This document shows positions 1-60,992 of a DNA stretch of 60,992 nucleotides, piece by piece. The translations under genes were made by a program, and so were the position numbers. Every line of letters starts with the position of its first letter. Within the stretch, counting starts at the first letter, position 1. This DNA comes from Gammaproteobacteria bacterium (GTDB taxonomy: Bacteria > Pseudomonadota > Gammaproteobacteria > GCA-001735895). The notes under the pieces were generated by a model. That model was not told where the DNA came from. It saw only the letters and a list, made by a program, of their open reading frames with translations, and made no database searches. The stretch is taken from the NCBI GenBank assembly GCA_030066085.1, contig JASJCI010000041.1:1-60992 (forward strand). Reading direction: 5' to 3'.

Positions 1-3000
1 GAGCCGTTGAAGCCATCCATCTGCCAGTTGGCGATCAGGCCGGTTGGCAGGTTGCCGCTGTCGAGTTTCTGGCCATGACCCAGGGTGATTTCGGACGCGC
101 TGCGAACTTCGTCCCAGATGCGCACGTCGTAAAAGGTACCGACGAACTGTTGGCCGACCTGGAATCCGCCTTCCAGCGAATCCTGTTCCTGGCCAAAAAT
201 GATCGATCCGTCTGGCGAAGGTGGCCCCCCGTCGCCGGCCAGCGACTGGCCTGTACGGAATCCAGTGCCTGATTCCAGGCTCGCGCCATCAACATACAGG
301 CTCCAGTCACCACTGGTCGAATCCCAGGAGAAGCTGAGGCTGTGCAGTTCACCGTCCATCAGATCCCGGTAGTCCATCCCGCTGAGGTTAAGTGCCGGTT
401 CGACGGCCCCGTTAAGCAATACGGAGAGCGTTCCGTCATCCACCAGCATCAACAGGAACGCGTTTTGTTGTGCAGCCGTGGCGTAGCTGATCAGCGGATT
501 GAACTCGGTGACCTGGTCGATCGAGAACTGGAAATCCATGGTGAAGCTGGTCAGACCGCCGAGTATCGCCCCGGCATCGGAGTTGACCAGGTAGGCGTCG
601 TTACCACCGTCGTTGTTCAGTTCGATGCCGCTACTCAGATCGGTCGGCGCACCGTTGACCGTGGTGATGTTAACCGTGGTGCTACCGATTGCTTGCAGCG
701 CGCCACCGCTGCCCTGTGCGCCGCTGTTGCCGTCGTCGAAAGTCCAGTCGATCTGCACGCTCGCCGGCGGCGAGCCGCTTGTATTCTCGTAGGCGATTTG
801 CCGCATCGTCTGGTTGACCAGCGCGTTGGTTGCGTTGCCGTTGAAGGTTAAGACCAGGGTACCGGAGCTGTTGGTCGTGACCGTGCCGATAATAGTGCCA
901 CCGACATCGAGATTGCCGCCCTCGGTCAGGATCGCCAGTGTACCGGTCGCGGAAAAAGCATCTTCGCTATTAGCGCCACCATTGCGTACCAGTGTCAGGC
1001 TAGCGCCGTCGAAGTTGTCCGCGGTCGAGAGCTCGGCGTCGTAGATGGTCACGTCGCTGTCGAACACGACCGGGGAGCCGCCCTCGACAAAAGTCGGGTT
1101 GCCGCTGAGAATTCCGGAACCGTCGTCGTCGAAACTCGACGACAGCGTACCGTCTGCATTGAACCGGGCCAACGCCAGATCTGAATTGCCGCCGCTTGCA
1201 TCGGTGCCGGCGAGCACAATACTGCCGTCGTCATCGACGGCGATGTCGAATACCTGGCTACCCTCGCTGCCGATCAACAGACTGGAAATACCACCGCTGC
1301 CGAAACTGTTGTCGATACCGCCATTGGCGTCGTATTTCACGACGGCGAATTCGTTCTGCGAACCGTTGCTGTAATAACCGCTGAGGAGAATCGTGTCATC
1401 CGGTAGCACCTTCACGCTGTGCCCGATGTCGGAAAACGAGCCGATCGGTGTAACCGCGTGGCCAGCGCCGCTGTTGAACGTGGTGTCGTGCACGCCCGCC
1501 GCGGTGAAGCGCACCAGCGCGAAGTCGCTGTCACCGTTGTTGCTCGAACCGCCAACGATGATGCTGCCATCTGACTGCAGTGCCATGCCGTAACCGGTCT
1601 CGGCGCCGCCGAGTACATCGACGGTGGCCATGCCGTCACCGCCGCCGAAGCCGGTATCGAGGTTGCCACTGGCATCGTATTTCGCGATCGCGAAATCGTT
1701 GTTGGAATTACCGCCGACCAGGATGCTGCCGTCGCCGAGCACCTCGACGTTATAGGCATAATCGTTGCCAGCGCCGAAGTCGGTATTGACGATGCCGTCG
1801 CCGCCGCCAAAGGACGGGTCGAGGGCTCCGTTGGCGAGATAACGCACCACCGCGAACTGGTCATTTCCAGAACCCGCAGCGACAATCGAGCCGTCGTCCT
1901 GCACAAAGATATCCCAGATTGCGTCGGTCCCGGGGCTGGCATCGGTAAACACCATGCCGCCGGTGCCGAATCCGGTATCGAGACTGCCGTTCGCGTTATA
2001 GCGCACCAGCGCCATCTCGACACTGCTGCCGGTAAAGCTGCTGCCGCCGACAAGAATCTTGCCATCGTCCTGGACCGTGACGCTGTAGCCCCTGTCGAAA
2101 GTACCACCCAGGTCTTGGACAATCTGGCCACCGCTGCCGAAACCGGTGTCGAACGTACCGTCGGCGTTGTATCGCGTGAGCAGAAAATCGCTGTCGACGC
2201 CGCCCGTTACCGAGAACCCGGCCACCAGGATCTTGCCATCATCCTGGATCGTGACGCTGCTAGCTAAATCGTCGCCGGCGCTGATCGACGTCGTTACCGC
2301 GCCGTCGCCGACGCCGAAGGTCGGCGCAGTGTTACCCGCGCCTATAGCAAAGTTCTGCCCGAACTCGGAGGTGTCGCCGTAAGCCAGCAAATCGTTGCTG
2401 CCAACCTGGGCCGGGGTGTCGATCCGGGTGGCGGTGGCGGTCACGTAATCACCAACATTAAGAGTGACACCACCCAGAACGATATTGTTGAATGAACCGT
2501 CGCCGCTGCCGTTAGTCGTGATAGTGGTCGCACCGAGAAAGTACCTTGCCTCGCCATTGCCCGGATCCTGGGTTCCGCTCGGATTGCCGAAGAATTCGAT
2601 GTGGTACTGGGCATTGTTGCCGTCGGTATCGAGCGTTCCGCTCAAAATCAGGTTAGAACCACTCAGGCCTGCCTCGCTGATGACCGGGAAATTTTGCAGG
2701 TTGTTTTCACCGCCGTCGCTATCGTTGTTATCGTTATTGGTCACCCCGTTGAAACCAAGGTCGATACCCTGCTCGGTGCTGGAGTGAATCGAATTACCCA
2801 GAATGGTGTTACCGGTAACACCATTGAGCATGGCGATGCCGTCGCCTCCCTGGAACGCGATGGTGTTACCGGCGCCGGCCTGGGTGCCGCCAACCAGGTT
2901 GTTGTTGGCCCCGCTCCAGATCAGGATGCCGGTATCGGCATTGCCGAGGTTGTCGCCGGCCGGGTTGGTGCCGATGTAGTTGCCCTGCACGATATTGCCA

Positions 3001-4217
3001 CTGCCGGCGCGCATGTCGATGCCTTCCTCGGCATTGCCGGCAATGATATTCGCGTCTCCCGGCGCGGTACCGCCGATGATATTGTCGCTGCCGGAAACAA
3101 AAATTCCCTCGGCATTACCGGTGCCGGTGGTATCGTCTCCGGCGAGGTTGGTACCGATGTAGTTTCCAACAATCGTATTGCCGCTGGAGTCGATATCGAT
3201 TCCCGACTGGCTGAAGTTATTGATCACGAGGCCGCGAATCGTGCTGCCGTCGCTGCCCGTGTTAAGCCAGATGCCGTCGCCGGAGCCGGGTCCGTGCAAT
3301 TCGACCACCGGCGCATCGGTATAACCCGGCGCGGTCGATCCGTCGATCGTGACCTGTCGGGTAATATCAGGCAGGGCGCTGACCAGGTTGATCGTGCCGG
3401 CAACACCGAACTCGATCGTGTCGCCGCCGCTGCCGCTGTTGACCTGGGTGATCGCGTCGCGCAGCGAGCCGGCCCCGGCATCGGCCAGCGTGCTGACCGT
3501 GTAGGTTGCAAAGGTACCCTGGTATTCCTGCTGCATCTCGGCACTGACCGCGACCCGGCTTTCCACCTGGCCGACGTTGAATTCGAGCGCCCAGTCGCCG
3601 CCAAGGCTGGCATGCCCGGTCAGGTCGGTGGACGCGGCGACGTCGGTCAGGGTCAGGCTGCTGATCTCGCTGATCAGGCCCTGGCCCGCTTCGGTCTCGG
3701 CGAGGTTACAGCCGTAGATCAGGATATCGCCGGTTTCGGCGAAAGAATTCGCCCACAGGGCTACCTTGAGATTGTTGTCTTGCAGCGTTGTCGCGTTCAG
3801 CGTGCTGTTGCCGAGCTGCAGGCTGCCGTCGTCGCCGTGGGAAATAATATGCACCGCGTTGAGATCATCGCGCCCGGAGAGAAACTCGGAGATCTCCTCG
3901 ATACCGTCCTTGTCGCTGTCGAGCACGACCACTTCGATGTGGCGACTGTCGTCGCCGTTGGCGCGCAGGTCGTCGACGATTTGCTCATAGTTGTCGACGC
4001 TGGCGTCGACGAACGCGATTTCGTGCGAGCGTTGCTCGGCGGCGCTGTCACCGGTATCCGCCTGCTGCGACGATCCCTCGATATCGGCGTAGATGGCCGA
4101 GGAATCGAGCGCGGTGTCGATCAGGCCCTCGATCCCGCCGGAAAACAGGCGCCGCTCCTCGAGTTCCTCGAAGATGAATTTCGACTCCTGTCGTTTTTTC
4201 GGGGGCGTGCTGCTCAT
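1..4217 (-). CDS. Giant LEPR-XLL-like/DUF4347/delta-60/LamG surface protein, N-terminal ~1405 residues (partial)
   Basis: An open frame runs from the ATG at 4217 off the left edge without a stop, so only the N-terminal part is seen. Order of domains by my reading: residues 14-28 a motif of the LEPR-XLL type (EELEERRLFSG), residues 66-218 DUF4347 (HIISHG at 123-128, YGCNLA at 168-173), then right-handed beta-helix repeats rich in GNxIG/NxI patterns (about 3460-2780), seven delta-60 repeats (QDDGKILVAG type, about 2290-1110), a cadherin-like stretch, and a LamG/concanavalin-like domain (RIWDEVRSASEI, about 640-1). No classical signal peptide is visible. Proteins with this layout are typically very large exported adhesins or matrix proteins (family knowledge). 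It lies directly downstream of an export gene set on the same strand, which suggests that it is the cargo (inference). Confidence 0.8.
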   Translation of the reverse strand, partial: MSSTPPKKRQESKFIFEELEERRLFSGGIEGLIDTALDSSAIYADIEGSSQQADTGDSAAEQRSHEIAFVDASVDNYEQIVDDLRANGDDSRHIEVVVLDSDKDGIEEISEFLSGRDDLNAVHIISHGDDGSLQLGNSTLNATTLQDNNLKVALWANSFAETGDILIYGCNLAETEAGQGLISEISSLTLTDVAASTDLTGHASLGGDWALEFNVGQVESRVAVSAEMQQEYQGTFATYTVSTLADAGAGSLRDAITQVNSGSGGDTIEFGVAGTINLVSALPDITRQVTIDGSTAPGYTDAPVVELHGPGSGDGIWLNTGSDGSTIRGLVINNFSQSGIDIDSSGNTIVGNYIGTNLAGDDTTGTGNAEGIFVSGSDNIIGGTAPGDANIIAGNAEEGIDMRAGSGNIVQGNYIGTNPAGDNLGNADTGILIWSGANNNLVGGTQAGAGNTIAFQGGDGIAMLNGVTGNTILGNSIHSSTEQGIDLGFNGVTNNDNNDSDGGENNLQNFPVISEAGLSGSNLILSGTLDTDGNNAQYHIEFFGNPSGTQDPGNGEARYFLGATTITTNGSGDGSFNNIVLGGVTLNVGDYVTATATRIDTPAQVGSNDLLAYGDTSEFGQNFAIGAGNTAPTFGVGDGAVTTSISAGDDLASSVTIQDDGKILVAGFSVTGGVDSDFLLTRYNADGTFDTGFGSGGQIVQDLGGTFDRGYSVTVQDDGKILVGGSSFTGSSVEMALVRYNANGSLDTGFGTGGMVFTDASPGTDAIWDIFVQDDGSIVAAGSGNDQFAVVRYLANGALDPSFGGGDGIVNTDFGAGNDYAYNVEVLGDGSILVGGNSNNDFAIAKYDASGNLDTGFGGGDGMATVDVLGGAETGYGMALQSDGSIIVGGSSNNGDSDFALVRFTAAGVHDTTFNSGAGHAVTPIGSFSDIGHSVKVLPDDTILLSGYYSNGSQNEFAVVKYDANGGIDNSFGSGGISSLLIGSEGSQVFDIAVDDDGSIVLAGTDASGGNSDLALARFNADGTLSSSFDDDGSGILSGNPTFVEGGSPVVFDSDVTIYDAELSTADNFDGASLTLVRNGGANSEDAFSATGTLAILTEGGNLDVGGTIIGTVTTNSSGTLVLTFNGNATNALVNQTMRQIAYENTSGSPPASVQIDWTFDDGNSGAQGSGGALQAIGSTTVNITTVNGAPTDLSSGIELNNDGGNDAYLVNSDAGAILGGLTSFTMDFQFSIDQVTEFNPLISYATAAQQNAFLLMLVDDGTLSVLLNGAVEPALNLSGMDYRDLMDGELHSLSFSWDSTSGDWSLYVDGASLESGTGFRTGQSLAGDGGPPSPDGSIIFGQEQDSLEGGFQVGQQFVGTFYDVRIWDEVRSASEITLGHGQKLDSGNLPTGLIANWQMDGFNG

Positions 4218-4247
4218 AGGGCTTCTAGGACCACTCGACAATAGAAG

Positions 4248-4267
4248 CGGACCGCGCAGGCGGTCCG
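4248..4267 (-). promoter_or_regulatory. Perfect 8-bp hairpin in the 5' leader of the giant gene
   Basis: CGGACCGC and GCGGTCCG flank a 4-nt loop about 30 nt upstream of the giant gene's ATG. No U-run follows on the minus strand, so it is a poor rho-independent terminator. A TATACT sequence lies further upstream but no matching -35 was found. It may shape the mRNA leader or partly separate the cargo gene from the export operon. Confidence 0.4.
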
Positions 4268-4370
4268 ACTATGAGTATAGAAAGCGCGCGCTGCCCTACC
4301 CTGATCCGACCCCGATTCGGCCGGATTAATTGAATAAACTGTGACTGGCTGCACAGGTTCATCGGCATTC

Positions 4371-5309
4371 CTACTGCGTCACCGTGTCCGCCGGCAGCGC
4401 GCCGTACAGGCCGGCGCCACCCGACACCGGGGCGTCGAAGCCGAACTGGGCGATGCAGTTGACGCCGCCGACCAGCTGGTCGTCCGGGTTGGGCAGCTCC
4501 ATGCGCACGGTGAAACTGCCGCTGGCCGGGTCGATCAACTGGTCCACCAGCGTAACGGTGGCAGTAAAGACCTGGTTCGCCGGCTGTTCCGGGTAGATCT
4601 CGACCTGCATACCCTTCTCGATCAGGCCGAAGAACTCGGTCGGCGCGATCAGCTCGACCTTGAGCGGGTCGACCTGCGCCAGCTTCATGATGCTGCGGTC
4701 GCGTACCGACTCGCCGACCTCGGCGTAACGGTCGACGACGATGCCGTCGATCGGGCTTTTCAGGGTCCTGAGTTCGAGCTGGGTCATCGCGAGCTCGAGG
4801 TTGACCTCGGCGATGCGTTTTTTCTCGCGCGCCTTGTTGAGTTCGATCTGCGCCAGCGCAACCTCGGTTTCGGCCTTGTCCTTTTCGTACTGCGATACCG
4901 AGTTCTGTTCCAGCAGCTCGGCCATGCGCTTGAGGTAGCGCTTGGCATAACGCAGCTGCTCGCGCCGATTCTGGATGTCGCTGTCCGACTTCGCCTGCAG
5001 CCGCGCCAGCTTGACCCGCGCGCGCTCGACCGAGGCTTCCAGCTGGGCCAGCGGCTGGCCCCGTTTGACGACGTCACCGGTCTCGACCAGGATGTCTTCC
5101 AGCACCGAGTCCACCGCGCTGCTGAGCTCGACGTACACCTCGGGCTTGACCAGGCAGTCCAGTTCGGCGCCGCGCGCGCCGAAGGCCGCGCCCAGTAGCA
5201 CCAGCAGCAGCAACGCCACCAACGGCCTGTGCAGGGCTGTGCGTGCACGCGCCGCTACGCGTGCCCGGCTCCGGCAGTGATTCGGAATTCTTGTTAGTTC
5301 GTTTTTCAT
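4371..5309 (-). CDS. HlyD/RND-type periplasmic adaptor (membrane fusion protein)
   Basis: 312 residues. Residues 30-48 form an N-terminal hydrophobic segment acting as signal peptide or anchor. Residues 55-92 and 180-215 are the two halves of a biotinyl-lipoyl-like domain (SAVDSVLEDILVETGDVV and SPIDGIVVDRYAEVGE), separated by a long helical hairpin at about 93-180; a beta-barrel region follows. This is the standard plan of periplasmic adaptors that join an inner-membrane motor to a TolC-type channel. Its ATG overlaps the stop of the SecA-like gene by 4 bp (ATGA), indicating translational coupling. It is the last gene of a five-gene export operon and the one nearest the giant protein gene. 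It is unusually short for a type I secretion adaptor (usually over 400 residues) and closer in size to RND/MacA-like adaptors. Confidence 0.85.
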   Translation of the reverse strand: MKNELTRIPNHCRSRARVAARARTALHRPLVALLLLVLLGAAFGARGAELDCLVKPEVYVELSSAVDSVLEDILVETGDVVKRGQPLAQLEASVERARVKLARLQAKSDSDIQNRREQLRYAKRYLKRMAELLEQNSVSQYEKDKAETEVALAQIELNKAREKKRIAEVNLELAMTQLELRTLKSPIDGIVVDRYAEVGESVRDRSIMKLAQVDPLKVELIAPTEFFGLIEKGMQVEIYPEQPANQVFTATVTLVDQLIDPASGSFTVRMELPNPDDQLVGGVNCIAQFGFDAPVSGGAGLYGALPADTVTQ

Positions 5310-7303
5310 TCAAACCTCCCGGCAAATGCCAGGGTTCGACGCATGCGTGCGTCCTGCTTGGTCAACTGCTTGCGAATACGGGCTTGCCGGCGCTCGTAAC
5401 GCCACTGCGCGAAGCGCAGCAGCCCGCGGACCGGCCAGCGCGGCAGCGGCCGGGTATTAGAGCAAAATCGCCCCAGCACGCCGAGGATCGCGGGCGGATA
5501 GGCCGCCCCGAGCGCCTCGTCCGCGAGCGACAGGATGGCCTCGGCGCTGCCGGGGTCACCCTGGCGCGCGCTGCGGCCGTACAGCTGGCGATCGACGCGG
5601 TAGGAATCGTTCAGGCACAGCGACAGCACGTGCAGTCCGCCGGCTGCCTCGACGCCGTCGCCGAGCGCGATATCGGTGCCGCGGCCGGCCATGTTGGTCG
5701 CCACCGTGACTGCCCCCGGATCACCCGCGCGCGCGATGATCTCGGCTTCCTCGCGATCCTGCTTGGCGTTCAGCACGCGGTGCTCGATACCGGCTTCGCC
5801 GAGCCAGGCGCCGACCTGCTCGGACTGCTCCACCGAGTGGGTGCCGATCAGCACCGGCCGGCCCGCGCGCGTCATTTGCTCGACCCGCGCCAGCAGTTCG
5901 CGCTGCTGGGCGCCAGGGTCGCGATAGACGCGCTCGCCGAGGAATTTACGCCGCGAGGGTTTGTGCGTGGCGACGCGCGCCACCTCGAGGCCGTACACCC
6001 GGTGCAGCTCCGCGGATACTTCCTGCACCGTACCCGAGGTGCCGCCGAGGCGCAGGTAGCGGCTGAAAAAACGCTGGTAGCTGATACGCGCCTGCGGCTC
6101 GCGCTGCTCGCTGATCAGGCAGCCCTCCTTGGCCTCGATCATCTGGTGCAGGCCCTGCTCCCAGGCGCGGTCCGGCATCGCGCGGCCGGTCGACGCGTCG
6201 ATGATCTGCACCTTGTCGTCGACCACCATGTATTCGCGGTCGCGCCGGTAGAAGTGAATTGCCGCCAGCGCCTGCTTGACCAACGCGTTGCGCTTGCGTT
6301 CGTTGCGCCACAGTGACGCCAGGCCGTCAACCTGCTCGGCGAGTTTTTCCTCGCCCACCGGGGTCAGGTCGACGCGCCGCGCGCGCGAGTCCAGCCGGTA
6401 CTCGACGTCGGCCTCCAGCGAGCCGGCCAGGTAAAGCGCGTCGCTGTAGGTCTCCGGCGCATCCTCGCCCGGTACGCTGCGGGTAATGATCAGCGGCGTA
6501 TTGGCCTCGTCGATCAGTACCGAATCGGCCTCGTCGACGATCGCGAAGCACAGCCCGCGCAACAGCAGGCCGCCTTCTTTCGCCTGCTCCTGCCGACGGC
6601 GGATTTCACGGTACTGGAAACTGAGGTCACCGGTATCCTCGCCCATCGCGATGCGATCGCGCAGGTAATCGAAGGCCAGCTGCTTGTTGGTGGTGTGCAC
6701 GATATCGGCGCGGTAGGCTTCGGCGCACTCGGCCGGCGACATGCCTTCGACCACGGCGCTGGCGGACAGGCCCAGCCGGCGGTACAGCGGCAGCAGGATG
6801 TCGCGGTCGCGTGCGGCGAGGTAATCGTTGGCGGTGATCACGTGCACCGGAATTCCCGCAAGCGCGGCGGTACAGGCCGGCAGGGTCGTGGTCAGGGTTT
6901 TACCCTCGCCGGTCATCATTTCCGCCAGCATGCCGTTCAGCATCAGCCAGCCGCCGTAGAGCTGGGTGTCGAAATGGCGTTTACCGAGACTGCGCGCGGC
7001 GGCTTCGCGGATCGCCGCGAAGGCCTCGATCATCAGCGGCTCGACCAGCCCCTGGCGGTGCAGCTGGTAGCGCAGTTCGCGCAGCACCGCGTCGAGTCCT
7101 TCATCGCTGCTTTGCTGCAGCACTTCGTCGTAATGCTTCACCCGCCGCGCGATATCGCGCTGGCTGCCGCGCCGGCGCGTCAGGCGCGTGCCGATGCGAT
7201 CGAGCCAGCCGGCGAGGCTGCGTTCCAGCTCGTTCAGCTCGGGCTCGATCCGCTGCGGGTAGCTGCCGAGGCTCATGCCGGGTCTGATCGACAGGTCAGA
7301 CAT
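5306..7303 (-). CDS. SecA-like accessory ATPase lacking the C-terminal SecA domains
   Basis: 665 residues against about 850-900 for housekeeping SecA. Visible SecA features: Walker A TGEGKT at 131-136, TANDYLAARD at 157-166, DEAD at 257-260 followed by SVLIDEANTPLIIT, a preprotein-cross-linking-like insertion with GLHQMIEAKEG (384-394), NMAGRGTD at 537-544 and YGRSARQGD at 575-583 (canonical SecA has RGRSGRQGD). After the second nucleotide-binding domain only about 80 basic residues remain, so the helical scaffold with its two-helix finger, the helical wing and the zinc tail are absent or replaced. It is therefore not the general secretion motor. It overlaps the upstream protease-adaptor gene by 8 bp (ATGTCTGA) and the downstream adaptor by 4 bp. 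I infer it drives or gates export of the neighbouring giant protein. Confidence 0.9.
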   Translation of the reverse strand: MSDLSIRPGMSLGSYPQRIEPELNELERSLAGWLDRIGTRLTRRRGSQRDIARRVKHYDEVLQQSSDEGLDAVLRELRYQLHRQGLVEPLMIEAFAAIREAAARSLGKRHFDTQLYGGWLMLNGMLAEMMTGEGKTLTTTLPACTAALAGIPVHVITANDYLAARDRDILLPLYRRLGLSASAVVEGMSPAECAEAYRADIVHTTNKQLAFDYLRDRIAMGEDTGDLSFQYREIRRRQEQAKEGGLLLRGLCFAIVDEADSVLIDEANTPLIITRSVPGEDAPETYSDALYLAGSLEADVEYRLDSRARRVDLTPVGEEKLAEQVDGLASLWRNERKRNALVKQALAAIHFYRRDREYMVVDDKVQIIDASTGRAMPDRAWEQGLHQMIEAKEGCLISEQREPQARISYQRFFSRYLRLGGTSGTVQEVSAELHRVYGLEVARVATHKPSRRKFLGERVYRDPGAQQRELLARVEQMTRAGRPVLIGTHSVEQSEQVGAWLGEAGIEHRVLNAKQDREEAEIIARAGDPGAVTVATNMAGRGTDIALGDGVEAAGGLHVLSLCLNDSYRVDRQLYGRSARQGDPGSAEAILSLADEALGAAYPPAILGVLGRFCSNTRPLPRWPVRGLLRFAQWRYERRQARIRKQLTKQDARMRRTLAFAGRFE

Positions 7304-9443
7304 CGAACTGCCTCAGGAACACCTGGCGCACGCGCCGGTACCACTGGCTGGCGAGCGATTCGCTGCCGTGATCGATGCGCACCCAGGCGCGCGTACCGAG
7401 CGGCACCTGCGTATCGCCGAAGTCCGGCTGCAAATCGACCAGGAACACCTTTTCGCCGCTGGCCAGCTCGACGTCGGTGCCGGGCTTGACCACGAAACGG
7501 CCGCCGCCATCGACCGCCAGCGCCGCCGCCGGCAGGAACGGCGTGGCTTCCGGCGCCTGGCGCAGGATGACGGCAGCGAACTCCGTTGCGGGACGGTTGG
7601 CGAAACGCACGCGCACATCGGCCACGCGCTCGCGCAGCTGGCCGATGTGATCCTGGCGCACCGCCATGCGCACGGTCGGCGGCTGGTCGTCGAGGATGTA
7701 ACCCAGCACCTCGCCCTTGCGCACGAAGCGACCCGGCAGGTCCGACGCGTCCGGGATGACGAGGCGCCCGGTCTTGTCCGCGGTCAGCGTCAGCTCGGCC
7801 GCCTTGTCGCGGATGAAGCGCAGTTCCGACTCGGCCACGCTCAGCTCCTCGGCGACGATACCGGCCTCGATGTGGCTGCGCGCGCGGCCGGCGCGGTGGC
7901 GCGCCTCGAGCTCGCGCACGCGCGCTTCGGCGATCGCCAGCTGGCTGCGCAGCAGCGGATCGCGTAACGAGAGCACGCGGGTTCCCGCCGCCACCCATTG
8001 CTGGTTGGCGACCGCGAGTTCACCGACGAAGCCGTCGTGTTCGGCGCGCAGGTGGGCATCGTCCGGCTGCTGCACGACGCCTTCGCTGAGGGTGTAGGCC
8101 GGCACCGGCATGAAACCGACCAGGCCGACCAGCACCACGGAGATTGTGCTGCTGGTGGCATAGGCCCGTCCCCGGCTGCGCTCGAGCGATGGACTGCTGA
8201 CCAGAAAGCGCAGTCCCTTCGACAGCGGCAGCAGGATCTGCAGGCCGATCAGCCAGCCTGCCAGCAACAGGCCGGGGTAGAAGAAGTGTTCGGTGACCAC
8301 GGTGACGATGAACCACAGGATCGCCAGCCGGTAGGCCGCCGACGCCAGCCCGTAGCCGAGGAACCAGCCCGCTTCGCCCGGCGCGCTGACCGGCGATACC
8401 GCGTCGCGCAGGCCGAACCCGTAACGCTGGACGAGATAAAGCCAGTAGCGTGACGCGCGCTGGAACAGGTTCGGGATCGCGACCAGGTCGGCGAGAATGT
8501 AGTAGCCGTCGTACTTCAATAACGGGTTGCCGTTGAAAAACAGCGACGACACGCCGCCGATCACGAACAGGTTGAAACCGATGTCGCGCACCACGCCGGG
8601 TTCGGCGGCGAGGAACAGCAGCAGCCCGATGGCGGCCACCGCACCCTCGACCAGGATGCCCGCCGCGCTGACGAGCACGCGCTTCCACGGGTTGCGAAAA
8701 TGGGTCGCGGTCGAGACGTTGACGTAGGGCACCGGCATGAACAGCAGGAAATTGATGCCCATCTCGTGCACTTCGCCACCCTCGAGCTTGGCGCTGAACG
8801 CGTGCCCCAGCTCGTGCAGGAACTTGACCGGCGGATACAGCAGGAACATCAGCAGCAGGTTGTACGGCGACAGCGCATTGAGCGTGAAATGGGCGCCGAT
8901 CTCGCCCCAGTGACGCGCGGCCTGCACCGCTGCAGCCACGATCAGCAGCACCCACGCGACCGCTACCGGGCGGCTGAAGATCCAGCCGACTTTGGCAAAA
9001 TGGCGGTTGAGAAAATCCTCCGGATCCCACAGCGCGAAGCGCAGCGCCACCGGGTTGGCAAAACGCTGGCGGCGTTTGGCGGACTTTTCACGCTCACCGC
9101 GCTCGAACAGTTCCTCGACGTCGGTGCGTACTTCGCACTTCATCAGGTCCGCGTTATGCAACCGGCCGAGCAGGTCGACGATTTCCTCCTGCCCCGGGGC
9201 AAATTCTTCCAGCCGCTGCTCGATCACGGCATGAATGTCCGCCACCGTGAGATGGCCGTCCATCATGCCGATGAATTCGTAGGCCGCCGGGTTGAAGCGG
9301 TGGCTGCGGCCGGTGGCGGTGTTTTCCAGCAGGTACCAGATCAGGCCGCGGTAATCGTGCCGATGCACCTGCACCTGTTCCTGCAGGCGCGGCTTCAGCT
9401 TCGCCACCCGGTACCAGTGCGGGCTGTTGCTGCCGTCACTCAT
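7296..9443 (-). CDS. PqqD-like / M50 metalloprotease / HlyD-like fusion membrane protein
   Basis: 715 residues in three parts. Residues about 20-115 resemble a PqqD-type peptide-binding winged helix (YLLENTATGRSHRFNPAAYEF, then a helical DLLGRLHNADLM segment). Residues about 150-450 are a polytopic membrane domain of the site-2/M50 type, with HELGH at 210-214 and the second metal motif NGNPLLKYDGY at 304-314 (Asp312). Residues about 450-715 form a periplasmic HlyD-like adaptor with a helical hairpin. Both zinc motifs are intact, so proteolytic activity is plausible. PqqD-like domains bind leader peptides in RiPP systems and M50 enzymes cut within membranes (family knowledge). A role in recognising and trimming the exported cargo is inference. 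It sits 10 bp after the GAF-adaptor gene and overlaps the SecA-like gene by 8 bp. Confidence 0.85.
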   Translation of the reverse strand: MSDGSNSPHWYRVAKLKPRLQEQVQVHRHDYRGLIWYLLENTATGRSHRFNPAAYEFIGMMDGHLTVADIHAVIEQRLEEFAPGQEEIVDLLGRLHNADLMKCEVRTDVEELFERGEREKSAKRRQRFANPVALRFALWDPEDFLNRHFAKVGWIFSRPVAVAWVLLIVAAAVQAARHWGEIGAHFTLNALSPYNLLLMFLLYPPVKFLHELGHAFSAKLEGGEVHEMGINFLLFMPVPYVNVSTATHFRNPWKRVLVSAAGILVEGAVAAIGLLLFLAAEPGVVRDIGFNLFVIGGVSSLFFNGNPLLKYDGYYILADLVAIPNLFQRASRYWLYLVQRYGFGLRDAVSPVSAPGEAGWFLGYGLASAAYRLAILWFIVTVVTEHFFYPGLLLAGWLIGLQILLPLSKGLRFLVSSPSLERSRGRAYATSSTISVVLVGLVGFMPVPAYTLSEGVVQQPDDAHLRAEHDGFVGELAVANQQWVAAGTRVLSLRDPLLRSQLAIAEARVRELEARHRAGRARSHIEAGIVAEELSVAESELRFIRDKAAELTLTADKTGRLVIPDASDLPGRFVRKGEVLGYILDDQPPTVRMAVRQDHIGQLRERVADVRVRFANRPATEFAAVILRQAPEATPFLPAAALAVDGGGRFVVKPGTDVELASGEKVFLVDLQPDFGDTQVPLGTRAWVRIDHGSESLASQWYRRVRQVFLRQFDV

Positions 9444-9453
9444 CGCCGTAACC

Positions 9454-11208
9454 TCACGCCCACCAGGACCACAGTTTCAGTCGCATCCAGTCGACGACTT
9501 CGTGGGTCCAGATCCAGATCAGGCGCCGTTCGCCGGCATAGATCTTGCCGATCCCCTGCATGCCCGGGCGCAACAGTTTGGGCGCGTTGGGCAGGGACGC
9601 CTCGACGCGGAAGATGTTGGCGCCGCTGTCTGCCTTCGCCACCGAGGTGACGCGCTCCACCAGCAGCGGCAATTCGCGCGTCGACAGGCTCGACAGCGCG
9701 AGCAGGCCCGGCTGGCCGGGTTCGACATGGGAAATCTGGCGCTCGTCGACCTTGAGGATGATGCGGTAACCCTGCAGCGGCGCGATCTTGAACAGCACGT
9801 CACCGCGCTCCACCGGCGCACCGAGCTGCTGGCTCAGGTCGCCCTCGATGACCACCCCGTCGAACGGCGCGGTCAGCGTGATATTGCTCAGCTGCTGGCG
9901 CACCAGCTCGATCTCGGCATCGATCTGGTTGATCTGCTCGCGGATCACGCGCACCTGCACCAGGTCACGCGTGGACTGCGCCTCGCGGTACTCGCGGCGC
10001 GCCTTCTGCAGGCTGCCGCGCAGGCGCGCGTGTTCGAGCTTGAGCTCGGAATCGTTGAGCGTGGCCATGACCTGGCCCTGCTCGATGATATCGCCGGCGC
10101 GCACCGCCGACGACAGCAGGTAGCCCGCGATCGGCGCGGCCACCACGCGCTGTACTTCGCCCTCGAGCACGGCGTCGGCGGTGACCCGGTGCTGGCCGTC
10201 GGCCAGGCTGGCAAAGGTCAGCATGGTGGCGATGACCAGCGCGAGCAGCTTGCCCTGCAGGTAGCGCACGCCGAACAGGTTCTTCAGGCCATCGCCGAGG
10301 CTGGTGGCCAGCTTGGCGCCAATCGGCCGCTCCTGGTCGCGCTTGAGCACCAGGTAGGGTGTTACCAGCGCCATGACCTGGCGGCAGAGATCGAGCGCAC
10401 GCTCGTCGAGCGGCGCCGCTTCGCTCGCCAGCAGGCATAACGCTCCGTAGATCTCGCGCTGGTAGGTCAGCGGAATGGTCACGATCGAGCCGGGGCCGTG
10501 CTTGCGCGCCAGCTCGCCGTGCGCGCGCTGGATCAGCCCGGATTCGGGCGCGGGAAAAAGAATTGCGCTGTCCTGCTCGATCGCTTCGTCCATGGCATCG
10601 GCGATCTTGCGCACCAGGTTCGAGCGATGATCGAACCCGGCGCTGTTGGACAGCGCAACAACCTGGCAATGATGTCCGCGGCGCTCGGCGTAGGCCACCC
10701 GCTCGCAGCCGAAATGGCTGGTCAACTCGGCCACCAGCCGCATCAGCCCCTGCTGGTAGCTGCCCTGCTCGAAGCAGCCGGCCAGCACGCCGACCACGTC
10801 ACTGTAAAAGTCGTCCTGCTCGGGCTGCTCGACACTGGCAAGCCCGAGCCATTGCACGCTGCGCTTGAGCAGGCCGAACACCGCGAGGTGCTTGGCGGTC
10901 GGCAGGTGTTTCATCTTGATCGCGAGCACGCCGACCAGGCGCGCGCGCACGAACACCGGCTTGGCGAAATAGTCCATCGGTTCGCCGTCGATGACGTGGG
11001 CTTTCGCCAGGCAGACCTCGCCCTTCTTTTTCAGCGCGTACTTGACCGTGGCGAAAAAATCCTGGTGCTGGTCGAGCGTCTCGGGGTAATGCGCCAGCAG
11101 GTGCAGCGCGTCGCTGTCCTGCGCCGGCACCATGAACACGGCGGAATGTACCCCCGGCAGCTGCCGGCAGATGGTCGCCAGCCACTTCTGCGAAAAGCGG
11201 CTATGCAT
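9454..11208 (-). CDS. GAF-like / HlyD-family fusion protein (cytoplasmic sensor joined to periplasmic adaptor)
   Basis: 584 residues from the ATG at 11208, chosen because it overlaps the upstream HDOD stop by 8 bp (ATGCATAG); an in-frame extension of 23 residues upstream would run deep into that gene. Residues about 1-130 are a globular region without a motif I recognise. Residues about 137-287 look like a GAF domain (FGCERVAYAERR, SIVTIPLTYQREIYGALCLLA). A single membrane segment lies at about 320-337 (LLALVIATMLTFASL). Residues 340-584 are an adaptor with lipoyl-like halves (EVQRVVAAPIAGYLLSSAVRAG, APFDGVVIEGDLSQQLG) around a short coiled coil. The layout puts the sensor domain in the cytoplasm and the adaptor in the periplasm. 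It probably partners the adjacent protease-adaptor. The ligand of the GAF-like part cannot be told. Confidence 0.82.
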   Translation of the reverse strand: MHSRFSQKWLATICRQLPGVHSAVFMVPAQDSDALHLLAHYPETLDQHQDFFATVKYALKKKGEVCLAKAHVIDGEPMDYFAKPVFVRARLVGVLAIKMKHLPTAKHLAVFGLLKRSVQWLGLASVEQPEQDDFYSDVVGVLAGCFEQGSYQQGLMRLVAELTSHFGCERVAYAERRGHHCQVVALSNSAGFDHRSNLVRKIADAMDEAIEQDSAILFPAPESGLIQRAHGELARKHGPGSIVTIPLTYQREIYGALCLLASEAAPLDERALDLCRQVMALVTPYLVLKRDQERPIGAKLATSLGDGLKNLFGVRYLQGKLLALVIATMLTFASLADGQHRVTADAVLEGEVQRVVAAPIAGYLLSSAVRAGDIIEQGQVMATLNDSELKLEHARLRGSLQKARREYREAQSTRDLVQVRVIREQINQIDAEIELVRQQLSNITLTAPFDGVVIEGDLSQQLGAPVERGDVLFKIAPLQGYRIILKVDERQISHVEPGQPGLLALSSLSTRELPLLVERVTSVAKADSGANIFRVEASLPNAPKLLRPGMQGIGKIYAGERRLIWIWTHEVVDWMRLKLWSWWA

Positions 11209-12076
11209 GGCCGAACCCCGGGTGCACGCCACCGTCCCACGGCCACAACAGGTCGAGAATATCGTCGCAGTGCGCATCGACTTCGCTGCCCAGGATGTCG
11301 CCGATATTCTCCGGCAGCGCGGCGAAACGCTCGAAACCGGTGGTCGCGCGCGCCACGCGCTCGCGGCTGAAATCCTCCGGTTCGGCGCACAGCTGGTGGG
11401 CGAGATAAATCACGTCGACCGCCGGGCGGAAGCGACTCTCGGCCGCGGTCGGATCGAGATGGTGCGCGGTCACCTCGGCGTATACCGGCGGCAGGTGCCA
11501 GATCGATGCCAGCTCGCGGCCAATGTCGCGATAATCGAAACCGAAGTGCTCGTGCTCCAGCTCGGCCAGGTCACGGCCCTGCTCGAAGCTCTGCAGCAGC
11601 AGTTCGGATGCGCTGTCGGGCGCCTTGAGGAACATCGCGGCGTGACCGATCTCGTGCAACAGGCCGAGGGTGAAAAAGACGAAATGACCGTCGCCGCGGC
11701 AGTGCTGACCGATGGTCCTCGCGGCAATACCGCAGCGCACGCAGTAGCGCCAGAAGCGTCGCAGGTTGAACAGTTCCGGCGGCACCGCGGAAAAGCTGCG
11801 GATGCATAGCGAACCCAGCATCAGGTCGTGCAGCTGCACCAGGCCGATCAGGCTGATCGCCTGGTAGAGGTTGTCACAGGGACGCGGAAGACCGAAGTAA
11901 TCGCTGCCGGCCATGCGCATGACCCGCACCGACAGCGCGGAATCCTGTTCGACCACGGCAACGAAGTCGTCGATCCGGGTATCGGATCGCAACAACAGCT
12001 GGCGGATAGAGACATAGACCTCCGGCATCGAGACCAGCTCCGCAACGTCGCTGACGAATTCTCGTGCAGCCTGCAT
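11201..12076 (-). CDS. HDOD domain protein
   Basis: 291 residues. Residues about 5-210 match the HDOD fold: LVSMPEVYVSIRQLL at the start, the VVEQDSALSVRVMRMAGS helix pair, the AISLIGLVQLHDLMLG segment and a degenerate HD-type region (GLLHEIGHAAMFL). HDOD proteins are non-enzymatic relatives of HD phosphohydrolases used in bacterial signalling (family knowledge). It is the first gene of the export operon, followed with an 8-bp overlap by the GAF-adaptor fusion. Two sensor-type domains at the head of the operon suggest that export is controlled by an internal signal (inference). The C-terminal 80 residues carry no motif I recognise. Confidence 0.85.
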   Translation of the reverse strand: MQAAREFVSDVAELVSMPEVYVSIRQLLLRSDTRIDDFVAVVEQDSALSVRVMRMAGSDYFGLPRPCDNLYQAISLIGLVQLHDLMLGSLCIRSFSAVPPELFNLRRFWRYCVRCGIAARTIGQHCRGDGHFVFFTLGLLHEIGHAAMFLKAPDSASELLLQSFEQGRDLAELEHEHFGFDYRDIGRELASIWHLPPVYAEVTAHHLDPTAAESRFRPAVDVIYLAHQLCAEPEDFSRERVARATTGFERFAALPENIGDILGSEVDAHCDDILDLLWPWDGGVHPGFGHA

Positions 12077-12292
12077 AATCGCCTTTCCTGGTGAGGTCGA
12101 GATCGGAACCGCTCCGTGTCGCCACCGACAGGTTCGAGCTCGCCCGGCTTGTTTTCGCTTATTCCCTGCGGGGTACCCTCATCGCCGGCACCTCCGCATC
12201 GAAACCGTTATCGGCAGCGCCAGCGTTTTCTAAAGTGATTTACGGCACCGGGGAAAATAGCTCCTGCAGGCGGCAACTGCCTGATTTGCAGG

Positions 12293-12322
12293 CAAAAAAA
12301 AGCCGCGCGACGCGCGGCTTCG
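12293..12322 (-). terminator. Rho-independent terminator after the FadL-type gene
   Basis: On the minus strand a GC-rich stem (AAGCCGCG pairing with CGCGGCTT) is followed directly by a run of eight T. It lies about 20 bp past the stop of the 12341-13741 gene and isolates it from the export operon. Confidence 0.85.
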
Positions 12323-12340
12323 GGGGATTGCCGGCGGGGG

Positions 12341-13741
12341 TCAGTCGAGTTCCCAGTTGAGCTGGGCGCTGACGATGTAGACCTCGGCCTCGTATTCGCC
12401 GGTCAGCGTGTGTTGCAGAGTGGGCAACGAGGACTCGAACTCGTTGTCGATGCGCGCGTCATCGACATCGAGGAAGGACATCGCCAGGTCGAAGGACATG
12501 GCCTTGCTGACCACCTTGGTCAGGCCGACCGAGTACCAGGTACGCTCGTCGCCCGGCAGGCGCGGCGTGCGCCGTTCCGCGCTCGGCACGGGCGTCTCGT
12601 CGAGCGCAATACCGGCGCGCAGCTGCAGCGTGTCGGAATACTGGTACTCGAAGCCCAGCGAGTAGCGCATGCTGTCATCCCAGTCCTCGGTCGTCACCGA
12701 GTCCGGCTGCGCCGGATTGTCGTACTCGATGCGCAGTTCGTCGAACGACTGCCAGCCGGTCCAGGTCACGTCGGCCAGCCAGATAAACTTGTCGACCTGG
12801 TGGGCAACGCTCACCGAGAAACTGGCCGGCAGGGTCACCTCGGCTTCCAGCCCGGTATTTTTGAACAAGGGCGATGCGCTGATGAAACCGTTTACCGCGG
12901 TGGACGCGGGATCGGTTGCGGCGGGCAGCGTGAAGTCGGCATCGCCGTCGACCTCGATGTCGATTTCCGAACGATAGGAGACACCCACGCGGGTCCGGTC
13001 CGACACCTCGAACATCAGCCCGAGGTTGAAGCCGAACGCCAGGGTATCGAAGTTATCGCCTTCGAGCTCGGCTTCGCCGTCCGTGTTGTAGGTACCGCCG
13101 GTAACGCCGGCCGGGCCGCACAGTCCTGCCGCGAGCGCCAGGCACGCCGCCCCCATGTCGACCGCGCTGGTCAGTTCGACATCGGCCAGCATGATGTTGA
13201 TACCGCCCCCGATCGAAACCCGGTCGTTGACGCGATAACCGAGACTGGGATTGAAATTGACCGTCGCCAGGTCCGACAGGAGTGCGTGGTAACGGCCGAC
13301 CCAGCCGTCGTCGTATTCGATCGCGAGGCCGAACGGCGAATTGACGCCGATGCCGAAAGTCAGGTTCTCGTCCAGCGGGCGCGCCCAGTAGAAGTTGGGA
13401 ACGAACGCGCTCTGACCGCCGTCGTCGTCGAATCCGATGAGAGTCCCGCCGCCAAGCGCCGGCGCCAGCGTGGACCCCTTGTTTTCGAAATCGGAACTCG
13501 GATCGATGTAATGCGCGGCGAACACCACCTGTTCACCACCCAGGTAGGTCAGCCCCGCCGGGTTGAAATAGATAGTCGATGCATTGTTGGTCCAGGCAGC
13601 TGCCCCCGCGTAAGCGTTACCCTGTCCGGTCGCATTGACCTCGATAAGCGCGAACCCGGCACCCTGCGCGGTACCTGCTGATATGGCCGAACCGGCCACG
13701 GCGGTCAAAAGACCACTTCTGAGAGTTTTACTCCACCTCAT
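12341..13741 (-). CDS. OmpP1/FadL/TodX-family outer membrane transporter
   Basis: 466 residues with an N-terminal signal peptide ending near GTAQGAGFAL. The segment after it (LIEVNATGQGNAYAGAAAW, then NNASTIYFNPAGLTYL) is the typical FadL plug signature. The rest is alternating beta-strand sequence ending ...VYIVSAQLNWELD, as expected for a 14-strand barrel. FadL-type channels take up hydrophobic compounds such as long-chain fatty acids or aromatic hydrocarbons. It stands alone between a terminator and a divergent SET gene. Which substrate it carries cannot be told from sequence; the symbol fadL is not assigned because many paralogs exist. Confidence 0.9.
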   Translation of the reverse strand: MRWSKTLRSGLLTAVAGSAISAGTAQGAGFALIEVNATGQGNAYAGAAAWTNNASTIYFNPAGLTYLGGEQVVFAAHYIDPSSDFENKGSTLAPALGGGTLIGFDDDGGQSAFVPNFYWARPLDENLTFGIGVNSPFGLAIEYDDGWVGRYHALLSDLATVNFNPSLGYRVNDRVSIGGGINIMLADVELTSAVDMGAACLALAAGLCGPAGVTGGTYNTDGEAELEGDNFDTLAFGFNLGLMFEVSDRTRVGVSYRSEIDIEVDGDADFTLPAATDPASTAVNGFISASPLFKNTGLEAEVTLPASFSVSVAHQVDKFIWLADVTWTGWQSFDELRIEYDNPAQPDSVTTEDWDDSMRYSLGFEYQYSDTLQLRAGIALDETPVPSAERRTPRLPGDERTWYSVGLTKVVSKAMSFDLAMSFLDVDDARIDNEFESSLPTLQHTLTGEYEAEVYIVSAQLNWELD

Positions 13742-13827
13742 TTGACGCCCCGTTTTATTGTGATAATTTGAAAATATTGCCCGCTATCAATAATAGCCGT
13801 AATCAACCGGAAACAGAAAAGTATTTT

Positions 13828-14142
13828 ATGCCAGCCCGTACCCACCCAGCCCGTACCCACGTAGCGGACAGCGCCATTCACGGGCTCGGACTGTTCGCCA
13901 GCGAAACCATCCCCGCTGGCCAGGTCATCGGTTACCTGCGCGGCAAGCCGACCCGTCGCGACGGCACCTACGTCCTCTGGATCAGCGAAACCGAGGGTTT
14001 CGAGGTTGCCTGCGATCTGCGTTACATCAATCACTCCGACCGACCCAACGCCTGTTACTACGACGACCTCAGCGTCGTCGCGCTGCGCGACATTTGCCCC
14101 GGGGAAGAAATTACCCACGACTACGGCTGTGCCGACTGGTGA
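13828..14142 (+). CDS. Small SET domain protein
   Basis: 104 residues from the ATG at 13828; the frame opens at a TTG at 13768, but the ATG fits the domain better. The SET landmarks are all present in short form: HGLGLFA after the start, NHSDRPNACY (the NHSxxPN motif) and GEEITHDYG at the end. Compact SET proteins of this kind occur in many bacteria as putative protein-lysine methyltransferases with unknown targets (family knowledge). The N-terminus carries a perfect 15-bp tandem duplication that doubles the pentapeptide PARTH. It is divergent from the FadL gene, and a methyltransferase gene follows. Confidence 0.8.
   Translation: MPARTHPARTHVADSAIHGLGLFASETIPAGQVIGYLRGKPTRRDGTYVLWISETEGFEVACDLRYINHSDRPNACYYDDLSVVALRDICPGEEITHDYGCADW
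13831..13860 (+). repeat. Perfect 15-bp tandem duplication
   Basis: CCAGCCCGTACCCAC occurs twice head to tail immediately after the SET gene's ATG. It keeps the reading frame and repeats PARTH; it looks like a recent slippage event. Confidence 0.9.
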
Positions 14143-14162
14143 TTCCGGCGCCACGATTGCGC

Positions 14163-14168
14163 TATAAT
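14163..14168 (+). promoter_or_regulatory. Candidate -10 box for the methyltransferase gene
   Basis: A perfect TATAAT lies 35 bp upstream of the ATG at 14203. No convincing -35 is seen at 16-18 bp, so this is a partial promoter call. Confidence 0.45.
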
Positions 14169-14202
14169 CGCAGCGCCCGATAACCCGACCCGAGCGACCA
14201 CA

Positions 14203-14829
14203 ATGAGCAGCGCGAGCATCGCCAAGACCAACATGATCAAGCAGCAGATTCGACCCTGGGAAGTGCTCGACCACCGCGTGCTGGCGGCCCTCGAGACGCT
14301 CGATCGCGAAGACTTCGTCGGCGACGACTATCGCGGCCTGGCCTACGCCGACTGCCAGATCCCGCTGGAGCACGGCGCGCGCATGCTGCCGCCGACGGTC
14401 GAGGGCCGCATGCTGCAGGCGCTCGCGGTTGGCGAAGCCGACCGTGCACTCGAAATCGGCTGCGCCAGCGGGTTCGTAACCGCCTGCCTGGCACGCCTGG
14501 CCGAACGCGTTACCAGCCAGGACACGCGCGCCGGGGTCATCGAACAGGCCCGGCAAAACATCGCATCGCAGGGGATAGACAACGTCGAGTTTCGCCAGGC
14601 AGAACTGGATGACATCGAGCAGGCCCCGACCTGGGACGTCATCGCCATCAGCGGCTCGCTCGCCGCGGTGCCGGCACGGGCCCGCGAGGCACTGCGAGTT
14701 GGCGGCCGCCTGTTCGTGATCGTCGGTCAGCCGCCGGTCATGGAGGCACTGCTGATCACCCGCGTCGGCGACGACGAATGGACCACGCGGTCGCTGTTCG
14801 AAACCAATCTGCCGCGTCTCGCGGGCTGA
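14203..14829 (+). CDS. Protein-L-isoaspartate O-methyltransferase-family protein
   Basis: 208 residues. The SAM-binding loop is seen as ALEIGCASGFVTACLARL (about residues 85-102), where canonical PIMT has EIGTGSGYQ. The N-terminus (IKQQIRPWEVLD..VLAALETLDREDFV) and the LPPTVEGRMLQAL segment match the PIMT-like family. Several residues of the classical repair enzyme's active site are altered, so the true substrate may not be isoaspartyl protein. In other gammaproteobacteria a PIMT-like gene is often found just upstream of a rhodanese gene and tolC, as here (from memory of gene orders). The downstream rhodanese gene starts 10 bp after its stop. Confidence 0.8.
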   Translation: MSSASIAKTNMIKQQIRPWEVLDHRVLAALETLDREDFVGDDYRGLAYADCQIPLEHGARMLPPTVEGRMLQALAVGEADRALEIGCASGFVTACLARLAERVTSQDTRAGVIEQARQNIASQGIDNVEFRQAELDDIEQAPTWDVIAISGSLAAVPARAREALRVGGRLFVIVGQPPVMEALLITRVGDDEWTTRSLFETNLPRLAG

Positions 14830-14839
14830 GCGTGCCGGC

Positions 14840-15154
14840 ATGCGCAGGATGAGCGCAAGCGAACTGGCCGACTACCTGGAAGACGCCAGCCCGTTGTTGC
14901 TCGACGTACGCGAACCCTGGGAGTTCGAGATCTGTCATATCGTCGGCAGCATCAATATCCCGATGAACCAGATACCGCTGCAGCTGCACCACCTGCAGGA
15001 AGCCGACGAAACCGTCGTGATCTGCCATCACGGCATCCGCAGCCAGCATGTCATTCACTATCTCGAGCAGCAGGATATCGATTCGCTGATCAATCTCGAC
15101 GGCGGGGTCGACGCCTGGGCGCGCGAGGTCGACCTCGATATGCCCGTGTATTAA
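14840..15154 (+). CDS. Single-domain rhodanese-like protein
   Basis: 104 residues, one rhodanese domain. LLLDVREPWEFE marks the N-terminal half and the catalytic loop is CHHGIRSQ (Cys at about residue 65), so the persulfide-forming cysteine is present. DGGVDAWA closes the domain. Such proteins transfer sulfane sulfur. It lies 10 bp after the methyltransferase gene and 44 bp before tolC, probably in one transcript with the former. A specific role is not evident. Confidence 0.85.
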   Translation: MRRMSASELADYLEDASPLLLDVREPWEFEICHIVGSINIPMNQIPLQLHHLQEADETVVICHHGIRSQHVIHYLEQQDIDSLINLDGGVDAWAREVDLDMPVY

Positions 15155-15171
15155 TCGATCGGCAGTTTATT

Positions 15172-15177
15172 TATAAT
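15172..15177 (+). promoter_or_regulatory. Candidate -10 box for tolC
   Basis: A perfect TATAAT lies 21 bp upstream of the tolC ATG, leaving only a very short 5' leader. The -35 region is poor. Confidence 0.4.
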
Positions 15178-15198
15178 CCGCGCACCGGCTTACTCCTC

Positions 15199-16518
15199 AT
15201 GACTCGCATGCAAGCAAAAACAATACTGACCCTGCTGGTGCTGGCTTTCGGCGGCGCGCAAGCGGCGCAGGCACAGGACCTGGAAACGATCTACGAGCTC
15301 GCGCTCGAACAGGACGCTGAACTGCGGATTGCCGAGGCCAATTACCTGGCCGCGGTGCAAGGTCTGCCGATCGCGGAAGCGGCACGCAGACCGCAGATCT
15401 CCCTCAATGCAGATGCATCCGTGCAGGAATCGGATAACTCGGTTACCGGCGACAACGACATCGACAGCCTCGGTTACAGCCTCGACCTGACGCAGTCGCT
15501 CTACGACACCGAGGTCAGCAACAGCATCAACGCCGCCTCGGCCAGCGTCGATGCGGCGCTGGCCGAGGTGCAGGCCGCGCGCGAGGGTCTGATTCTGCGC
15601 GTTACCGAAACCTACTTCGGCGTGCTGGCGGCGCAGGATAACGTCGAATTCGCCGAGGCCGAGCGCACCGCGATCGCGCGCCAGCTCGAACAGGCGCAGA
15701 AACGTTTCGAAGTCGGCCTGATCGCGATCACCGACGTACAGGAGGCGCAGGCGCGCTTCGATAACGCCGAGGCGCAGTTGATCCTCGCCCAGAACCTGCT
15801 CGACAATTCCTTCCAGGCGCTTGCCGTCATTACCGGCGAGCCGTCGATCCGCAACCTCGCCCGCCTTGGTGAAGACCTCGAGCTGGCGTTTCCCAACCCG
15901 GCCGACGCGGCCGCCTGGGAAGAAGTATCGCTGGAGTTCAATCGCGATGTGCTGGCCGCGCGCAAGAATCTCGAGGTCGCGCGTTTCGAACGACAGAGAC
16001 GCAGCACCGCCGATTACCCGACGGTCGATCTGCGCGCCAGCTACAGCGACAGCGACGTCGACAATGACCTGCTCGGCGACTCCGACCAGGAGGACCTGAT
16101 TCTCGCGATCCAGGTGCAGGTGCCGCTGTACACCGGCGGCCGCATCAGCGCGGAGGAGGCGCAGGCCGAAGCCGATTTTGTCGCCGCCAAGAATAACGTG
16201 CTGTTGCAAACCCGGCTTGCGTCACAGCAGTCGCGCACCGCCTACCTCGACGTGGTGTCCGGGATCAGCCAGGTCAACGCGCTGAAGCAGGCGCTCGAGT
16301 CGAGCAAGATCGCGCTCGAGGCGACCCGGGCCGGTTTCGAGGTCGGCACCCGGACCTCGGTGGACGTGCTGATAGCGTTGCGCGAAACCTTCCGCGCGGA
16401 ACGCGATTTCGCGGGCTCGCGCTACGAATACCTGGTCAATACGCTGCGCCTCAGGGAGGCCGCCGGCATCCTCAACGCGGGTGACCTGTCCGCGATCAAC
16501 CGCTGGCTGATCGAGTAG
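15199..16518 (+). CDS. tolC: TolC-family outer membrane channel protein
   Basis: 439 residues with a signal peptide ending near AAQAQDLETIYELAL, the usual mature start of TolC proteins. Two repeated halves of long coiled-coil helices are visible (VTETYFGVLAAQDNVEFAEAER and SRTAYLDVVSGISQVNALKQALESS), with the family motifs FEVGLIAITDVQEAQARFD and FEVGTRTSVDVLIALRE at equivalent positions. VPLYTGGRISAEEAQAEAD precedes the second helical set. TolC forms the trimeric exit duct for type I secretion and for multidrug efflux. It may also serve the adaptor-rich export operon on the other strand at 4371-12076, which lacks its own outer membrane channel; that link is inference. Confidence 0.93.
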   Translation: MTRMQAKTILTLLVLAFGGAQAAQAQDLETIYELALEQDAELRIAEANYLAAVQGLPIAEAARRPQISLNADASVQESDNSVTGDNDIDSLGYSLDLTQSLYDTEVSNSINAASASVDAALAEVQAAREGLILRVTETYFGVLAAQDNVEFAEAERTAIARQLEQAQKRFEVGLIAITDVQEAQARFDNAEAQLILAQNLLDNSFQALAVITGEPSIRNLARLGEDLELAFPNPADAAAWEEVSLEFNRDVLAARKNLEVARFERQRRSTADYPTVDLRASYSDSDVDNDLLGDSDQEDLILAIQVQVPLYTGGRISAEEAQAEADFVAAKNNVLLQTRLASQQSRTAYLDVVSGISQVNALKQALESSKIALEATRAGFEVGTRTSVDVLIALRETFRAERDFAGSRYEYLVNTLRLREAAGILNAGDLSAINRWLIE

Positions 16519-16653
16519 AACCGATTCGTAACCGGTGTGCTACCGACTTCTCTAACACCAACACGCTTGCCCGGTATCGATCGATATGCCGTGAAAACAA
16601 CGGACGCAAGCTCGCAGCACAACGCAAGCAGCGGCAAGCCGGGCTAGGCCTCG

Positions 16654-17583
16654 ATGGGAAGACACAGCTCGGTTTCATTCCAGGCCGGCGACTATTTTGC
16701 TCCCCGGTTCTGGCCGATGTGGTGCGCGATCGGCTTGCTGCGCCTGATCGCGCTGCTGCCTTATCGCGGCGGACTGGCGGTCGGCCGCCTGCTCGGCCGG
16801 CTTCTCTATCTCACGTTAGGTTCGCGCACGCGCGTCCTCAACATCAACCTCGAGCGCTGCTTTCCCGACGAGTCACCGCGGGCACGCGAGCAGATAAAGC
16901 GCGGCTGTTGCGAGAACATCGGAATTTCGCTGTTCGAACTGGCGATGTGCTGGTGGTGGCCCGCCGCGCGGCTGAAGCCGCTGGTCGACATCGTGGGGCG
17001 CGAGCATCTCGACCGGGTTCTCGACCGCGGCCAGGGCGCGATCCTGCTCACCGGCCATTTCACCAGTCTCGAAATCGGCGCCCGGCTGCTGACCCTGTTC
17101 ATGCCGGTACAGGTCATGTACCGTACTCAACGTAACCCGCTTTTCGACAGCTTTCTCTACACTCGCCGCAGCAGTTATTTCGTCAACACGGTATCGCGCA
17201 AGAACACCCGCCAGCTGATCCGGGGCATTCGCCAGGGGGTGCCGACCTGGTATGCGCCCGACCAGGACTTCCGGCGCGAGCGCAACGTGTTCGCGTCCTT
17301 CATGGGTATCCCGGCCGCAACCATTACCGCCACCTCTCGCCTCGTGCAGTCTTCGGGCGCGGCGGTACTGCCCTTCTACCCCGAACGCAAGGCGGACGGT
17401 TCGGGTTATGTCCTGCACATCGCCGCGCCGCTGGATGACTTCCCCGCCGGCGACGACGAAGCCGATGCCGCCGCGGTCAATCGCTCGATCGAGACCTGGG
17501 TGCGGCGTGAACCGGAAAACTACCTGTGGATCCTGCCGCGATTCAGAACGCGACCCGCGGGTGAGGCCGATTTTTATGGCTGA
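16654..17583 (+). CDS. LpxL/HtrB-family lipid A acyltransferase
   Basis: 309 residues. The catalytic HX4E motif appears as GHFTSLEIG (about residues 130-138), preceded by GQGAILLT, and RTQRNPLFDSF and APDQDFRRERNVFASFMG match the family's later blocks. The N-terminus has a hydrophobic membrane-associating stretch. These enzymes add a secondary acyl chain to Kdo-lipid A at the inner membrane. The stop overlaps the start of waaA by 8 bp (ATGGCTGA), so the two core/lipid A steps are co-translated. Whether it is the LpxL or LpxM type cannot be fixed from sequence alone. Confidence 0.9.
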   Translation: MGRHSSVSFQAGDYFAPRFWPMWCAIGLLRLIALLPYRGGLAVGRLLGRLLYLTLGSRTRVLNINLERCFPDESPRAREQIKRGCCENIGISLFELAMCWWWPAARLKPLVDIVGREHLDRVLDRGQGAILLTGHFTSLEIGARLLTLFMPVQVMYRTQRNPLFDSFLYTRRSSYFVNTVSRKNTRQLIRGIRQGVPTWYAPDQDFRRERNVFASFMGIPAATITATSRLVQSSGAAVLPFYPERKADGSGYVLHIAAPLDDFPAGDDEADAAAVNRSIETWVRREPENYLWILPRFRTRPAGEADFYG

Positions 17584-18841
17584 ACAGGGCGCGCAAGTCA
17601 CTTCACCGGGTTTCACCTATCGCCTGTTGTCGACTGTTCTGTTCCCGTTCTGGCTGCTGCACGCCTGGCAGCACGGACGCAGGCATGCCGAGCACGACTA
17701 TCTCGGTCTGCGGCTCTTTCCCGGCCGTTCCGGTGCCACCGGCGGGCGCATCTGGGTGCACGCGTCGTCGGTTGGCGAGGTGCGCGCGATCGCGCCACTG
17801 GTACGACGTCTGCTCGAGCGCGGCGAATCGATCCTGTTCACCAGTTTCACCGCCACCGGGCTGCAGACCATTCGCCGCGACTTCGGCGATACGCTGGCGA
17901 GCGCGGTGATCCCGATCGATTTCGGCCCGGTCTGTCGCCAATTCCTGCTCTATCATCGACCGCGGCTGGGGCTGGTGATGGAAACCGAACTCTGGCCGGC
18001 GTTGCTGCACCAGGCAGCCCGCCGGCGGATCCCGCTGCTGCAGGTCAACGCGAGGCTGTCGTCGAAAACGCTCGATACCGGTCCCTTTACGCGCGACCTG
18101 CTAACCCGCGTGCTCGGCTATTTCGACCGGTTTCTCGCCCGCAGCGAGCGCGATCGCGAACGCCTGCTGCGCCTGGGAGCGCGTGCCGAGGACGTATGCG
18201 TGCTTGGCAACATCAAGTCGCTGCGCGACGAAAGTCCGCCACCAGCGAGGCTGGTCGAACGCGATTACCTGTTGCTGGCTTCGAGCCACGCCGGCGAGGA
18301 ACGAAAGTTCCTGCGCTGGCGGGAAAATCGTGCCAGCGACGCCCTGATCGTCATCGCACCGCGCCATCCGCAACGCGGCGACGAGATCGAGCGGGATATC
18401 GCCGCCGCCAGGCTGAGCTGCGCGCGCCGCAGCCATGACGAGCCTGTTACAGAGCAAACCGACGTCTACCTTGCCGACACGCTCGGTGAACTCCGTGCGC
18501 TTATGGCCCACGCGCGGGTGGTCGTCATGGGTGGCTCCTTCGACGATACCGGCGGTCACAACCTGATCGAGCCGGCCAATCTCGGTTGCGCAATCGTGAC
18601 CGGACCTTCCGACGCCGGCATTCGCGACGATATCAAGATGCTCGGTGAAGGCGTGATCCAGGTCGGCGACATGCACCAGTGCTGGAAAACCGTCGACGAT
18701 CTGTGGCGCGACCCCGCCCGCGCGACCCGGCTCGGCCAGCGCGCCCGCGAGCGCCTGGCGCAACAGCCCGACCCGGTTCAGGCTTACCTCGACGCCCTCG
18801 AACCCTGGCTTACCCCGCCCGCCAGCAGGTCCTCGCAATAA
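17576..18841 (+). CDS. waaA: 3-deoxy-D-manno-octulosonic acid transferase WaaA (KdtA)
   Basis: 421 residues from the ATG at 17576, which overlaps the acyltransferase gene by 8 bp; a longer in-frame extension upstream would lie wholly inside that gene. GT-B glycosyltransferase with the KdtA signatures WVHASSVGEVRA, METELWPALLHQA, NARLSSKTL, APRHPQRGDEIE and GGSFDDTGGHNLIEPA. It moves Kdo from CMP-Kdo to lipid IVA at the cytoplasmic face of the inner membrane. A convergent Kdo kinase gene ends 22 bp away. In organisms with that kinase WaaA is often monofunctional (family knowledge), so one phosphorylated Kdo is likely here. Confidence 0.95.
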   Translation: MAEQGAQVTSPGFTYRLLSTVLFPFWLLHAWQHGRRHAEHDYLGLRLFPGRSGATGGRIWVHASSVGEVRAIAPLVRRLLERGESILFTSFTATGLQTIRRDFGDTLASAVIPIDFGPVCRQFLLYHRPRLGLVMETELWPALLHQAARRRIPLLQVNARLSSKTLDTGPFTRDLLTRVLGYFDRFLARSERDRERLLRLGARAEDVCVLGNIKSLRDESPPPARLVERDYLLLASSHAGEERKFLRWRENRASDALIVIAPRHPQRGDEIERDIAAARLSCARRSHDEPVTEQTDVYLADTLGELRALMAHARVVVMGGSFDDTGGHNLIEPANLGCAIVTGPSDAGIRDDIKMLGEGVIQVGDMHQCWKTVDDLWRDPARATRLGQRARERLAQQPDPVQAYLDALEPWLTPPASRSSQ

Positions 18842-18863
18842 TCCGGCGCAGCGCCGCCGGGAC

Positions 18864-19562
18864 TCAGGATTCGTAGCTGTCCATGAATGCCTGCCAGTCG
18901 TCCTCGTTGAAATTCAGGGCTGCCTTGCTGTCGCGCTTATGGATCGAGCGCTGGAAGCGGTACAGCGTCAGCCACTGCCAGTCGTCGAGCCGGTTCATGA
19001 TGCGCGCACGGTCGAAGTCGATTACGTAAAACCGGTTCTGCGAATCGATCAGCAGGTTGTCCGAAGTCAGGTCGGCATGGCGGATACCCTCCGCCTGCAT
19101 GCGCTTGACCAGCCGACCGAGATCACTCCAGCTGCCGCGGTGCAGGCGCTCGCGGCGCAGCCTTGCGGTCAGGGTCTCGGTATCGTCGACAAACGCCGTG
19201 ATCAACGCCGCGCGATACCACAGACCGCTGCGGCAGGCGCAGGCGCCGATGGGTTCGGGCACGGGCAGACCGGCACGACGAGCGCGTTCGAGAATCTGCC
19301 ACTCCCGCCAGGGGCGACTGAGTCCGCGACCGAGCCACAGGTACTGGTCGCTGAGCAGCCTGCCGACGGCACCGCCGCGATAATAGCGGCGCAGGATCGC
19401 GCCGCGCCCGTCGAGATCGATACGCAGGCTGCCGCCGCGGCCGCTGGCAATGACCTCCGTGCCTGGCCGGTTACGCCAGTAGTCGAGGCTGAAATGCCGC
19501 GCCTCGAGGCGAGGCTCGTGCGCCGGATCCTGCAGGATGTGGCAGCGCACCGCGCTAGGCAC
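18864..19562 (-). CDS. kdkA: 3-deoxy-D-manno-octulosonic acid kinase (KdkA)
   Basis: 232 residues, a small kinase of the KdkA/RfaP fold. The catalytic loop GIRHADLTSDNLLID and the FYVIDFDRARI metal-binding segment are intact; GRGAILRRYYRGGAVGRLLSDQYLWLG marks the nucleotide-binding N-lobe. It phosphorylates Kdo on lipid A at position 4. Translation starts at a GTG that overlaps the mtaB stop by 8 bp (GTGCCTAG). It converges on waaA, the enzyme that makes its substrate. Confidence 0.9.
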   Translation of the reverse strand: MPSAVRCHILQDPAHEPRLEARHFSLDYWRNRPGTEVIASGRGGSLRIDLDGRGAILRRYYRGGAVGRLLSDQYLWLGRGLSRPWREWQILERARRAGLPVPEPIGACACRSGLWYRAALITAFVDDTETLTARLRRERLHRGSWSDLGRLVKRMQAEGIRHADLTSDNLLIDSQNRFYVIDFDRARIMNRLDDWQWLTLYRFQRSIHKRDSKAALNFNEDDWQAFMDSYES

Positions 19563-20886
19563 TGCGGGAAAAGTCGATCCGCGGCGTTACAGCGGCAACC
19601 GCCGCCGGCGGCCGATGCCACAGCGTAGCGCCGTCATCGTCCACGGCGTCGATCGACACCGTGTCGATCCGCGCCGCCTCGATCGAGTCGCCCGCACAGC
19701 GGATCTTGTGATAATGCGGCGTGTAACCGATCCAGTCGCCAATAGCGTCACCGAGCCGGCGTTCCCACAAAACCGGCGCGCTGGTGCCGAGATGGCGTTC
19801 GAGTTCGGCGCGCTTGAGTTCCCGGGCCAGCGCCAGCATCTCCTGGCTGCGGGCCTTCTTGGTTGCCGCGTCGACCGGATCGGGCAGACGCGCGGCCTTG
19901 GTGCCGGAACGCGCCGAGAACGGAAACACGTGCATGTCGCCGAAACCGGTGCGGCGCACGAAATCGACGGTCTGGCGCCACTCCTGTTCGGTTTCGCCGG
20001 GAAAACCGACGATCAGGTCGGTGGTCACGTTGAACAGGGCTATCTCGTTGCGCGCGCGTTCGACCAGGCCGGCAAATTCAGCCGTCTTGCAGCGACGGGC
20101 CATGCGGCGCAGCACCGAGTCGCAACCGCTCTGGATCGGCAGGTGCATGTGCGGCATCAGCCGCGGATCGTGAAACAGGCGGAAAAATCCGTCCGGCAGG
20201 TCCCAGGGTTCGACCGAGGCCAGCCGAATGCGCGCTACCGCGGTGCGTTCCAGGATCCGGTCGAGCAGGCGATACAGGCTCGATCCCGTATCGCTGCCGT
20301 AACCGCCCACGTGCACGCCGGTCAGCGCAACCTCGTCGATACCCTGGCGATGCAGTCGGTTGATTTCGGCGATGACGTCATCTTCGCTGCGGCTGCGCTC
20401 CTCGCCACGGGCAAGGGTAACGATGCAATAGGTGCAGCGATACCGGCAGCCGTCCTGGATCTTGATGAATGCCCGGTGGCGGCCACGCTGCAGCAGGGCG
20501 TTGGGGGCATCGCCGATTTCGACCGGAGGTAATGCCGCTTTGCCGGAGTCGAACAATCCGAGCGCACGCTCGACCAGGGCTTCCTTGTCGCGGTTGTCTA
20601 TCACCAGGTCGACACCCCGGGTGCCGCCAACCGCATCGGCGTGCAGGCTTGCATGGCAACCCGTGACCACCAGGCGCGCGGCGGGATTGCGGCGCTGCAG
20701 GCGGTTGATTTGCTGGCGCGACTTGCGCTCGGCCTGCGCTGTGACCGCGCAGGAATTGAACACCACGAGGTCCGCCTCCGCGGCATCCGTGGTTATTTCA
20801 TGCCCACGCAACATGAACTGGCTGGCCCAGGATTCGAGCTCGGCCTCGTTCAGGCGACAACCGAGGGCCTGGAAATTGACGTACAC
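19555..20886 (-). CDS. mtaB: tRNA (t6A37) methylthiotransferase MtaB-like radical SAM protein
   Basis: 443 residues from a GTG. The N-terminal UPF0004 domain has three cluster cysteines (ALGCRLNEAE, FNSCAVTAQA, VVTGCHASLH). The radical SAM domain has GCRYRCTYCIV (CxxxCxxC) near residue 147, with LTGVHVGGYG, HLPIQSGCDSVLRRMARR and TTDLIVGFPGETEQEW downstream. A TRAM-like C-terminus is present but degenerate. MtaB converts t6A to ms2t6A at tRNA position 37. The alternatives MiaB and RimO are less likely from the CRLNEAE and SGCDSVLRRMARR patterns. It overlaps kdkA by 8 bp. Confidence 0.88.
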   Translation of the reverse strand: MYVNFQALGCRLNEAELESWASQFMLRGHEITTDAAEADLVVFNSCAVTAQAERKSRQQINRLQRRNPAARLVVTGCHASLHADAVGGTRGVDLVIDNRDKEALVERALGLFDSGKAALPPVEIGDAPNALLQRGRHRAFIKIQDGCRYRCTYCIVTLARGEERSRSEDDVIAEINRLHRQGIDEVALTGVHVGGYGSDTGSSLYRLLDRILERTAVARIRLASVEPWDLPDGFFRLFHDPRLMPHMHLPIQSGCDSVLRRMARRCKTAEFAGLVERARNEIALFNVTTDLIVGFPGETEQEWRQTVDFVRRTGFGDMHVFPFSARSGTKAARLPDPVDAATKKARSQEMLALARELKRAELERHLGTSAPVLWERRLGDAIGDWIGYTPHYHKIRCAGDSIEAARIDTVSIDAVDDDGATLWHRPPAAVAAVTPRIDFSRSA

Positions 20887-20988
20887 GCCGCTGTCCCGTG
20901 ATCAAAAACCGCGGAATTCTAACAGGATTTCAGTGTTTAGGCGGAAAATACTCGCGCTTGGCCACGAGACCCGCGCCGGTTCGATCAG

Positions 20989-21300
20989 TCAGCGCGCCAC
21001 GATTCTCGCGCTGTCACTGTTGCCCCGGTTATCAAGCCACGACAGCTGAATACGGTCGCCCTTGCGCCCCGGCACCTCGAAAGCCAGGTACGGATTGCGC
21101 GACACCGATTTGCCCCAGAAGGCTTCCAGCACGACACGCCCGTTGCGGCTGACGATCAGTTCACGAATGAAATGCGGCGGAATTTTTTTGCCGGTCTTCC
21201 TGATCTTGCGCCGACCGTTCTCCATCGGGTGGACGATCACCGCCCGGATCCGTATCTGGTCGTCGATCGCCCAGGCGCGCAGCTGAATCGTTTTTGCCAT
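20989..21300 (-). CDS. soxZ: Thiosulfate oxidation carrier SoxZ
   Basis: 103 residues, the normal SoxZ length. RIRAVIVHPMENGRRK near the start and PPHFIRELIVSRNGR in the middle are typical SoxZ sequence. SoxZ pairs with SoxY to carry sulfur intermediates in the periplasm on a swinging arm. It follows soxY by 2 bp. No soxA, soxX, soxB or soxCD is in the window, so either the rest of the pathway is elsewhere or this pair serves another sulfur route. Confidence 0.92.
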   Translation of the reverse strand: MAKTIQLRAWAIDDQIRIRAVIVHPMENGRRKIRKTGKKIPPHFIRELIVSRNGRVVLEAFWGKSVSRNPYLAFEVPGRKGDRIQLSWLDNRGNSDSARIVAR

Positions 21301-21302
21301 GC

Positions 21303-21740
21303 TCAGGCCCTGCAGAAATTAGCCACGCGTAACTGGCGACTGGCAGCGTGCAGCTGCCCGTCGGCCTTGACCACGACCAGCAGTTCGCCCGTTTCGTCGA
21401 GACGCAGCCGGGTGGTTACCGCATGCTGACCACCGTACAGGCGATAATGCGCGGCGAGGGGCGATTCGTTGCCGCTGGCGACGATGGTGATGGATTCCGT
21501 GCCCGCGTAACCCGAGCGCACACGCACGGTCACCAGGTCAGGGTCGCTGGCAATGGGCGGCGCATCGATCTCGATTGCGTCACCCGGCGCGATGTCGGCA
21601 GTGCCGAGCACTTCGCGCAGCGCATCGGCGGGTTGTTTTGCCAGGAATGCATCCACCGGGTAAGCGCCGATGACGGTGCGGGGCACGAGCATGGCCCCGG
21701 CCGTGGCCACGCCGGCCTTCAACAGGTTTCTGCGCAACAT
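21303..21740 (-). CDS. soxY: SoxY-like carrier with atypical C-terminus
   Basis: 145 residues from the ATG at 21740, which has AGGA 9 nt upstream; the longer TTG start has no such support. A Tat-like signal opens the protein (RRNLLKAGVATAGAMLVP). ADIAPGDAIEIDAPPIASD and VTVRVRS match the SoxY domain. Canonical SoxY ends in GGCGG, with the cysteine carrying the sulfur cargo. Here the tail is RVANFCRA: one cysteine (Cys143) two residues from the end but no glycine arm. Cargo carriage on Cys143 is possible but untested. It precedes soxZ by 2 bp. Confidence 0.82.
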   Translation of the reverse strand: MLRRNLLKAGVATAGAMLVPRTVIGAYPVDAFLAKQPADALREVLGTADIAPGDAIEIDAPPIASDPDLVTVRVRSGYAGTESITIVASGNESPLAAHYRLYGGQHAVTTRLRLDETGELLVVVKADGQLHAASRQLRVANFCRA

Positions 21741-21834
21741 CGCGGAAGTTCCTCGCAACAGCTTTCGACTGTTCCGCTATCGGCAGCCGGCCCGCAAACT
21801 TGAAAACCGGTGGCCGCTGCTCGCGCTGCGCGGG

Positions 21835-23250
21835 CTAATCGTCGCTGACTTGCTCCAGCCGCTGCAGCAACTGCAGGCGCTTCTCACGCGCCTTCGACTC
21901 GGTCGCGATGTCCGCATCACCGGATTTGAGGATCTGATCGTAAAGTCGAATCGCCTGCTGCGGATTGCCGTTGAGGCGGTGGAACTCGGCCTCGGCCATG
22001 CTTTTCAAGGCCGGCTTCTGCAGCGACTCGTAGAGATCCGATAACTCGAAGTAGATCTCGGGGCGCTGGGGAAAGCGGTTTTCCAGCTCACGCGCGAGCG
22101 ACAGCGCCGACTGGTAGCGGCCCTTCAGCTTGAGCAGTCGCAACAGCCGGATGGAAAGTACGTAATCACCCGGAAAGATATCCAGCAGCCGGCGGTAGAC
22201 CAGCTCCGCCTCGTCGATCTGATTCAGGTGCTCGAGATTTTCGGCATAAGCGATGCTGTACCAGATGTTTTCGCTGTCGCTGCGGTACAAACGATCGAGC
22301 AAGGCTTCCGCATGCTGGTACTCGGCGCGACGGATTGCCGCCAGCGCGCGCAGGTATTCGCTGCCCTCGTCGGCGAGATGGTCGTTGCTGGCATAGTAGA
22401 GAAAATCGCGAAACAGGTTGTAGTCGTCGAGCTGGTCCTGTCTCGGATCGTCCTCGCGCACGCGCCCCGCGGCTTCGGCCACCCGGTTGCTGCCGACCGG
22501 GTGCGTCCGCAGGTATTCGATACTGCCGAGTTCGCTGGGGCCCGAGAGGCTGGTCATGATGCGAAAAAACTCGGGCACCCCGCGGGTATCGAAGCCAGCC
22601 TTGCGCATCAGGTCGACAGCGAAACGGTCGGCCTCGTACTCGTTATCGCGGGTATAGTTGACCATCGCCTGTTCGCTGCTGGCAATACCGCCGTACAGCG
22701 CCGCGGCGCCGACGTCGGAGTCGACGGCAGCGCCGAGAAACATGCCGACCAGCATGCCGACGAGGGCCCTGTTGCTCAGCGAGCGGCCTCGCTCCATCAT
22801 GTCGATGCCGTGGCGCAGGTGCACGTGCGCAATTTCGTGCGCAATGACCGAGGCCAGCTGGTGCTGGGTACGTGCCTTCAGGATAAGACCGCGGTTGATG
22901 CCGATAAACCCGCCCGGCAGCGCGAAGGCGTTGACCGAGCCGTCGCGTACGATAAAAAAGCGGTACTCGCGCACGCGGTTGTCGACTCCGGCCAACAGGC
23001 GATAGCCGACATCGTTGATGTAACGGTCGAGCAGCGGCTGGGTTTCGACGAGGCCCAGGCTTAGCAGCCGGTTATAGACCCCGCCGCCGAGACGGGTCTC
23101 GCGCTCGATGCTCATACGCGAGGTATCGCCCAGATGCGGCAGCCCCGAAATAGCCCCCACGTCGGTCGCCGCGAGGCAGGTCAGCCATGCGGCAACCAGC
23201 ACCCGGACCCATCGTGGCCTCGTGGTCGGCTTGCGGATCTGTCTGGACAT
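21835..23250 (-). CDS. bepA: BepA-like periplasmic M48 metalloprotease with TPR repeats
   Basis: 471 residues from the ATG at 23250, which gives a clean signal peptide (VRVLVAAWLTCLAATDVGA); in-frame sequence further upstream runs into the divergent rhodanese gene. The M48 zinc motif is VIAHEIAHVHLRHG, with a conserved YEADRFAVDLMRKAGFD block that supplies the third ligand. The C-terminal half (from about residue 290) is TPR-like helices, as in BepA/YfgC. BepA assists or degrades outer membrane proteins such as LptD during assembly. It shares a divergent promoter region with the rhodanese gene at 23341. Confidence 0.9.
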   Translation of the reverse strand: MSRQIRKPTTRPRWVRVLVAAWLTCLAATDVGAISGLPHLGDTSRMSIERETRLGGGVYNRLLSLGLVETQPLLDRYINDVGYRLLAGVDNRVREYRFFIVRDGSVNAFALPGGFIGINRGLILKARTQHQLASVIAHEIAHVHLRHGIDMMERGRSLSNRALVGMLVGMFLGAAVDSDVGAAALYGGIASSEQAMVNYTRDNEYEADRFAVDLMRKAGFDTRGVPEFFRIMTSLSGPSELGSIEYLRTHPVGSNRVAEAAGRVREDDPRQDQLDDYNLFRDFLYYASNDHLADEGSEYLRALAAIRRAEYQHAEALLDRLYRSDSENIWYSIAYAENLEHLNQIDEAELVYRRLLDIFPGDYVLSIRLLRLLKLKGRYQSALSLARELENRFPQRPEIYFELSDLYESLQKPALKSMAEAEFHRLNGNPQQAIRLYDQILKSGDADIATESKAREKRLQLLQRLEQVSDD

Positions 23251-23264
23251 GTGAATTGCTTTGA

Positions 23265-23292
23265 TTGGAAACTCGCGAAATCCTATTAGAAT
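23265..23292 (+). promoter_or_regulatory. Sigma-70-like promoter for the rhodanese-tusA genes
   Basis: TTGGAA at 23265-23270 and TAGAAT at 23287-23292 are separated by 16 bp, 48 bp before the ATG at 23341. Confidence 0.5.
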
Positions 23293-23340
23293 AGTATCGA
23301 CTGGACCATACATTAAACGTTCATCTTTTTCGATCACAGA

Positions 23341-23685
23341 ATGCCGCGAATCAAGGAAATCAGCGTCGCCGACCTGCATCGCATGTTGCGCAACCCCGAC
23401 CATTTCGAGCTGCTCGATATCCGCACGCCCGCGGAGATCGAGCGCGGAGTGCTGCCCAACGCCCTGACGCTGCCGATGCACCTGGTCCCGCTGCACCTGA
23501 ACTTTTTTTCCGAATCACCCCGCCAGGTGGTGATTTACTGCCGTACCGGCAGCCGCTCCGCCCAGGTCTGCCGGTTCCTCAACCAGCAGGGTCTCAACAA
23601 CGTCATCAGCCTGCGTGGCGGGGTGGTCAGGTGGGCCCAGGGCGGGCATGCGCTGGATCCACGTCCCAAGGGTTCGGTGAACTGA
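23341..23685 (+). CDS. Rhodanese-like sulfurtransferase
   Basis: 114 residues, one rhodanese domain with LLDIRTPAEIERGVLP and the active loop YCRTGSRSAQ (Cys at about 68). The six-residue loop CRTGSR fits thiosulfate/sulfane-sulfur-handling rhodaneses. It is followed by tusA 108 bp downstream and is divergent from bepA. With soxYZ and tusA nearby it probably belongs to a cytoplasmic sulfur-relay set (inference). Confidence 0.88.
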   Translation: MPRIKEISVADLHRMLRNPDHFELLDIRTPAEIERGVLPNALTLPMHLVPLHLNFFSESPRQVVIYCRTGSRSAQVCRFLNQQGLNNVISLRGGVVRWAQGGHALDPRPKGSVN

Positions 23686-23793
23686 ATCCCGCGTTCTTGC
23701 CTTTTGCGGGGGGCTGGCATATAACTGCGGCCGTGTCGCGTCGCGACCCGTTTGCCCGGGACCAATCCCGGGCGCAGCCGAGGAAACGCCGAG

Positions 23794-24024
23794 ATGGCCG
23801 AATTCGATCGTGAGATAGACGCTTCCGGACTGAACTGCCCGCTGCCGATCCTGCGCGCACGCAAGGCCCTGATGGACATGGAACGCGGCCAGGTCCTGCG
23901 CATCCTTTCCACCGACCCGGGATCGGTCAAGGACTTCGAAGCCTTTTCCAAGCAGACCAATAACGCGCTGCTGTCATCCGGCGAGGAAGGCGGCAAGTTC
24001 GTCTTCGTGATGAAAAAATCCTGA
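23794..24024 (+). CDS. tusA: TusA-family sulfur carrier protein
   Basis: 76 residues from the ATG at 23794, with GAGGAAA upstream as ribosome binding site. The family signature is LNCPLPILRARKAL, with Cys15 of the CPxP motif as the persulfide carrier. DFEAFSKQT and the FVFVMKKS end are also typical. TusA proteins relay sulfur for tRNA thiolation, or feed sulfur-oxidation routes when encoded beside rhodaneses (family knowledge), which the neighbours favour here. Confidence 0.93.
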   Translation: MAEFDREIDASGLNCPLPILRARKALMDMERGQVLRILSTDPGSVKDFEAFSKQTNNALLSSGEEGGKFVFVMKKS

Positions 24025-24244
24025 GATCCGCGCGGCCGTCGCTACGCTAACGCGGGCTGCCGTGCGCGCAGCGCGACTCGATTGACGACAATCACCGCCA
24101 GATCCCGTGATATCGCGATCTTTTTCGCCGTTTCTCCGCCAATTAGGCTCCCACGGTAGTGCATTTGCCAAATATCCATAATAAACTTTAAGGTTTGGCA
24201 CGGCCAAGACCGTTTTTGTTGTACACAGGAATACAGAGGTTAGC

Positions 24245-25996
24245 GTGGAATTATCGGGTTCGGAAATCATCATCCAGTTCTTGAAGGACGAGGGTGTCGA
24301 GTACATTTTTGGCTACCCGGGCGGCGCGGTGCTTCACATTTACGACGCACTGGAAAAACAGAACGATGTCATGCACATCCTGGTGCGCCACGAACAGGGT
24401 GCCACGCACGCGGCCGACGGTTTCGCGCGCGCCACCGGCAAGCCCGGTGTCTGTCTTGTCACCTCGGGACCCGGTGCCACCAACGCCGTCACCGGTATCG
24501 CCACCGCCTACATGGACTCGATTCCGCTGGTGGTGCTGACCGGCCAGGTGCCGAGCCACGCGATCGGTACCGACGCCTTCCAGGAGGTCGACGCGGTCGG
24601 CGTCACCCGCGCCTGCGTCAAGCACAACTTCCTGGTCAAGGATCTGAACAAGCTGGCGGAGACGCTCAAGAAAGCCTTTTACGTCGCTACCACCGGCCGT
24701 CCCGGCCCGGTCGTGGTCGACATCCCCAAGGACATCACCGCGCCGCATATCAAGATCCCGTACGAGTACCCGGCGACAGTGGACATGCGGTCTTACAACC
24801 CGACCTTTCGTGGCCATCCGCGCCAGATCAAGCGCGCGGTCGAACTGCTGCTCTCCGCCAAGCGGCCGATGGTGTACACCGGTGGCGGCGTCATCCTCGA
24901 CGGCGCTCACGAAGAGCTGCGCCAGCTGGTGCGCAAGCTGGGTTACCCGATGACGCAGACGCTGATGGGGCTCGGCGCCTACCCGGGCACCGATCCGCTG
25001 TTTATCGGCATGCTCGGCATGCACGGCACCTATGAAGCCAACATGGCGATGCACGAATGCGACGTACTGCTGTGTATCGGCGCGCGCTTCGACGACCGCA
25101 TCACCGGCGTCACCAGCAAGTTCTGTCCCTACGCGCAAATCATTCACGTCGACATCGATCCGTCCTCGATTTCCAAGACCGTGTCCGCCGATATCCCGAT
25201 CGTCGGCCCGGCCAAGCAGGTCATCGGCGAAATGCTCAAGGCGATCGACAAGACCGACAGCGAAATCGACAAGCCGGCGCTCGACAGCTGGTGGAAACGG
25301 ATCAAGTCCTGGCAGTCGCAGGACAGTTTCGCCTATGAAAAGAAAAAGGACCTGATCCAGCCGCAGGAAGCGGTCGAAGAGCTCTACCGCGTGACCAACG
25401 GCGAAGCTTTCATCACTTCGGACGTCGGCCAGCACCAGATGTACGCGGCCCAGTTCTACCACTTCGACGAACCGCGGCGCTGGATCAACTCCGGCGGCCT
25501 CGGCACCATGGGCTTCGGCCTGCCGGCGGCGATGGGCGTCAAGCTCGCCTTCCCCGAGCGCGACGTCGCCTGCATCACTGGCGAGGGCAGCATCCAGATG
25601 TGTATCCAGGAGCTGTCGACCTGCAAGCAGTACGACCTGCCGGTCAAGATCATCAACCTGAACAACCGCTATCTCGGCATGGTGCGCCAGTGGCAGGAGT
25701 TCTTCTACGAGAAGCGCTACTCGCACGTGTACATGGATTCGCTGCCCGACTTCGTCAAGCTGTCCGAGGCCTACGGCCACGTCGGCATTCGCGTCGACAA
25801 GCCCGGCGATCTGAACGACGCCATGGTGGAAGCCTTCAGGCTCAAGGACCGCACGGTCTTCCTCGACATCATCACCGACCAGGAGGCCAACGTCTACCCG
25901 ATGATCTCGAACGGCAAGGCGCACAACGAAATGGATATCTCGCCGCTGCAGCAGGCGCGCCAGGCCGAGCTGAAAAAGAAGGGAGAACTGGTCTAA
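24245..25996 (+). CDS. ilvI: Acetolactate synthase large subunit
   Basis: 583 residues from a GTG with AGAGG upstream. TPP-enzyme signatures: RHEQGATHAADGFARATG with the catalytic Glu, TSGPGATNAVTGIATAYMDS, and the cofactor motif GEGSIQMCIQELSTCKQY ending in NLNNRYLGMV. It condenses pyruvate to acetolactate, the first shared step of valine and leucine synthesis. The stop overlaps the ilvH start (TAATG). The 220-bp upstream region contains a TTGGC/GCCAA hairpin and an overlapping ACGG/CCGT stem before a short T-run, but no leader peptide rich in branched-chain residues was found. ilvI rather than ilvB is chosen from the ilvI-ilvH-ilvC order. Confidence 0.95.
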   Translation: MELSGSEIIIQFLKDEGVEYIFGYPGGAVLHIYDALEKQNDVMHILVRHEQGATHAADGFARATGKPGVCLVTSGPGATNAVTGIATAYMDSIPLVVLTGQVPSHAIGTDAFQEVDAVGVTRACVKHNFLVKDLNKLAETLKKAFYVATTGRPGPVVVDIPKDITAPHIKIPYEYPATVDMRSYNPTFRGHPRQIKRAVELLLSAKRPMVYTGGGVILDGAHEELRQLVRKLGYPMTQTLMGLGAYPGTDPLFIGMLGMHGTYEANMAMHECDVLLCIGARFDDRITGVTSKFCPYAQIIHVDIDPSSISKTVSADIPIVGPAKQVIGEMLKAIDKTDSEIDKPALDSWWKRIKSWQSQDSFAYEKKKDLIQPQEAVEELYRVTNGEAFITSDVGQHQMYAAQFYHFDEPRRWINSGGLGTMGFGLPAAMGVKLAFPERDVACITGEGSIQMCIQELSTCKQYDLPVKIINLNNRYLGMVRQWQEFFYEKRYSHVYMDSLPDFVKLSEAYGHVGIRVDKPGDLNDAMVEAFRLKDRTVFLDIITDQEANVYPMISNGKAHNEMDISPLQQARQAELKKKGELV

Positions 25997-26490
25997 TGCG
26001 CCATATCATCTCCCTGCTGGTCGAAAACGAGGCCGGCGCGCTGTCCCGTATTTCCGGGCTTTTCTCCGCCCGCGGTTACAACATCGAGTCGTTGACCGTG
26101 GCCGAGACCGAGGATCCCAGCCTGTCGCGCATGACGATTACCACCACCGGTTCGGATCGCATCATCGAGCAGATCACCAAGCAGCTGCACAAGCTCATCG
26201 ACGTGGTCAAGCTGCAGGACATCACCGAGGGTAATTACATCGAGCGCGAAATGATGTTCGTCAAGGTCAAGGCCGAGGGTGAACCGCAGCGCTCGGAGGT
26301 CAAGCGCCTGTCCGATATCTTCCGCGCGCGCATCATCGACGTGACCGATACCACCTTCTGCATCGAGCTGACCGGCTCCGGCGACAAGCTCGATGCCTAT
26401 ATCAAGGCCATGCACGAAAACAATATCGTCGAGGTGGTTCGCTCGGGATCCATGGGAATCCTGCGCGGCGAACGCGCCCTGACACTCTGA
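25996..26490 (+). CDS. ilvH: Acetolactate synthase small (regulatory) subunit
   Basis: 164 residues from the ATG at 25996. The N-terminal ACT domain is clear (ISLLVENEAGALSRISGLFSARGYNIESLTV), followed by the ALS_ss C-terminal domain ending SGSMGILRGERALTL. It binds valine and confers feedback inhibition on the large subunit. Coupled to ilvI by a TAATG overlap. Confidence 0.96.
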   Translation: MRHIISLLVENEAGALSRISGLFSARGYNIESLTVAETEDPSLSRMTITTTGSDRIIEQITKQLHKLIDVVKLQDITEGNYIEREMMFVKVKAEGEPQRSEVKRLSDIFRARIIDVTDTTFCIELTGSGDKLDAYIKAMHENNIVEVVRSGSMGILRGERALTL

Positions 26491-26512
26491 CCGGTTGAAT
26501 ACCGACCCGTAA

Positions 26513-27556
<1,044 letters not shown>

Positions 27557-27563
27557 TCCGGAC

Positions 27564-27625
27564 GGCGGGCGCCCCGCGCCCGCCCTGCTCTGCTGTCCAC
27601 CGGTGCAATACTGTTATTGCACCGG
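27564..27625 (+). terminator. Two tandem hairpins downstream of ilvC
   Basis: The first is a perfect 9-bp stem at 27564-27584 (GGCGGGCGC/GCGCCCGCC, loop CCC). The second is a perfect 11-bp stem at 27600-27625 (CCGGTGCAATA/TATTGCACCGG, 4-nt loop). Neither is followed by a T-run, so they may act as mRNA 3'-end stabilisers or factor-dependent stops rather than simple terminators. Confidence 0.5.
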
Positions 27626-27697
27626 CCGGTCCCGGGCCTTACGATAGCTAACCGAAGGCCATTGCTCGGGATACCGTTAAAATACAGGCTAATCGAG

Positions 27698-28495
27698 ATG
27701 GACGACAGCAACCCGAAAGAAACGCGCAAGCGAATGCCCAGGGGCATCTACCTGTTGCCCAACCTGTTCACCACGGGCGCACTGTTTGCCGGCTTCTACG
27801 CGGTTATCGCGGCGATCAACGGACTGTTCGAAACTGCCGCGATCGCAATCTTCCTTGCCGGTCTGCTCGACGGCCTCGATGGCCGGGTCGCACGCCTGAC
27901 CAATACCCAGTCCGCCTTCGGCGCCGAGTTCGACAGCCTGTCCGACATGGTATCGTTCGGCGTCGCGCCCGCCCTGATTGTCTATCTCTGGTCGCTGGTC
28001 TACCTCAAGGAAGTCTCCATCGCCATGGGCAAGCTCGGCTGGCTCGCGGCATTTATCTATGCCACCGCGACCGCGCTGCGCCTGGCGCGTTTCAATACCC
28101 AGATCGGAACCGCCGACAAGCGTTATTTCCAGGGACTGGCGAGCCCGGCCGCGGCCGCCGTCGTCATGGGCGCGGTCTGGCTTTGCGAGAGTTACGAAAT
28201 CGCCGGCCAGGACGTGACCTACGCCGCGCTGGTGCTGACGATTGCCGCCGGCGGCCTGATGATTTCGCGCTTTTCCTACTACAGTTTCAAGGATCTGGAC
28301 CTGCGCGAGCGCGTGCCTTTCGTCGCGATGGTCGCGGTGGTGCTCGTATTTGTCTTCCTGTCGATCGAAACCGCCACCGTGCTGTTCAGCTTTTTCTTCC
28401 TTTACATGCTGTCCGGTCCGCTGGTGTCGCTATTTCGCTGGAACCGCAAGCGCATGCGCCTCGCCGATTCGGGCCAGCGGGATACCGATAACTAG
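27698..28495 (+). CDS. pssA: CDP-diacylglycerol-serine O-phosphatidyltransferase
   Basis: 265 residues from the ATG at 27698. The CDP-alcohol phosphotransferase signature is complete (DGLDGRVARL..AFGAEFDSLSD). MPRGIYLLPNLFTTGALFAGFYAV at the start and several membrane helices through to the basic tail match the integral-membrane, subclass II PssA. It makes phosphatidylserine, the precursor of phosphatidylethanolamine. The placement between ilvC and leuA is a common arrangement in several gammaproteobacteria (from memory). Confidence 0.93.
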   Translation: MDDSNPKETRKRMPRGIYLLPNLFTTGALFAGFYAVIAAINGLFETAAIAIFLAGLLDGLDGRVARLTNTQSAFGAEFDSLSDMVSFGVAPALIVYLWSLVYLKEVSIAMGKLGWLAAFIYATATALRLARFNTQIGTADKRYFQGLASPAAAAVVMGAVWLCESYEIAGQDVTYAALVLTIAAGGLMISRFSYYSFKDLDLRERVPFVAMVAVVLVFVFLSIETATVLFSFFFLYMLSGPLVSLFRWNRKRMRLADSGQRDTDN

Positions 28496-28512
28496 GCTCC
28501 GCTTATTTTCAC

Positions 28513-28541
28513 TTGGCAAGCCATCGAGAGTTGGCTATATT
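28513..28541 (+). promoter_or_regulatory. Sigma-70-like promoter for the leuA leader
   Basis: TTGGCA at 28513-28518 and TATATT at 28536-28541 with the optimal 17-bp spacing. A start site 6-8 nt past the -10 box falls at about 28548, the A of the leader peptide's ATG. Confidence 0.65.
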
Positions 28542-28547
28542 TGCCTA

Positions 28548-28652
28548 ATGCACAAAGCGTACGCCATTTCCAAATTCCAGCTGCTGGCCAGCCCGCAGCT
28601 CCTGCCCGCGTACCTGCTGCTGTCTCTGCTGCTCGTTCTGCTGCTGCCGTAA
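28548..28652 (+). CDS. leuL: Leucine-rich leader peptide upstream of leuA
   Basis: 34 codons from ATG to TAA, ending 78 bp before leuA. Thirteen residues are leucine, mostly in runs near the C-terminal end (YLLLSLLLVLLLP). Such peptides sense leucyl-tRNA supply by ribosome stalling and attenuate leu biosynthetic genes in enteric bacteria (known principle). No Shine-Dalgarno is visible before the ATG, and the promoter predicts transcription starting at the ATG itself, so the peptide may be translated from a leaderless mRNA. A 5-bp stem with a GTAA loop spans the stop codon. The classical terminator with a T-run is not evident, so the exact control mechanism is open. Confidence 0.7.
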   Translation: MHKAYAISKFQLLASPQLLPAYLLLSLLLVLLLP

Positions 28653-28657
28653 GGCAG
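28644..28657 (+). promoter_or_regulatory. Small GNRA-loop hairpin at the leader peptide stop
   Basis: CTGCC pairs with GGCAG around a GTAA tetraloop; the leader's TAA stop lies within it. A ribosome stalled in the leucine codons would keep it open or closed depending on position. No T-run follows. Confidence 0.4.
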
Positions 28658-28730
28658 ACTAGAGAACTCCTGACGAGGGTAAACGTAAGCAACACACCAA
28701 TTCCCAAACGTTCCGGCAAACGAGATAGCC

Positions 28731-30278
28731 ATGAATAAAGACAAGTTAATCATTTTCGACACCACGCTTCGCGATGGTGAACAAAGCCCCGGCGCTTCGA
28801 TGACGCGCGAAGAAAAGATTCGCATTGCGCGTGCGCTCGAACTGATGAAGGTCGACATCATCGAGGCCGGCTTCCCGATCGCGAGCGAGGGCGACTTCGA
28901 ATCGGTCCGCGCGGTCGCCGAAATCATCAAGGACAGCACGGTCTGCGGACTTGCTCGTGCCAAGCCGGCCGACATCGATCGCGCTGGCGAGGCTATCAGG
29001 CCTGCCAACTCGGGTCGCGTGCACACCTTCCTCGCCACCTCGCCGATTCACATGGAGCACAAGCTGCGCATGACCCCGGACCAGGTCGTCGAGGCCGCGG
29101 TCGCGGCGGTCAAACAGGCCCGCCAGTACACCGACGATGTCGAGTTTTCTCCCGAGGACGCGGGCCGCTCGGAGCCTGATTTCCTGTGCCGGGTGATCGA
29201 GGCGGTAATCGATGCGGGCGCCAGCACGATCAACATTCCCGACACGGTCGGATATAACGTTCCACACCAGTTCGGGAGCCTGATTCGCGACCTGATCGAG
29301 CGCGTGCCCAACTCCGACAGGGCCGTGTTCTCGGTGCACTGCCACAATGACCTCGGCCTCGCGGTTGGCAACTCGCTGGCGGCGGTACTCAACGGCGCAC
29401 GCCAGGTCGAGTGCACGATCAACGGCCTTGGCGAGCGCGCCGGTAACGCATCGCTGGAGGAAATCGTGATGGCGGTGCGTACGCGCCAGGATATTTTCGC
29501 TTGCGATACCGATCTCGATACCACGCAGATCATGAACTGTTCGCGCATGGTGTCCGGCATTACCGGTTTCAACGTGCAGCCGAACAAGGCCATTGTCGGC
29601 GCCAACGCCTTTGCGCACGAATCGGGCATCCACCAGGACGGCGTGCTCAAGTCGCGCGAGACCTACGAAATCATGCGCGCCCAGGACGTTGGCTGGACCA
29701 CCAACAAGCTGGTGCTCGGCAAACATTCCGGGCGCAATGCCTTCAAGACGCACATGTCGGAGCTCAACGTTCACTTCGAATCGGAAGAAGAGCTGAACGA
29801 GGTTTTCTCGCGCTTCAAGGCGCTGGCGGACAAGAAACACGATATCTACGACGAAGATCTGCTCGCGCTGGTCAACGAGGCCGCGTTCGAAACCGAGAAC
29901 GAAACCATCAAGCTCGTCAGCCTGCGCGTATGCTGCGAAACCGGCGAAACCCCGGTTGCCAGCATGACGCTGAATATCGAGGGTGAAGAACAGCAGGCCG
30001 AGTCCAGCGGCGATGGCCCGGTTGACGCCTGCTTCAAGGCGATCGAAAAACTGACCGAGACCGGTGTCGAGCTGCAGCTCTACTCGGTCAACGCGATTAC
30101 CACCGGCACCGATTCGCAGGGTGAGGTCACGGTGCGGGTGGAGAAGGACGGCCACGTGATCAACGGCCAGGGTGCCGATACCGATATCGTGATTGCGTCG
30201 GCCAAGTCCTATATCAACGCGCTCAACAAGGTGATCAACCGCACGGGCCGCACGCACCCGCAGCTGGGGGACGTGTAA
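28731..30278 (+). CDS. leuA: 2-isopropylmalate synthase
   Basis: 515 residues, the normal length for LeuA type 1. The N-terminal TIM barrel has [16 protein letters not shown], with the metal ligand Asp, and the metal-binding [27 protein letters not shown], the [11 protein letters not shown] linker and a C-terminal allosteric domain (from about residue 390) follow. It condenses acetyl-CoA with 2-oxoisovalerate in the first committed step of leucine synthesis and is inhibited by leucine. It is preceded by a leucine-rich leader peptide, which suggests control by leucyl-tRNA supply. Confidence 0.96.
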
Positions 30279-30284
30279 CCAGCA

Positions 30285-31277
30285 ATGCTGTCACCGCGTC
30301 AACAGCAATGCCTGCAGGGCATGGGTATCCGGCTCTGGCGGTTGCGCGGTGAAGCCGTGGCCGAAGAATCCACCGCCGGGATCGACATCCCGGCGGTGAT
30401 GCCGGGCGTATCCGGCGAGCATGAATCCGCCGCGCCTGCAGCCGCATCGCCGTCCTCGACCGGGCCAGCTCCGGCAGGGGCCGGGACAATTCCGCCCGAT
30501 AATGCCCAACACCCGCCCGAACTGCAGGAGTGGGAGAAACAGGAAGTCTCGCGTTTCCTGCAGGCTGACAGCGAGTCGTCCCCGGCCCACGCAACCGAAA
30601 ACCGTGAAAACCGGGAAACTATTCCCTCTTCCGCGGCCGGATCCGGGCACCCTGATCCGCAAATACCGGGACCGTCCCCGGTTTCGAGTTCGGGGCCGTC
30701 AGCTGCTTCCGGGACCCTGCCCGAGTTGCACGACTGGGATACGACCATCGCCGCGATCGAGGCTTGCCAGGCTTGCGATCTGGCGCAAAACTGCACGCGC
30801 AAAGTGCCGGGGGTCGGCGATCGCCAGGCTGACCTGCTGATCGTCGGTGAAGGTCCGGGGCACGACGAGGATATTCGCGGCGAACCCTTCGTCGGCCGTT
30901 CAGGTCAGCTGCTCGACCGCATGCTGGAGGCGATCGGCATCAGTCGCGAACAGGTTTTTATCACCAATATCGTCAAGTGCCGCCCACCCAATAATCGCGA
31001 TCCGCGTCCCGAGGAAGCGGCTCTCTGCCGGCATTACCTGGAAGCCCAGATCCGGCAGATCGAGCCCAGGGTGATCCTGTCGGTGGGACGGGTCTCGGCG
31101 CACAACCTGCTGGCGACCAGTGAACCCGTGGGTAAACTGATCCGGCAGAGCCATAAACTGCCCGGTACGGATATACCGGTCAAGGTAACCTATCACCCTG
31201 CTTACCTGCTGCGTAATCCGTCAGCCAAGGCTACCGCCTGGCAGGATCTGAAACAGCTGCACCGGATGTTGTCATGA
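30285..31277 (+). CDS. Family 4 uracil-DNA glycosylase with long low-complexity N-terminus
   Basis: 330 residues. The C-terminal 190 residues are a family-4 UDG: CQACDLAQNC supplies the first two iron-sulfur cysteines, GEGPGHDEDIRGEPFVGRSGQLLD is the active loop, TNIVKCRPPNNRDPRPEE and YHPAYLLRNP follow. The N-terminal 140 residues are rich in Pro, Ser and Ala and probably disordered. The enzyme removes uracil from DNA. It begins 6 bp after leuA and its stop overlaps rimI (ATGA). UDG next to rimI is a frequent arrangement, as in other gammaproteobacteria. Confidence 0.92.
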   Translation: MLSPRQQQCLQGMGIRLWRLRGEAVAEESTAGIDIPAVMPGVSGEHESAAPAAASPSSTGPAPAGAGTIPPDNAQHPPELQEWEKQEVSRFLQADSESSPAHATENRENRETIPSSAAGSGHPDPQIPGPSPVSSSGPSAASGTLPELHDWDTTIAAIEACQACDLAQNCTRKVPGVGDRQADLLIVGEGPGHDEDIRGEPFVGRSGQLLDRMLEAIGISREQVFITNIVKCRPPNNRDPRPEEAALCRHYLEAQIRQIEPRVILSVGRVSAHNLLATSEPVGKLIRQSHKLPGTDIPVKVTYHPAYLLRNPSAKATAWQDLKQLHRMLS

Positions 31278-31762
31278 GCACTGATACGCTCGAATTCAGG
31301 CGCATGACCCTGGCTGACGTGCCGGCAGTCATCCGCGTCGAGCAGGAAGTCTACGAATTTCCGTGGACCGCGCGAATCTTCAGCGACTGCATCCGCGTCG
31401 GCTACCAGTGCTGGCTGGCACAAAACGGCGCGGGTATCGTCGGCCACGCCGTGATCAGCGTCACCGCGGGCGAAAGCCACATGCTCAACCTGTCGATTGC
31501 GCAGCGATTCCAGCGCCGTGGCTACGGCTCGCGCTTCATCGAATTCCTGGTCGAACAGGCGCGCGCCAACGAGGCCGAGACCATGCTGCTGGAAGTGCGG
31601 CCGAGCAATACCGCCGCGATCAACTGTTACAACGCCGCCGGTTTCAGCGAGATCGGCAGCCGCAAGGACTATTACCCGGCAACCAATGGCCGCGAGGACG
31701 CCCTGCTGTTTGCCCGCCACATACCGCCGCTGAACGACGCGCTCGGCCGCTCGGCCACTTAA
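31274..31762 (+). CDS. rimI: Ribosomal protein S18 alanine N-acetyltransferase-like GNAT
   Basis: 162 residues, GNAT fold. [23 protein letters not shown] near the start is typical of RimI. The acetyl-CoA loop is [17 protein letters not shown], and [29 protein letters not shown] completes the family pattern. RimI acetylates the N-terminal alanine of S18. The start overlaps the upstream glycosylase stop by 4 bp. Confidence 0.9.
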
Positions 31763-31778
31763 CCGGACTCGCAACACC

Positions 31779-33374
31779 ATGCCAGCCACTGAAGAAATGC
31801 GTCGCCGACGCACCTTTGCGATCATCTCGCACCCCGACGCGGGCAAGACGACCGTGACCGAAAAACTGTTGCTGTACGGCAAGGCCATCCAGATGGCCGG
31901 CACGGTCAAGAGTCGCAAGGCCGACCGCCACGCAACCTCCGACTGGATGGAGCTGGAAAAACAGCGCGGTATCTCGGTGACCTCGTCGGTCATGCAGTTT
32001 CCCTATCACGACAGCATCATCAACCTGCTCGACACGCCCGGGCACGAGGACTTCTCGGAGGATACCTACCGCACGCTGACCGCGGTCGATTCGGCGCTGA
32101 TGGTGATCGACTGCGCCAAGGGCGTCGAGGAACGCACCATCAAGCTGATGGACGTCTGCCGCCTGCGCGATACCCCCATCATAACCTTCATCAACAAGCT
32201 CGATCGCGAAGGACGCGATCCCATCGAGCTGATGGACGAGGTCGAGGAAGTACTCAAGATTCGCTGCGCCCCGATCACCTGGCCGATCGGCATGGGCAAG
32301 AGCCTCAAGGGCGTGTTCAACCTGCGGCACAACCGGGTGCACCTGTTTTCCGCGAGCAACGCCGAAAAAGTCAGCAGCGGCGAGGTGATCGAGGGTCTCG
32401 ACAATCCGCGCCTCGATGAAATCCTCGGTGACCGGGCGCAGGAATTGCGCGACGAAATCGAGCTGGTGCAGGGTGCCTCCGCCGAGTTCGATCTCGATGC
32501 CTACCTGGCCGGCGAACTGACGCCGGTATTCTTCGGCTCGGCGATCAACAATTTCGGCATGGCAGAACTGCTCGACGCCTTCGATGAGTTCGCGCCGGCA
32601 CCGCTGGCGCGTCCGACCCGCGGGCGCATGGTAGCGCCCGACGAAGACAAGCTCACCGGCTTCGTGTTCAAGATCCAGGCCAACATGGACAAGCAGCACC
32701 GCGATCGGATCGCGTTTTTGCGCATCTGCTCGGGCCAGTACTCGCGCGGCATGAAGCTGCGCCAGGTGCGTACCGGCAAGGACATCAAGATTCCCGACGC
32801 GCTGACCTTCTTCGCCGCCGACCGCGGCCACATCGACGAAGCCTTTACCGGCGATATCATCGGCATCCACAACCACGGCACGATTCGCATCGGCGACACT
32901 TTCACCCAGGGCGAATCGCTGGCCTTTACCGGGATCCCGAACTTCGCGCCGGAACTTTTTCGCCGCGCCCAGCTCAAGGATCCGCTGAAAATGAAGGCCC
33001 TGCAGAAAGGCCTGATCCAGCTGTGCGAGGAAGGCGCCACCCAGCTGTTTCGTCCGCTGGCCAACAACGACCTGATTCTCGGCGCTGTCGGCGTGCTGCA
33101 GTTCGACGTGGTTGCACATCGCCTGCGGGACGAGTACGGCGTCGACTGCCAGTTCGAAGCGGTCAACGTCAACACCGCGCGCTGGGTCGTTTGCGAGGAC
33201 AGTCGTATGCTCGAGGATTTCAGCAACAAGCTGCGCGCCAACCTGGCCCTCGACCATGCCGGCGACCTGACCTATATCGCGCCTTCGCGGGTCAACCTGC
33301 AGATGACCGAGGAGCGCTGGCCGGGGATTCGGTTCCTCGCAACCCGCGAGCACGGGGACTATGTCACGGAGTAA
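31779..33374 (+). CDS. prfC: Peptide chain release factor 3
   Basis: 531 residues, the full RF3 length. GTPase motifs: G1 [16 protein letters not shown]2/switch region [14 protein letters not shown]3 [14 protein letters not shown] and G4 [12 protein letters not shown]. The C-terminal part ([23 protein letters not shown]) is RF3-like rather than EF-G. RF3 recycles RF1/RF2 after termination. It starts 16 bp after rimI, and its end overlaps the next gene by 14 bp. Confidence 0.97.
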
Positions 33375-34323
33375 GGCCGCGGCGCTGGTCGCGACACTGC
33401 TGCTACTGGCTATCGGCCAGAAGGCCGCGGCGCTCGGTCTCGCTACCCGCGATATGAACCCGGTGCTGCAGCCGATCCTGATTCCGTCACTGGTGCCGGT
33501 CAATCCGAACGACGGCTGGCGTATCGATCACGGCCTTTACATAACCAATACGCAGCAGAAAACGACGAGCGGCAGCGAGTCGGTCATCATCGATGTCGAA
33601 AACTACCGTTACGAATTCGCGTTGAGCTATCGCCGGGATCGCTGGCGCACGCAAATCCGCGTCCCGCTGATGGCCAACAAATCCGGCGAACTCGATTCGC
33701 TGATCGAGAACTGGCACGACTTCTTCGGCCTGCCCCAGGGCGATCGCGACGACCTGCCGAACGACCGGGTCAACATCCAGTACCAACGCGATGGCGTGGT
33801 CGAGTATTCGCAAACCGACGACAGCAGCGGGCTCGGGGATATCGCCCTGAGCCTGGGCTACCAGCCCGACGACAGCAACCTGACCTACTATGTCGCGCTC
33901 GAACTGCCCACCGGCTCGGAGTCGGACAACACCGGCAACGAGGCGATCGATTTCGCGCTGTGGGCCGAGTTGCGAACCCTGATTGATGATCAAGTCGGCG
34001 CTTACGGCATGTTCGGCCTGAGTTTTCCCGGCGACGACGGTGCGCTCGAAGGCTTGCTGGTCGACGTTTTCTGGGTTGCTCAACTGGGAATCGAGTACGG
34101 CTTCAACGAGCATGTGCTCGGCATGGCCCAGCTGGATATGCATGGCGAGACCGTCGACGACAGCGATCTCCGGCCGTTCGGAAATTCGCTGCAGGTCCAG
34201 CTCGGGCTGGGTTTCCCGCGGCTGTTCGAGAGCCACCGGCTGGACCTGTTTTTCTCGGAGGATATCTACGTCGAATCGGCCCCCGACATTACCTTCGGCC
34301 TGCGCCTGTCGCGCAACTTCTAG
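33361..34323 (+). CDS. DUF3187-family outer-membrane-like protein
   Basis: 320 residues with a signal peptide ending near GQKAAALG. The body is rich in alternating beta-strand patterns and ends in [11 protein letters not shown], an outer-membrane-like C-terminal strand with a final aromatic residue. [26 protein letters not shown] and [14 protein letters not shown] resemble DUF3187 proteins, whose role is unknown. Start at the ATG overlapping prfC by 14 bp. The function cannot be told; a porin-like or envelope role is only a guess from the strand pattern. Confidence 0.8.
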
Positions 34324-34328
34324 GCCGC

Positions 34329-35558
34329 TTATTCCTCGAGTTCACTGACGATCTGCAGATCGCCCTCCAGCGTGCGATGCACCGGGCAGCGGTCGGCGAT
34401 TTCGAGCAGGCGCTGGCGCTGGGCGTCGTCGAGATCACCTTCGAGCCTGATTTGCCGGGTGATACGCTCGATCTTCCTGTCGCTCTCGCAGTCGGCGCAG
34501 TCCTCGGCATGCACGCGCTCGTGCAGCAGGCGCACATCGACATTCTCGAGCGGCAGTTGTTTGTGTTTCGCGTACATTCGCAGGGTCATGGAGGTGCAGG
34601 CGCCGAGTGCCATCAGTAACAGGTCGTAAGGTGTCGGACCCAGGTTGGAACCACCGTACCTGGCGGGCTCGTCGGCGCGCAGGAAATGATCGGGAGTGTA
34701 CATGCCGCGCAGGAAATCCTGGTTGAGCTCGGTAATCAATACTTCGCCGTCGGCCAGGTCCTCGGCGCGTGACGGCATCTTCCCGTCGTCGCCGGCGGCG
34801 AGGTAGCGCGCCGCCCACGCGGCCAGCGTGTCGGCCACGTACTCGGCGTCGGCGGACCTGCTTAACAGGTGATCGGCCTGGTCGAGCGACACGAAGCTCT
34901 TCGGATGACGCGCCGCCATGTAGATCTTCGCCGCCTCGTCGATCGAGACGATGTTGTCGATCGGCGAATGGAACACCAGCAGTGCCGCGCGAATAGCGCG
35001 GATGCCCTCGGTCGACGCGTACCGCTCGAGATCGTCGAGCAATTGCTGCTTGATACGAAACTCGCGCAGACCGAGCTTGACCATGGCTTCACCCGCGGTT
35101 GCGATTTCATCGGCACTGCCGCTGAACAGGTGTTCGACATGGCTCGCGGTGGCCGGTGCGCCGATCGTGACCACGGCCCTGACCGTTTCCAGCCGGCTGG
35201 CGGCGGCCAGCACCGCGGCCCCGCCGAGGCTGTGGCCGATCAGCATCTGCGGCGCCTGGTAGCGCGCATCCAGCGCCGCCGCCGCGCGCAGCAGGTCATC
35301 CACATTGGAAGAAAAATTGGTATTGGCAAAATCACCGTCGCTGTTACCGAGACCGGTGAAGTCGAAGCGCAGCACCGCGATGCCACGGGCCGCCAGCGCC
35401 CGGCTGATACGGGACGCGGCGGCGATGTCCTTGCCACAGGTAAAACAGTGCGCAAACAGCGCATAGGCGCGCGGACTGCTGCCACCCTCGGGTAATTCGA
35501 GCAAACCCGCGAGGGTTTCACCGGCGGCATTTTCGAACTCCAGTTTTATTTTGTTCAT
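34329..35558 (-). CDS. Fused alpha/beta hydrolase - OsmC protein
   Basis: 409 residues. Residues 1-255 are an alpha/beta hydrolase with [22 protein letters not shown] and the nucleophile elbow GHSLGG (Ser about 109). Residues about 265-409 are an OsmC domain with both peroxide-reactive cysteines in [12 protein letters not shown] and [12 protein letters not shown]. The bifunctional form is found in many bacteria, probably for peroxide defence or hydrolysis of an oxidised substrate (family knowledge). It converges on the DUF3187 gene with a 5-bp gap and is divergent from plsB across only 39 bp. Confidence 0.92.
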
Positions 35559-35597
35559 GCGCGTCTCCGCAACGGGTTATCATTCTGGGACTGAGCA

Positions 35598-38096
35598 GTG
35601 GGTAGCAGGTTCCCCTTGGCAACACAGTTTACTCGATTTCTGCGCTGGCTATTGTTCCTCTGGGTCCGGGTCGAGGTTTTTCCCGACAACGACCCGGCGG
35701 CGGCAATGGCGCCGGACCGCCCCACCCTTTACGTGCTCGCCGACCGCGGGCTGTCCGACCTGCTGCTGGTCGCCGGTATCGCGCGCGCGCGCAGGTTGCC
35801 CGACCCGCAGGCACCGTTTGCCCACCCGGCGCTTGCGCATCATCACTCGGTTTACAGCGTCGCGTCGCGCAGCCCGATGATCGACTGGCTGCGACACCGG
35901 CGCAAACACTCGGTGATGCTGAGCGACATGCTCGATGCGGCGACACGCGATCCGTCGCTGGATTTCCAGGTCGTACCGGTATCGGTATTCTGGGGCCGTC
36001 CGCTGGCCCGCCAAAAGCACTTCATCCAGGTCATGTTCGCCGATCGCTGGGCCCTTGCCGGGCGCACGCGCAAGTTCTTCACGCTGCTGATACACGGCCG
36101 TAACGCGCGCGTGATCTTTTCCCAGGCACAGAGTTTTCGCGAGATCCTCGCGCAGACCGGCAACGATGAACACGCGCTGCAGGATTACCTGATCGAGGCG
36201 CTGACCAGTCAACGCGAGGCTACCTTCGGTCCACAGATTACGCCCAAGCGGCGCCTCGCCGAACGTGTCGTCGAGACCGACGAGGTGCAGGAGATAATCG
36301 TCGAAAAACCCGAGCAGAAACTGCAGCGCTTCACCCGCGCGCACCGTTACTGCCGCGAGATCTTCGCCGACTGCAGCCAGTTTTCGATCGAGCTGATGCT
36401 GCGCCTGTTGCGCGTGTTCTGGAACCGCTATTACGACGCCATCGAAGTCTACAACATCGAACCGGTGCGCGAAGCCGCACTGTCACACCAGCTGGTTTAC
36501 GTACCCTGCCACCGTAGCCATGTCGATTACCTGTTGCTGTCCTACGTGATCTACGAACAGAACCTGGCCATCCCGTATATCGCCGCCGGCAACAATCTCA
36601 ACGTGCCGGTGATAGGCCGCATTCTGCGCGGCGGCGGCGCGTTTTTCCTGCGCCGCAGTTTCCGCGACAATCCGCTTTACGGCGCCGTGCTGCGGGGCTA
36701 CCTGCGCCAGCTGGTACAGTTGAACGTGCCGCTCGAGTATTTTGTCGAAGGTGGCCGCAGCCGTACCGGGCGCATGCTCAAACCGAAATTCGGCATGCTC
36801 GGCATGACCGTCGAGGCGCAGATCAAAAGCAGTGACGCCACGCAAACCTTGCCAGCCGGCGTTGGCGCGACCAAGCCACTCGCCTTCGTGCCGGTTTACT
36901 TCGGCTACGAAAAGCTGATCGAGGGCAAGTCTTACCTGGGCGAACTCTACGGCGGCAAGAAGAAACGCGAAACCACGCTCGGTGCGCTGGCGGCAATATT
37001 CCATCTGAAGGGACATTTCGGCCGGGTAACGGCCAGCTTCGGCGACCCCATCGTGCTCGACGATCTGCTGGACCGGCACTGCGCCGACTGGCGCAGCCGA
37101 AGCGACGAACTCGCGACCCGGCCGGACTGGTACCAGGCCAGCCTGCACGACCTGGCCGAGCGCATCATGCACGGCATCAACCGCGCCTGCGTCATCAACC
37201 CGGTCAACTCGGTGGCTACCATCCTGCTCGCAACCCAGCGACAGAGCATCGAAATCGAGGAACTGATCGCGCAGGCGCGGCTGCATCGACGCCTGATCCG
37301 CAAGACGCCGACGCTGTCTTCGATTCGCGTGGCGGCCAAGGTGACGCGCAGGGAAATCGAGCGCATCGCGAAACAGAAGATTGTCCATATTCGCAAACAC
37401 GAACTCGGCGACATCGTCTATCTCGAGCCCGAGGACGCGGTACTATCGGGTTATTACCGCAACAACAGCCTGCATGCGCTGATCGTACCGGCATTGATCG
37501 CCTGCTGTTTCATCAATGCACACAGCATGTCGCGCGCCGGGGTACTGCGCAAGATACGCCTGCTCTACCCTTTCCTGCGCTCGGAGCTGCAGCTCGAATG
37601 GTCCGAGGAAAAACTGGAGACGCTGGTCGGCGAATGCTGCGACAGCATGATCCAGTACGATTTGCTCGAAGCCGGCAACGACAACTTTCACCGTCCGCGG
37701 CGGAGCAACCCTACATTTACCCGCCTGATGCGACTGGGCCAGATCGTGCAGCCGATACTGGAACGCTACTACATGACTTTCATCGTGCTGTGGCAGTCCG
37801 CCGCGGATCCGCTGACCGAGGACGAGATCGAATACCGCTGCCACCTGCTGGCGCAGAAAATCTCGATGATCTACGGTATCAACTCGCCGGATTTCTTCGA
37901 TCGCCCGCTGTTTCGCGACTTCATCGACACCATGCTGGACAACGAGTACCTGTTGCGTAACGCCGATGGCCGGCTGGAATTCTCACCGGGCTTCGATTAC
38001 ATCGCGCTGGACCTGCGCAACCTGCTCAGCTCGGACGTGCGCAGCAGTATCCTGTCGCTGATCAAGTCGGCGCCCGGCGAGCATTCGGCGGGTTGA
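35598..38096 (+). CDS. plsB: Glycerol-3-phosphate 1-O-acyltransferase PlsB
   Basis: 832 residues from a GTG at 35598, near the normal PlsB length. The acyltransferase blocks are VPCHRSHVDYLLLSY (HX4D), GGAFFLRRSFRDN, YFVEGGRSRTGRML and VPVYFGYEKLIEG. The N-terminus is membrane-associated (FLRWLLFLWVRVEVFP). PlsB acylates glycerol-3-phosphate in the first step of phospholipid synthesis at the inner membrane. It stands alone between divergent and co-directional neighbours. Confidence 0.96.
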   Translation: MGSRFPLATQFTRFLRWLLFLWVRVEVFPDNDPAAAMAPDRPTLYVLADRGLSDLLLVAGIARARRLPDPQAPFAHPALAHHHSVYSVASRSPMIDWLRHRRKHSVMLSDMLDAATRDPSLDFQVVPVSVFWGRPLARQKHFIQVMFADRWALAGRTRKFFTLLIHGRNARVIFSQAQSFREILAQTGNDEHALQDYLIEALTSQREATFGPQITPKRRLAERVVETDEVQEIIVEKPEQKLQRFTRAHRYCREIFADCSQFSIELMLRLLRVFWNRYYDAIEVYNIEPVREAALSHQLVYVPCHRSHVDYLLLSYVIYEQNLAIPYIAAGNNLNVPVIGRILRGGGAFFLRRSFRDNPLYGAVLRGYLRQLVQLNVPLEYFVEGGRSRTGRMLKPKFGMLGMTVEAQIKSSDATQTLPAGVGATKPLAFVPVYFGYEKLIEGKSYLGELYGGKKKRETTLGALAAIFHLKGHFGRVTASFGDPIVLDDLLDRHCADWRSRSDELATRPDWYQASLHDLAERIMHGINRACVINPVNSVATILLATQRQSIEIEELIAQARLHRRLIRKTPTLSSIRVAAKVTRREIERIAKQKIVHIRKHELGDIVYLEPEDAVLSGYYRNNSLHALIVPALIACCFINAHSMSRAGVLRKIRLLYPFLRSELQLEWSEEKLETLVGECCDSMIQYDLLEAGNDNFHRPRRSNPTFTRLMRLGQIVQPILERYYMTFIVLWQSAADPLTEDEIEYRCHLLAQKISMIYGINSPDFFDRPLFRDFIDTMLDNEYLLRNADGRLEFSPGFDYIALDLRNLLSSDVRSSILSLIKSAPGEHSAG

Positions 38097-38176
38097 GAGC
38101 CACCCCGCTTTGCCGGGCGTAAGTAAATATGTTCTATTACAACCCTGACCAGACAGAAACGATGCAAGGCGGCAAA

Positions 38177-39103
38177 ATGCGATTCGTCATGAAGATCTCT
38201 CTCTTCGGCCTGCTGCTGGCCTGTGTTTTGCGCGGCGGCACGCTCGCGGCACTCGAAATCGTGACGGTCGACGCGGGCGTTTACGCGATCGTCGGTGATC
38301 TCGGCAATCGTTCGCCCGCCAACCTTGGCAACAACGCGACTTTTGGTCTCGTCGTTACCCCGGAGGGCGCGGTACTGGTCGATCCGGGCGGCAGCTACCG
38401 CGGCGCCAGGGCCATTCACGATGCGATCAGGTCAGTGACCGATGCACCGGTCAGGATTGTCATCAATACCGGCGGGCAGGATCATCGCTGGCTGGGTAAC
38501 GGCTACTTTCGCGAGCTCGGCGCCGAGATCATTGCCAGCCGCGCGGCGGTAGCCGATCAGCAGGCGCGCGAGCGGGATCAGTATGGCCGGCTGCTGCAGC
38601 TGATCGGGGAAAAAGGGATAGAGGGTACGGAACCGGCCCGCGCCGAGCGCCTGTTCGAGCACGACCTGCGCTTCGAATTCGGCGGAACGGCGTTCGAAAT
38701 CATGCACCGGGGTCCGGCCCACACCCCGGGAGAAGCCCTGGTCTGGTTACCGCGACAGCGCGTCGTCTTCACCGGCGACGTGGTCTACACCGAGCGCATG
38801 CTCGGCGTCATCGGCGTATCCGATTCACGTAACTGGCTGGCGGTGTTCGAAGCCATGGCGGCACTCGACCCGCAGCACGTCGTGCCCGGCCACGGCAATC
38901 CGACGACTCTCGCGGCGGCGCGTCGCGATACCTACGATTACCTCGTTTACCTGCGCTCGGCGGTGCGGGATTTCATGGACGCGGGCGGCGATATCAGCGA
39001 AATCAGCGCAATCGATCAGGATCGATTCGCTCGTCTCAGGAATTTCGCAACACTGAGCGGACGCAATGCGCAGCGGGTCTTCGAAGAACTCGAATGGGAG
39101 TAG
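38177..39103 (+). CDS. Periplasmic MBL-fold protein with degenerate HxHxDH motif
   Basis: About 308 residues from the ATG at 38177, which gives a signal peptide (MKISLFGLLLACVLRGGTLAA) and has AAGG upstream; in-frame ATGs at 38129 and 38162 are alternatives. MBL fold is clear from VTPEGAVLVDPGGSYRGARAI, HTPGEALVWLPRQRVVFTGDVVY and VVPGHGNPT. At the place of the metal motif HxHxDH the sequence reads NTGGQDHRWLGN: only the Asp-His pair remains. One zinc site is probably lost or altered. It resembles SoxH-like or quinoprotein-relay MBL proteins in general plan, but the function is unknown. Confidence 0.8.
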   Translation: MRFVMKISLFGLLLACVLRGGTLAALEIVTVDAGVYAIVGDLGNRSPANLGNNATFGLVVTPEGAVLVDPGGSYRGARAIHDAIRSVTDAPVRIVINTGGQDHRWLGNGYFRELGAEIIASRAAVADQQARERDQYGRLLQLIGEKGIEGTEPARAERLFEHDLRFEFGGTAFEIMHRGPAHTPGEALVWLPRQRVVFTGDVVYTERMLGVIGVSDSRNWLAVFEAMAALDPQHVVPGHGNPTTLAAARRDTYDYLVYLRSAVRDFMDAGGDISEISAIDQDRFARLRNFATLSGRNAQRVFEELEWE

Positions 39104-39112
39104 TAGCCCGGC

Positions 39113-39127
39113 CTGCCCCGCGGGCAG
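39113..39127. terminator. Hairpin between convergent genes
   Basis: CTGCCC and GGGCAG around a CGC loop, in the 27-bp gap between two convergent genes. There is no T-run on either side; weak evidence for a terminator. Confidence 0.35.
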
Positions 39128-39130
39128 AAA

Positions 39131-39472
39131 TCAACGCCAGGACCCGGGGAGTTGCCGTTTGCCGTGGCAAAGCTCCGCGCGCACGATGTACATCCAGGCG
39201 GCGCCGTGCCGCGTCGGGATTTCGATTCGCTGGTAAAAGTGCGGGTACCACTCGAGTTCGTCCAGCAGCTTGAACTGGCGCCCGCTGACGAGATACACCT
39301 CGCCCTCGATCGCGTGCTCGCCGTCCAGGCAGACCGCCGGGAAAGTACCGAATTCGTACATGGAGTAAATCTGCTCGGTACGATGCGCGCCCATGAAGCG
39401 CGCGCCATGCAGAAAGTGCGCGTTGCGCTGGCCGCGTTTTAGCGTGCCGTAAACGAACACTCGCCGTTTCAC
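39131..39472 (-). CDS. Gamma-glutamylcyclotransferase-like (AIG2/YtfP) protein
   Basis: 113 residues. The family's substrate-loop motif VFVYGTLKRGQRN is at residues 5-17, GARFMGAH follows, and the catalytic Glu lies in LLDELEWYPHFYQR. Such small proteins often act on gamma-glutamyl amines or peptides; the bacterial substrates are mostly unknown. Last gene of a minus-strand cluster; its start overlaps the Hsp15 stop by 4 bp. Confidence 0.87.
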   Translation of the reverse strand: MKRRVFVYGTLKRGQRNAHFLHGARFMGAHRTEQIYSMYEFGTFPAVCLDGEHAIEGEVYLVSGRQFKLLDELEWYPHFYQRIEIPTRHGAAWMYIVRAELCHGKRQLPGSWR

Positions 39473-39870
39473 GACTGGTTGCGATCGCGGAAACGATGGA
39501 TCTGGCGGCGTTGGCGTTTGCTCGGCCGTCCCTCGCCGCGGGGGCGAGACAGCGCGGCGAGTCGGCGCTGCTCGCGTTCCTGCTGCCGTCGCTCGGCGCT
39601 GGCCTCGGTCTCACGGTAGAGCTGTTGCGCATCGCTGGCCGAGCCGCGGCGCGACGCCAGCCCGGTGACAATAATCTCCAGGCGCTCGAATCCACGCTGC
39701 ACCTCGTAATTGTCGCCGAGCCTGACCGCGCGTGCCGGTTTGACGCGCTGGCCGGCAAGGTGCACCTTGCCTCCGCTGACCGCCGCGCTGGCGAGCGCGC
39801 GGGTCTTGAAAAAGCGCGCCGCCCACAGCCAGCGGTCGAGGCGCACCCGGAGCGCGTCCGCCGCGCTCAT
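39469..39870 (-). CDS. hslR: Hsp15-like S4 RNA-binding heat shock protein
   Basis: 133 residues. S4 domain at residues 8-70 (VRLDRWLWAARFFKTRALASAAV, GGKVHLAGQRVKPARAVRLGD), then a highly basic tail rich in Arg and Gln. This is the Hsp15 plan: it binds stalled 50S subunits carrying a nascent chain after heat shock. It overlaps its neighbours by 4 bp on each side; the heat-shock gene htpG lies further upstream on the same strand. Confidence 0.88.
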   Translation of the reverse strand: MSAADALRVRLDRWLWAARFFKTRALASAAVSGGKVHLAGQRVKPARAVRLGDNYEVQRGFERLEIIVTGLASRRGSASDAQQLYRETEASAERRQQEREQRRLAALSRPRGEGRPSKRQRRQIHRFRDRNQS

Positions 39871-40886
39871 GCGGGGCTCCGCGCTTCGCCCTGTTTATTG
39901 ATGAACTTCATGATGCGGTCCGCCATCGAAAAGCCGCTCAGCACCGCGCCCTCGATGCGCGGCGCGGTACACCAGTCGCCGCAGGCGCCGAGCGCCTCCG
40001 ACTCGACGAACAGCGAATCTTCGCCGATCGGATTGATCGGTACGGCGTGTTTCCAGCAGTGCACCGACGAGGACAGGGGTTTGCTCGGTGCGATATCGGT
40101 AGCGCTCCAGAAGGCGTCGAGCAGTGCGTGCATGACCCGGCCGCGAAAACTCGCGGCATATTTCTGCGACCATTCCGGCGACGCGTGCAGCACCCAGCAG
40201 TCGGCTTCACTGGCCGGCTGGCTTACCTGCGAACGCGAGATCCACGACAGCGGTGACTCGAGCACGTGGGCGGCATCGTAAGGCAGGTTGAGCCGGCGTT
40301 CGAAGGCAAACATTCCACTCCAGCAGACCGTCATGTCGACCCGGTTGGCGGCTTTCGCGATGGTCGGCACAGAACGGCAAAGATCGGCCACCTGGTGTGC
40401 CGCGGTCGCGATGATCACGATATCGTAGGCGCCGAGGTATTCGCCTCGCTCGTTGAACAGGCGCCACCCGCCCTCCGGCTGGCGTTCGAGTTCGCTGATG
40501 TTGGCCGAGGTGACCAGTTCGCAGTGGCGTGCCAGGTTTTCCGCCACCATCTGCATGCGCGGAACGCCGACAAAACGTTGCGATGCCATGTCGCTGTTAC
40601 TGATCTGGCCCTTGTTGAGTTCGACGATCCAGCCATCCCATGGGCGCACGATACCGTCGCTCTGCCAGCCCGAAACGATATTCCAGAACAGGGGATTACT
40701 GACGGTGAAGTACTGCGCGCCGTGGCTGAACTCGTGCCCTCCGGCGCGAAAGCGGGTAATGCGGCCGCCGGGAAAAACGTTCTTTTCGTAGACCACGACA
40801 CGTTCGACCATGCCCTTGAGCGCAGTGCCGCAGGTCAGCCCGGCAATACCGGCGCCGATAATGGCGACTGAGGGTTGCCCGCCCAC
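39867..40886 (-). CDS. FAD-dependent amine oxidase/renalase-like oxidoreductase
   Basis: 339 residues from the GTG at 40886, which puts the FAD-binding loop VAIIGAGIAGLTCG at residues 6-19; another GTG at 40934 would overlap the PilZ gene. YEKNVFPGGRITRFR and HEFSHGAQYFTVSN are the following flavin contacts. The C-terminal GDWCTAPRIEGAVLSGFSMADRI matches this group of flavoproteins. Close relatives are annotated as NAD(P)/FAD-dependent oxidoreductases or renalase-like; the substrate is unknown. Its stop overlaps the hslR start by 4 bp. Confidence 0.85.
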   Translation of the reverse strand: MGGQPSVAIIGAGIAGLTCGTALKGMVERVVVYEKNVFPGGRITRFRAGGHEFSHGAQYFTVSNPLFWNIVSGWQSDGIVRPWDGWIVELNKGQISNSDMASQRFVGVPRMQMVAENLARHCELVTSANISELERQPEGGWRLFNERGEYLGAYDIVIIATAAHQVADLCRSVPTIAKAANRVDMTVCWSGMFAFERRLNLPYDAAHVLESPLSWISRSQVSQPASEADCWVLHASPEWSQKYAASFRGRVMHALLDAFWSATDIAPSKPLSSSVHCWKHAVPINPIGEDSLFVESEALGACGDWCTAPRIEGAVLSGFSMADRIMKFINKQGEARSPA

Positions 40887-40894
40887 GGCGAAGC

Positions 40895-41335
40895 TCAGAG
40901 CGACGGGAAGTCGCCGGCGAACCTCGCAATCCACTCCCGCGCGGCGTCCTGCGAACTGAGTTCCCTGCCCTCGGTGCGCGCAACCTCGTTGCGGTAATGC
41001 TCGATATGGCAGATCTGCTCGATCATGCGCAGGCGGTAGGCGTCGCGGCCATGCTCGAATTCGACACCGATTTCATACGCGCCGTCGGCCTTGTCGCACC
41101 AGACGACGTTGCCGACCAGGAAGTTATCCTGGTCGAGCACCGGGATCGCAATGCGCACCCGCTGCAGCAGCTCCAGCGGCTCCTGCGAGATGAACGCGAG
41201 ACCGCCGAGACTGACGTTGGTAATCGTCTGGTCGGCGTCGTCGTGATCATCGTCGCCGGCCCAGTCGAGCGTGACCTGGATGGGCACGTCGGCCGGGTGG
41301 CGTATGAACTTCCTGATCGTCGTTTTATCGGGCAA
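40895..41335 (-). CDS. PilZ domain protein
   Basis: 146 residues. The c-di-GMP-binding motifs [12 protein letters not shown] (RxxxR) and NVSLGGLAF ([D/N]xSxxG) are both present, with [15 protein letters not shown] as the later strand. It should bind c-di-GMP through residues 8-12 and 40-47. The target process is unknown. Its start overlaps the htpG stop by 11 bp, so it may be induced with htpG. Confidence 0.9.
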
Positions 41336-43223
41336 TGGACACCAGCATCTGGTTGAGTTTGGCGACGAAACCGGCGGGATCCTCCAGCTGCCCGCCTTCG
41401 GCGAGCAGGGCCTGGTCGAACAGGATATCGGACCAGTCGGCGAACTTGTTCTTCGATTTCTCCGCTTTCAGTTTGTTAACTATAGGATGATCCGGGTTAA
41501 TTTCCAGAACCGGTTTCGAACTCGGCAGATCGTGCCCGGCTTCCTTCAGGATTCGCTGCATGTGCATCGCCATGTCGTGTTCGCTCAACACGATGCAAGC
41601 CGGCGAATCGGTCAGGCGATTGGTCACGCGCACGTCCTCGACCCTGTCGGCCAGCGCCTCCTTCATGCGCTCGAGCAGCTTTTCCGATGCCTTGCTCTTC
41701 TTCTCCAGCTCTTTCTCGGAATCCTCGTCTTCGCCGAGATCCAGTTCGCCCTTGGCTACCGACTGCAGTTTCCTGCCCTCGTATTCCGCCAGGTGCGAGG
41801 TCAGCCACTCGTCGACACGGTCCGATAGCAGCAACACCTCGATGCCCTTTTTGCGAAAGATCTCGAGGTGCGGGCTGTTCTTGGCCGCGGCGTGCGAATC
41901 GGCCGCGATGTAGTAAATCTTGTCCTGCTTTTCGTCCATGCGGCCGATGTAGTCGTCGAGTGAAACGTTTTGTTCGGCACTGTCGTCATGGGTCGACGCG
42001 AAACGCAGCAGCTTGCCGATCTTTTCACGGTTGGCGAAGTCTTCGGCCGGCCCTTCCTTCAGGACCTTGCCGAATTCCTTCCAGAACCTGCTGTATTTTT
42101 CGGGATCGTTGCTGGCCATCTTGTCGAGCATGCCCAGCACCTTCTTGACCGAACCGCTGCGAATGCTGTCGATAACCTTGCTGCCCTGCAGGATTTCGCG
42201 GGACACGTTGAGCGGCAGGTCCTTCGAATCGATCAGGCCGCGCACGAAGCGCAGGTAGCGCGGCATCAGCTTGTCCGCGTCTTCCATGATGAACACCCGC
42301 TGCACGTAGAGCTTGATGCCGTGGCGGGTTTCGCGATCGTAGAGATCGAACGGCGCGCGCGCCGGGATATACAGCAGCGAGGTGTACTCGTTGGTACCCT
42401 CGACCTGGCTGTGGTTCCAGTCCAGCGGATCCTCGAAGTCGTGCGCGACGTGCTTGTAGAACGCCCTGTACTCGTCGTCCTCGATTTCCTTGCGCGAACG
42501 GGTCCAGAGCGCGGACGCCTGGTTGACCGTTTCTTCCTCGATCACGGTTTCGCCGCCCTCTTCCCCGGGTTCGATGGTCTTGTCCATTACCACCGGAAAA
42601 TCGATATGGTCCGAGTAGGAAGTAATGATCGAGCGCAGTTTCCAGTCGTTGAGGAATTCGTCCTCGCCTTCGCGCAGCTTGAGCGTGATCTCGGTGCCGC
42701 GACCTGGCTTGTCGATCGAAGCGATACTGTACTCGCCCTTGCCTTCCGATATCCATTCGACCCCCTGGTCGGCGGCCTCACCGGCCTTGCGCGTACGCAG
42801 CGTCACTTCCTCGGCGACGATGAACGACGAGTAAAAACCGACGCCGAACTGACCGATCAGGCGGGCATCGCTCTTTTCGTCGCCGGTCATCGAGTCGAGA
42901 AACGAGCGCGTACCCGAGCGAGCGATGGTGCCAATGTGATCGATCACCTCGTCGCGGGTCATGCCGATACCGTTGTCGGTGATGGTGACAGTGCGGGCCT
43001 GCTGGTCATAGCTGATGCGAATCTTGAGCTCGATGTCGTCCTCGTAGAGATCGCCATTGGAAAGCGCGCTGAAGCGCAGCCGGTCACAGGCATCCGAGGC
43101 GTTGGATATCAGTTCGCGCAGGAAGATGTCCTTGTTCGAGTACAGCGAATGGATCATCAGATCCAGCAACTGGTTGACTTCGGTTTCGAAGCCGCGCGTT
43201 TCCGCGTTGGCGCTTGCCGTCAT
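41325..43223 (-). CDS. htpG: Molecular chaperone HtpG (Hsp90)
   Basis: 632 residues from the ATG at 43223, chosen for the AGAGGAG ribosome binding site 10 nt upstream; an earlier TTG in frame would begin at that site. The GHKL ATPase motifs are [37 protein letters not shown] and [17 protein letters not shown]. The middle and C-terminal Hsp90 domains are complete. The chaperone acts in the cytosol with Hsp70. A sigma-32-type promoter lies 44-72 bp upstream. Confidence 0.97.
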
Positions 43224-43266
43224 TTTTGGTGAACTCCTCTGATTCAAAGTGCCGCGAGGCGGGCTA

Positions 43267-43295
43267 ATATGCGGATAAAGCGCATTTTTTTCAAG
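43267..43295 (-). promoter_or_regulatory. Heat-shock (sigma-32) promoter of htpG
   Basis: On the minus strand CTTGAAA (43295-43289) and CCGCATAT (43274-43267) are spaced by 14 bp. This matches the sigma-32 pattern CTTGAAA N13-15 CCCCATnT with one mismatch, and it lies 44 bp upstream of the htpG ATG. Confidence 0.8.
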
Positions 43296-43443
43296 GTTTT
43301 ACCGGTTACCGGGACGGGAAAAAAATCGACCGCAGGCGTTATCTCGACGAGGACGAACCCGACGTCACGGCGATGAGCCCGGGCTGGAAAAGCAGATACC
43401 GAGCCCTGACCGTCAAGCAGGCCGCGGCTGGAGACCAACGGGT

Positions 43444-45207
43444 CTACTGCTGGCCCTGGGTCAGCCAGAGCTGCTGGATCTTGTTGCGCAGTACCGAGCG
43501 CCGCGCGGCTTCCTCCGTGACTCGCAGCAGGTCTTCGTAGACACGGCGCGCGTCATCGATCAATCCGGCCAGCTGCAGGCTCTCGGCGGCATTGAAGCGC
43601 GCGGTCTGCGCCCAGGGGTCCATGCTCTGCGCACCCGGTAACATGGCCGACTGCAGGTAGAGCAGCGCGGCCTGGTCGTAGAGTTCCTCGGCACGAAACG
43701 AATCGGCGATCCAGAACAGGATTTCGCGCCGCTGGCGCGGATCGATTTCGAGCTGGAGCAGCCGATTGAGGTGCGCGATGGCCGATTCGTGTAAACCGAC
43801 GCTCTGCAGATCGAACAATACCTGCAGGATCCTGTCGGTAGCCTCGACCGACGCTTCGCCATACCCCTCGAGCAGCGCCCGCAGCACCGCGTCACCCTCG
43901 TCGTAGCGACCGCCGAGAATCAGTACGCGCGACTGGCGCAACTGCCAGTCGAAGCGGTTGGAACCCTCGGGCGGCGTGGTCAGGCCCGACATCAGCCGCG
44001 TGGCCTCGTCGATCTCGCCCGACGCGAGCGCAAGGTCGACCAGCTGGTAGCGGATTATCGGCGGTATGTCGCCGGCGCTCGGAAAGGTGCCGCTGCGATT
44101 GAACAGGCCATCCAGCAGGTTGTGCTCGGCACGATCGATTTCGGCAAAGGTCGCGAGGTAGCCATCGGCCGCGGCGTTGCCGATTTCGCCATCACCCGCG
44201 TTCAACATCAACATCGCGAACAGCGAACGCGCCTTGACCGGCGTTACCTTGCTGGCCTGGCGCGCCAGCTGCAGCCACGCGGCGTCGTCACCCAGCAGCA
44301 GCTCCGCGCGGTTGCCGACCAGTTCGGCATACTCGAGATAAGCCTGCCACAGGCGATCCGGCGGCTGGCGAAAAAGTTCCAGCGGTGATTCGGCGCCGCT
44401 GCGCAACAGGGACTCGAGCGCCACCACGCGATCGACCGGCGACATCTCCCGCGCCGCGAGGTATCCGAGACCCCACAGGCTGGCCAGGTTTTCAGCGGCG
44501 AGATCCGGTGTCTCGGCTGCTTTTTCCACCCGGCGCCAGAGTTCGGTGCGATCGACCCGACCGAGACGATGCTGCGCGTATAGCCTGACCAGTGAAGCCT
44601 GCCAGCCGTCCTGGCCGTCGAGCACCTGCAGCGCCTGCTCGTCGCGACCGGATTCGATCAGCACCCGCGCGCGCAACAACAGCCAGTCGATATCCTGGCT
44701 GGCGAAGTCCTGGTCGAAACGCAGCATCGCGATGCGCGCATCGTCGATGCGGCCATCGCGCAGGTAAGACTCTATGACCATGCGCCGCCACAACTGGTAC
44801 TGCGAGGACTGGTCCGCTCCGCGTCGCCACATCTGCTCGCGCAGCACCTCGCGCGCGGCCCCGGTCTGATCGAGCTCGAGGTAGGCACGGGCCTGGAAGC
44901 TGGCGGTCTGCTGGCGAAACTGTTGCGGAATATCCACCGGCATAGCCTCGACCCTTACCAGCAGATCGTCCCACTGGCGCCAGCGCGACAGGATCGCAAG
45001 GCGCTCCTGCTCCCACAGGATCCAGCCGTAGAGATCCGCGTCCAGCGAGGGTTGCGCCTGGTCGAGCATTTTCAACGTCAGCGCGGGCGCGCCGGCGCGG
45101 GAAACGTTCTTCAGCAGGTTCAGTCGCTCGTCGGCCCCGCTCGGAGCGCTCGCGGCAAGCAGGCCGACAACCGCGGCCAGGCGTAACAGGTATCGAATCA
45201 TGCGCAT
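43444..45207 (-). CDS. Exported helical-repeat (TPR-like) protein of unknown function
   Basis: 587 residues from the ATG at 45207, which gives a signal peptide (IRYLLRLAAVVGLLAASAPSGADE); an ATG at 45201 and a GTG at 45249 are also in frame. The rest is almost wholly alpha-helical with TPR-like spacing, for example ARAYLELDQTGAAREVLREQ and YDQAALLYLQSAMLPGA. No enzymatic motif is seen. It lies downstream of rplS, separated by a rho-independent terminator whose T-run touches the chosen start codon, and no ribosome binding site is visible. Function is unknown; a periplasmic scaffold is possible. Confidence 0.75.
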   Translation of the reverse strand: MRMIRYLLRLAAVVGLLAASAPSGADERLNLLKNVSRAGAPALTLKMLDQAQPSLDADLYGWILWEQERLAILSRWRQWDDLLVRVEAMPVDIPQQFRQQTASFQARAYLELDQTGAAREVLREQMWRRGADQSSQYQLWRRMVIESYLRDGRIDDARIAMLRFDQDFASQDIDWLLLRARVLIESGRDEQALQVLDGQDGWQASLVRLYAQHRLGRVDRTELWRRVEKAAETPDLAAENLASLWGLGYLAAREMSPVDRVVALESLLRSGAESPLELFRQPPDRLWQAYLEYAELVGNRAELLLGDDAAWLQLARQASKVTPVKARSLFAMLMLNAGDGEIGNAAADGYLATFAEIDRAEHNLLDGLFNRSGTFPSAGDIPPIIRYQLVDLALASGEIDEATRLMSGLTTPPEGSNRFDWQLRQSRVLILGGRYDEGDAVLRALLEGYGEASVEATDRILQVLFDLQSVGLHESAIAHLNRLLQLEIDPRQRREILFWIADSFRAEELYDQAALLYLQSAMLPGAQSMDPWAQTARFNAAESLQLAGLIDDARRVYEDLLRVTEEAARRSVLRNKIQQLWLTQGQQ

Positions 45208-45242
45208 AAAAAAAGGCGTGTCGCTCGAGCTGACACGCCTTT
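45208..45242 (-). terminator. Rho-independent terminator of the rpsP-rplS operon
   Basis: On the minus strand AAAGGCGTGTC pairs with GACACGCCTTT over an 11-bp perfect stem, with a 9-nt loop containing the palindrome GCTCGAGC, and ends in a run of seven T. It is 28 bp past the rplS stop. Confidence 0.9.
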
Positions 45243-45270
45243 CTATCACAGCCTAGAGGCTGCCGCCAGA

Positions 45271-45615
45271 TCAGAGCTTCTCGCGGATACGAGCCGCCTT
45301 GCCAGTACGGCCGCGCAGGTAGTAAAGCTTGGCGCGACGGACCTTGCCGCGACGCTTGACCTTGATTTCGGCGATCATCGGGCTGTGCGTCTGGAAAACG
45401 CGCTCGACACCTTCACCGTGCGAAATCTTGCGCACGGTAAATGCCGAGTTGATGCCGCGGTTACGCTTGGCGATGACTACGCCTTCGTAGGCCTGCAGAC
45501 GCTCGCGCGATCCTTCCTTGACGCGCACCTGCACGACCACGGTGTCCCCCGGCGAAAACGCCGGTATGTCGGTCTTCAGCTGTTCTGCTTCCAGTTGGGC
45601 AATGATGTTACTCAT
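45271..45615 (-). CDS. rplS: 50S ribosomal protein L19
   Basis: 114 residues, normal length. [33 protein letters not shown]-type sequence opens it, and [17 protein letters not shown] is the typical end. L19 sits at the 30S/50S interface. Its start overlaps the trmD stop by 4 bp, in the conserved rpsP-rimM-trmD-rplS order. Confidence 0.97.
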
Positions 45616-46397
45616 GTCGAATCCTCTTGTTCACTTTCCGCCGCCGCTGCGCGGCGCTGCCGGGTGTCTTCGTACTCGGCGATAAATTCTTGCAGCAGCT
45701 GCTGCTGCCGTTGGTCCAGCTGGCGCTCTGCGAGCAGGTCCGGCCGCCTGAGCCAGCTACGCCCCAGTGCCTGCCGCTCGCGCCAGGCATCGATCTCGCG
45801 ATGGTTGCCGTCAAGCAACACCCGCGGCACCCGCCGGCCTCGATAATCCTCGGGGCGGGTGTACTGCGGACAGTCCAGCAGACCATCGCTGAACGAATCC
45901 TGCTGTGCCGAGTCCGCGTGTCCGAGCGCTCCCGGGACCAACCGGGTCATTGCATCGATGCAGACCATCGCGGCAAGCTCGCCGCCGCTGATCACGTAGT
46001 CACCGAGGGACCATTCGGCTTCCACCTCGGCTTGCAGCAGGCGTTCGTCGATACCCTCGTAACGCCCGCACAAAAACGTCACGCCGCCGCGCTCGAGTTC
46101 AGCGGCAAGCAGCGGCTGGTCGATGCGCTCTCCCTGCGGACTGAGATATATCAGCCGCGCCGCTGATTGCCTGCGCACCGCCGCGATCGCGCCCGCCAGC
46201 GGCTCTGCCATCATGACCATTCCCGGTCCGCCACCGTAGGGTCGATCGTCGACCCTGCGGTGCCGGTCGCGGGTATAGTCCCGCGGGTTCCAGCAATGCA
46301 GCTCAATCAAACCCTGGTCGGCTGCGCGGCCCACGACGCCGCTGGCCGTTACCTGCTCCACCAGCTGCGGAAACAGCGTAATGACATCGAAGCGCAC
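45612..46397 (-). CDS. trmD: tRNA (guanine-N1-)-methyltransferase
   Basis: 261 residues. The SPOUT knot motifs are [40 protein letters not shown] and [15 protein letters not shown]. TrmD makes m1G37 in tRNAs and prevents frameshifting. It follows rimM by 1 bp and overlaps rplS by 4 bp. Confidence 0.97.
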
Positions 46398-46398
46398 G

Positions 46399-46908
46399 TC
46401 AGTAGTCCGGCGACCAGTCCACTACCAGCCGTCGACCTTCGACGTCGACTTCGCGCACGATGTCATCGATGACGAACGGGATCAGGCGTTCGCGGTCTCC
46501 CTGCAGCACCATGACGTCATCGGCGCCGGTCTCGAGCATCGATTCGATCGTACCCAGCGGCTCGGCCGCCAGGCTTTCGACCCGCATTCCGATCAGGTCG
46601 CTCCAGTAGTACTCGCCCGCCTCCAGCCTCGGCAGCTGCCGCTGGCTGATGTAGAGCTTGCACCCGGTCAGGGCCTCGGCCTGGTCGCGATCGTCGATCC
46701 CTTCCAGCCGTGCCAGTATGTTCTTGCCCTGCGCCCGTCCACTGACCGCCAGGGTTTTCAGTTCATCGCCGACTTCTACCCGCCAGGGGCTGTAGGCGAC
46801 GACGTTTTCGCGCGGGCTCGTGTTCGAGTAGACCCGTAACCAGCCCTTGATCCCGTGCGCGCCGAGAACGTGTCCTACGCAGATCAGTTCCTCGTCGGCG
46901 CCGCTCAT
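46399..46908 (-). CDS. rimM: Ribosome maturation factor RimM
   Basis: 169 residues. [18 protein letters not shown] at the start is the RimM N-terminal signature; [14 protein letters not shown] and the C-terminal PRC-barrel ([24 protein letters not shown]) complete it. RimM binds S19 during 30S maturation. It lies 5 bp after rpsP. Confidence 0.96.
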
Positions 46909-46913
46909 GGACC

Positions 46914-47165
46914 TTATGCCGCGGCTTTGCGAGCTCCCTTGATCAGGTTGGCGACACGCTCGGTCGGCTTCGCACCCTGCGACATCCAGTAGTCGATGCG
47001 CGCATCGTCGAGACGCAACTCTTCTTCCTGGCCGCGCGCACGCGGGTTGAAGAAACCGACGCGCTCGATGTAGCGCCCGTCGCGCGGGCTACGGCTGTCG
47101 CTGACGACCACGTGATAAAACGGTCTCTTTTTCGAGCCGCCGCGCGCCAATCGAATGGATACCAT
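46914..47165 (-). CDS. rpsP: 30S ribosomal protein S16
   Basis: 83 residues. [20 protein letters not shown] is the standard start and [16 protein letters not shown] follows. First gene of the rpsP-rimM-trmD-rplS operon, preceded by a promoter that overlaps the ffh terminator. Confidence 0.97.
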
Positions 47166-47242
47166 AAATAAACTCCAGCAAAATCAAAGGTTTTGCCGTG
47201 AGCCACGACAAAACGCTGGCCACCCGGGCCAGAAGAGCGCGT

Positions 47243-47270
47243 ATTGTACCTAAAAAGGGCTCGCTGTGAA
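47243..47270 (-). promoter_or_regulatory. Sigma-70-like promoter of the rpsP operon
   Basis: On the minus strand TTCACA (47270-47265) and TACAAT (47248-47243) with a 16-bp spacer, about 80 bp upstream of the rpsP ATG. The -35 box lies inside the loop of the terminator hairpin for ffh. Confidence 0.65.
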
Positions 47271-47274
47271 GCCC
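47252..47274 (-). terminator. Probable terminator of ffh
   Basis: On the minus strand GGGCT pairs with AGCCC around an 8-nt loop and is followed by five T, about 55 bp past the ffh stop. It overlaps the rpsP promoter. Confidence 0.6.
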
Positions 47275-47327
47275 GCAACCCCTGTTTTTCGTGGACTTTT
47301 CGCAAACGGTGCGCCGGCGGGCACAGG

Positions 47328-48692
47328 CTACATCGGAAAACCCGGCGGCATACGCCCTTTCAAGCCGCGCATCATGTTGGCCATGCCGCCCTTGCTGCTC
47401 ATTTTCTTCATCATGCGCTGCATTTGCTTGTGCTGTTTGAGCAGGCGATTGACGTCCTGGATCTGGGTGCCCGACCCCTGCGCCACGCGACGCTTGCGCG
47501 AGCCGTTGATCACCTCGGGTTTACGGCGCTCCAGCGGCGTCATCGAATCGATGATCGCGACCATGCGCTTCATCTGCTTGACCTGGGCCGGGTTCTGCAT
47601 CGCCTGCGCCATGCCGGGCTGCACCCCGGGTAATTTGTCTACCAGGCTGCCGAGCCCGCCCATCTTTTCCATCTGCGTAAACTGATCACGCAGGTCTTCC
47701 AGGTCGAAACCCCTGCCTTTCTTGACCTTGCGCGCGAGCTTCTGCGCCTTGTCCTGGTCGACCTTTTCCTGCGCCTGTTCGACCAGCGACAGGATATCGC
47801 CCATGCCGAGAATACGTGACGCGATCCGGTCGGGGTGAAAGGCTTCGAGCGCATCGGTTTTTTCACCGGAGCCGATAAACTTGATCGGCTTGCCGGTGAC
47901 CTGGCGCACCGACAGCGCCGCGCCGCCGCGCGCGTCACCGTCGGTCTTGGTCAGCACCACGCCGGTCAGCGGTAGCGCCTCGTCGAACGCCCGCGCGGTA
48001 TTGGCGGCGTCCTGACCGGTCATGCTGTCGACCACGAACAGGGTTTCGGCCGGCTCGACTGCGGCGTGAATTGCGCGGATCTCGGCCATCATCTCGTCGT
48101 CGATTGCGAGTCGACCCGCGGTGTCGAGGAGCAACACGTCGCTGCCCGCGAGGCGGGCCGCCTCGACCGCGTGGCGCGCGATATCGACCGGCTTCTGCCC
48201 GCCGTTACTGGGATGAAACTCGGCGCCTACCTCGCCGGCCAGCGTTTTCAGCTGGTCGATGGCCGCCGGGCGGTAGACGTCGGCGCTCGCGACCAACACC
48301 GATTTCTTGTCGCGTTCGATCAACCGCCGCGCGAGCTTGGCCACCGTGGTGGTCTTACCCGCGCCCTGCAGGCCGGCCATCAGCACGATCACCGGCGGTT
48401 TGCGCTGCAGGTCGATACCGTCGTGCTGCTCGCCCATGATCGTGACCAGTTCGTCGTTGACGACCTTGATCAACGCCTGGCCAGGCGACAGGCTGCCGAT
48501 GACTTCCTGCCCCAGTGCCTTCTCGCGCACGCCGTCGATGAACTGCTTGACCACCGGCAGCGCAACGTCGGCCTCCAGCAGCGCCATGCGCACTTCGCGC
48601 AGGCTGTCGCGGATGTTGTCTTCGCTCAGACGACCCTGCCCGCGCAGGTTCTTCAGGGTTTTCGATAAGCGGTCGGTGAGATTGTCAAACAT
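47328..48692 (-). CDS. ffh: Signal recognition particle protein Ffh
   Basis: 454 residues. The N domain leads into the GTPase motifs GLQGAGKTTTVAKLA, DTAGRLAIDDEMM and TKTDGDARGGAALS. The C-terminal M domain is methionine-rich (KQHKQMQRMMKKMSS) and ends in a GMPPGF-like tail. It binds 4.5S RNA and signal sequences for co-translational targeting. It is divergent from ypjD, a frequent arrangement in gammaproteobacteria, but here an MBL gene lies between them. Confidence 0.97.
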   Translation of the reverse strand: MFDNLTDRLSKTLKNLRGQGRLSEDNIRDSLREVRMALLEADVALPVVKQFIDGVREKALGQEVIGSLSPGQALIKVVNDELVTIMGEQHDGIDLQRKPPVIVLMAGLQGAGKTTTVAKLARRLIERDKKSVLVASADVYRPAAIDQLKTLAGEVGAEFHPSNGGQKPVDIARHAVEAARLAGSDVLLLDTAGRLAIDDEMMAEIRAIHAAVEPAETLFVVDSMTGQDAANTARAFDEALPLTGVVLTKTDGDARGGAALSVRQVTGKPIKFIGSGEKTDALEAFHPDRIASRILGMGDILSLVEQAQEKVDQDKAQKLARKVKKGRGFDLEDLRDQFTQMEKMGGLGSLVDKLPGVQPGMAQAMQNPAQVKQMKRMVAIIDSMTPLERRKPEVINGSRKRRVAQGSGTQIQDVNRLLKQHKQMQRMMKKMSSKGGMANMMRGLKGRMPPGFPM

Positions 48693-48770
48693 GGCAGCGC
48701 CCGTGGTGCCGGTAAAGGCGCAAGTCTATCAGCCCGGACGACAAAATGCGCGCCGGCGCGTCGACATGGA

Positions 48771-49535
48771 CTAGAACTTGAACACCTCGCCGCCTTTCAG
48801 CTGGTGCACGCTGAAATCCGGCATGGCATCGACGCACTGCTGGTAAATCAGCTCTTCGTCACCGGGCTTGAAATGCGTGAGCCAGACGTCGGGCCGATGG
48901 CGCATCTTGCGAATGTCTTCGCCCAGCAGCTGCGGGCAATAGTGCTTGGATATCTTGCTGATCTCGATGTCGTTGTTGGAAAACGCCGCCTCGACGAACA
49001 GCAGGTCGATGTTTTCGTAGCTGTTGAGGACTTCCCACAGGCTGTCGTTGGTCGTGGTGTCGCCGCTGAAGGCGACGCTGGCGCGACGCGACGACACGCA
49101 GTAGCCGACGCCCGGCACCGTGTGGTTGACCGGGATCATCTCGATTTCGCGCGACCGGATCGTGATCTTGTCACCCGGGTTCATGACGCGGAAATGGATC
49201 GACGGATTTTCCCGGGTCGGCAGTTCCGAAAAATCGGGCCAGATCACCCAGTTGAAAATGTGGGTCTTGATCGCCTCGATGGTTTGTTCCTGCGCGTGTA
49301 CCACGATGGGTTCGTCGTGTACGCCGAACATGCTGTCAGCCAGCAGCGGCAGGCCGACGACATGGTCCATGTGCGAATGGGTCAGGAAGATGTGCCGGAT
49401 CCCGGTCATCTGGTTCAGCGGCAGATCGCCGAGTCCCGTGCCCGCGTCGATCAGCAGGTCGTCGTCGATCAGGAAAGATGTGGTGCGCAGGTTCGCCCCG
49501 ATTCCGCCTGCCCAGCCTAGTATTTTGATCTGCAT
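48771..49535 (-). CDS. MBL-fold phosphodiesterase-like hydrolase
   Basis: 254 residues. The complete metal motif THSHMDHVVGLPLLADS is present, with VNHTVPGVGYCV, FSGDTTTNDSLWEVL and LTHFKPGD supplying further ligands. The layout is close to RNase Z-like MBL proteins and class II cyclic-nucleotide phosphodiesterases. Either a cAMP/cGMP phosphodiesterase or another phosphodiester hydrolase is possible. No signal peptide, so cytoplasmic. It stands alone, upstream of ffh on the same strand. Confidence 0.83.
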   Translation of the reverse strand: MQIKILGWAGGIGANLRTTSFLIDDDLLIDAGTGLGDLPLNQMTGIRHIFLTHSHMDHVVGLPLLADSMFGVHDEPIVVHAQEQTIEAIKTHIFNWVIWPDFSELPTRENPSIHFRVMNPGDKITIRSREIEMIPVNHTVPGVGYCVSSRRASVAFSGDTTTNDSLWEVLNSYENIDLLFVEAAFSNNDIEISKISKHYCPQLLGEDIRKMRHRPDVWLTHFKPGDEELIYQQCVDAMPDFSVHQLKGGEVFKF

Positions 49536-49786
49536 CGATTTTTTTGCTTGTCCGGCAAATGTCCGCAGCTTGGACGCACCCCGGTCATGTTAACGCAAGC
49601 GTGCGCCGAAACCTTCGTAATGGTTTACTCTCGTGGTTAAGCTCAAACCCCGCGGGATGCGCAGCCGAATACCTATAGTATAGACAGGATTCGGGAAATA
49701 CACGCCGAATGAACACCGATTTGCGCGTAGTGCGGATGACCGTTTTTTCGGTTAAACTTTTGCGCGAGGGCCACCAACAAGAGACC

Positions 49787-50581
49787 ATGTTCCCGACCAT
49801 CGCCAGCGCGCTTGCTGCTTTCCTTTATTGCCTGTCTGCATTCCTGATTTACAAACAGCTGGGACTCGCGCAAAACAAGCGCTGGGTTGCACTCGCACCC
49901 GCGTTGGTCGCGATGCTGCTGCAGGCCCTGCTGCTGAACCAGCTGATCATCCAGCCCGACGGTCTCAACCTCGGCTTTTTTCCCGCCCTGACGCTTATCG
50001 GCTGGCTCATTTCGATCCAGATCCTGCTGTCGAGCATCTATCGTCGCATCGAGAGCCTCGGCATCATTGTTTTCCCGTTGAGCGGCCTGGCCGGTATCGC
50101 TGCCACCCTGCACCTGTCGGATCACCTGATCTCGGTTAGCGATAACGCCATCCAGGGGCACATCATGATTTCGGTGATTGCCTACAGCCTGATCACGCTC
50201 GGCGTATTCCAGGCAGGCCTGCTGGCTTACCAGGACCGCTCCATTCGCCAGCATCACCCCGGTGGTTTTATCCGCTTTCTGCCACCGCTGCACGACATGG
50301 AAACCCTGTTGTTCCAGTTCCTCGGTTTCGGTTTCGTCTGCCTCAGCGCATCACTGCTCAGCGGCTTCCTGTACCTCGACGACCTGTTCGAGCAGCAGCA
50401 GGCGCACAAGGCAGTGCTGTCGATCATCGCCTGGTTCATACTGGGCACCCTGCTCTTCGGGCGGCTGCGTTTCGGCTGGCGCGGGCGCACCGCGGTCCGC
50501 TGGACCCTGCTGTCCTTCGTGTTTCTGATGCTGGCTTTCTTCGGCAGTAAACTGGTCTACGAATTCATTCTTGTCAGCTGA
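49787..50581 (+). CDS. YpjD-like inner membrane protein of the CcsA/HemX type
   Basis: 264 residues from the ATG at 49787, with AAGAG upstream. Eight or so hydrophobic helices are visible. The DNAIQGHIMISVIAYSLITLGVFQAGLLAYQ-type region, HDMETLLFQFLGFGF and the AHKAVLSIIAW helix match cytochrome c assembly-related YpjD. Conserved histidines in these helices could bind haem. Function in gammaproteobacteria is unclear. It is followed 15 bp later by the CorC-like gene. Confidence 0.88.
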   Translation: MFPTIASALAAFLYCLSAFLIYKQLGLAQNKRWVALAPALVAMLLQALLLNQLIIQPDGLNLGFFPALTLIGWLISIQILLSSIYRRIESLGIIVFPLSGLAGIAATLHLSDHLISVSDNAIQGHIMISVIAYSLITLGVFQAGLLAYQDRSIRQHHPGGFIRFLPPLHDMETLLFQFLGFGFVCLSASLLSGFLYLDDLFEQQQAHKAVLSIIAWFILGTLLFGRLRFGWRGRTAVRWTLLSFVFLMLAFFGSKLVYEFILVS

Positions 50582-50596
50582 CCGGCACGCCCCTCG

Positions 50597-51898
50597 TTGA
50601 ACGACATCCCCCTATACTGGCTCTTCATCGCCTTTGTCGCGCTGATCCTGATGTCGGCGTTTTTCTCCAGTTCCGAGACCGGGCTGATGAGCCTGAATCG
50701 CTATCGCCTCAAGCATCTCGCGGACAAAAGCCACGGCGGCGCGATGCGCGCGGTCGAGCTGCTGAAGCGGCCCGATCGGCTGATCACGCTGATCCTGCTC
50801 GGCAACAACTTCATCAACGTGCTGATTACCCAGCTCGCGACCTATATCGGCTTTCGCCTCTACGGCGAGGCGGGCATCGCCATCGCCGCCGGCGTGCTGA
50901 CACTGGTCCTGCTGCTGTTCGCCGAGGTGACGCCAAAGACGCTCGCCGCGACCAACCCGGAACGGATTGCACTACCGGCAGCCTACGTCTACCGGGTGAT
51001 GATCCGGGTACTGATGCCGCTGGTAATCCTGATCGACTGGATCGCAAAGCTGATTCTGCGCCTGTTCATGCTGTCCAACCGGCAGCACCGCGGTGACGCG
51101 CTCACGCCCGACGAGTTACGCGTCGCGGTCAGCGAGACCAGCGGCCTGATCCTGGATTCGCATCGCGATATGCTGCTCAGCATTCTCGACCTGGAGAAAG
51201 CGACCGTCGATGACATCATGGTACCGCGCAGCGATATCATCGGCGTCGACCTGGACGATGACTGGCACGACATCCTGAACTACATCACCAACCTGTCATA
51301 CACGCGGATTCCGATTTTTCGCGGCAACATCGACAACCTGATCGGGGTTGCACGCATGCGCAAGATCCTGCCGCTGCTGATGGAGGAAGACTTTTCCCCG
51401 GAAAGCCTGATCGGCATCACCCGGGAAGGCTACTTCATTCCCGAGGGCACCCCGCTGATCACGCAGCTGCTCAATTTCCGCAAGAACAAGCGGCGGGTGG
51501 GTTTTGTCGTCGACGAGTACGGCGATATCCAGGGCCTGGTGACGATCGAGGATATCCTCGAGGAAGTCGTCGGCGAGTTCACCACCGATCCCACCGCGCT
51601 GCGTCAACCCTTTTTCCAGGATGCCGACGGCAGCTACCTGATCGACGGCGCGACCCATATTCGCGACATCAATCGCAATCTCGACCTGCAATTGCCGACC
51701 AGGGGGCCGCGCACGCTCAACGGCCTGATCCTGGAACACATGGAGTTCATCCCTGAGTCCGGCACCAGCCTGAAGGTCAGCGGTTACCCGATCGAAATCA
51801 TGCAGGTCAAGCACAACATGGTCAAAACCGCGCGCATCGCGATTCCGCAGGACGACGACACTACCATCACCGAAACCGACACCAGCCAGGATGGCTAA
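50597..51898 (+). CDS. CNNM/HlyC-CorC family transporter-like protein
   Basis: 433 residues from a TTG. Residues 1-190 are the DUF21/CNNM membrane domain (SAFFSSSETGLMSLNRYRLKHLA, LLLFAEVTPKTLAATNPE). Residues about 205-325 hold two CBS domains (IMVPRSDIIGVDLDDDW, VDEYGDIQGLVTIEDILEEVVGE). A CorC_HlyC domain ends the protein. Relatives (YfjD/CorB) are linked to magnesium or cobalt export. Its stop overlaps radA by 8 bp. Confidence 0.92.
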   Translation: MNDIPLYWLFIAFVALILMSAFFSSSETGLMSLNRYRLKHLADKSHGGAMRAVELLKRPDRLITLILLGNNFINVLITQLATYIGFRLYGEAGIAIAAGVLTLVLLLFAEVTPKTLAATNPERIALPAAYVYRVMIRVLMPLVILIDWIAKLILRLFMLSNRQHRGDALTPDELRVAVSETSGLILDSHRDMLLSILDLEKATVDDIMVPRSDIIGVDLDDDWHDILNYITNLSYTRIPIFRGNIDNLIGVARMRKILPLLMEEDFSPESLIGITREGYFIPEGTPLITQLLNFRKNKRRVGFVVDEYGDIQGLVTIEDILEEVVGEFTTDPTALRQPFFQDADGSYLIDGATHIRDINRNLDLQLPTRGPRTLNGLILEHMEFIPESGTSLKVSGYPIEIMQVKHNMVKTARIAIPQDDDTTITETDTSQDG

Positions 51899-53249
51899 GG
51901 CAAGCGCGCAATACCAGTGCCGCGAATGCGGTGCCCTGCACCCGAAGTGGTCGGGCCAGTGCCCGGACTGCAAGAGCTGGAACAGCATCGATGAAGTGCC
52001 GGTGGCGGCAAGCGCTGCTGGCGGCGGTAACTGGCACGGAACGGACACGGTTGCCAGCGTGATTCGCCTCGCCGAGGTCGAGGGTCGGGATACACCGCGC
52101 TTTCCCAGCCGGATCGATGAACTCGACCGGGTGCTCGGCGGTGGACTGGTGCAGGGTTCCGTCATCCTGCTCGGCGGCGATCCCGGTATCGGCAAGTCTA
52201 CCCTGCTGCTGCAGTGCCTGAGCGCCATCAGCGATGGCCGGGAGGCACTGTACGTTACCGGCGAGGAGTCGCTGCAACAGGTCAGCCTGCGGGCGCAGCG
52301 TCTCAAACTCGACTGTGACGACCTCAAGCTGCTGAGCGCGACCTGTGTCGAGGACATCATCGCGCAGGCGCAAAAACTCACTCCCGCGGTCATGGTGGTC
52401 GACTCGATCCAGACTATTTTCAGCAACAACCAGCCATCGGCGCCGGGCTCGGTCAGCCAGTTGCGCGAGAGCTGCGCGCTGCTGGTACGCTTTGCCAAGC
52501 AGTCGGGCATCACGATCTTCCTGGTCGGCCACGTCACCAAGGAAGGCCAGCTCGCCGGACCGCGCGTGCTGGAACACATGGTCGATACCGTGCTCTATTT
52601 CGAAGGTGACGGCGACACCCGTTTCCGCCTGATTCGCGCGGTGAAAAACCGTTTCGGCGCGGTCAACGAACTGGGTATCTTCGCGATGACCGACCTGGGC
52701 CTGAAACCGGTCGGCAACCCGTCGGCCATATTTCTCGCGCAGCACGAACAGCCGGTGGCCGGCAGCGTGGTGATGGTCTCGCGCGAGGGTACCCGTCCGT
52801 TCCTGGTCGAAATCCAGGCCCTGGTCAGCGAGTCGCACGGTCCCAACCCGCGCCGGCTCAGCGTCGGCCTCGATTCGAGCCGGCTCGCGATGCTGATCGC
52901 GATCCTGCAGCGACATGCATCGGTTGCGCTGTACGACCAGGACGTGTTCGTCAATGCGGTCGGCGGCGTACGCATCGGCGAGACCGGCGCCGACCTCGCG
53001 ATTTTGCTCGCCATCCTGTCGAGCCTGCGCGACCGGCCGCTCGACCCGGGTTGCCTGGTGTTTGGCGAAGTCGGCCTGTCCGGCGAGGTGCGGCCGGTCG
53101 CGAACGGCGAGGAACGCCTGCGCGAAGCCGCCAAGCACGGCTTCAGCCGGGCCGTGATCCCGCGCGCCAACCTGCCCAAGCGCCAGGCCGACGTCGGCCT
53201 GGAACTGGTTGGAGTCAGCCATTTGGCGGATACCCTGGATGTCATATAA
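51891..53249 (+). CDS. radA: DNA repair protein RadA
   Basis: 452 residues. Zinc finger CRECGALHPKWSGQCPDCKSW at the start, Walker A GGDPGIGKSTLLLQ, the RadA-specific KNRFG motif in AVKNRFGAVNE, and a C-terminal Lon-like domain (HASVALYDQDVFVNAVGGVRI). RadA is a hexameric helicase that helps branch migration in recombination. Coupled to the upstream CorC-like gene by 8 bp. Confidence 0.97.
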   Translation: MAKASAQYQCRECGALHPKWSGQCPDCKSWNSIDEVPVAASAAGGGNWHGTDTVASVIRLAEVEGRDTPRFPSRIDELDRVLGGGLVQGSVILLGGDPGIGKSTLLLQCLSAISDGREALYVTGEESLQQVSLRAQRLKLDCDDLKLLSATCVEDIIAQAQKLTPAVMVVDSIQTIFSNNQPSAPGSVSQLRESCALLVRFAKQSGITIFLVGHVTKEGQLAGPRVLEHMVDTVLYFEGDGDTRFRLIRAVKNRFGAVNELGIFAMTDLGLKPVGNPSAIFLAQHEQPVAGSVVMVSREGTRPFLVEIQALVSESHGPNPRRLSVGLDSSRLAMLIAILQRHASVALYDQDVFVNAVGGVRIGETGADLAILLAILSSLRDRPLDPGCLVFGEVGLSGEVRPVANGEERLREAAKHGFSRAVIPRANLPKRQADVGLELVGVSHLADTLDVI

Positions 53250-53285
53250 TGCCTGTCTGTTTGTATACCGCCGACGAGTAATTGA

Positions 53286-53531
53286 ATGAGCGACAATCCC
53301 GACAAATTGAAAGACTTCGAAAAATCACTGCAGCAACTGGAAAAGATCGTTGCCAGCATGGAGTCCGGCGAACTCGGTCTCGAGGAATCGCTCAACCAGT
53401 TCGAGCAGGGGATCAAGCTGGCGAAAAACTGCCAGGATACGCTGGCCAACGCCGAGCTGAGGGTCGAGCAGTTGATCGAAAAGAATGGCCTGCAGCAGAC
53501 CATGCCCTTGCAGGACGTCGATGAAGATTGA
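53286..53531 (+). CDS. xseB: Exodeoxyribonuclease VII small subunit
   Basis: 81 residues. DFEKSLQQLEKIVASMESGELGLEESLNQFEQG-type sequence is the family signature. XseB assembles on XseA to form a nuclease for single-stranded DNA. It overlaps ispA by 11 bp in the conserved xseB-ispA-dxs cluster. Confidence 0.96.
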   Translation: MSDNPDKLKDFEKSLQQLEKIVASMESGELGLEESLNQFEQGIKLAKNCQDTLANAELRVEQLIEKNGLQQTMPLQDVDED

Positions 53532-54426
53532 TGCGCAGGCCTTCCAGACACTCGTTGCGGATTATCAGCAAAGGGTAGATACCAGTCTCGAGCACTGGCT
53601 ACCGGCCGAGGACGTGAACCCGATGCGGCTGCACCGCGCGATGCGCTACGCGGTTCTCGCGCCTGGCAAACGCGTGCGCCCGATCCTGGTTTATGCCACC
53701 GCACAAACTCTCGGCATCGATCTCGACCGGGTCGATGGCGCCGCCGCCGCGGTCGAGATCATTCACGCCTATTCGCTGATCCATGATGACCTGCCGGCGA
53801 TGGACGACGACGACCTGCGCCGCGGGCGCCCCACCTGTCACCGCCAGTTCGACGAGGCCACCGCAATCCTGGCCGGCGATGCGCTGCAGGCGCTGGCGTT
53901 CTATATCATCAGCCACGACCCGCGGATGACCGCGGACAGCGGCGCGCGCCTGGAAATGATCGAAAAACTGTCGCTGTTTTCCGGTTCACGCGGCATGGCA
54001 GGCGGCCAGGCCATCGACCTGGCCGCGGTCGGCCGCAGCCTCAACATCGCCGAACTGGAAACCATGCACATTCACAAGACCGGCGCGCTGATCCGTACCT
54101 GCATTCAGCTGGCCGCGCTCAGCGCCGACGAACTGGACCCGGAGCGTTTCGCGGCGCTGGATTCCTATGCCAAGTGTATCGGTCTCTCGTTCCAGGTCAC
54201 GGACGACATTCTCGACGTGGTCGGCGATACCGCCGTGCTCGGCAAGCCCCAGGGCTCGGACAGCGCGCTCAACAAGCCGACTTTTCCTTCCATCATCGGT
54301 CTCGAGGCCTCGCGCGAAAAAGCGCGTGAACTGCACGAAAACGCGCTGCGTGCGCTGTCGATATTTGATGAGCAGGCCGACATATTAAGGTATATTTCGG
54401 CCTGGTTCGTCGAACGAGAAAACTGA
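53521..54426 (+). CDS. ispA: Farnesyl diphosphate synthase (polyprenyl synthetase)
   Basis: 301 residues from the ATG at 53521, which overlaps xseB by 11 bp. GKRVRPILVYA precedes the first aspartate-rich motif HDDLPAMDDDDLRRG, and the second is QVTDDILDVVGD. Residues at the positions before the first motif fit a C15 product. It supplies farnesyl diphosphate for quinones and undecaprenyl carriers; dxs, the first enzyme of the same route, follows 10 bp later. Confidence 0.95.
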   Translation: MKIDAQAFQTLVADYQQRVDTSLEHWLPAEDVNPMRLHRAMRYAVLAPGKRVRPILVYATAQTLGIDLDRVDGAAAAVEIIHAYSLIHDDLPAMDDDDLRRGRPTCHRQFDEATAILAGDALQALAFYIISHDPRMTADSGARLEMIEKLSLFSGSRGMAGGQAIDLAAVGRSLNIAELETMHIHKTGALIRTCIQLAALSADELDPERFAALDSYAKCIGLSFQVTDDILDVVGDTAVLGKPQGSDSALNKPTFPSIIGLEASREKARELHENALRALSIFDEQADILRYISAWFVEREN

Positions 54427-54436
54427 GCGAGTAGCC

Positions 54437-56323
54437 GTGCCGGACAGCGGTTCATTGAAAAACCTTAGCGAGACATTCCCGATACTGGCCCGCATCGAGA
54501 GCCCGCAAGACCTGCGCGCGCTCGATGAAGACCAGTTGCCGGCGCTCGCCGACGAACTGCGTGGCTTCCTGGTCGAAAGCCTGTCGCGTACCGGCGGCCA
54601 CCTTGCCTCCGGCCTCGGCTCGGTCGAGGTCACGATCGCGCTGCATTACCTGTTCGACACCCCGCACGATCGCCTGATCTGGGACGTGGGTCACCAGTGT
54701 TACCCGCACAAGATCCTGACCGGGCGGCGCGACCAGATGACGGGGATGCGCCAGATGGGCGGCCTGTCCGGGTTCCCCAAGATTACCGAGTCCGAGTACG
54801 ATCACTTCGGCGCGGGTCATTCGAGTACTTCCATCAGCGCCGCGCTCGGCATGGCAATCGCTGCCGAGGCCCAGGGTATCGAACGCAAGACCGTCGCGAT
54901 CATCGGCGATGGCGGCATGACCGCGGGCATGGCTTACGAAGCGCTCAACCACGGTGGAGCAATCGACAAGGACGTGCTGGTCATACTGAACGACAACGAA
55001 ATGTCGATCTCGCCCAACGTTGGCGCGATGTCGAAATACCTGTCGAGCATCTGGTCGGGCAAGATTTACTCGAACCTGCGCTCGGGCAGCAAAAAAGTCC
55101 TGCGGCGCATTCCCAGCGCCTGGGAACTGGCCCGACGCGCGGAGGAGCACGTCAAGGGCATGGTCACTCCCGGCACCCTGTTCGAGGAACTGGGTTTTTC
55201 CTATTACGGCCCGATCGATGGCCACAATCTCAACGACCTGCTGGCGTTGATCCGGAATCTGCAGCAGCTGTCGGGCCCGCGCATGCTGCATATCGTGACG
55301 CGCAAGGGCAAGGGTTACCAGCCAGCCGAGGACGATGCCTGCAAGTTCCACGGCATCGGTCCTTTCGATCCCGAGACCGGCGAAGTCAAATCGTCGAGCA
55401 CGGCGGGAAAGCGCTCCTACACCAACCTGTTTTCCGACTGGCTGGTGGCAAAGGGGCAGCACGACGAACGTCTGCATGCGATCACTCCCGCGATGCGCGA
55501 GGGTTCGGGGCTGGTCCGCTTCGCCGATGAAATGCCGGATCGGTATCACGATGTCGGCATCGCCGAACAGCACGCGGTCACGCTCGCTGCCGGCATGGCA
55601 CGCGAGGGCCTGAAGCCGGTGGTTGCGATCTACTCCACGTTTTTGCAGCGCGCCTACGACCAGTTCGTGCACGATATCGCGGTGCAGGACCTGGACGTTA
55701 CCTTCGCGGTCGATCGCGCCGGGGTGGTCGGCGCCGACGGCGCCACGCATACCGGCAACTTCGACATTGCCTACAGCCGCTGTATTCCCGGCGTAATCCT
55801 GATGGCGCCGGCGCATGCGCGCGACATGCACCAGCTGTTCAACACCGCCTACGCCTATCCGGGTCCGGCAATGGTGCGCTACCCGCGGGACAATGCCGAG
55901 GAGCCGGAGACGGTGGATATCGACAGCACCGTGGAAATCGGTACCGCGGAGCTGGTGCGGCGTGGCCGGCACACCGCCCTGCTGGTGTTCGGCAGCCTTT
56001 TCAGCGAAGCGCTGCCACTCGCCGAGGAGCTCGATCTGAGCCTGGTCAACATGCGTTTCATCAAGCCACTCGATGAAAAGATGCTGGCGGAAATGGCGGC
56101 CACGCACGAGCGGCTGGTCACGCTGGAGGATGCGAGCATCGTCGGTGGCGCCGGAGCCGCGGTGCTGGAGAGCCTCAACCAGCAGGGCCTGCAGCTGCCG
56201 CTGCTGCGCCTCGGTCTCGAGGACAGTTTTCCGTCACAGGGCAGCCGCGCCCAGGTCTTGCAGGAATACGCGCTTGACGGCGCCAGCCTGCGCCGCAGGA
56301 TCGAGGCCTTCATCAAGGCCTGA
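54437..56323 (+). CDS. dxs: 1-deoxy-D-xylulose-5-phosphate synthase
   Basis: 628 residues from a GTG. The TPP motif is IIGDGGMTAGMAYEALNHGG; SGHLAS-like GGHLASGLGSVE, WDVGHQCYPHKILTGR and GIAEQHAVTLAAGMA are the other conserved blocks. It condenses pyruvate and glyceraldehyde-3-phosphate in the first step of the MEP isoprenoid pathway. Third gene of xseB-ispA-dxs. Confidence 0.97.
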   Translation: MPDSGSLKNLSETFPILARIESPQDLRALDEDQLPALADELRGFLVESLSRTGGHLASGLGSVEVTIALHYLFDTPHDRLIWDVGHQCYPHKILTGRRDQMTGMRQMGGLSGFPKITESEYDHFGAGHSSTSISAALGMAIAAEAQGIERKTVAIIGDGGMTAGMAYEALNHGGAIDKDVLVILNDNEMSISPNVGAMSKYLSSIWSGKIYSNLRSGSKKVLRRIPSAWELARRAEEHVKGMVTPGTLFEELGFSYYGPIDGHNLNDLLALIRNLQQLSGPRMLHIVTRKGKGYQPAEDDACKFHGIGPFDPETGEVKSSSTAGKRSYTNLFSDWLVAKGQHDERLHAITPAMREGSGLVRFADEMPDRYHDVGIAEQHAVTLAAGMAREGLKPVVAIYSTFLQRAYDQFVHDIAVQDLDVTFAVDRAGVVGADGATHTGNFDIAYSRCIPGVILMAPAHARDMHQLFNTAYAYPGPAMVRYPRDNAEEPETVDIDSTVEIGTAELVRRGRHTALLVFGSLFSEALPLAEELDLSLVNMRFIKPLDEKMLAEMAATHERLVTLEDASIVGGAGAAVLESLNQQGLQLPLLRLGLEDSFPSQGSRAQVLQEYALDGASLRRRIEAFIKA

Positions 56324-56406
56324 GACCGCGCCAGCGCCGGCTTCCCGCCAGCTCCCGCACCAGTAAAGACCACTCGGTTTTAATGGCTTCCTCACCGTTA
56401 ATCTCA

Positions 56407-56412
56407 TACAAT
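56407..56412 (+). promoter_or_regulatory. Candidate -10 box of the cold-shock gene
   Basis: TACAAT 54 bp upstream of the ATG at 56466; the -35 region is poor. The intervening leader contains a GCTCGTTAACAAGC near-palindrome that may be structured. Confidence 0.4.
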
Positions 56413-56465
56413 GCTGGGGTTCGCCACTGGCGGACGCTCGTTAACAAGCGCACAGAGTAATAAAA

Positions 56466-56675
56466 ATGTCTGACACAGTAACCGGCACCGTGAAGTGGTT
56501 CAACGATGCCAAGGGCTATGGTTTCATCTCCCAGGAAGACGGGAAAGACGTGTTCGTCCACTACAGTGCCATCCTGGCCGAAGGCCACAAGACACTGCAG
56601 CAGGGCCAGACGGTAACCATGAAGGTAACCGACGGGGCAAAAGGCCCGCAGGCCGAAGACGTTTCCCCGGCCTGA
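56466..56675 (+). CDS. CspA-family cold-shock protein
   Basis: 69 residues, the normal size. The RNA-binding motifs [16 protein letters not shown] (RNP1 region) and [10 protein letters not shown] (RNP2 region) are intact. Such proteins melt RNA secondary structure at low temperature or act generally as RNA chaperones. It stands alone after dxs, with its own candidate -10 box. Confidence 0.96.
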
Positions 56676-56697
56676 ACACATTCAACTGACTCCTCGA

Positions 56698-56791
56698 CCG
56701 GTTCCGCTCGCGAGCGGAATCGGGCTAGCGACGAAATCACGAGTTTCGTCTGCCCGCGTCCAGACGTTTGCCCGAGATAATCCGGGCAGAC
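56698..56791 (+). repeat. Cluster of three inverted repeats after the cold-shock gene
   Basis: First stem 56698-56723, centred on the 18-bp perfect palindrome TTCCGCTCGCGAGCGGAA. Second stem GACGAAA/TTTCGTC at 56730-56750. Third stem GTCTGCCCG (56748-56756) with CGGGCAGAC (56783-56791); a second TGCCCG at 56769-56774 competes for the same partner. No T-run follows any of them. A structured RNA, processed 3' end or dispersed repeat are all possible. Confidence 0.7.
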
Positions 56792-56863
56792 CCTTCTACC
56801 TGTCCAGCATTGTCGCGGCTATCGCCAATCGCGGTGGATAATGGGATAATCAGCATTCTTTAT

Positions 56864-56891
56864 TTGCCAAGGCAGGTCCCGGCAGTATAAT
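56864..56891 (+). promoter_or_regulatory. Sigma-70-like promoter of folE2
   Basis: TTGCCA at 56864-56869 and a perfect TATAAT at 56886-56891, spaced 16 bp, about 97 bp upstream of the folE2 ATG. No clear zinc-repressor (Zur) site was recognised, although folE2 is often Zur-controlled. Confidence 0.65.
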
Positions 56892-56987
56892 ACCCGAGTG
56901 TTTTACTCAGTTATTATTCCGCGCCCGGAAGAAGGCGACCGTGCATGGTCGTGCTGAACAAACCAGGCCGGGCGCAGGACACAGATT

Positions 56988-57803
56988 ATGAACGGTGAAC
57001 CAGCTACCAAGATAACCACGATACCTGATGTACAGGGTAGCGCCGATACGCGCCGACTGGCGATCAACAAGGTCGGCATCAAGGACATCAGGCATCCGAT
57101 CATCGTCAAGGACCGCTCCGAGGGGCAACAGCATACGATCGCGACCTTCAGCATGTTCGTGTTCCTGCCGCACCAGTTCAAGGGTACGCACATGTCGCGC
57201 TTCGTCGCGATACTGAACGATCACGAAAAGGAAATTACCTACCAGTCCTTCAACGAAATGCTGCGCGAAATGGCCGAGTTGCTGGAAGCCGATTCCGGTT
57301 ACATCGAAATGCACTTTCCCTATTTCGTCAACAAGAAAGCGCCTGTATCGGGCGTGGAATCGCTGCTGGATTACGAGGTATCGCTGATCGGCGAAATCAA
57401 TTCCGGTGTCACCAGCACCCGCATCAAGGTGCAGGTACCGGTCACCAGCCTGTGTCCCTGTTCCAAGTCGATTTCCGACTACGGCGCCCACAACCAGCGT
57501 TCGCATGTCACCCTCGACGCGCGCACCAGTGGCTTTATCTGGATCGAGGAGCTGATCGATATCGTCGAGAAACAGGCTTCCTGCGAGCTCTACGGTCTCC
57601 TCAAGAGGCCGGACGAGAAGTACGTCACCGAACATGCTTACGACAATCCCAAGTTTGTCGAGGACATGGTGCGCGACATCGCCGGTGAACTGAACAAGGA
57701 TGACCGTATTCGCCAGTACGTGCTCGAGTCGGAGAACTTCGAATCGATCCACAATCACTCGGCCTACGCGCTGATCGAGTACGACAAGGACTCCGAGCAC
57801 TAG
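56988..57803 (+). CDS. folE2: GTP cyclohydrolase FolE2 (type IB)
   Basis: 271 residues. [14 protein letters not shown], the active-site block [25 protein letters not shown] with the metal-binding cysteine, and AHNHSAYA-like [12 protein letters not shown] near the end are FolE2 signatures. It makes dihydroneopterin triphosphate for folate or queuosine synthesis, and can use metals other than zinc, so it often replaces FolE under zinc limitation. A standard promoter precedes it. Confidence 0.95.
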
Positions 57804-57858
57804 GCCGGGGTCAACGCCCGCGGCCGGGGGAAACCTGGCCACTCCTATCGGCGGCTTG

Positions 57859-58614
57859 CTAGATCCGGATCCAGCCGAAACCGCTGTCCTGGGTTGCCAG
57901 TATCGGATCGGGGACATCGACCAGGCCCGCTATCGCCTCGGCGACGACGTCGGGCGCGTTGTTTTTTTCCGATATATGCGCCGCAATCAGGCAGTTCAGC
58001 CGGCTGGTATCGACCCGCTCGAGCAGTTCCAGCGACTGGTCGTTGCAGAGGTGGCCCAGGTTACCGCCAACCCGCTGCTTGAGCGCATCCGGGTACGGGC
58101 CGATTTCCAGCATGCGCGCATCGTAATTGAACTCCAGCAGCAGTCCGTGCAGCCCGCTGAAGCGATCGACGATGTGACTGGTGATATGCCCGGTGTCGGT
58201 CAGAATTCCGAGGCGTCGATCCTGTTCCAGTTCGCGAAACACGAACTGCAGGGGTTCGCGCGCATCGTGCGGCACGGTGATCGGCAAGACCTCTATATCT
58301 CCGAACACTACCGCTTCGCCGGCCAGCAGCCGATGATATTCGAAGCCGTTACTGAGCGCGGCGCGCGCAGTGCCCACTGCGGTCCACAGCGGCAGACCGT
58401 GCGCGGCACAGAGACGCTCGACGCCGCCGGCGTGGTCGCCGTGCTCGTGCGTCAGCAGTACCGCGTCGATATCGCTCGGACTGAGCTCGAGCGCTTGCAG
58501 GCGACGGGTAAACTGGCGCAGCGAAAACCCGTTGTCGACCAGTAAGGTCGTCGCGCCGTGTTGTATCAGGGTTGCATTTCCGCGGCTTCCACTGCCGAGC
58601 GAAGCAATCCGCAT
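57859..58614 (-). CDS. YycJ-like MBL-fold hydrolase
   Basis: 251 residues. SLGSGSRGNATLIQHG at the start and the metal motif LTHEHGDHAGGVERL are typical of the YycJ/WalJ group. ILTDTGHITSHI and LIAAHISEKNNAP supply further ligands. Members are thought to act as nucleases in DNA repair, but the substrate is uncertain. Its start overlaps the bamC stop by 1 bp (TGATG), so it is co-translated in dapA-bamC-yycJ order. Confidence 0.9.
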   Translation of the reverse strand: MRIASLGSGSRGNATLIQHGATTLLVDNGFSLRQFTRRLQALELSPSDIDAVLLTHEHGDHAGGVERLCAAHGLPLWTAVGTARAALSNGFEYHRLLAGEAVVFGDIEVLPITVPHDAREPLQFVFRELEQDRRLGILTDTGHITSHIVDRFSGLHGLLLEFNYDARMLEIGPYPDALKQRVGGNLGHLCNDQSLELLERVDTSRLNCLIAAHISEKNNAPDVVAEAIAGLVDVPDPILATQDSGFGWIRI

Positions 58615-59747
58615 CAGCGGACTTCCCGGTAGAGCAGATCGATTACCGCCGCACCCTCGCGTGAACTGTCGAGTTCGCCGTCAAGGGTCTCGATCTCGAC
58701 CCGCGTGAGCTCGTGGGTCTCTTCCGACAGCACCAGCACGAACTGTCGTCTTTCGTCCTCTTGATCTTCCGCACTTGAAAGCCATGAGAACAGTCCGCCG
58801 CCGTCGTCTTCGTCATCCTGCTCCGCTGCGGCATCCTGCTCCACCTCGGCACCGATCTGGATGACTCCCTCACCCAGCAGGCCAGTCCTGAACTCGGACA
58901 GCTCGATTTCGAAATTCATGCGTTCGAGCTGGTGATAAACCCGGTTCCAGGCGACGTGGTAGGCATCGCGCAGGATCAGGTAGGGCGAGTTTCCGTCAGC
59001 ATCGACGTAATAATACGCCCGCGGCGTGAACATCTCGAGACCCGCGACCTGCTGCTCCGCTTCTGCTTCCTTGAGACCGAGATACACCATCAGCCGTGAC
59101 AGCATTTCGATTTCGAGTTCGGGTTCGCTCTGGCGGAAGCTCCAGTCGGAATCAAAGTCGAGCTGGTCCTCCGCGTCATTGCGATCGCTGGTCGGCGCGG
59201 TCTGCTGAAAGCTGGTACCGCGATGAACAATATAGACCCGGTTGGGTCCGTCTTCGTTACGTTCGATGCGGGTTCTGAACTGATCCTGGCTGGCGGCCAG
59301 GTTTTTCGGCTCCAGCAGCCGCTGCAGCCAGGAGGCATTGGGATCCTGTCCACCCTCTTCCTTGAAGATCCACTCGGTCATCATGATCCCGATCACCGGT
59401 TCGTCGATCACCAGCCGATAACCCTCGCTGGCCCAGAATCCACGCAGCTTGTCGTACAGGTCCTCGATACCCGCATCGACTTCGAGCCAGTAAAAGCCCC
59501 CGCTGCCCTGCAGGCGCAGCGACTCGACCTTGACCAGGACCGGTACCTCGTCCCGGCGTTCGGGATCATCGCCGGAAAACACCCGCGGCAACTCGAACTG
59601 CGAATCGACCTCGACCCGGTCCAGATCGGGCGGAAGTTCGAGGCTGCGACCGAGCGAGGCATCGAGGTAGCGCGTATCGAGGTTCTTGCCGCAGCCGACG
59701 AGAATTGCCGCCACCAGCGGCAGCAGGAATAGCAGGCCCTTCTTCAT
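58614..59747 (-). CDS. bamC: Outer membrane assembly lipoprotein BamC
   Basis: 377 residues from the ATG at 59747, which overlaps the dapA stop by 4 bp. Lipoprotein signal with lipobox LVGC (Cys19). The two BamC helix-grip domains are seen as GGFYWLEVDAGIEDLYDKLRGFW and NSPYLILRDAYHVAWNRVYHQLE. BamC is an accessory subunit of the BAM complex that inserts outer membrane proteins. Position downstream of dapA is conserved in gammaproteobacteria. Confidence 0.92.
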   Translation of the reverse strand: MKKGLLFLLPLVAAILVGCGKNLDTRYLDASLGRSLELPPDLDRVEVDSQFELPRVFSGDDPERRDEVPVLVKVESLRLQGSGGFYWLEVDAGIEDLYDKLRGFWASEGYRLVIDEPVIGIMMTEWIFKEEGGQDPNASWLQRLLEPKNLAASQDQFRTRIERNEDGPNRVYIVHRGTSFQQTAPTSDRNDAEDQLDFDSDWSFRQSEPELEIEMLSRLMVYLGLKEAEAEQQVAGLEMFTPRAYYYVDADGNSPYLILRDAYHVAWNRVYHQLERMNFEIELSEFRTGLLGEGVIQIGAEVEQDAAAEQDDEDDGGGLFSWLSSAEDQEDERRQFVLVLSEETHELTRVEIETLDGELDSSREGAAVIDLLYREVR

Positions 59748-60619
59748 AGCGCGCCGGCAGCGATCATCGCCTGTCGCAGGGGTTCCTGGTGCTCGGCGGA
59801 CAGCTCGGTCATCGGCAGGCGCAGGTTCAGCTCGCCGAAACCCATCTGCACCACCGCCCATTTAACCGGGATCGGGTTCGACTCGATGAACAGCAGGCGA
59901 TGCAGCTCGGCAATTTCGGCGTCCGCGGCGCGTGCTTCCTCCGTCCGGCCAGCGGCAGCCAGGCGGCACATGTTGGCCATCTTGGCGGGCACCACGTTGG
60001 CGGTCACCGAAATCGCGCCGTGTCCGCCGTTGAGAATGAATTCGCAGGTCGTGGAGTCGTCACCGGTCAACAGCGCAAAACCGTCATCGACCTGGCGCTT
60101 GATATCGGCCAGGCGCTCCATGCTGCCGGTGGCCTCCTTGATGCCGACGATATTGTCGACCCGGGCAAGCTTTGCCACGGTATCGGCCAGCATGTCGCAG
60201 GAAGTCCGCCCGGGAACGTTGTACAGGATCTGCGGAATGTCTACCGCTTCCGCGATCGCGGTATGGTGCAGGACGAGGCCATGCTGCGTCGGCTTGTTGT
60301 AGTAAGGGCAAACCAGCAACGCCGCTTCGGCGCCGACCTTGCGCGCACATTCGGTCAGGTGAATTGCCTCGGCGGTGGAATTGGCGCCGGTGCCGGCGAT
60401 CATCGGCAGGCGCCGGTCGATGATTTCGTAGCTGCGCTGCAGCAGCTCGCAATGCTCGTCGGGGCTCAGTGTCGCCGACTCACCGGTGGTGCCGGCAATG
60501 ACCAGCGCCTCGGTGCCCTCGCGTACGTGAAAATTGATCAGCGCCTCGAGCTGATCGTAATCCACATCGCCATTACCGAGCATCGGCGTTACCAATGCCA
60601 CGATACTGCCTTTGAACAT
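59744..60619 (-). CDS. dapA: 4-hydroxy-tetrahydrodipicolinate synthase
   Basis: 291 residues. The Schiff-base lysine is in VGIKEATGS, the catalytic tyrosine in LYNVPGRTSCD, and AGTTGESATL and VCPYYNKPTQ are the other conserved blocks. It starts the lysine/diaminopimelate route. A GAGG ribosome binding site precedes its ATG, and bamC overlaps its stop by 4 bp. Confidence 0.97.
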   Translation of the reverse strand: MFKGSIVALVTPMLGNGDVDYDQLEALINFHVREGTEALVIAGTTGESATLSPDEHCELLQRSYEIIDRRLPMIAGTGANSTAEAIHLTECARKVGAEAALLVCPYYNKPTQHGLVLHHTAIAEAVDIPQILYNVPGRTSCDMLADTVAKLARVDNIVGIKEATGSMERLADIKRQVDDGFALLTGDDSTTCEFILNGGHGAISVTANVVPAKMANMCRLAAAGRTEEARAADAEIAELHRLLFIESNPIPVKWAVVQMGFGELNLRLPMTELSAEHQEPLRQAMIAAGAL

Positions 60620-60640
60620 GGTTTACCTCGGAATGGAAGG

Positions 60641-60652
60641 CCAGTTAACTGG
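60641..60652 (-). promoter_or_regulatory. Operator-like palindrome at the dapA start site
   Basis: CCAGTTAACTGG is a perfect 12-bp palindrome. It lies just past a candidate -10 box (60663-60658) and so near the expected +1 of dapA transcription. Confidence 0.4.
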
Positions 60653-60657
60653 CGTAT

Positions 60658-60684
60658 GTTATAGAGAATCCCCGGTCATTTGAA
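60658..60684 (-). promoter_or_regulatory. Candidate promoter of the dapA-bamC-yycJ operon
   Basis: On the minus strand TTCAAA (60684-60679) and TATAAC (60663-60658) with a short 15-bp spacer. Only moderately convincing. Confidence 0.4.
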
Positions 60685-60854
60685 GTGGTTACTGCTTCGA
60701 CCCGTGGCGCGGCTGGAGGTTCGCTGACGATCAGCTGCCCGGTGCGGGATATGAGTGTACCGGCGACGGCCCCGGGATTCGCCAACAGGTCGTTGCGGCG
60801 GCCCCGAAAACGGCGACAAGACAGGATCTGTCGCAGGCACCCGGCGCAGAACCG

Positions 60855-60876
60855 GGATCGGTGCGGCGCACCGTCC
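60855..60876. repeat. Hairpin-bearing repeat, copy 1
   Basis: A 22-bp unit containing CGGTGC-GGC-GCACCG (6-bp stem, 3-nt loop). An identical unit lies 94 bp further on at 60971-60992. It may be a small dispersed extragenic repeat. Confidence 0.75.
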
Positions 60877-60894
60877 GGGATGACATCGCCCCCC

Positions 60895-60912
60895 AAAACG
60901 GGTTTTTACCCG
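60895..60912 (-). terminator. Weak rho-independent terminator on the minus strand
   Basis: CGGGT/ACCCG with a 4-nt loop followed on the minus strand by four T. It would end a transcript coming from the right of the window. Confidence 0.4.
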
Positions 60913-60970
60913 CTTGATCCAAGCGCAACGCCGAGACATGATTGGACTGGGCCGGCCTTCCGGAGATCCC

Positions 60971-60992
60971 GGATCGGTGCGGCGCACCGTCC
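60971..60992. repeat. Hairpin-bearing repeat, copy 2 (at window edge)
   Basis: Identical to the unit at 60855-60876 over all 22 bp and in the same orientation. It reaches the last base of the window, so the match may extend further. Confidence 0.75.

Follow-up and report, generated by a model that had tools for sequence, protein, structure and literature searches.

The region upstream of leuA in the window (the whole 60,992-nucleotide stretch of DNA that was analysed, one contig of a 4.39-Mb draft genome) probably encodes a leucine-responsive, ribosome-mediated translational attenuator, whose leader lacks a Shine-Dalgarno (SD) sequence and is, here, leaderless. The evidence for this is computational throughout. 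In the proposed mechanism, a sigma70-type promoter would start the transcript on, or a base or two from, the ATG of a Leu-rich leader, which would be translated without a ribosome-binding site. With ample leucine, the ribosome would reach the leader stop codon and free the Leu run behind it, which could then pair with the leuA SD. This helix would close a compact fold around P2, the hairpin at the stop codon, and the pseudoknot of P3, with poor translation of leuA as the result. If leucyl-tRNA is scarce, the ribosome would stall in the Leu run and cover this strand, and the leuA ribosome-binding site would open. The promoter-to-ATG spacing, the leader ORF, P2, P3, the pseudoknot and the co-evolution of the Leu run with the SD are supported by sequence comparison; what is inferred is where transcription actually starts, that the leader is translated, in which direction it responds and what effect this has on leuA.

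Table 1. Features of the leuA leader region, in window coordinates.
Feature	Position	Strand	Basis
-35 box TTGGCA	28513..28518	+	sigma70-type promoter scan
-10 box TATATT, 17-bp spacer	28536..28541	+	sigma70-type promoter scan
Transcription start (predicted), at the leader ATG or at most 2 nt from it	28546..28549	+	inferred from -10-to-ATG spacing
Leader ORF, 34 codons, 13 Leu, C-terminus Leu-Leu-Leu-Pro-stop	28548..28652	+	ORF/translation, relatives
P1, tentative hairpin within the leader ORF (AGCUGC/GCAGCU)	28579..28600	+	arm co-variation
Putative sequestering helix, 5' arm, in the Leu run (GCUGUCUC)	28619..28626	+	consensus fold, co-evolution
P2, hairpin CUGCC-GUAA-GGCAG, leader stop codon across the loop	28644..28657	+	consensus fold, covariation
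P3, hairpin (U)CCU-GACG-AGG(G)	28668..28679	+	consensus fold, covariation
P3 loop bases ACG, proposed pseudoknot helix, 5' side	28673..28675	+	pairing counts, 92 elements
CGU, proposed pseudoknot helix, 3' side	28684..28686	+	pairing counts, 92 elements
leuA SD region GAGAUAGC, putative sequestering helix, 3' arm	28722..28729	+	consensus fold, co-evolution, folding
leuA, 2-isopropylmalate synthase, 515 aa, named from sequence	28731..30278	+	translation

A preliminary description of this DNA had pointed to a frame of 34 codons with 13 leucines that ends 78 bp before leuA, and to a near-ideal promoter with a 17-bp spacer. Both were confirmed. The frame (28548-28652) starts with the ATG at 28548 and ends with the TAA at 28650-28652, 78 bp before the leuA ATG at 28731, and encodes the peptide MHKAYAISKFQLLASPQLLPAYLLLSLLLVLLLP. 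TTGGCA-17-TATATT is the sole sigma70-like site in 27000-30000 (0.6 expected from shuffles), and its score is reached by 2 of 121,912 window positions on both strands, itself included; this scoring used a simple weight table, and the scan was limited to the window. The stretch 28513-28657 spans the -35 box through the end of the stop-codon hairpin, and the gene order read from translations is ilvB-ilvN-ilvC-pssA-leader-leuA. The leader ATG is the only ATG in the window that has a promoter of at least 10 bits at 6-8 nt. The spacing is that expected of a leaderless transcript, in which the -10 box lies 6-8 nt ahead of the start codon and leaves no room for an SD. With a gap of 6 nt between the -10 box and the ATG, transcription that begins 7 nt past the -10 box would take the A of the ATG as its first base, and the transcript would contain no ribosome-binding site. 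Folded as a single sequence, 28548-28740 shows no exceptional stability (z -1.31; matched by 21 of 200 shuffles), which means that the case for the element rests on comparison.

The absence of a visible classical terminator, also claimed at the outset, held up, since the window scan found no terminator-like site (stem plus U run) between the leader and leuA. In enteric bacteria, leuL/leuA is a transcription attenuator with a Leu-rich leader. The window likewise carries a Leu-rich leader upstream of leuA, as enteric and Shewanella loci do, and a leuL-type transcription attenuator whose terminator and antiterminator were missed by the scan has to be considered. In the accessible part of the source, a classical attenuator with both structures is predicted for Shewanella leuA (PMC2659441); none was found in the window. 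Even under loose criteria, terminator-like sites occur in just 14 of 97 elements, in differing places and several of them inside the Leu run, and we regard this explanation as very improbable. Rfam offers no match in its support: at the gathering score, Rfam 15 returned no family across the window and no match in 20 element loci, the window's own included. Within 28400-28850, allowing E values up to 10, three matches were found, the best at 0.63 on the other strand, which is chance level. With no Rfam 15 match, P2, P3 and the pseudoknot provide a ready covariance model for annotation.

Such a model, R1, was built on P2 and P3, the 3' part of the element. At E<=0.01, it matches 115 of the 369 genomes examined from the class, and at E<1e-5 it still matches 71. 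Outside the window's family, all 68 matches at E<1e-5 lie just upstream of leuA, as assigned by a LeuA N-terminal motif within 450 nt; three matches in the window's family were excluded. This association falls to 6/7 for matches between 1e-5 and 1e-4 and to 6/12 between 1e-4 and 1e-3, so that the weaker matches are partly due to chance. A second match within the window (23502-23561, - strand, E 0.006) is weak and probably a chance hit. An exact pattern of the stop hairpin and P3 was found in 25 of 41 genomes of the family, once per genome, and its reversed form gave no match in the same 41 genomes. Slightly loosened, the pattern occurs in 45 stretches of named genomes, 44 of which lie directly upstream of leuA as judged by the LeuA motif. 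In the one stretch that lacks the motif (L066, JAJPJH010000108.1), the leader ends ...FIIRLILP and the next ORF starts MPLGGGVYIGEG.

Closer to the window, 28 leuA loci of the same family were inspected by eye. The preliminary description would have taken a loss of the leucine run in close relatives as a refutation, and such loss is indeed seen in a minority of the loci: promoter, leader and stop hairpin are retained in 21 loci, the leader is degraded behind a retained promoter in two (L015 and L017), the element is absent from four (L018, L019, L023 and L024), and one (L016), for which the leuA start was mis-set, was left unjudged. L015 and L017 come from genomes of the window's genus; with a promoter but, it seems, no intact leader any more, they would represent natural 'broken switch' cases. 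Judged by sequence comparison, the element is conserved well beyond the window's genus.

For the comparative tests, 117 elements were reduced to 98 distinct ones by dropping three without upstream DNA (L087, L089 and L135) and 16 that were more than 93% alike. Removal of one element without a P2 anchor left 97, and removal of 28 that were more than 72% alike left 69. Elements before leuA genes with the motif MRDGEQ are absent from the 98 and were included only in the pseudoknot count. The leuA start of L052 was mis-set (GTG) wherever this locus was used, except in the consensus fold. The presence of P2 and P3 is built into the pattern and the model by which elements were selected, unlike the promoter spacing, the greater part of the Leu run and the SD pairing; R1 does include bases around the downstream partner of the pseudoknot.

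The promoter spacing provides evidence for a leaderless start. The best sigma70 promoter of each of the 98 distinct elements was picked irrespective of where start codons are. Counted from this promoter, the first in-frame ATG is 6, 7 and 8 nt past the -10 box in 22, 22 and 8 elements, respectively (52/98), at 9-12 nt in 12/98 and farther away in 32/98, and is absent in 2/98. In the two other frames, none of the 98 elements has an ATG at 6-8 nt. Within the window's family, 18 of 19 distinct elements have the short spacing, compared with 34 of 79 outside it. This supports, by computation only, the leaderless start without a ribosome-binding site that had been suggested for the window. Among the 32 elements in which the ATG is more than 12 nt away, just two carry an SD-like word 3-15 nt before it. 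In all 24 sequences of the family, the first ATG in any frame after the last TATATT is in frame with the leader stop. On these counts, which involve no mapped 5' end, most elements seem to have a leader that lacks an SD, and about half of all elements seem to have a leaderless one. Since it recurs across the class, the arrangement of promoter and ATG is, by this comparison, beyond chance.

As for the boxes of the chosen promoters, the -10 element reads TATATT in 49/98 and TATAGT in 31/98, and the commonest -35 element is TTGGCA (48/98). The textbook consensus TTGACA is avoided, with only 3/98. The common TTGGCA may hint at a regulator or at a tuned promoter strength.

In Gammaproteobacteria, leaderless mRNAs are generally regarded as uncommon and as inefficiently translated. 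The view that a leaderless attenuator would be an unusual sensor may hold for this class. It does not hold for bacteria at large, as far as can be told from the accessible parts of two reports. LeuL1 of Streptomyces lividans is reported to be transcribed leaderless and without a typical Rho-independent terminator (PMC8079986), in both of which it resembles the leader predicted in the window. In Sinorhizobium meliloti, the 5' end of the attenuator RNA rnTrpL coincides with the ATG of the trpL leader ORF (PMC7298713). This leader is leaderless too, but it is a Trp leader that acts by transcription attenuation, unlike the Leu leader described here, for which no terminator was found. In the element described here, leaderless initiation seems to be a regular component of an amino-acid sensor across many lineages, and this offers a natural case in which to test what purpose such initiation serves.

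The interpretation of the frame as an attenuator peptide is equally supported by computation alone. The 59 leaders with an ATG 5-10 nt past the -10 box are 18-41 aa long and contain no internal stop. Their median Leu content is 25%, with a mean of 5.2 Leu among the last 10 residues, and Leu occupies 358 of the 708 positions in the last 12. By eye, many leaders of the class (e.g. L163, L186 and L190) end Leu-Arg-Leu(-Leu)-Pro, with CGA amid the Leu codons. CGA is a rare Arg codon, and its position between Leu codons may add to the stall. The terminal Pro raised the possibility of a Pro-stop nascent-chain arrest, of which TnaC is an example. This idea was rejected: by eye, some members carry one to four residues past the Pro, and in at least one (L191) this Pro is missing. 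The stop hairpin thus seems more constant than the Pro-stop.

In a covariance analysis of relatives, as the preliminary description had proposed, P2 and P3 covary, and the Leu run co-evolves with the leuA SD. In 79 distinct sequences, 96.2% of the cells in P2 and P3 are paired, against 90.4% in shuffles, and the covariation score is 0.163 against 0.067, with none of 500 shuffles as high. Of the five measures, one gave no excess: further pair types in P2 and P3 numbered 12, against 11.6 in shuffles. The alignment used was fitted to the model. The arms of P2 co-vary class-wide. P3 has the consensus CCU-GRCG-AGG, and its outer pair is C-G in 24 elements, A-U in 12, G-C in 12, U-G in 9, G-U in 2 and U-A in 1, and unpaired in 17.

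The P3 loop G-R-C-G opposes the first downstream C-G-N. In 92 elements, the loop purine and the third base of this partner form A/U in 16, G/C in 64, G/U in 12 and A/C in none; the third base is never A or G, and there is no mismatch. The association between the two has a Fisher value of 1e-10, uncorrected for descent, and in our reading a loop with R=A arose in at least four groups. A linker of 5 nt is found in 57 of the 92 elements, and half of the linker is A. By inference from these pairings, the P3 loop and the downstream CGN would form a small H-type pseudoknot. A conserved P3 core and pseudoknot amount to more sequence conservation than a plain hairpin needs, which is what would be expected if the fold were a binding site for a protein or a ligand, with the leader peptide secondary. 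Such a binding fold has been proposed for the actinobacterial LEU element, according to the part of that report that is accessible (PMC1262725). Part of the P3 conservation is, however, owed to the search pattern and the model. The core is missing from 16 of 108 elements, of which, by eye, three are close variants and 11 have another hairpin in its place. Moreover, the leader frame, its Leu content and the promoter spacing recur class-wide. All of this renders a binding site improbable as an alternative to the leucine-responsive attenuator.

Support for the hairpin within the leader ORF, P1, is only moderate, and it was not upheld as a firm element. Its arms co-vary in the family with p 0.013 at one of 5 tested positions and class-wide with p 0.004-0.005 at two adjacent positions of 8 tested, and individual P1 hairpins are mostly no stabler than shuffles.

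The pairing between the Leu run and the leuA SD is central to the proposed translational control. In the RNAalifold consensus of 24 family sequences, its pairing probability is 0.99 (GCUGUCUC with GAGAUAGC in the window). Within the genus, the helix scarcely varies, and its support from sequence consists of conservation plus one G-U change. Several broader tests were of limited use. A first duplex test with 44 elements had no discriminating power, as a strong SD will pair with any Leu run. A raw matrix test of duplex energies gave a residual of -1.57, with 72 of 97 elements below zero, but three of four control region pairs were significant too, a composition effect, and raw energies were rejected as evidence. 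In a per-element shuffle test with 69 elements, the SD gave a t of -5.5 and the control pairing of the Leu run with leuA codons 3-8 a t of -3.3; the z value is below zero in 53/69 elements and below -1.5 in just nine. The pairing is weak in many elements. As controls were also significant in the raw and shuffle tests, we relied on two others.

In the first, shuffled SDs served as the yardstick and non-cognate partners as the baseline, for 69 elements less than 72% alike. The Leu run paired with its cognate SD at z -0.62 and with non-cognate SDs at -0.21. The cognate residual is -0.404 (permutation sd 0.095), with none of 5000 permutations as low; three control region pairs gave p values of 0.75, 0.068 and 0.069. 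As the elements share descent, these p values are not exact. In the second test, the peptide of each of the 69 leaders was kept fixed and synonymous codons were resampled. Natural codons pair more strongly with their own SD than synonymous variants do (mean z -0.49, t -4.6), and show no such preference for foreign SDs (z 0.05); the cognate value is the lower one in 47/69 elements. On this comparative evidence, the choice of leader codons seems to be tuned to the leuA SD. The earlier suggestion of a different mechanism thereby gains support, again from computation only: it is the leuA SD with which the Leu run pairs instead.

This co-evolution, synonymous codons included, is left unexplained if the leader acts through transcription attenuation without an intrinsic terminator. 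Here, release of the ribosome at the leader stop would expose the spacer between leader and leuA to Rho, a stalled ribosome or an alternative fold would prevent this, and P1 and P2 would act by pausing RNA polymerase, which keeps it in step with the ribosome. The window does lack a terminator, the leader carries Leu codons, the stop-codon hairpin covaries and the possible hairpin P1 precedes the Leu run, much as classical pause hairpins lie within the ORF ahead of the regulatory codon run. We consider Rho-dependent control unlikely, though the most plausible of the three alternatives.

Folding with an assumed ribosome footprint predicts how the translational switch might operate. In the window, opening the leuA SD would cost 4.8 kcal/mol in the free RNA and 5.3 with a ribosome at the leader stop, but only 0.2-0.9 kcal/mol with the A-site at -33 to -9, in the Leu run. 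A ribosome stalled earlier, with the A-site at -51/-48 on the first Leu pair, would leave the SD largely closed (4.8 and 4.1). Averaged over 69 elements, the cost is 6.1 for free RNA, 4.5 for a stall at -24 and 5.75 at the stop; it drops by more than 0.5 in 46/69 elements at -24, yet also in 25/69 at the stop. Nine family members average 4.5 free, 2.5 stalled and 3.4 at the stop. The modelling thus predicts a clear switch in the window and a weaker, modest one on average across the 69 elements. In translational attenuators of the macrolide type, such as ermC, a ribosome stalled in the leader ORF likewise frees the SD of the next gene. There, the stall is induced by a drug and the leader has its own SD, whereas here it would be caused by amino-acid starvation and the leader has none. 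We suggest, by inference, that this lack follows from the Leu run itself: being similar to an anti-SD, the run would silence any leader equipped with its own SD.

A similar design is known from Actinobacteria. In the accessible part of the report, the actinobacterial LEU element comprises a Leu-rich leader before leuA, a base stem between Leu codons and the leuA SD, and an internal pseudoknot; leader mutations of S. coelicolor leuA are reported there to be inconsistent with classical attenuation, which counts against our reading (Seliverstov et al. 2005, PMC1262725). As far as this portion of the source allows a comparison, the element described here shares the Leu-codon leader directly upstream of leuA and, computationally, the base stem. 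The pseudoknot is supported here by pairing counts, and a correspondence of its helices with the actinobacterial one is not established. By eye, the Leu runs of the Nonomuraea and Microbacterium leaders MLRGLLLSCRGGGL and MQFGLLLLSCRDESSD are complementary to the leuA SD region. A hairpin with the stop codon in its loop, such as P2, was not spotted in the actinobacterial test loci, and the gammaproteobacterial leaders are mostly longer (18-41 aa in the 59). The LeuA proteins differ as well. The window's LeuA is 63% identical over 97% to a Neisseria protein and scores 3.4e-39 against leuA_yeast (TIGR00970), which we take to be the model of the other LeuA type, yet stays below the cut-off of this model. 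R1 gave no match up to E 10 in three test loci, two of them actinobacterial (the regions upstream of Nonomuraea and Microbacterium leuA). The element thus appears to follow a LEU-like logic, but fails, at the sequence level, the test of a shared family.

Whether the element represents an undescribed RNA family found throughout the Gammaproteobacteria is, in our estimate, evenly balanced. In this broader proposal, the leader, often a leaderless one, has to do without an SD, since its own Leu run serves as the anti-SD by which leuA is closed, and the LEU logic of Actinobacteria was invented independently, with a stop-codon hairpin and pseudoknot of its own. A literature search of open-licence coverage, mostly at title level, did not turn up a comparable element described from Gammaproteobacteria. 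If the attenuator works as proposed, it would suggest a mode of leuA control in gammaproteobacterial lineages without an enteric-type attenuator, and a single solution shared by two phyla, in which Leu codons double as an anti-SD.

In a draw of 398 genomes across the phylum, R1 matched five at E<=1e-4, and three of these five came from beyond the class. In our reading, two of the matches beyond the class precede a leuA of the other type. In one genome from another class of the phylum (G475, locus L210, 1501-1713), two stop-hairpin elements stand in tandem before a single leuA, and one of the two copies carries a compensated stop hairpin, CUACC/GGUAG.
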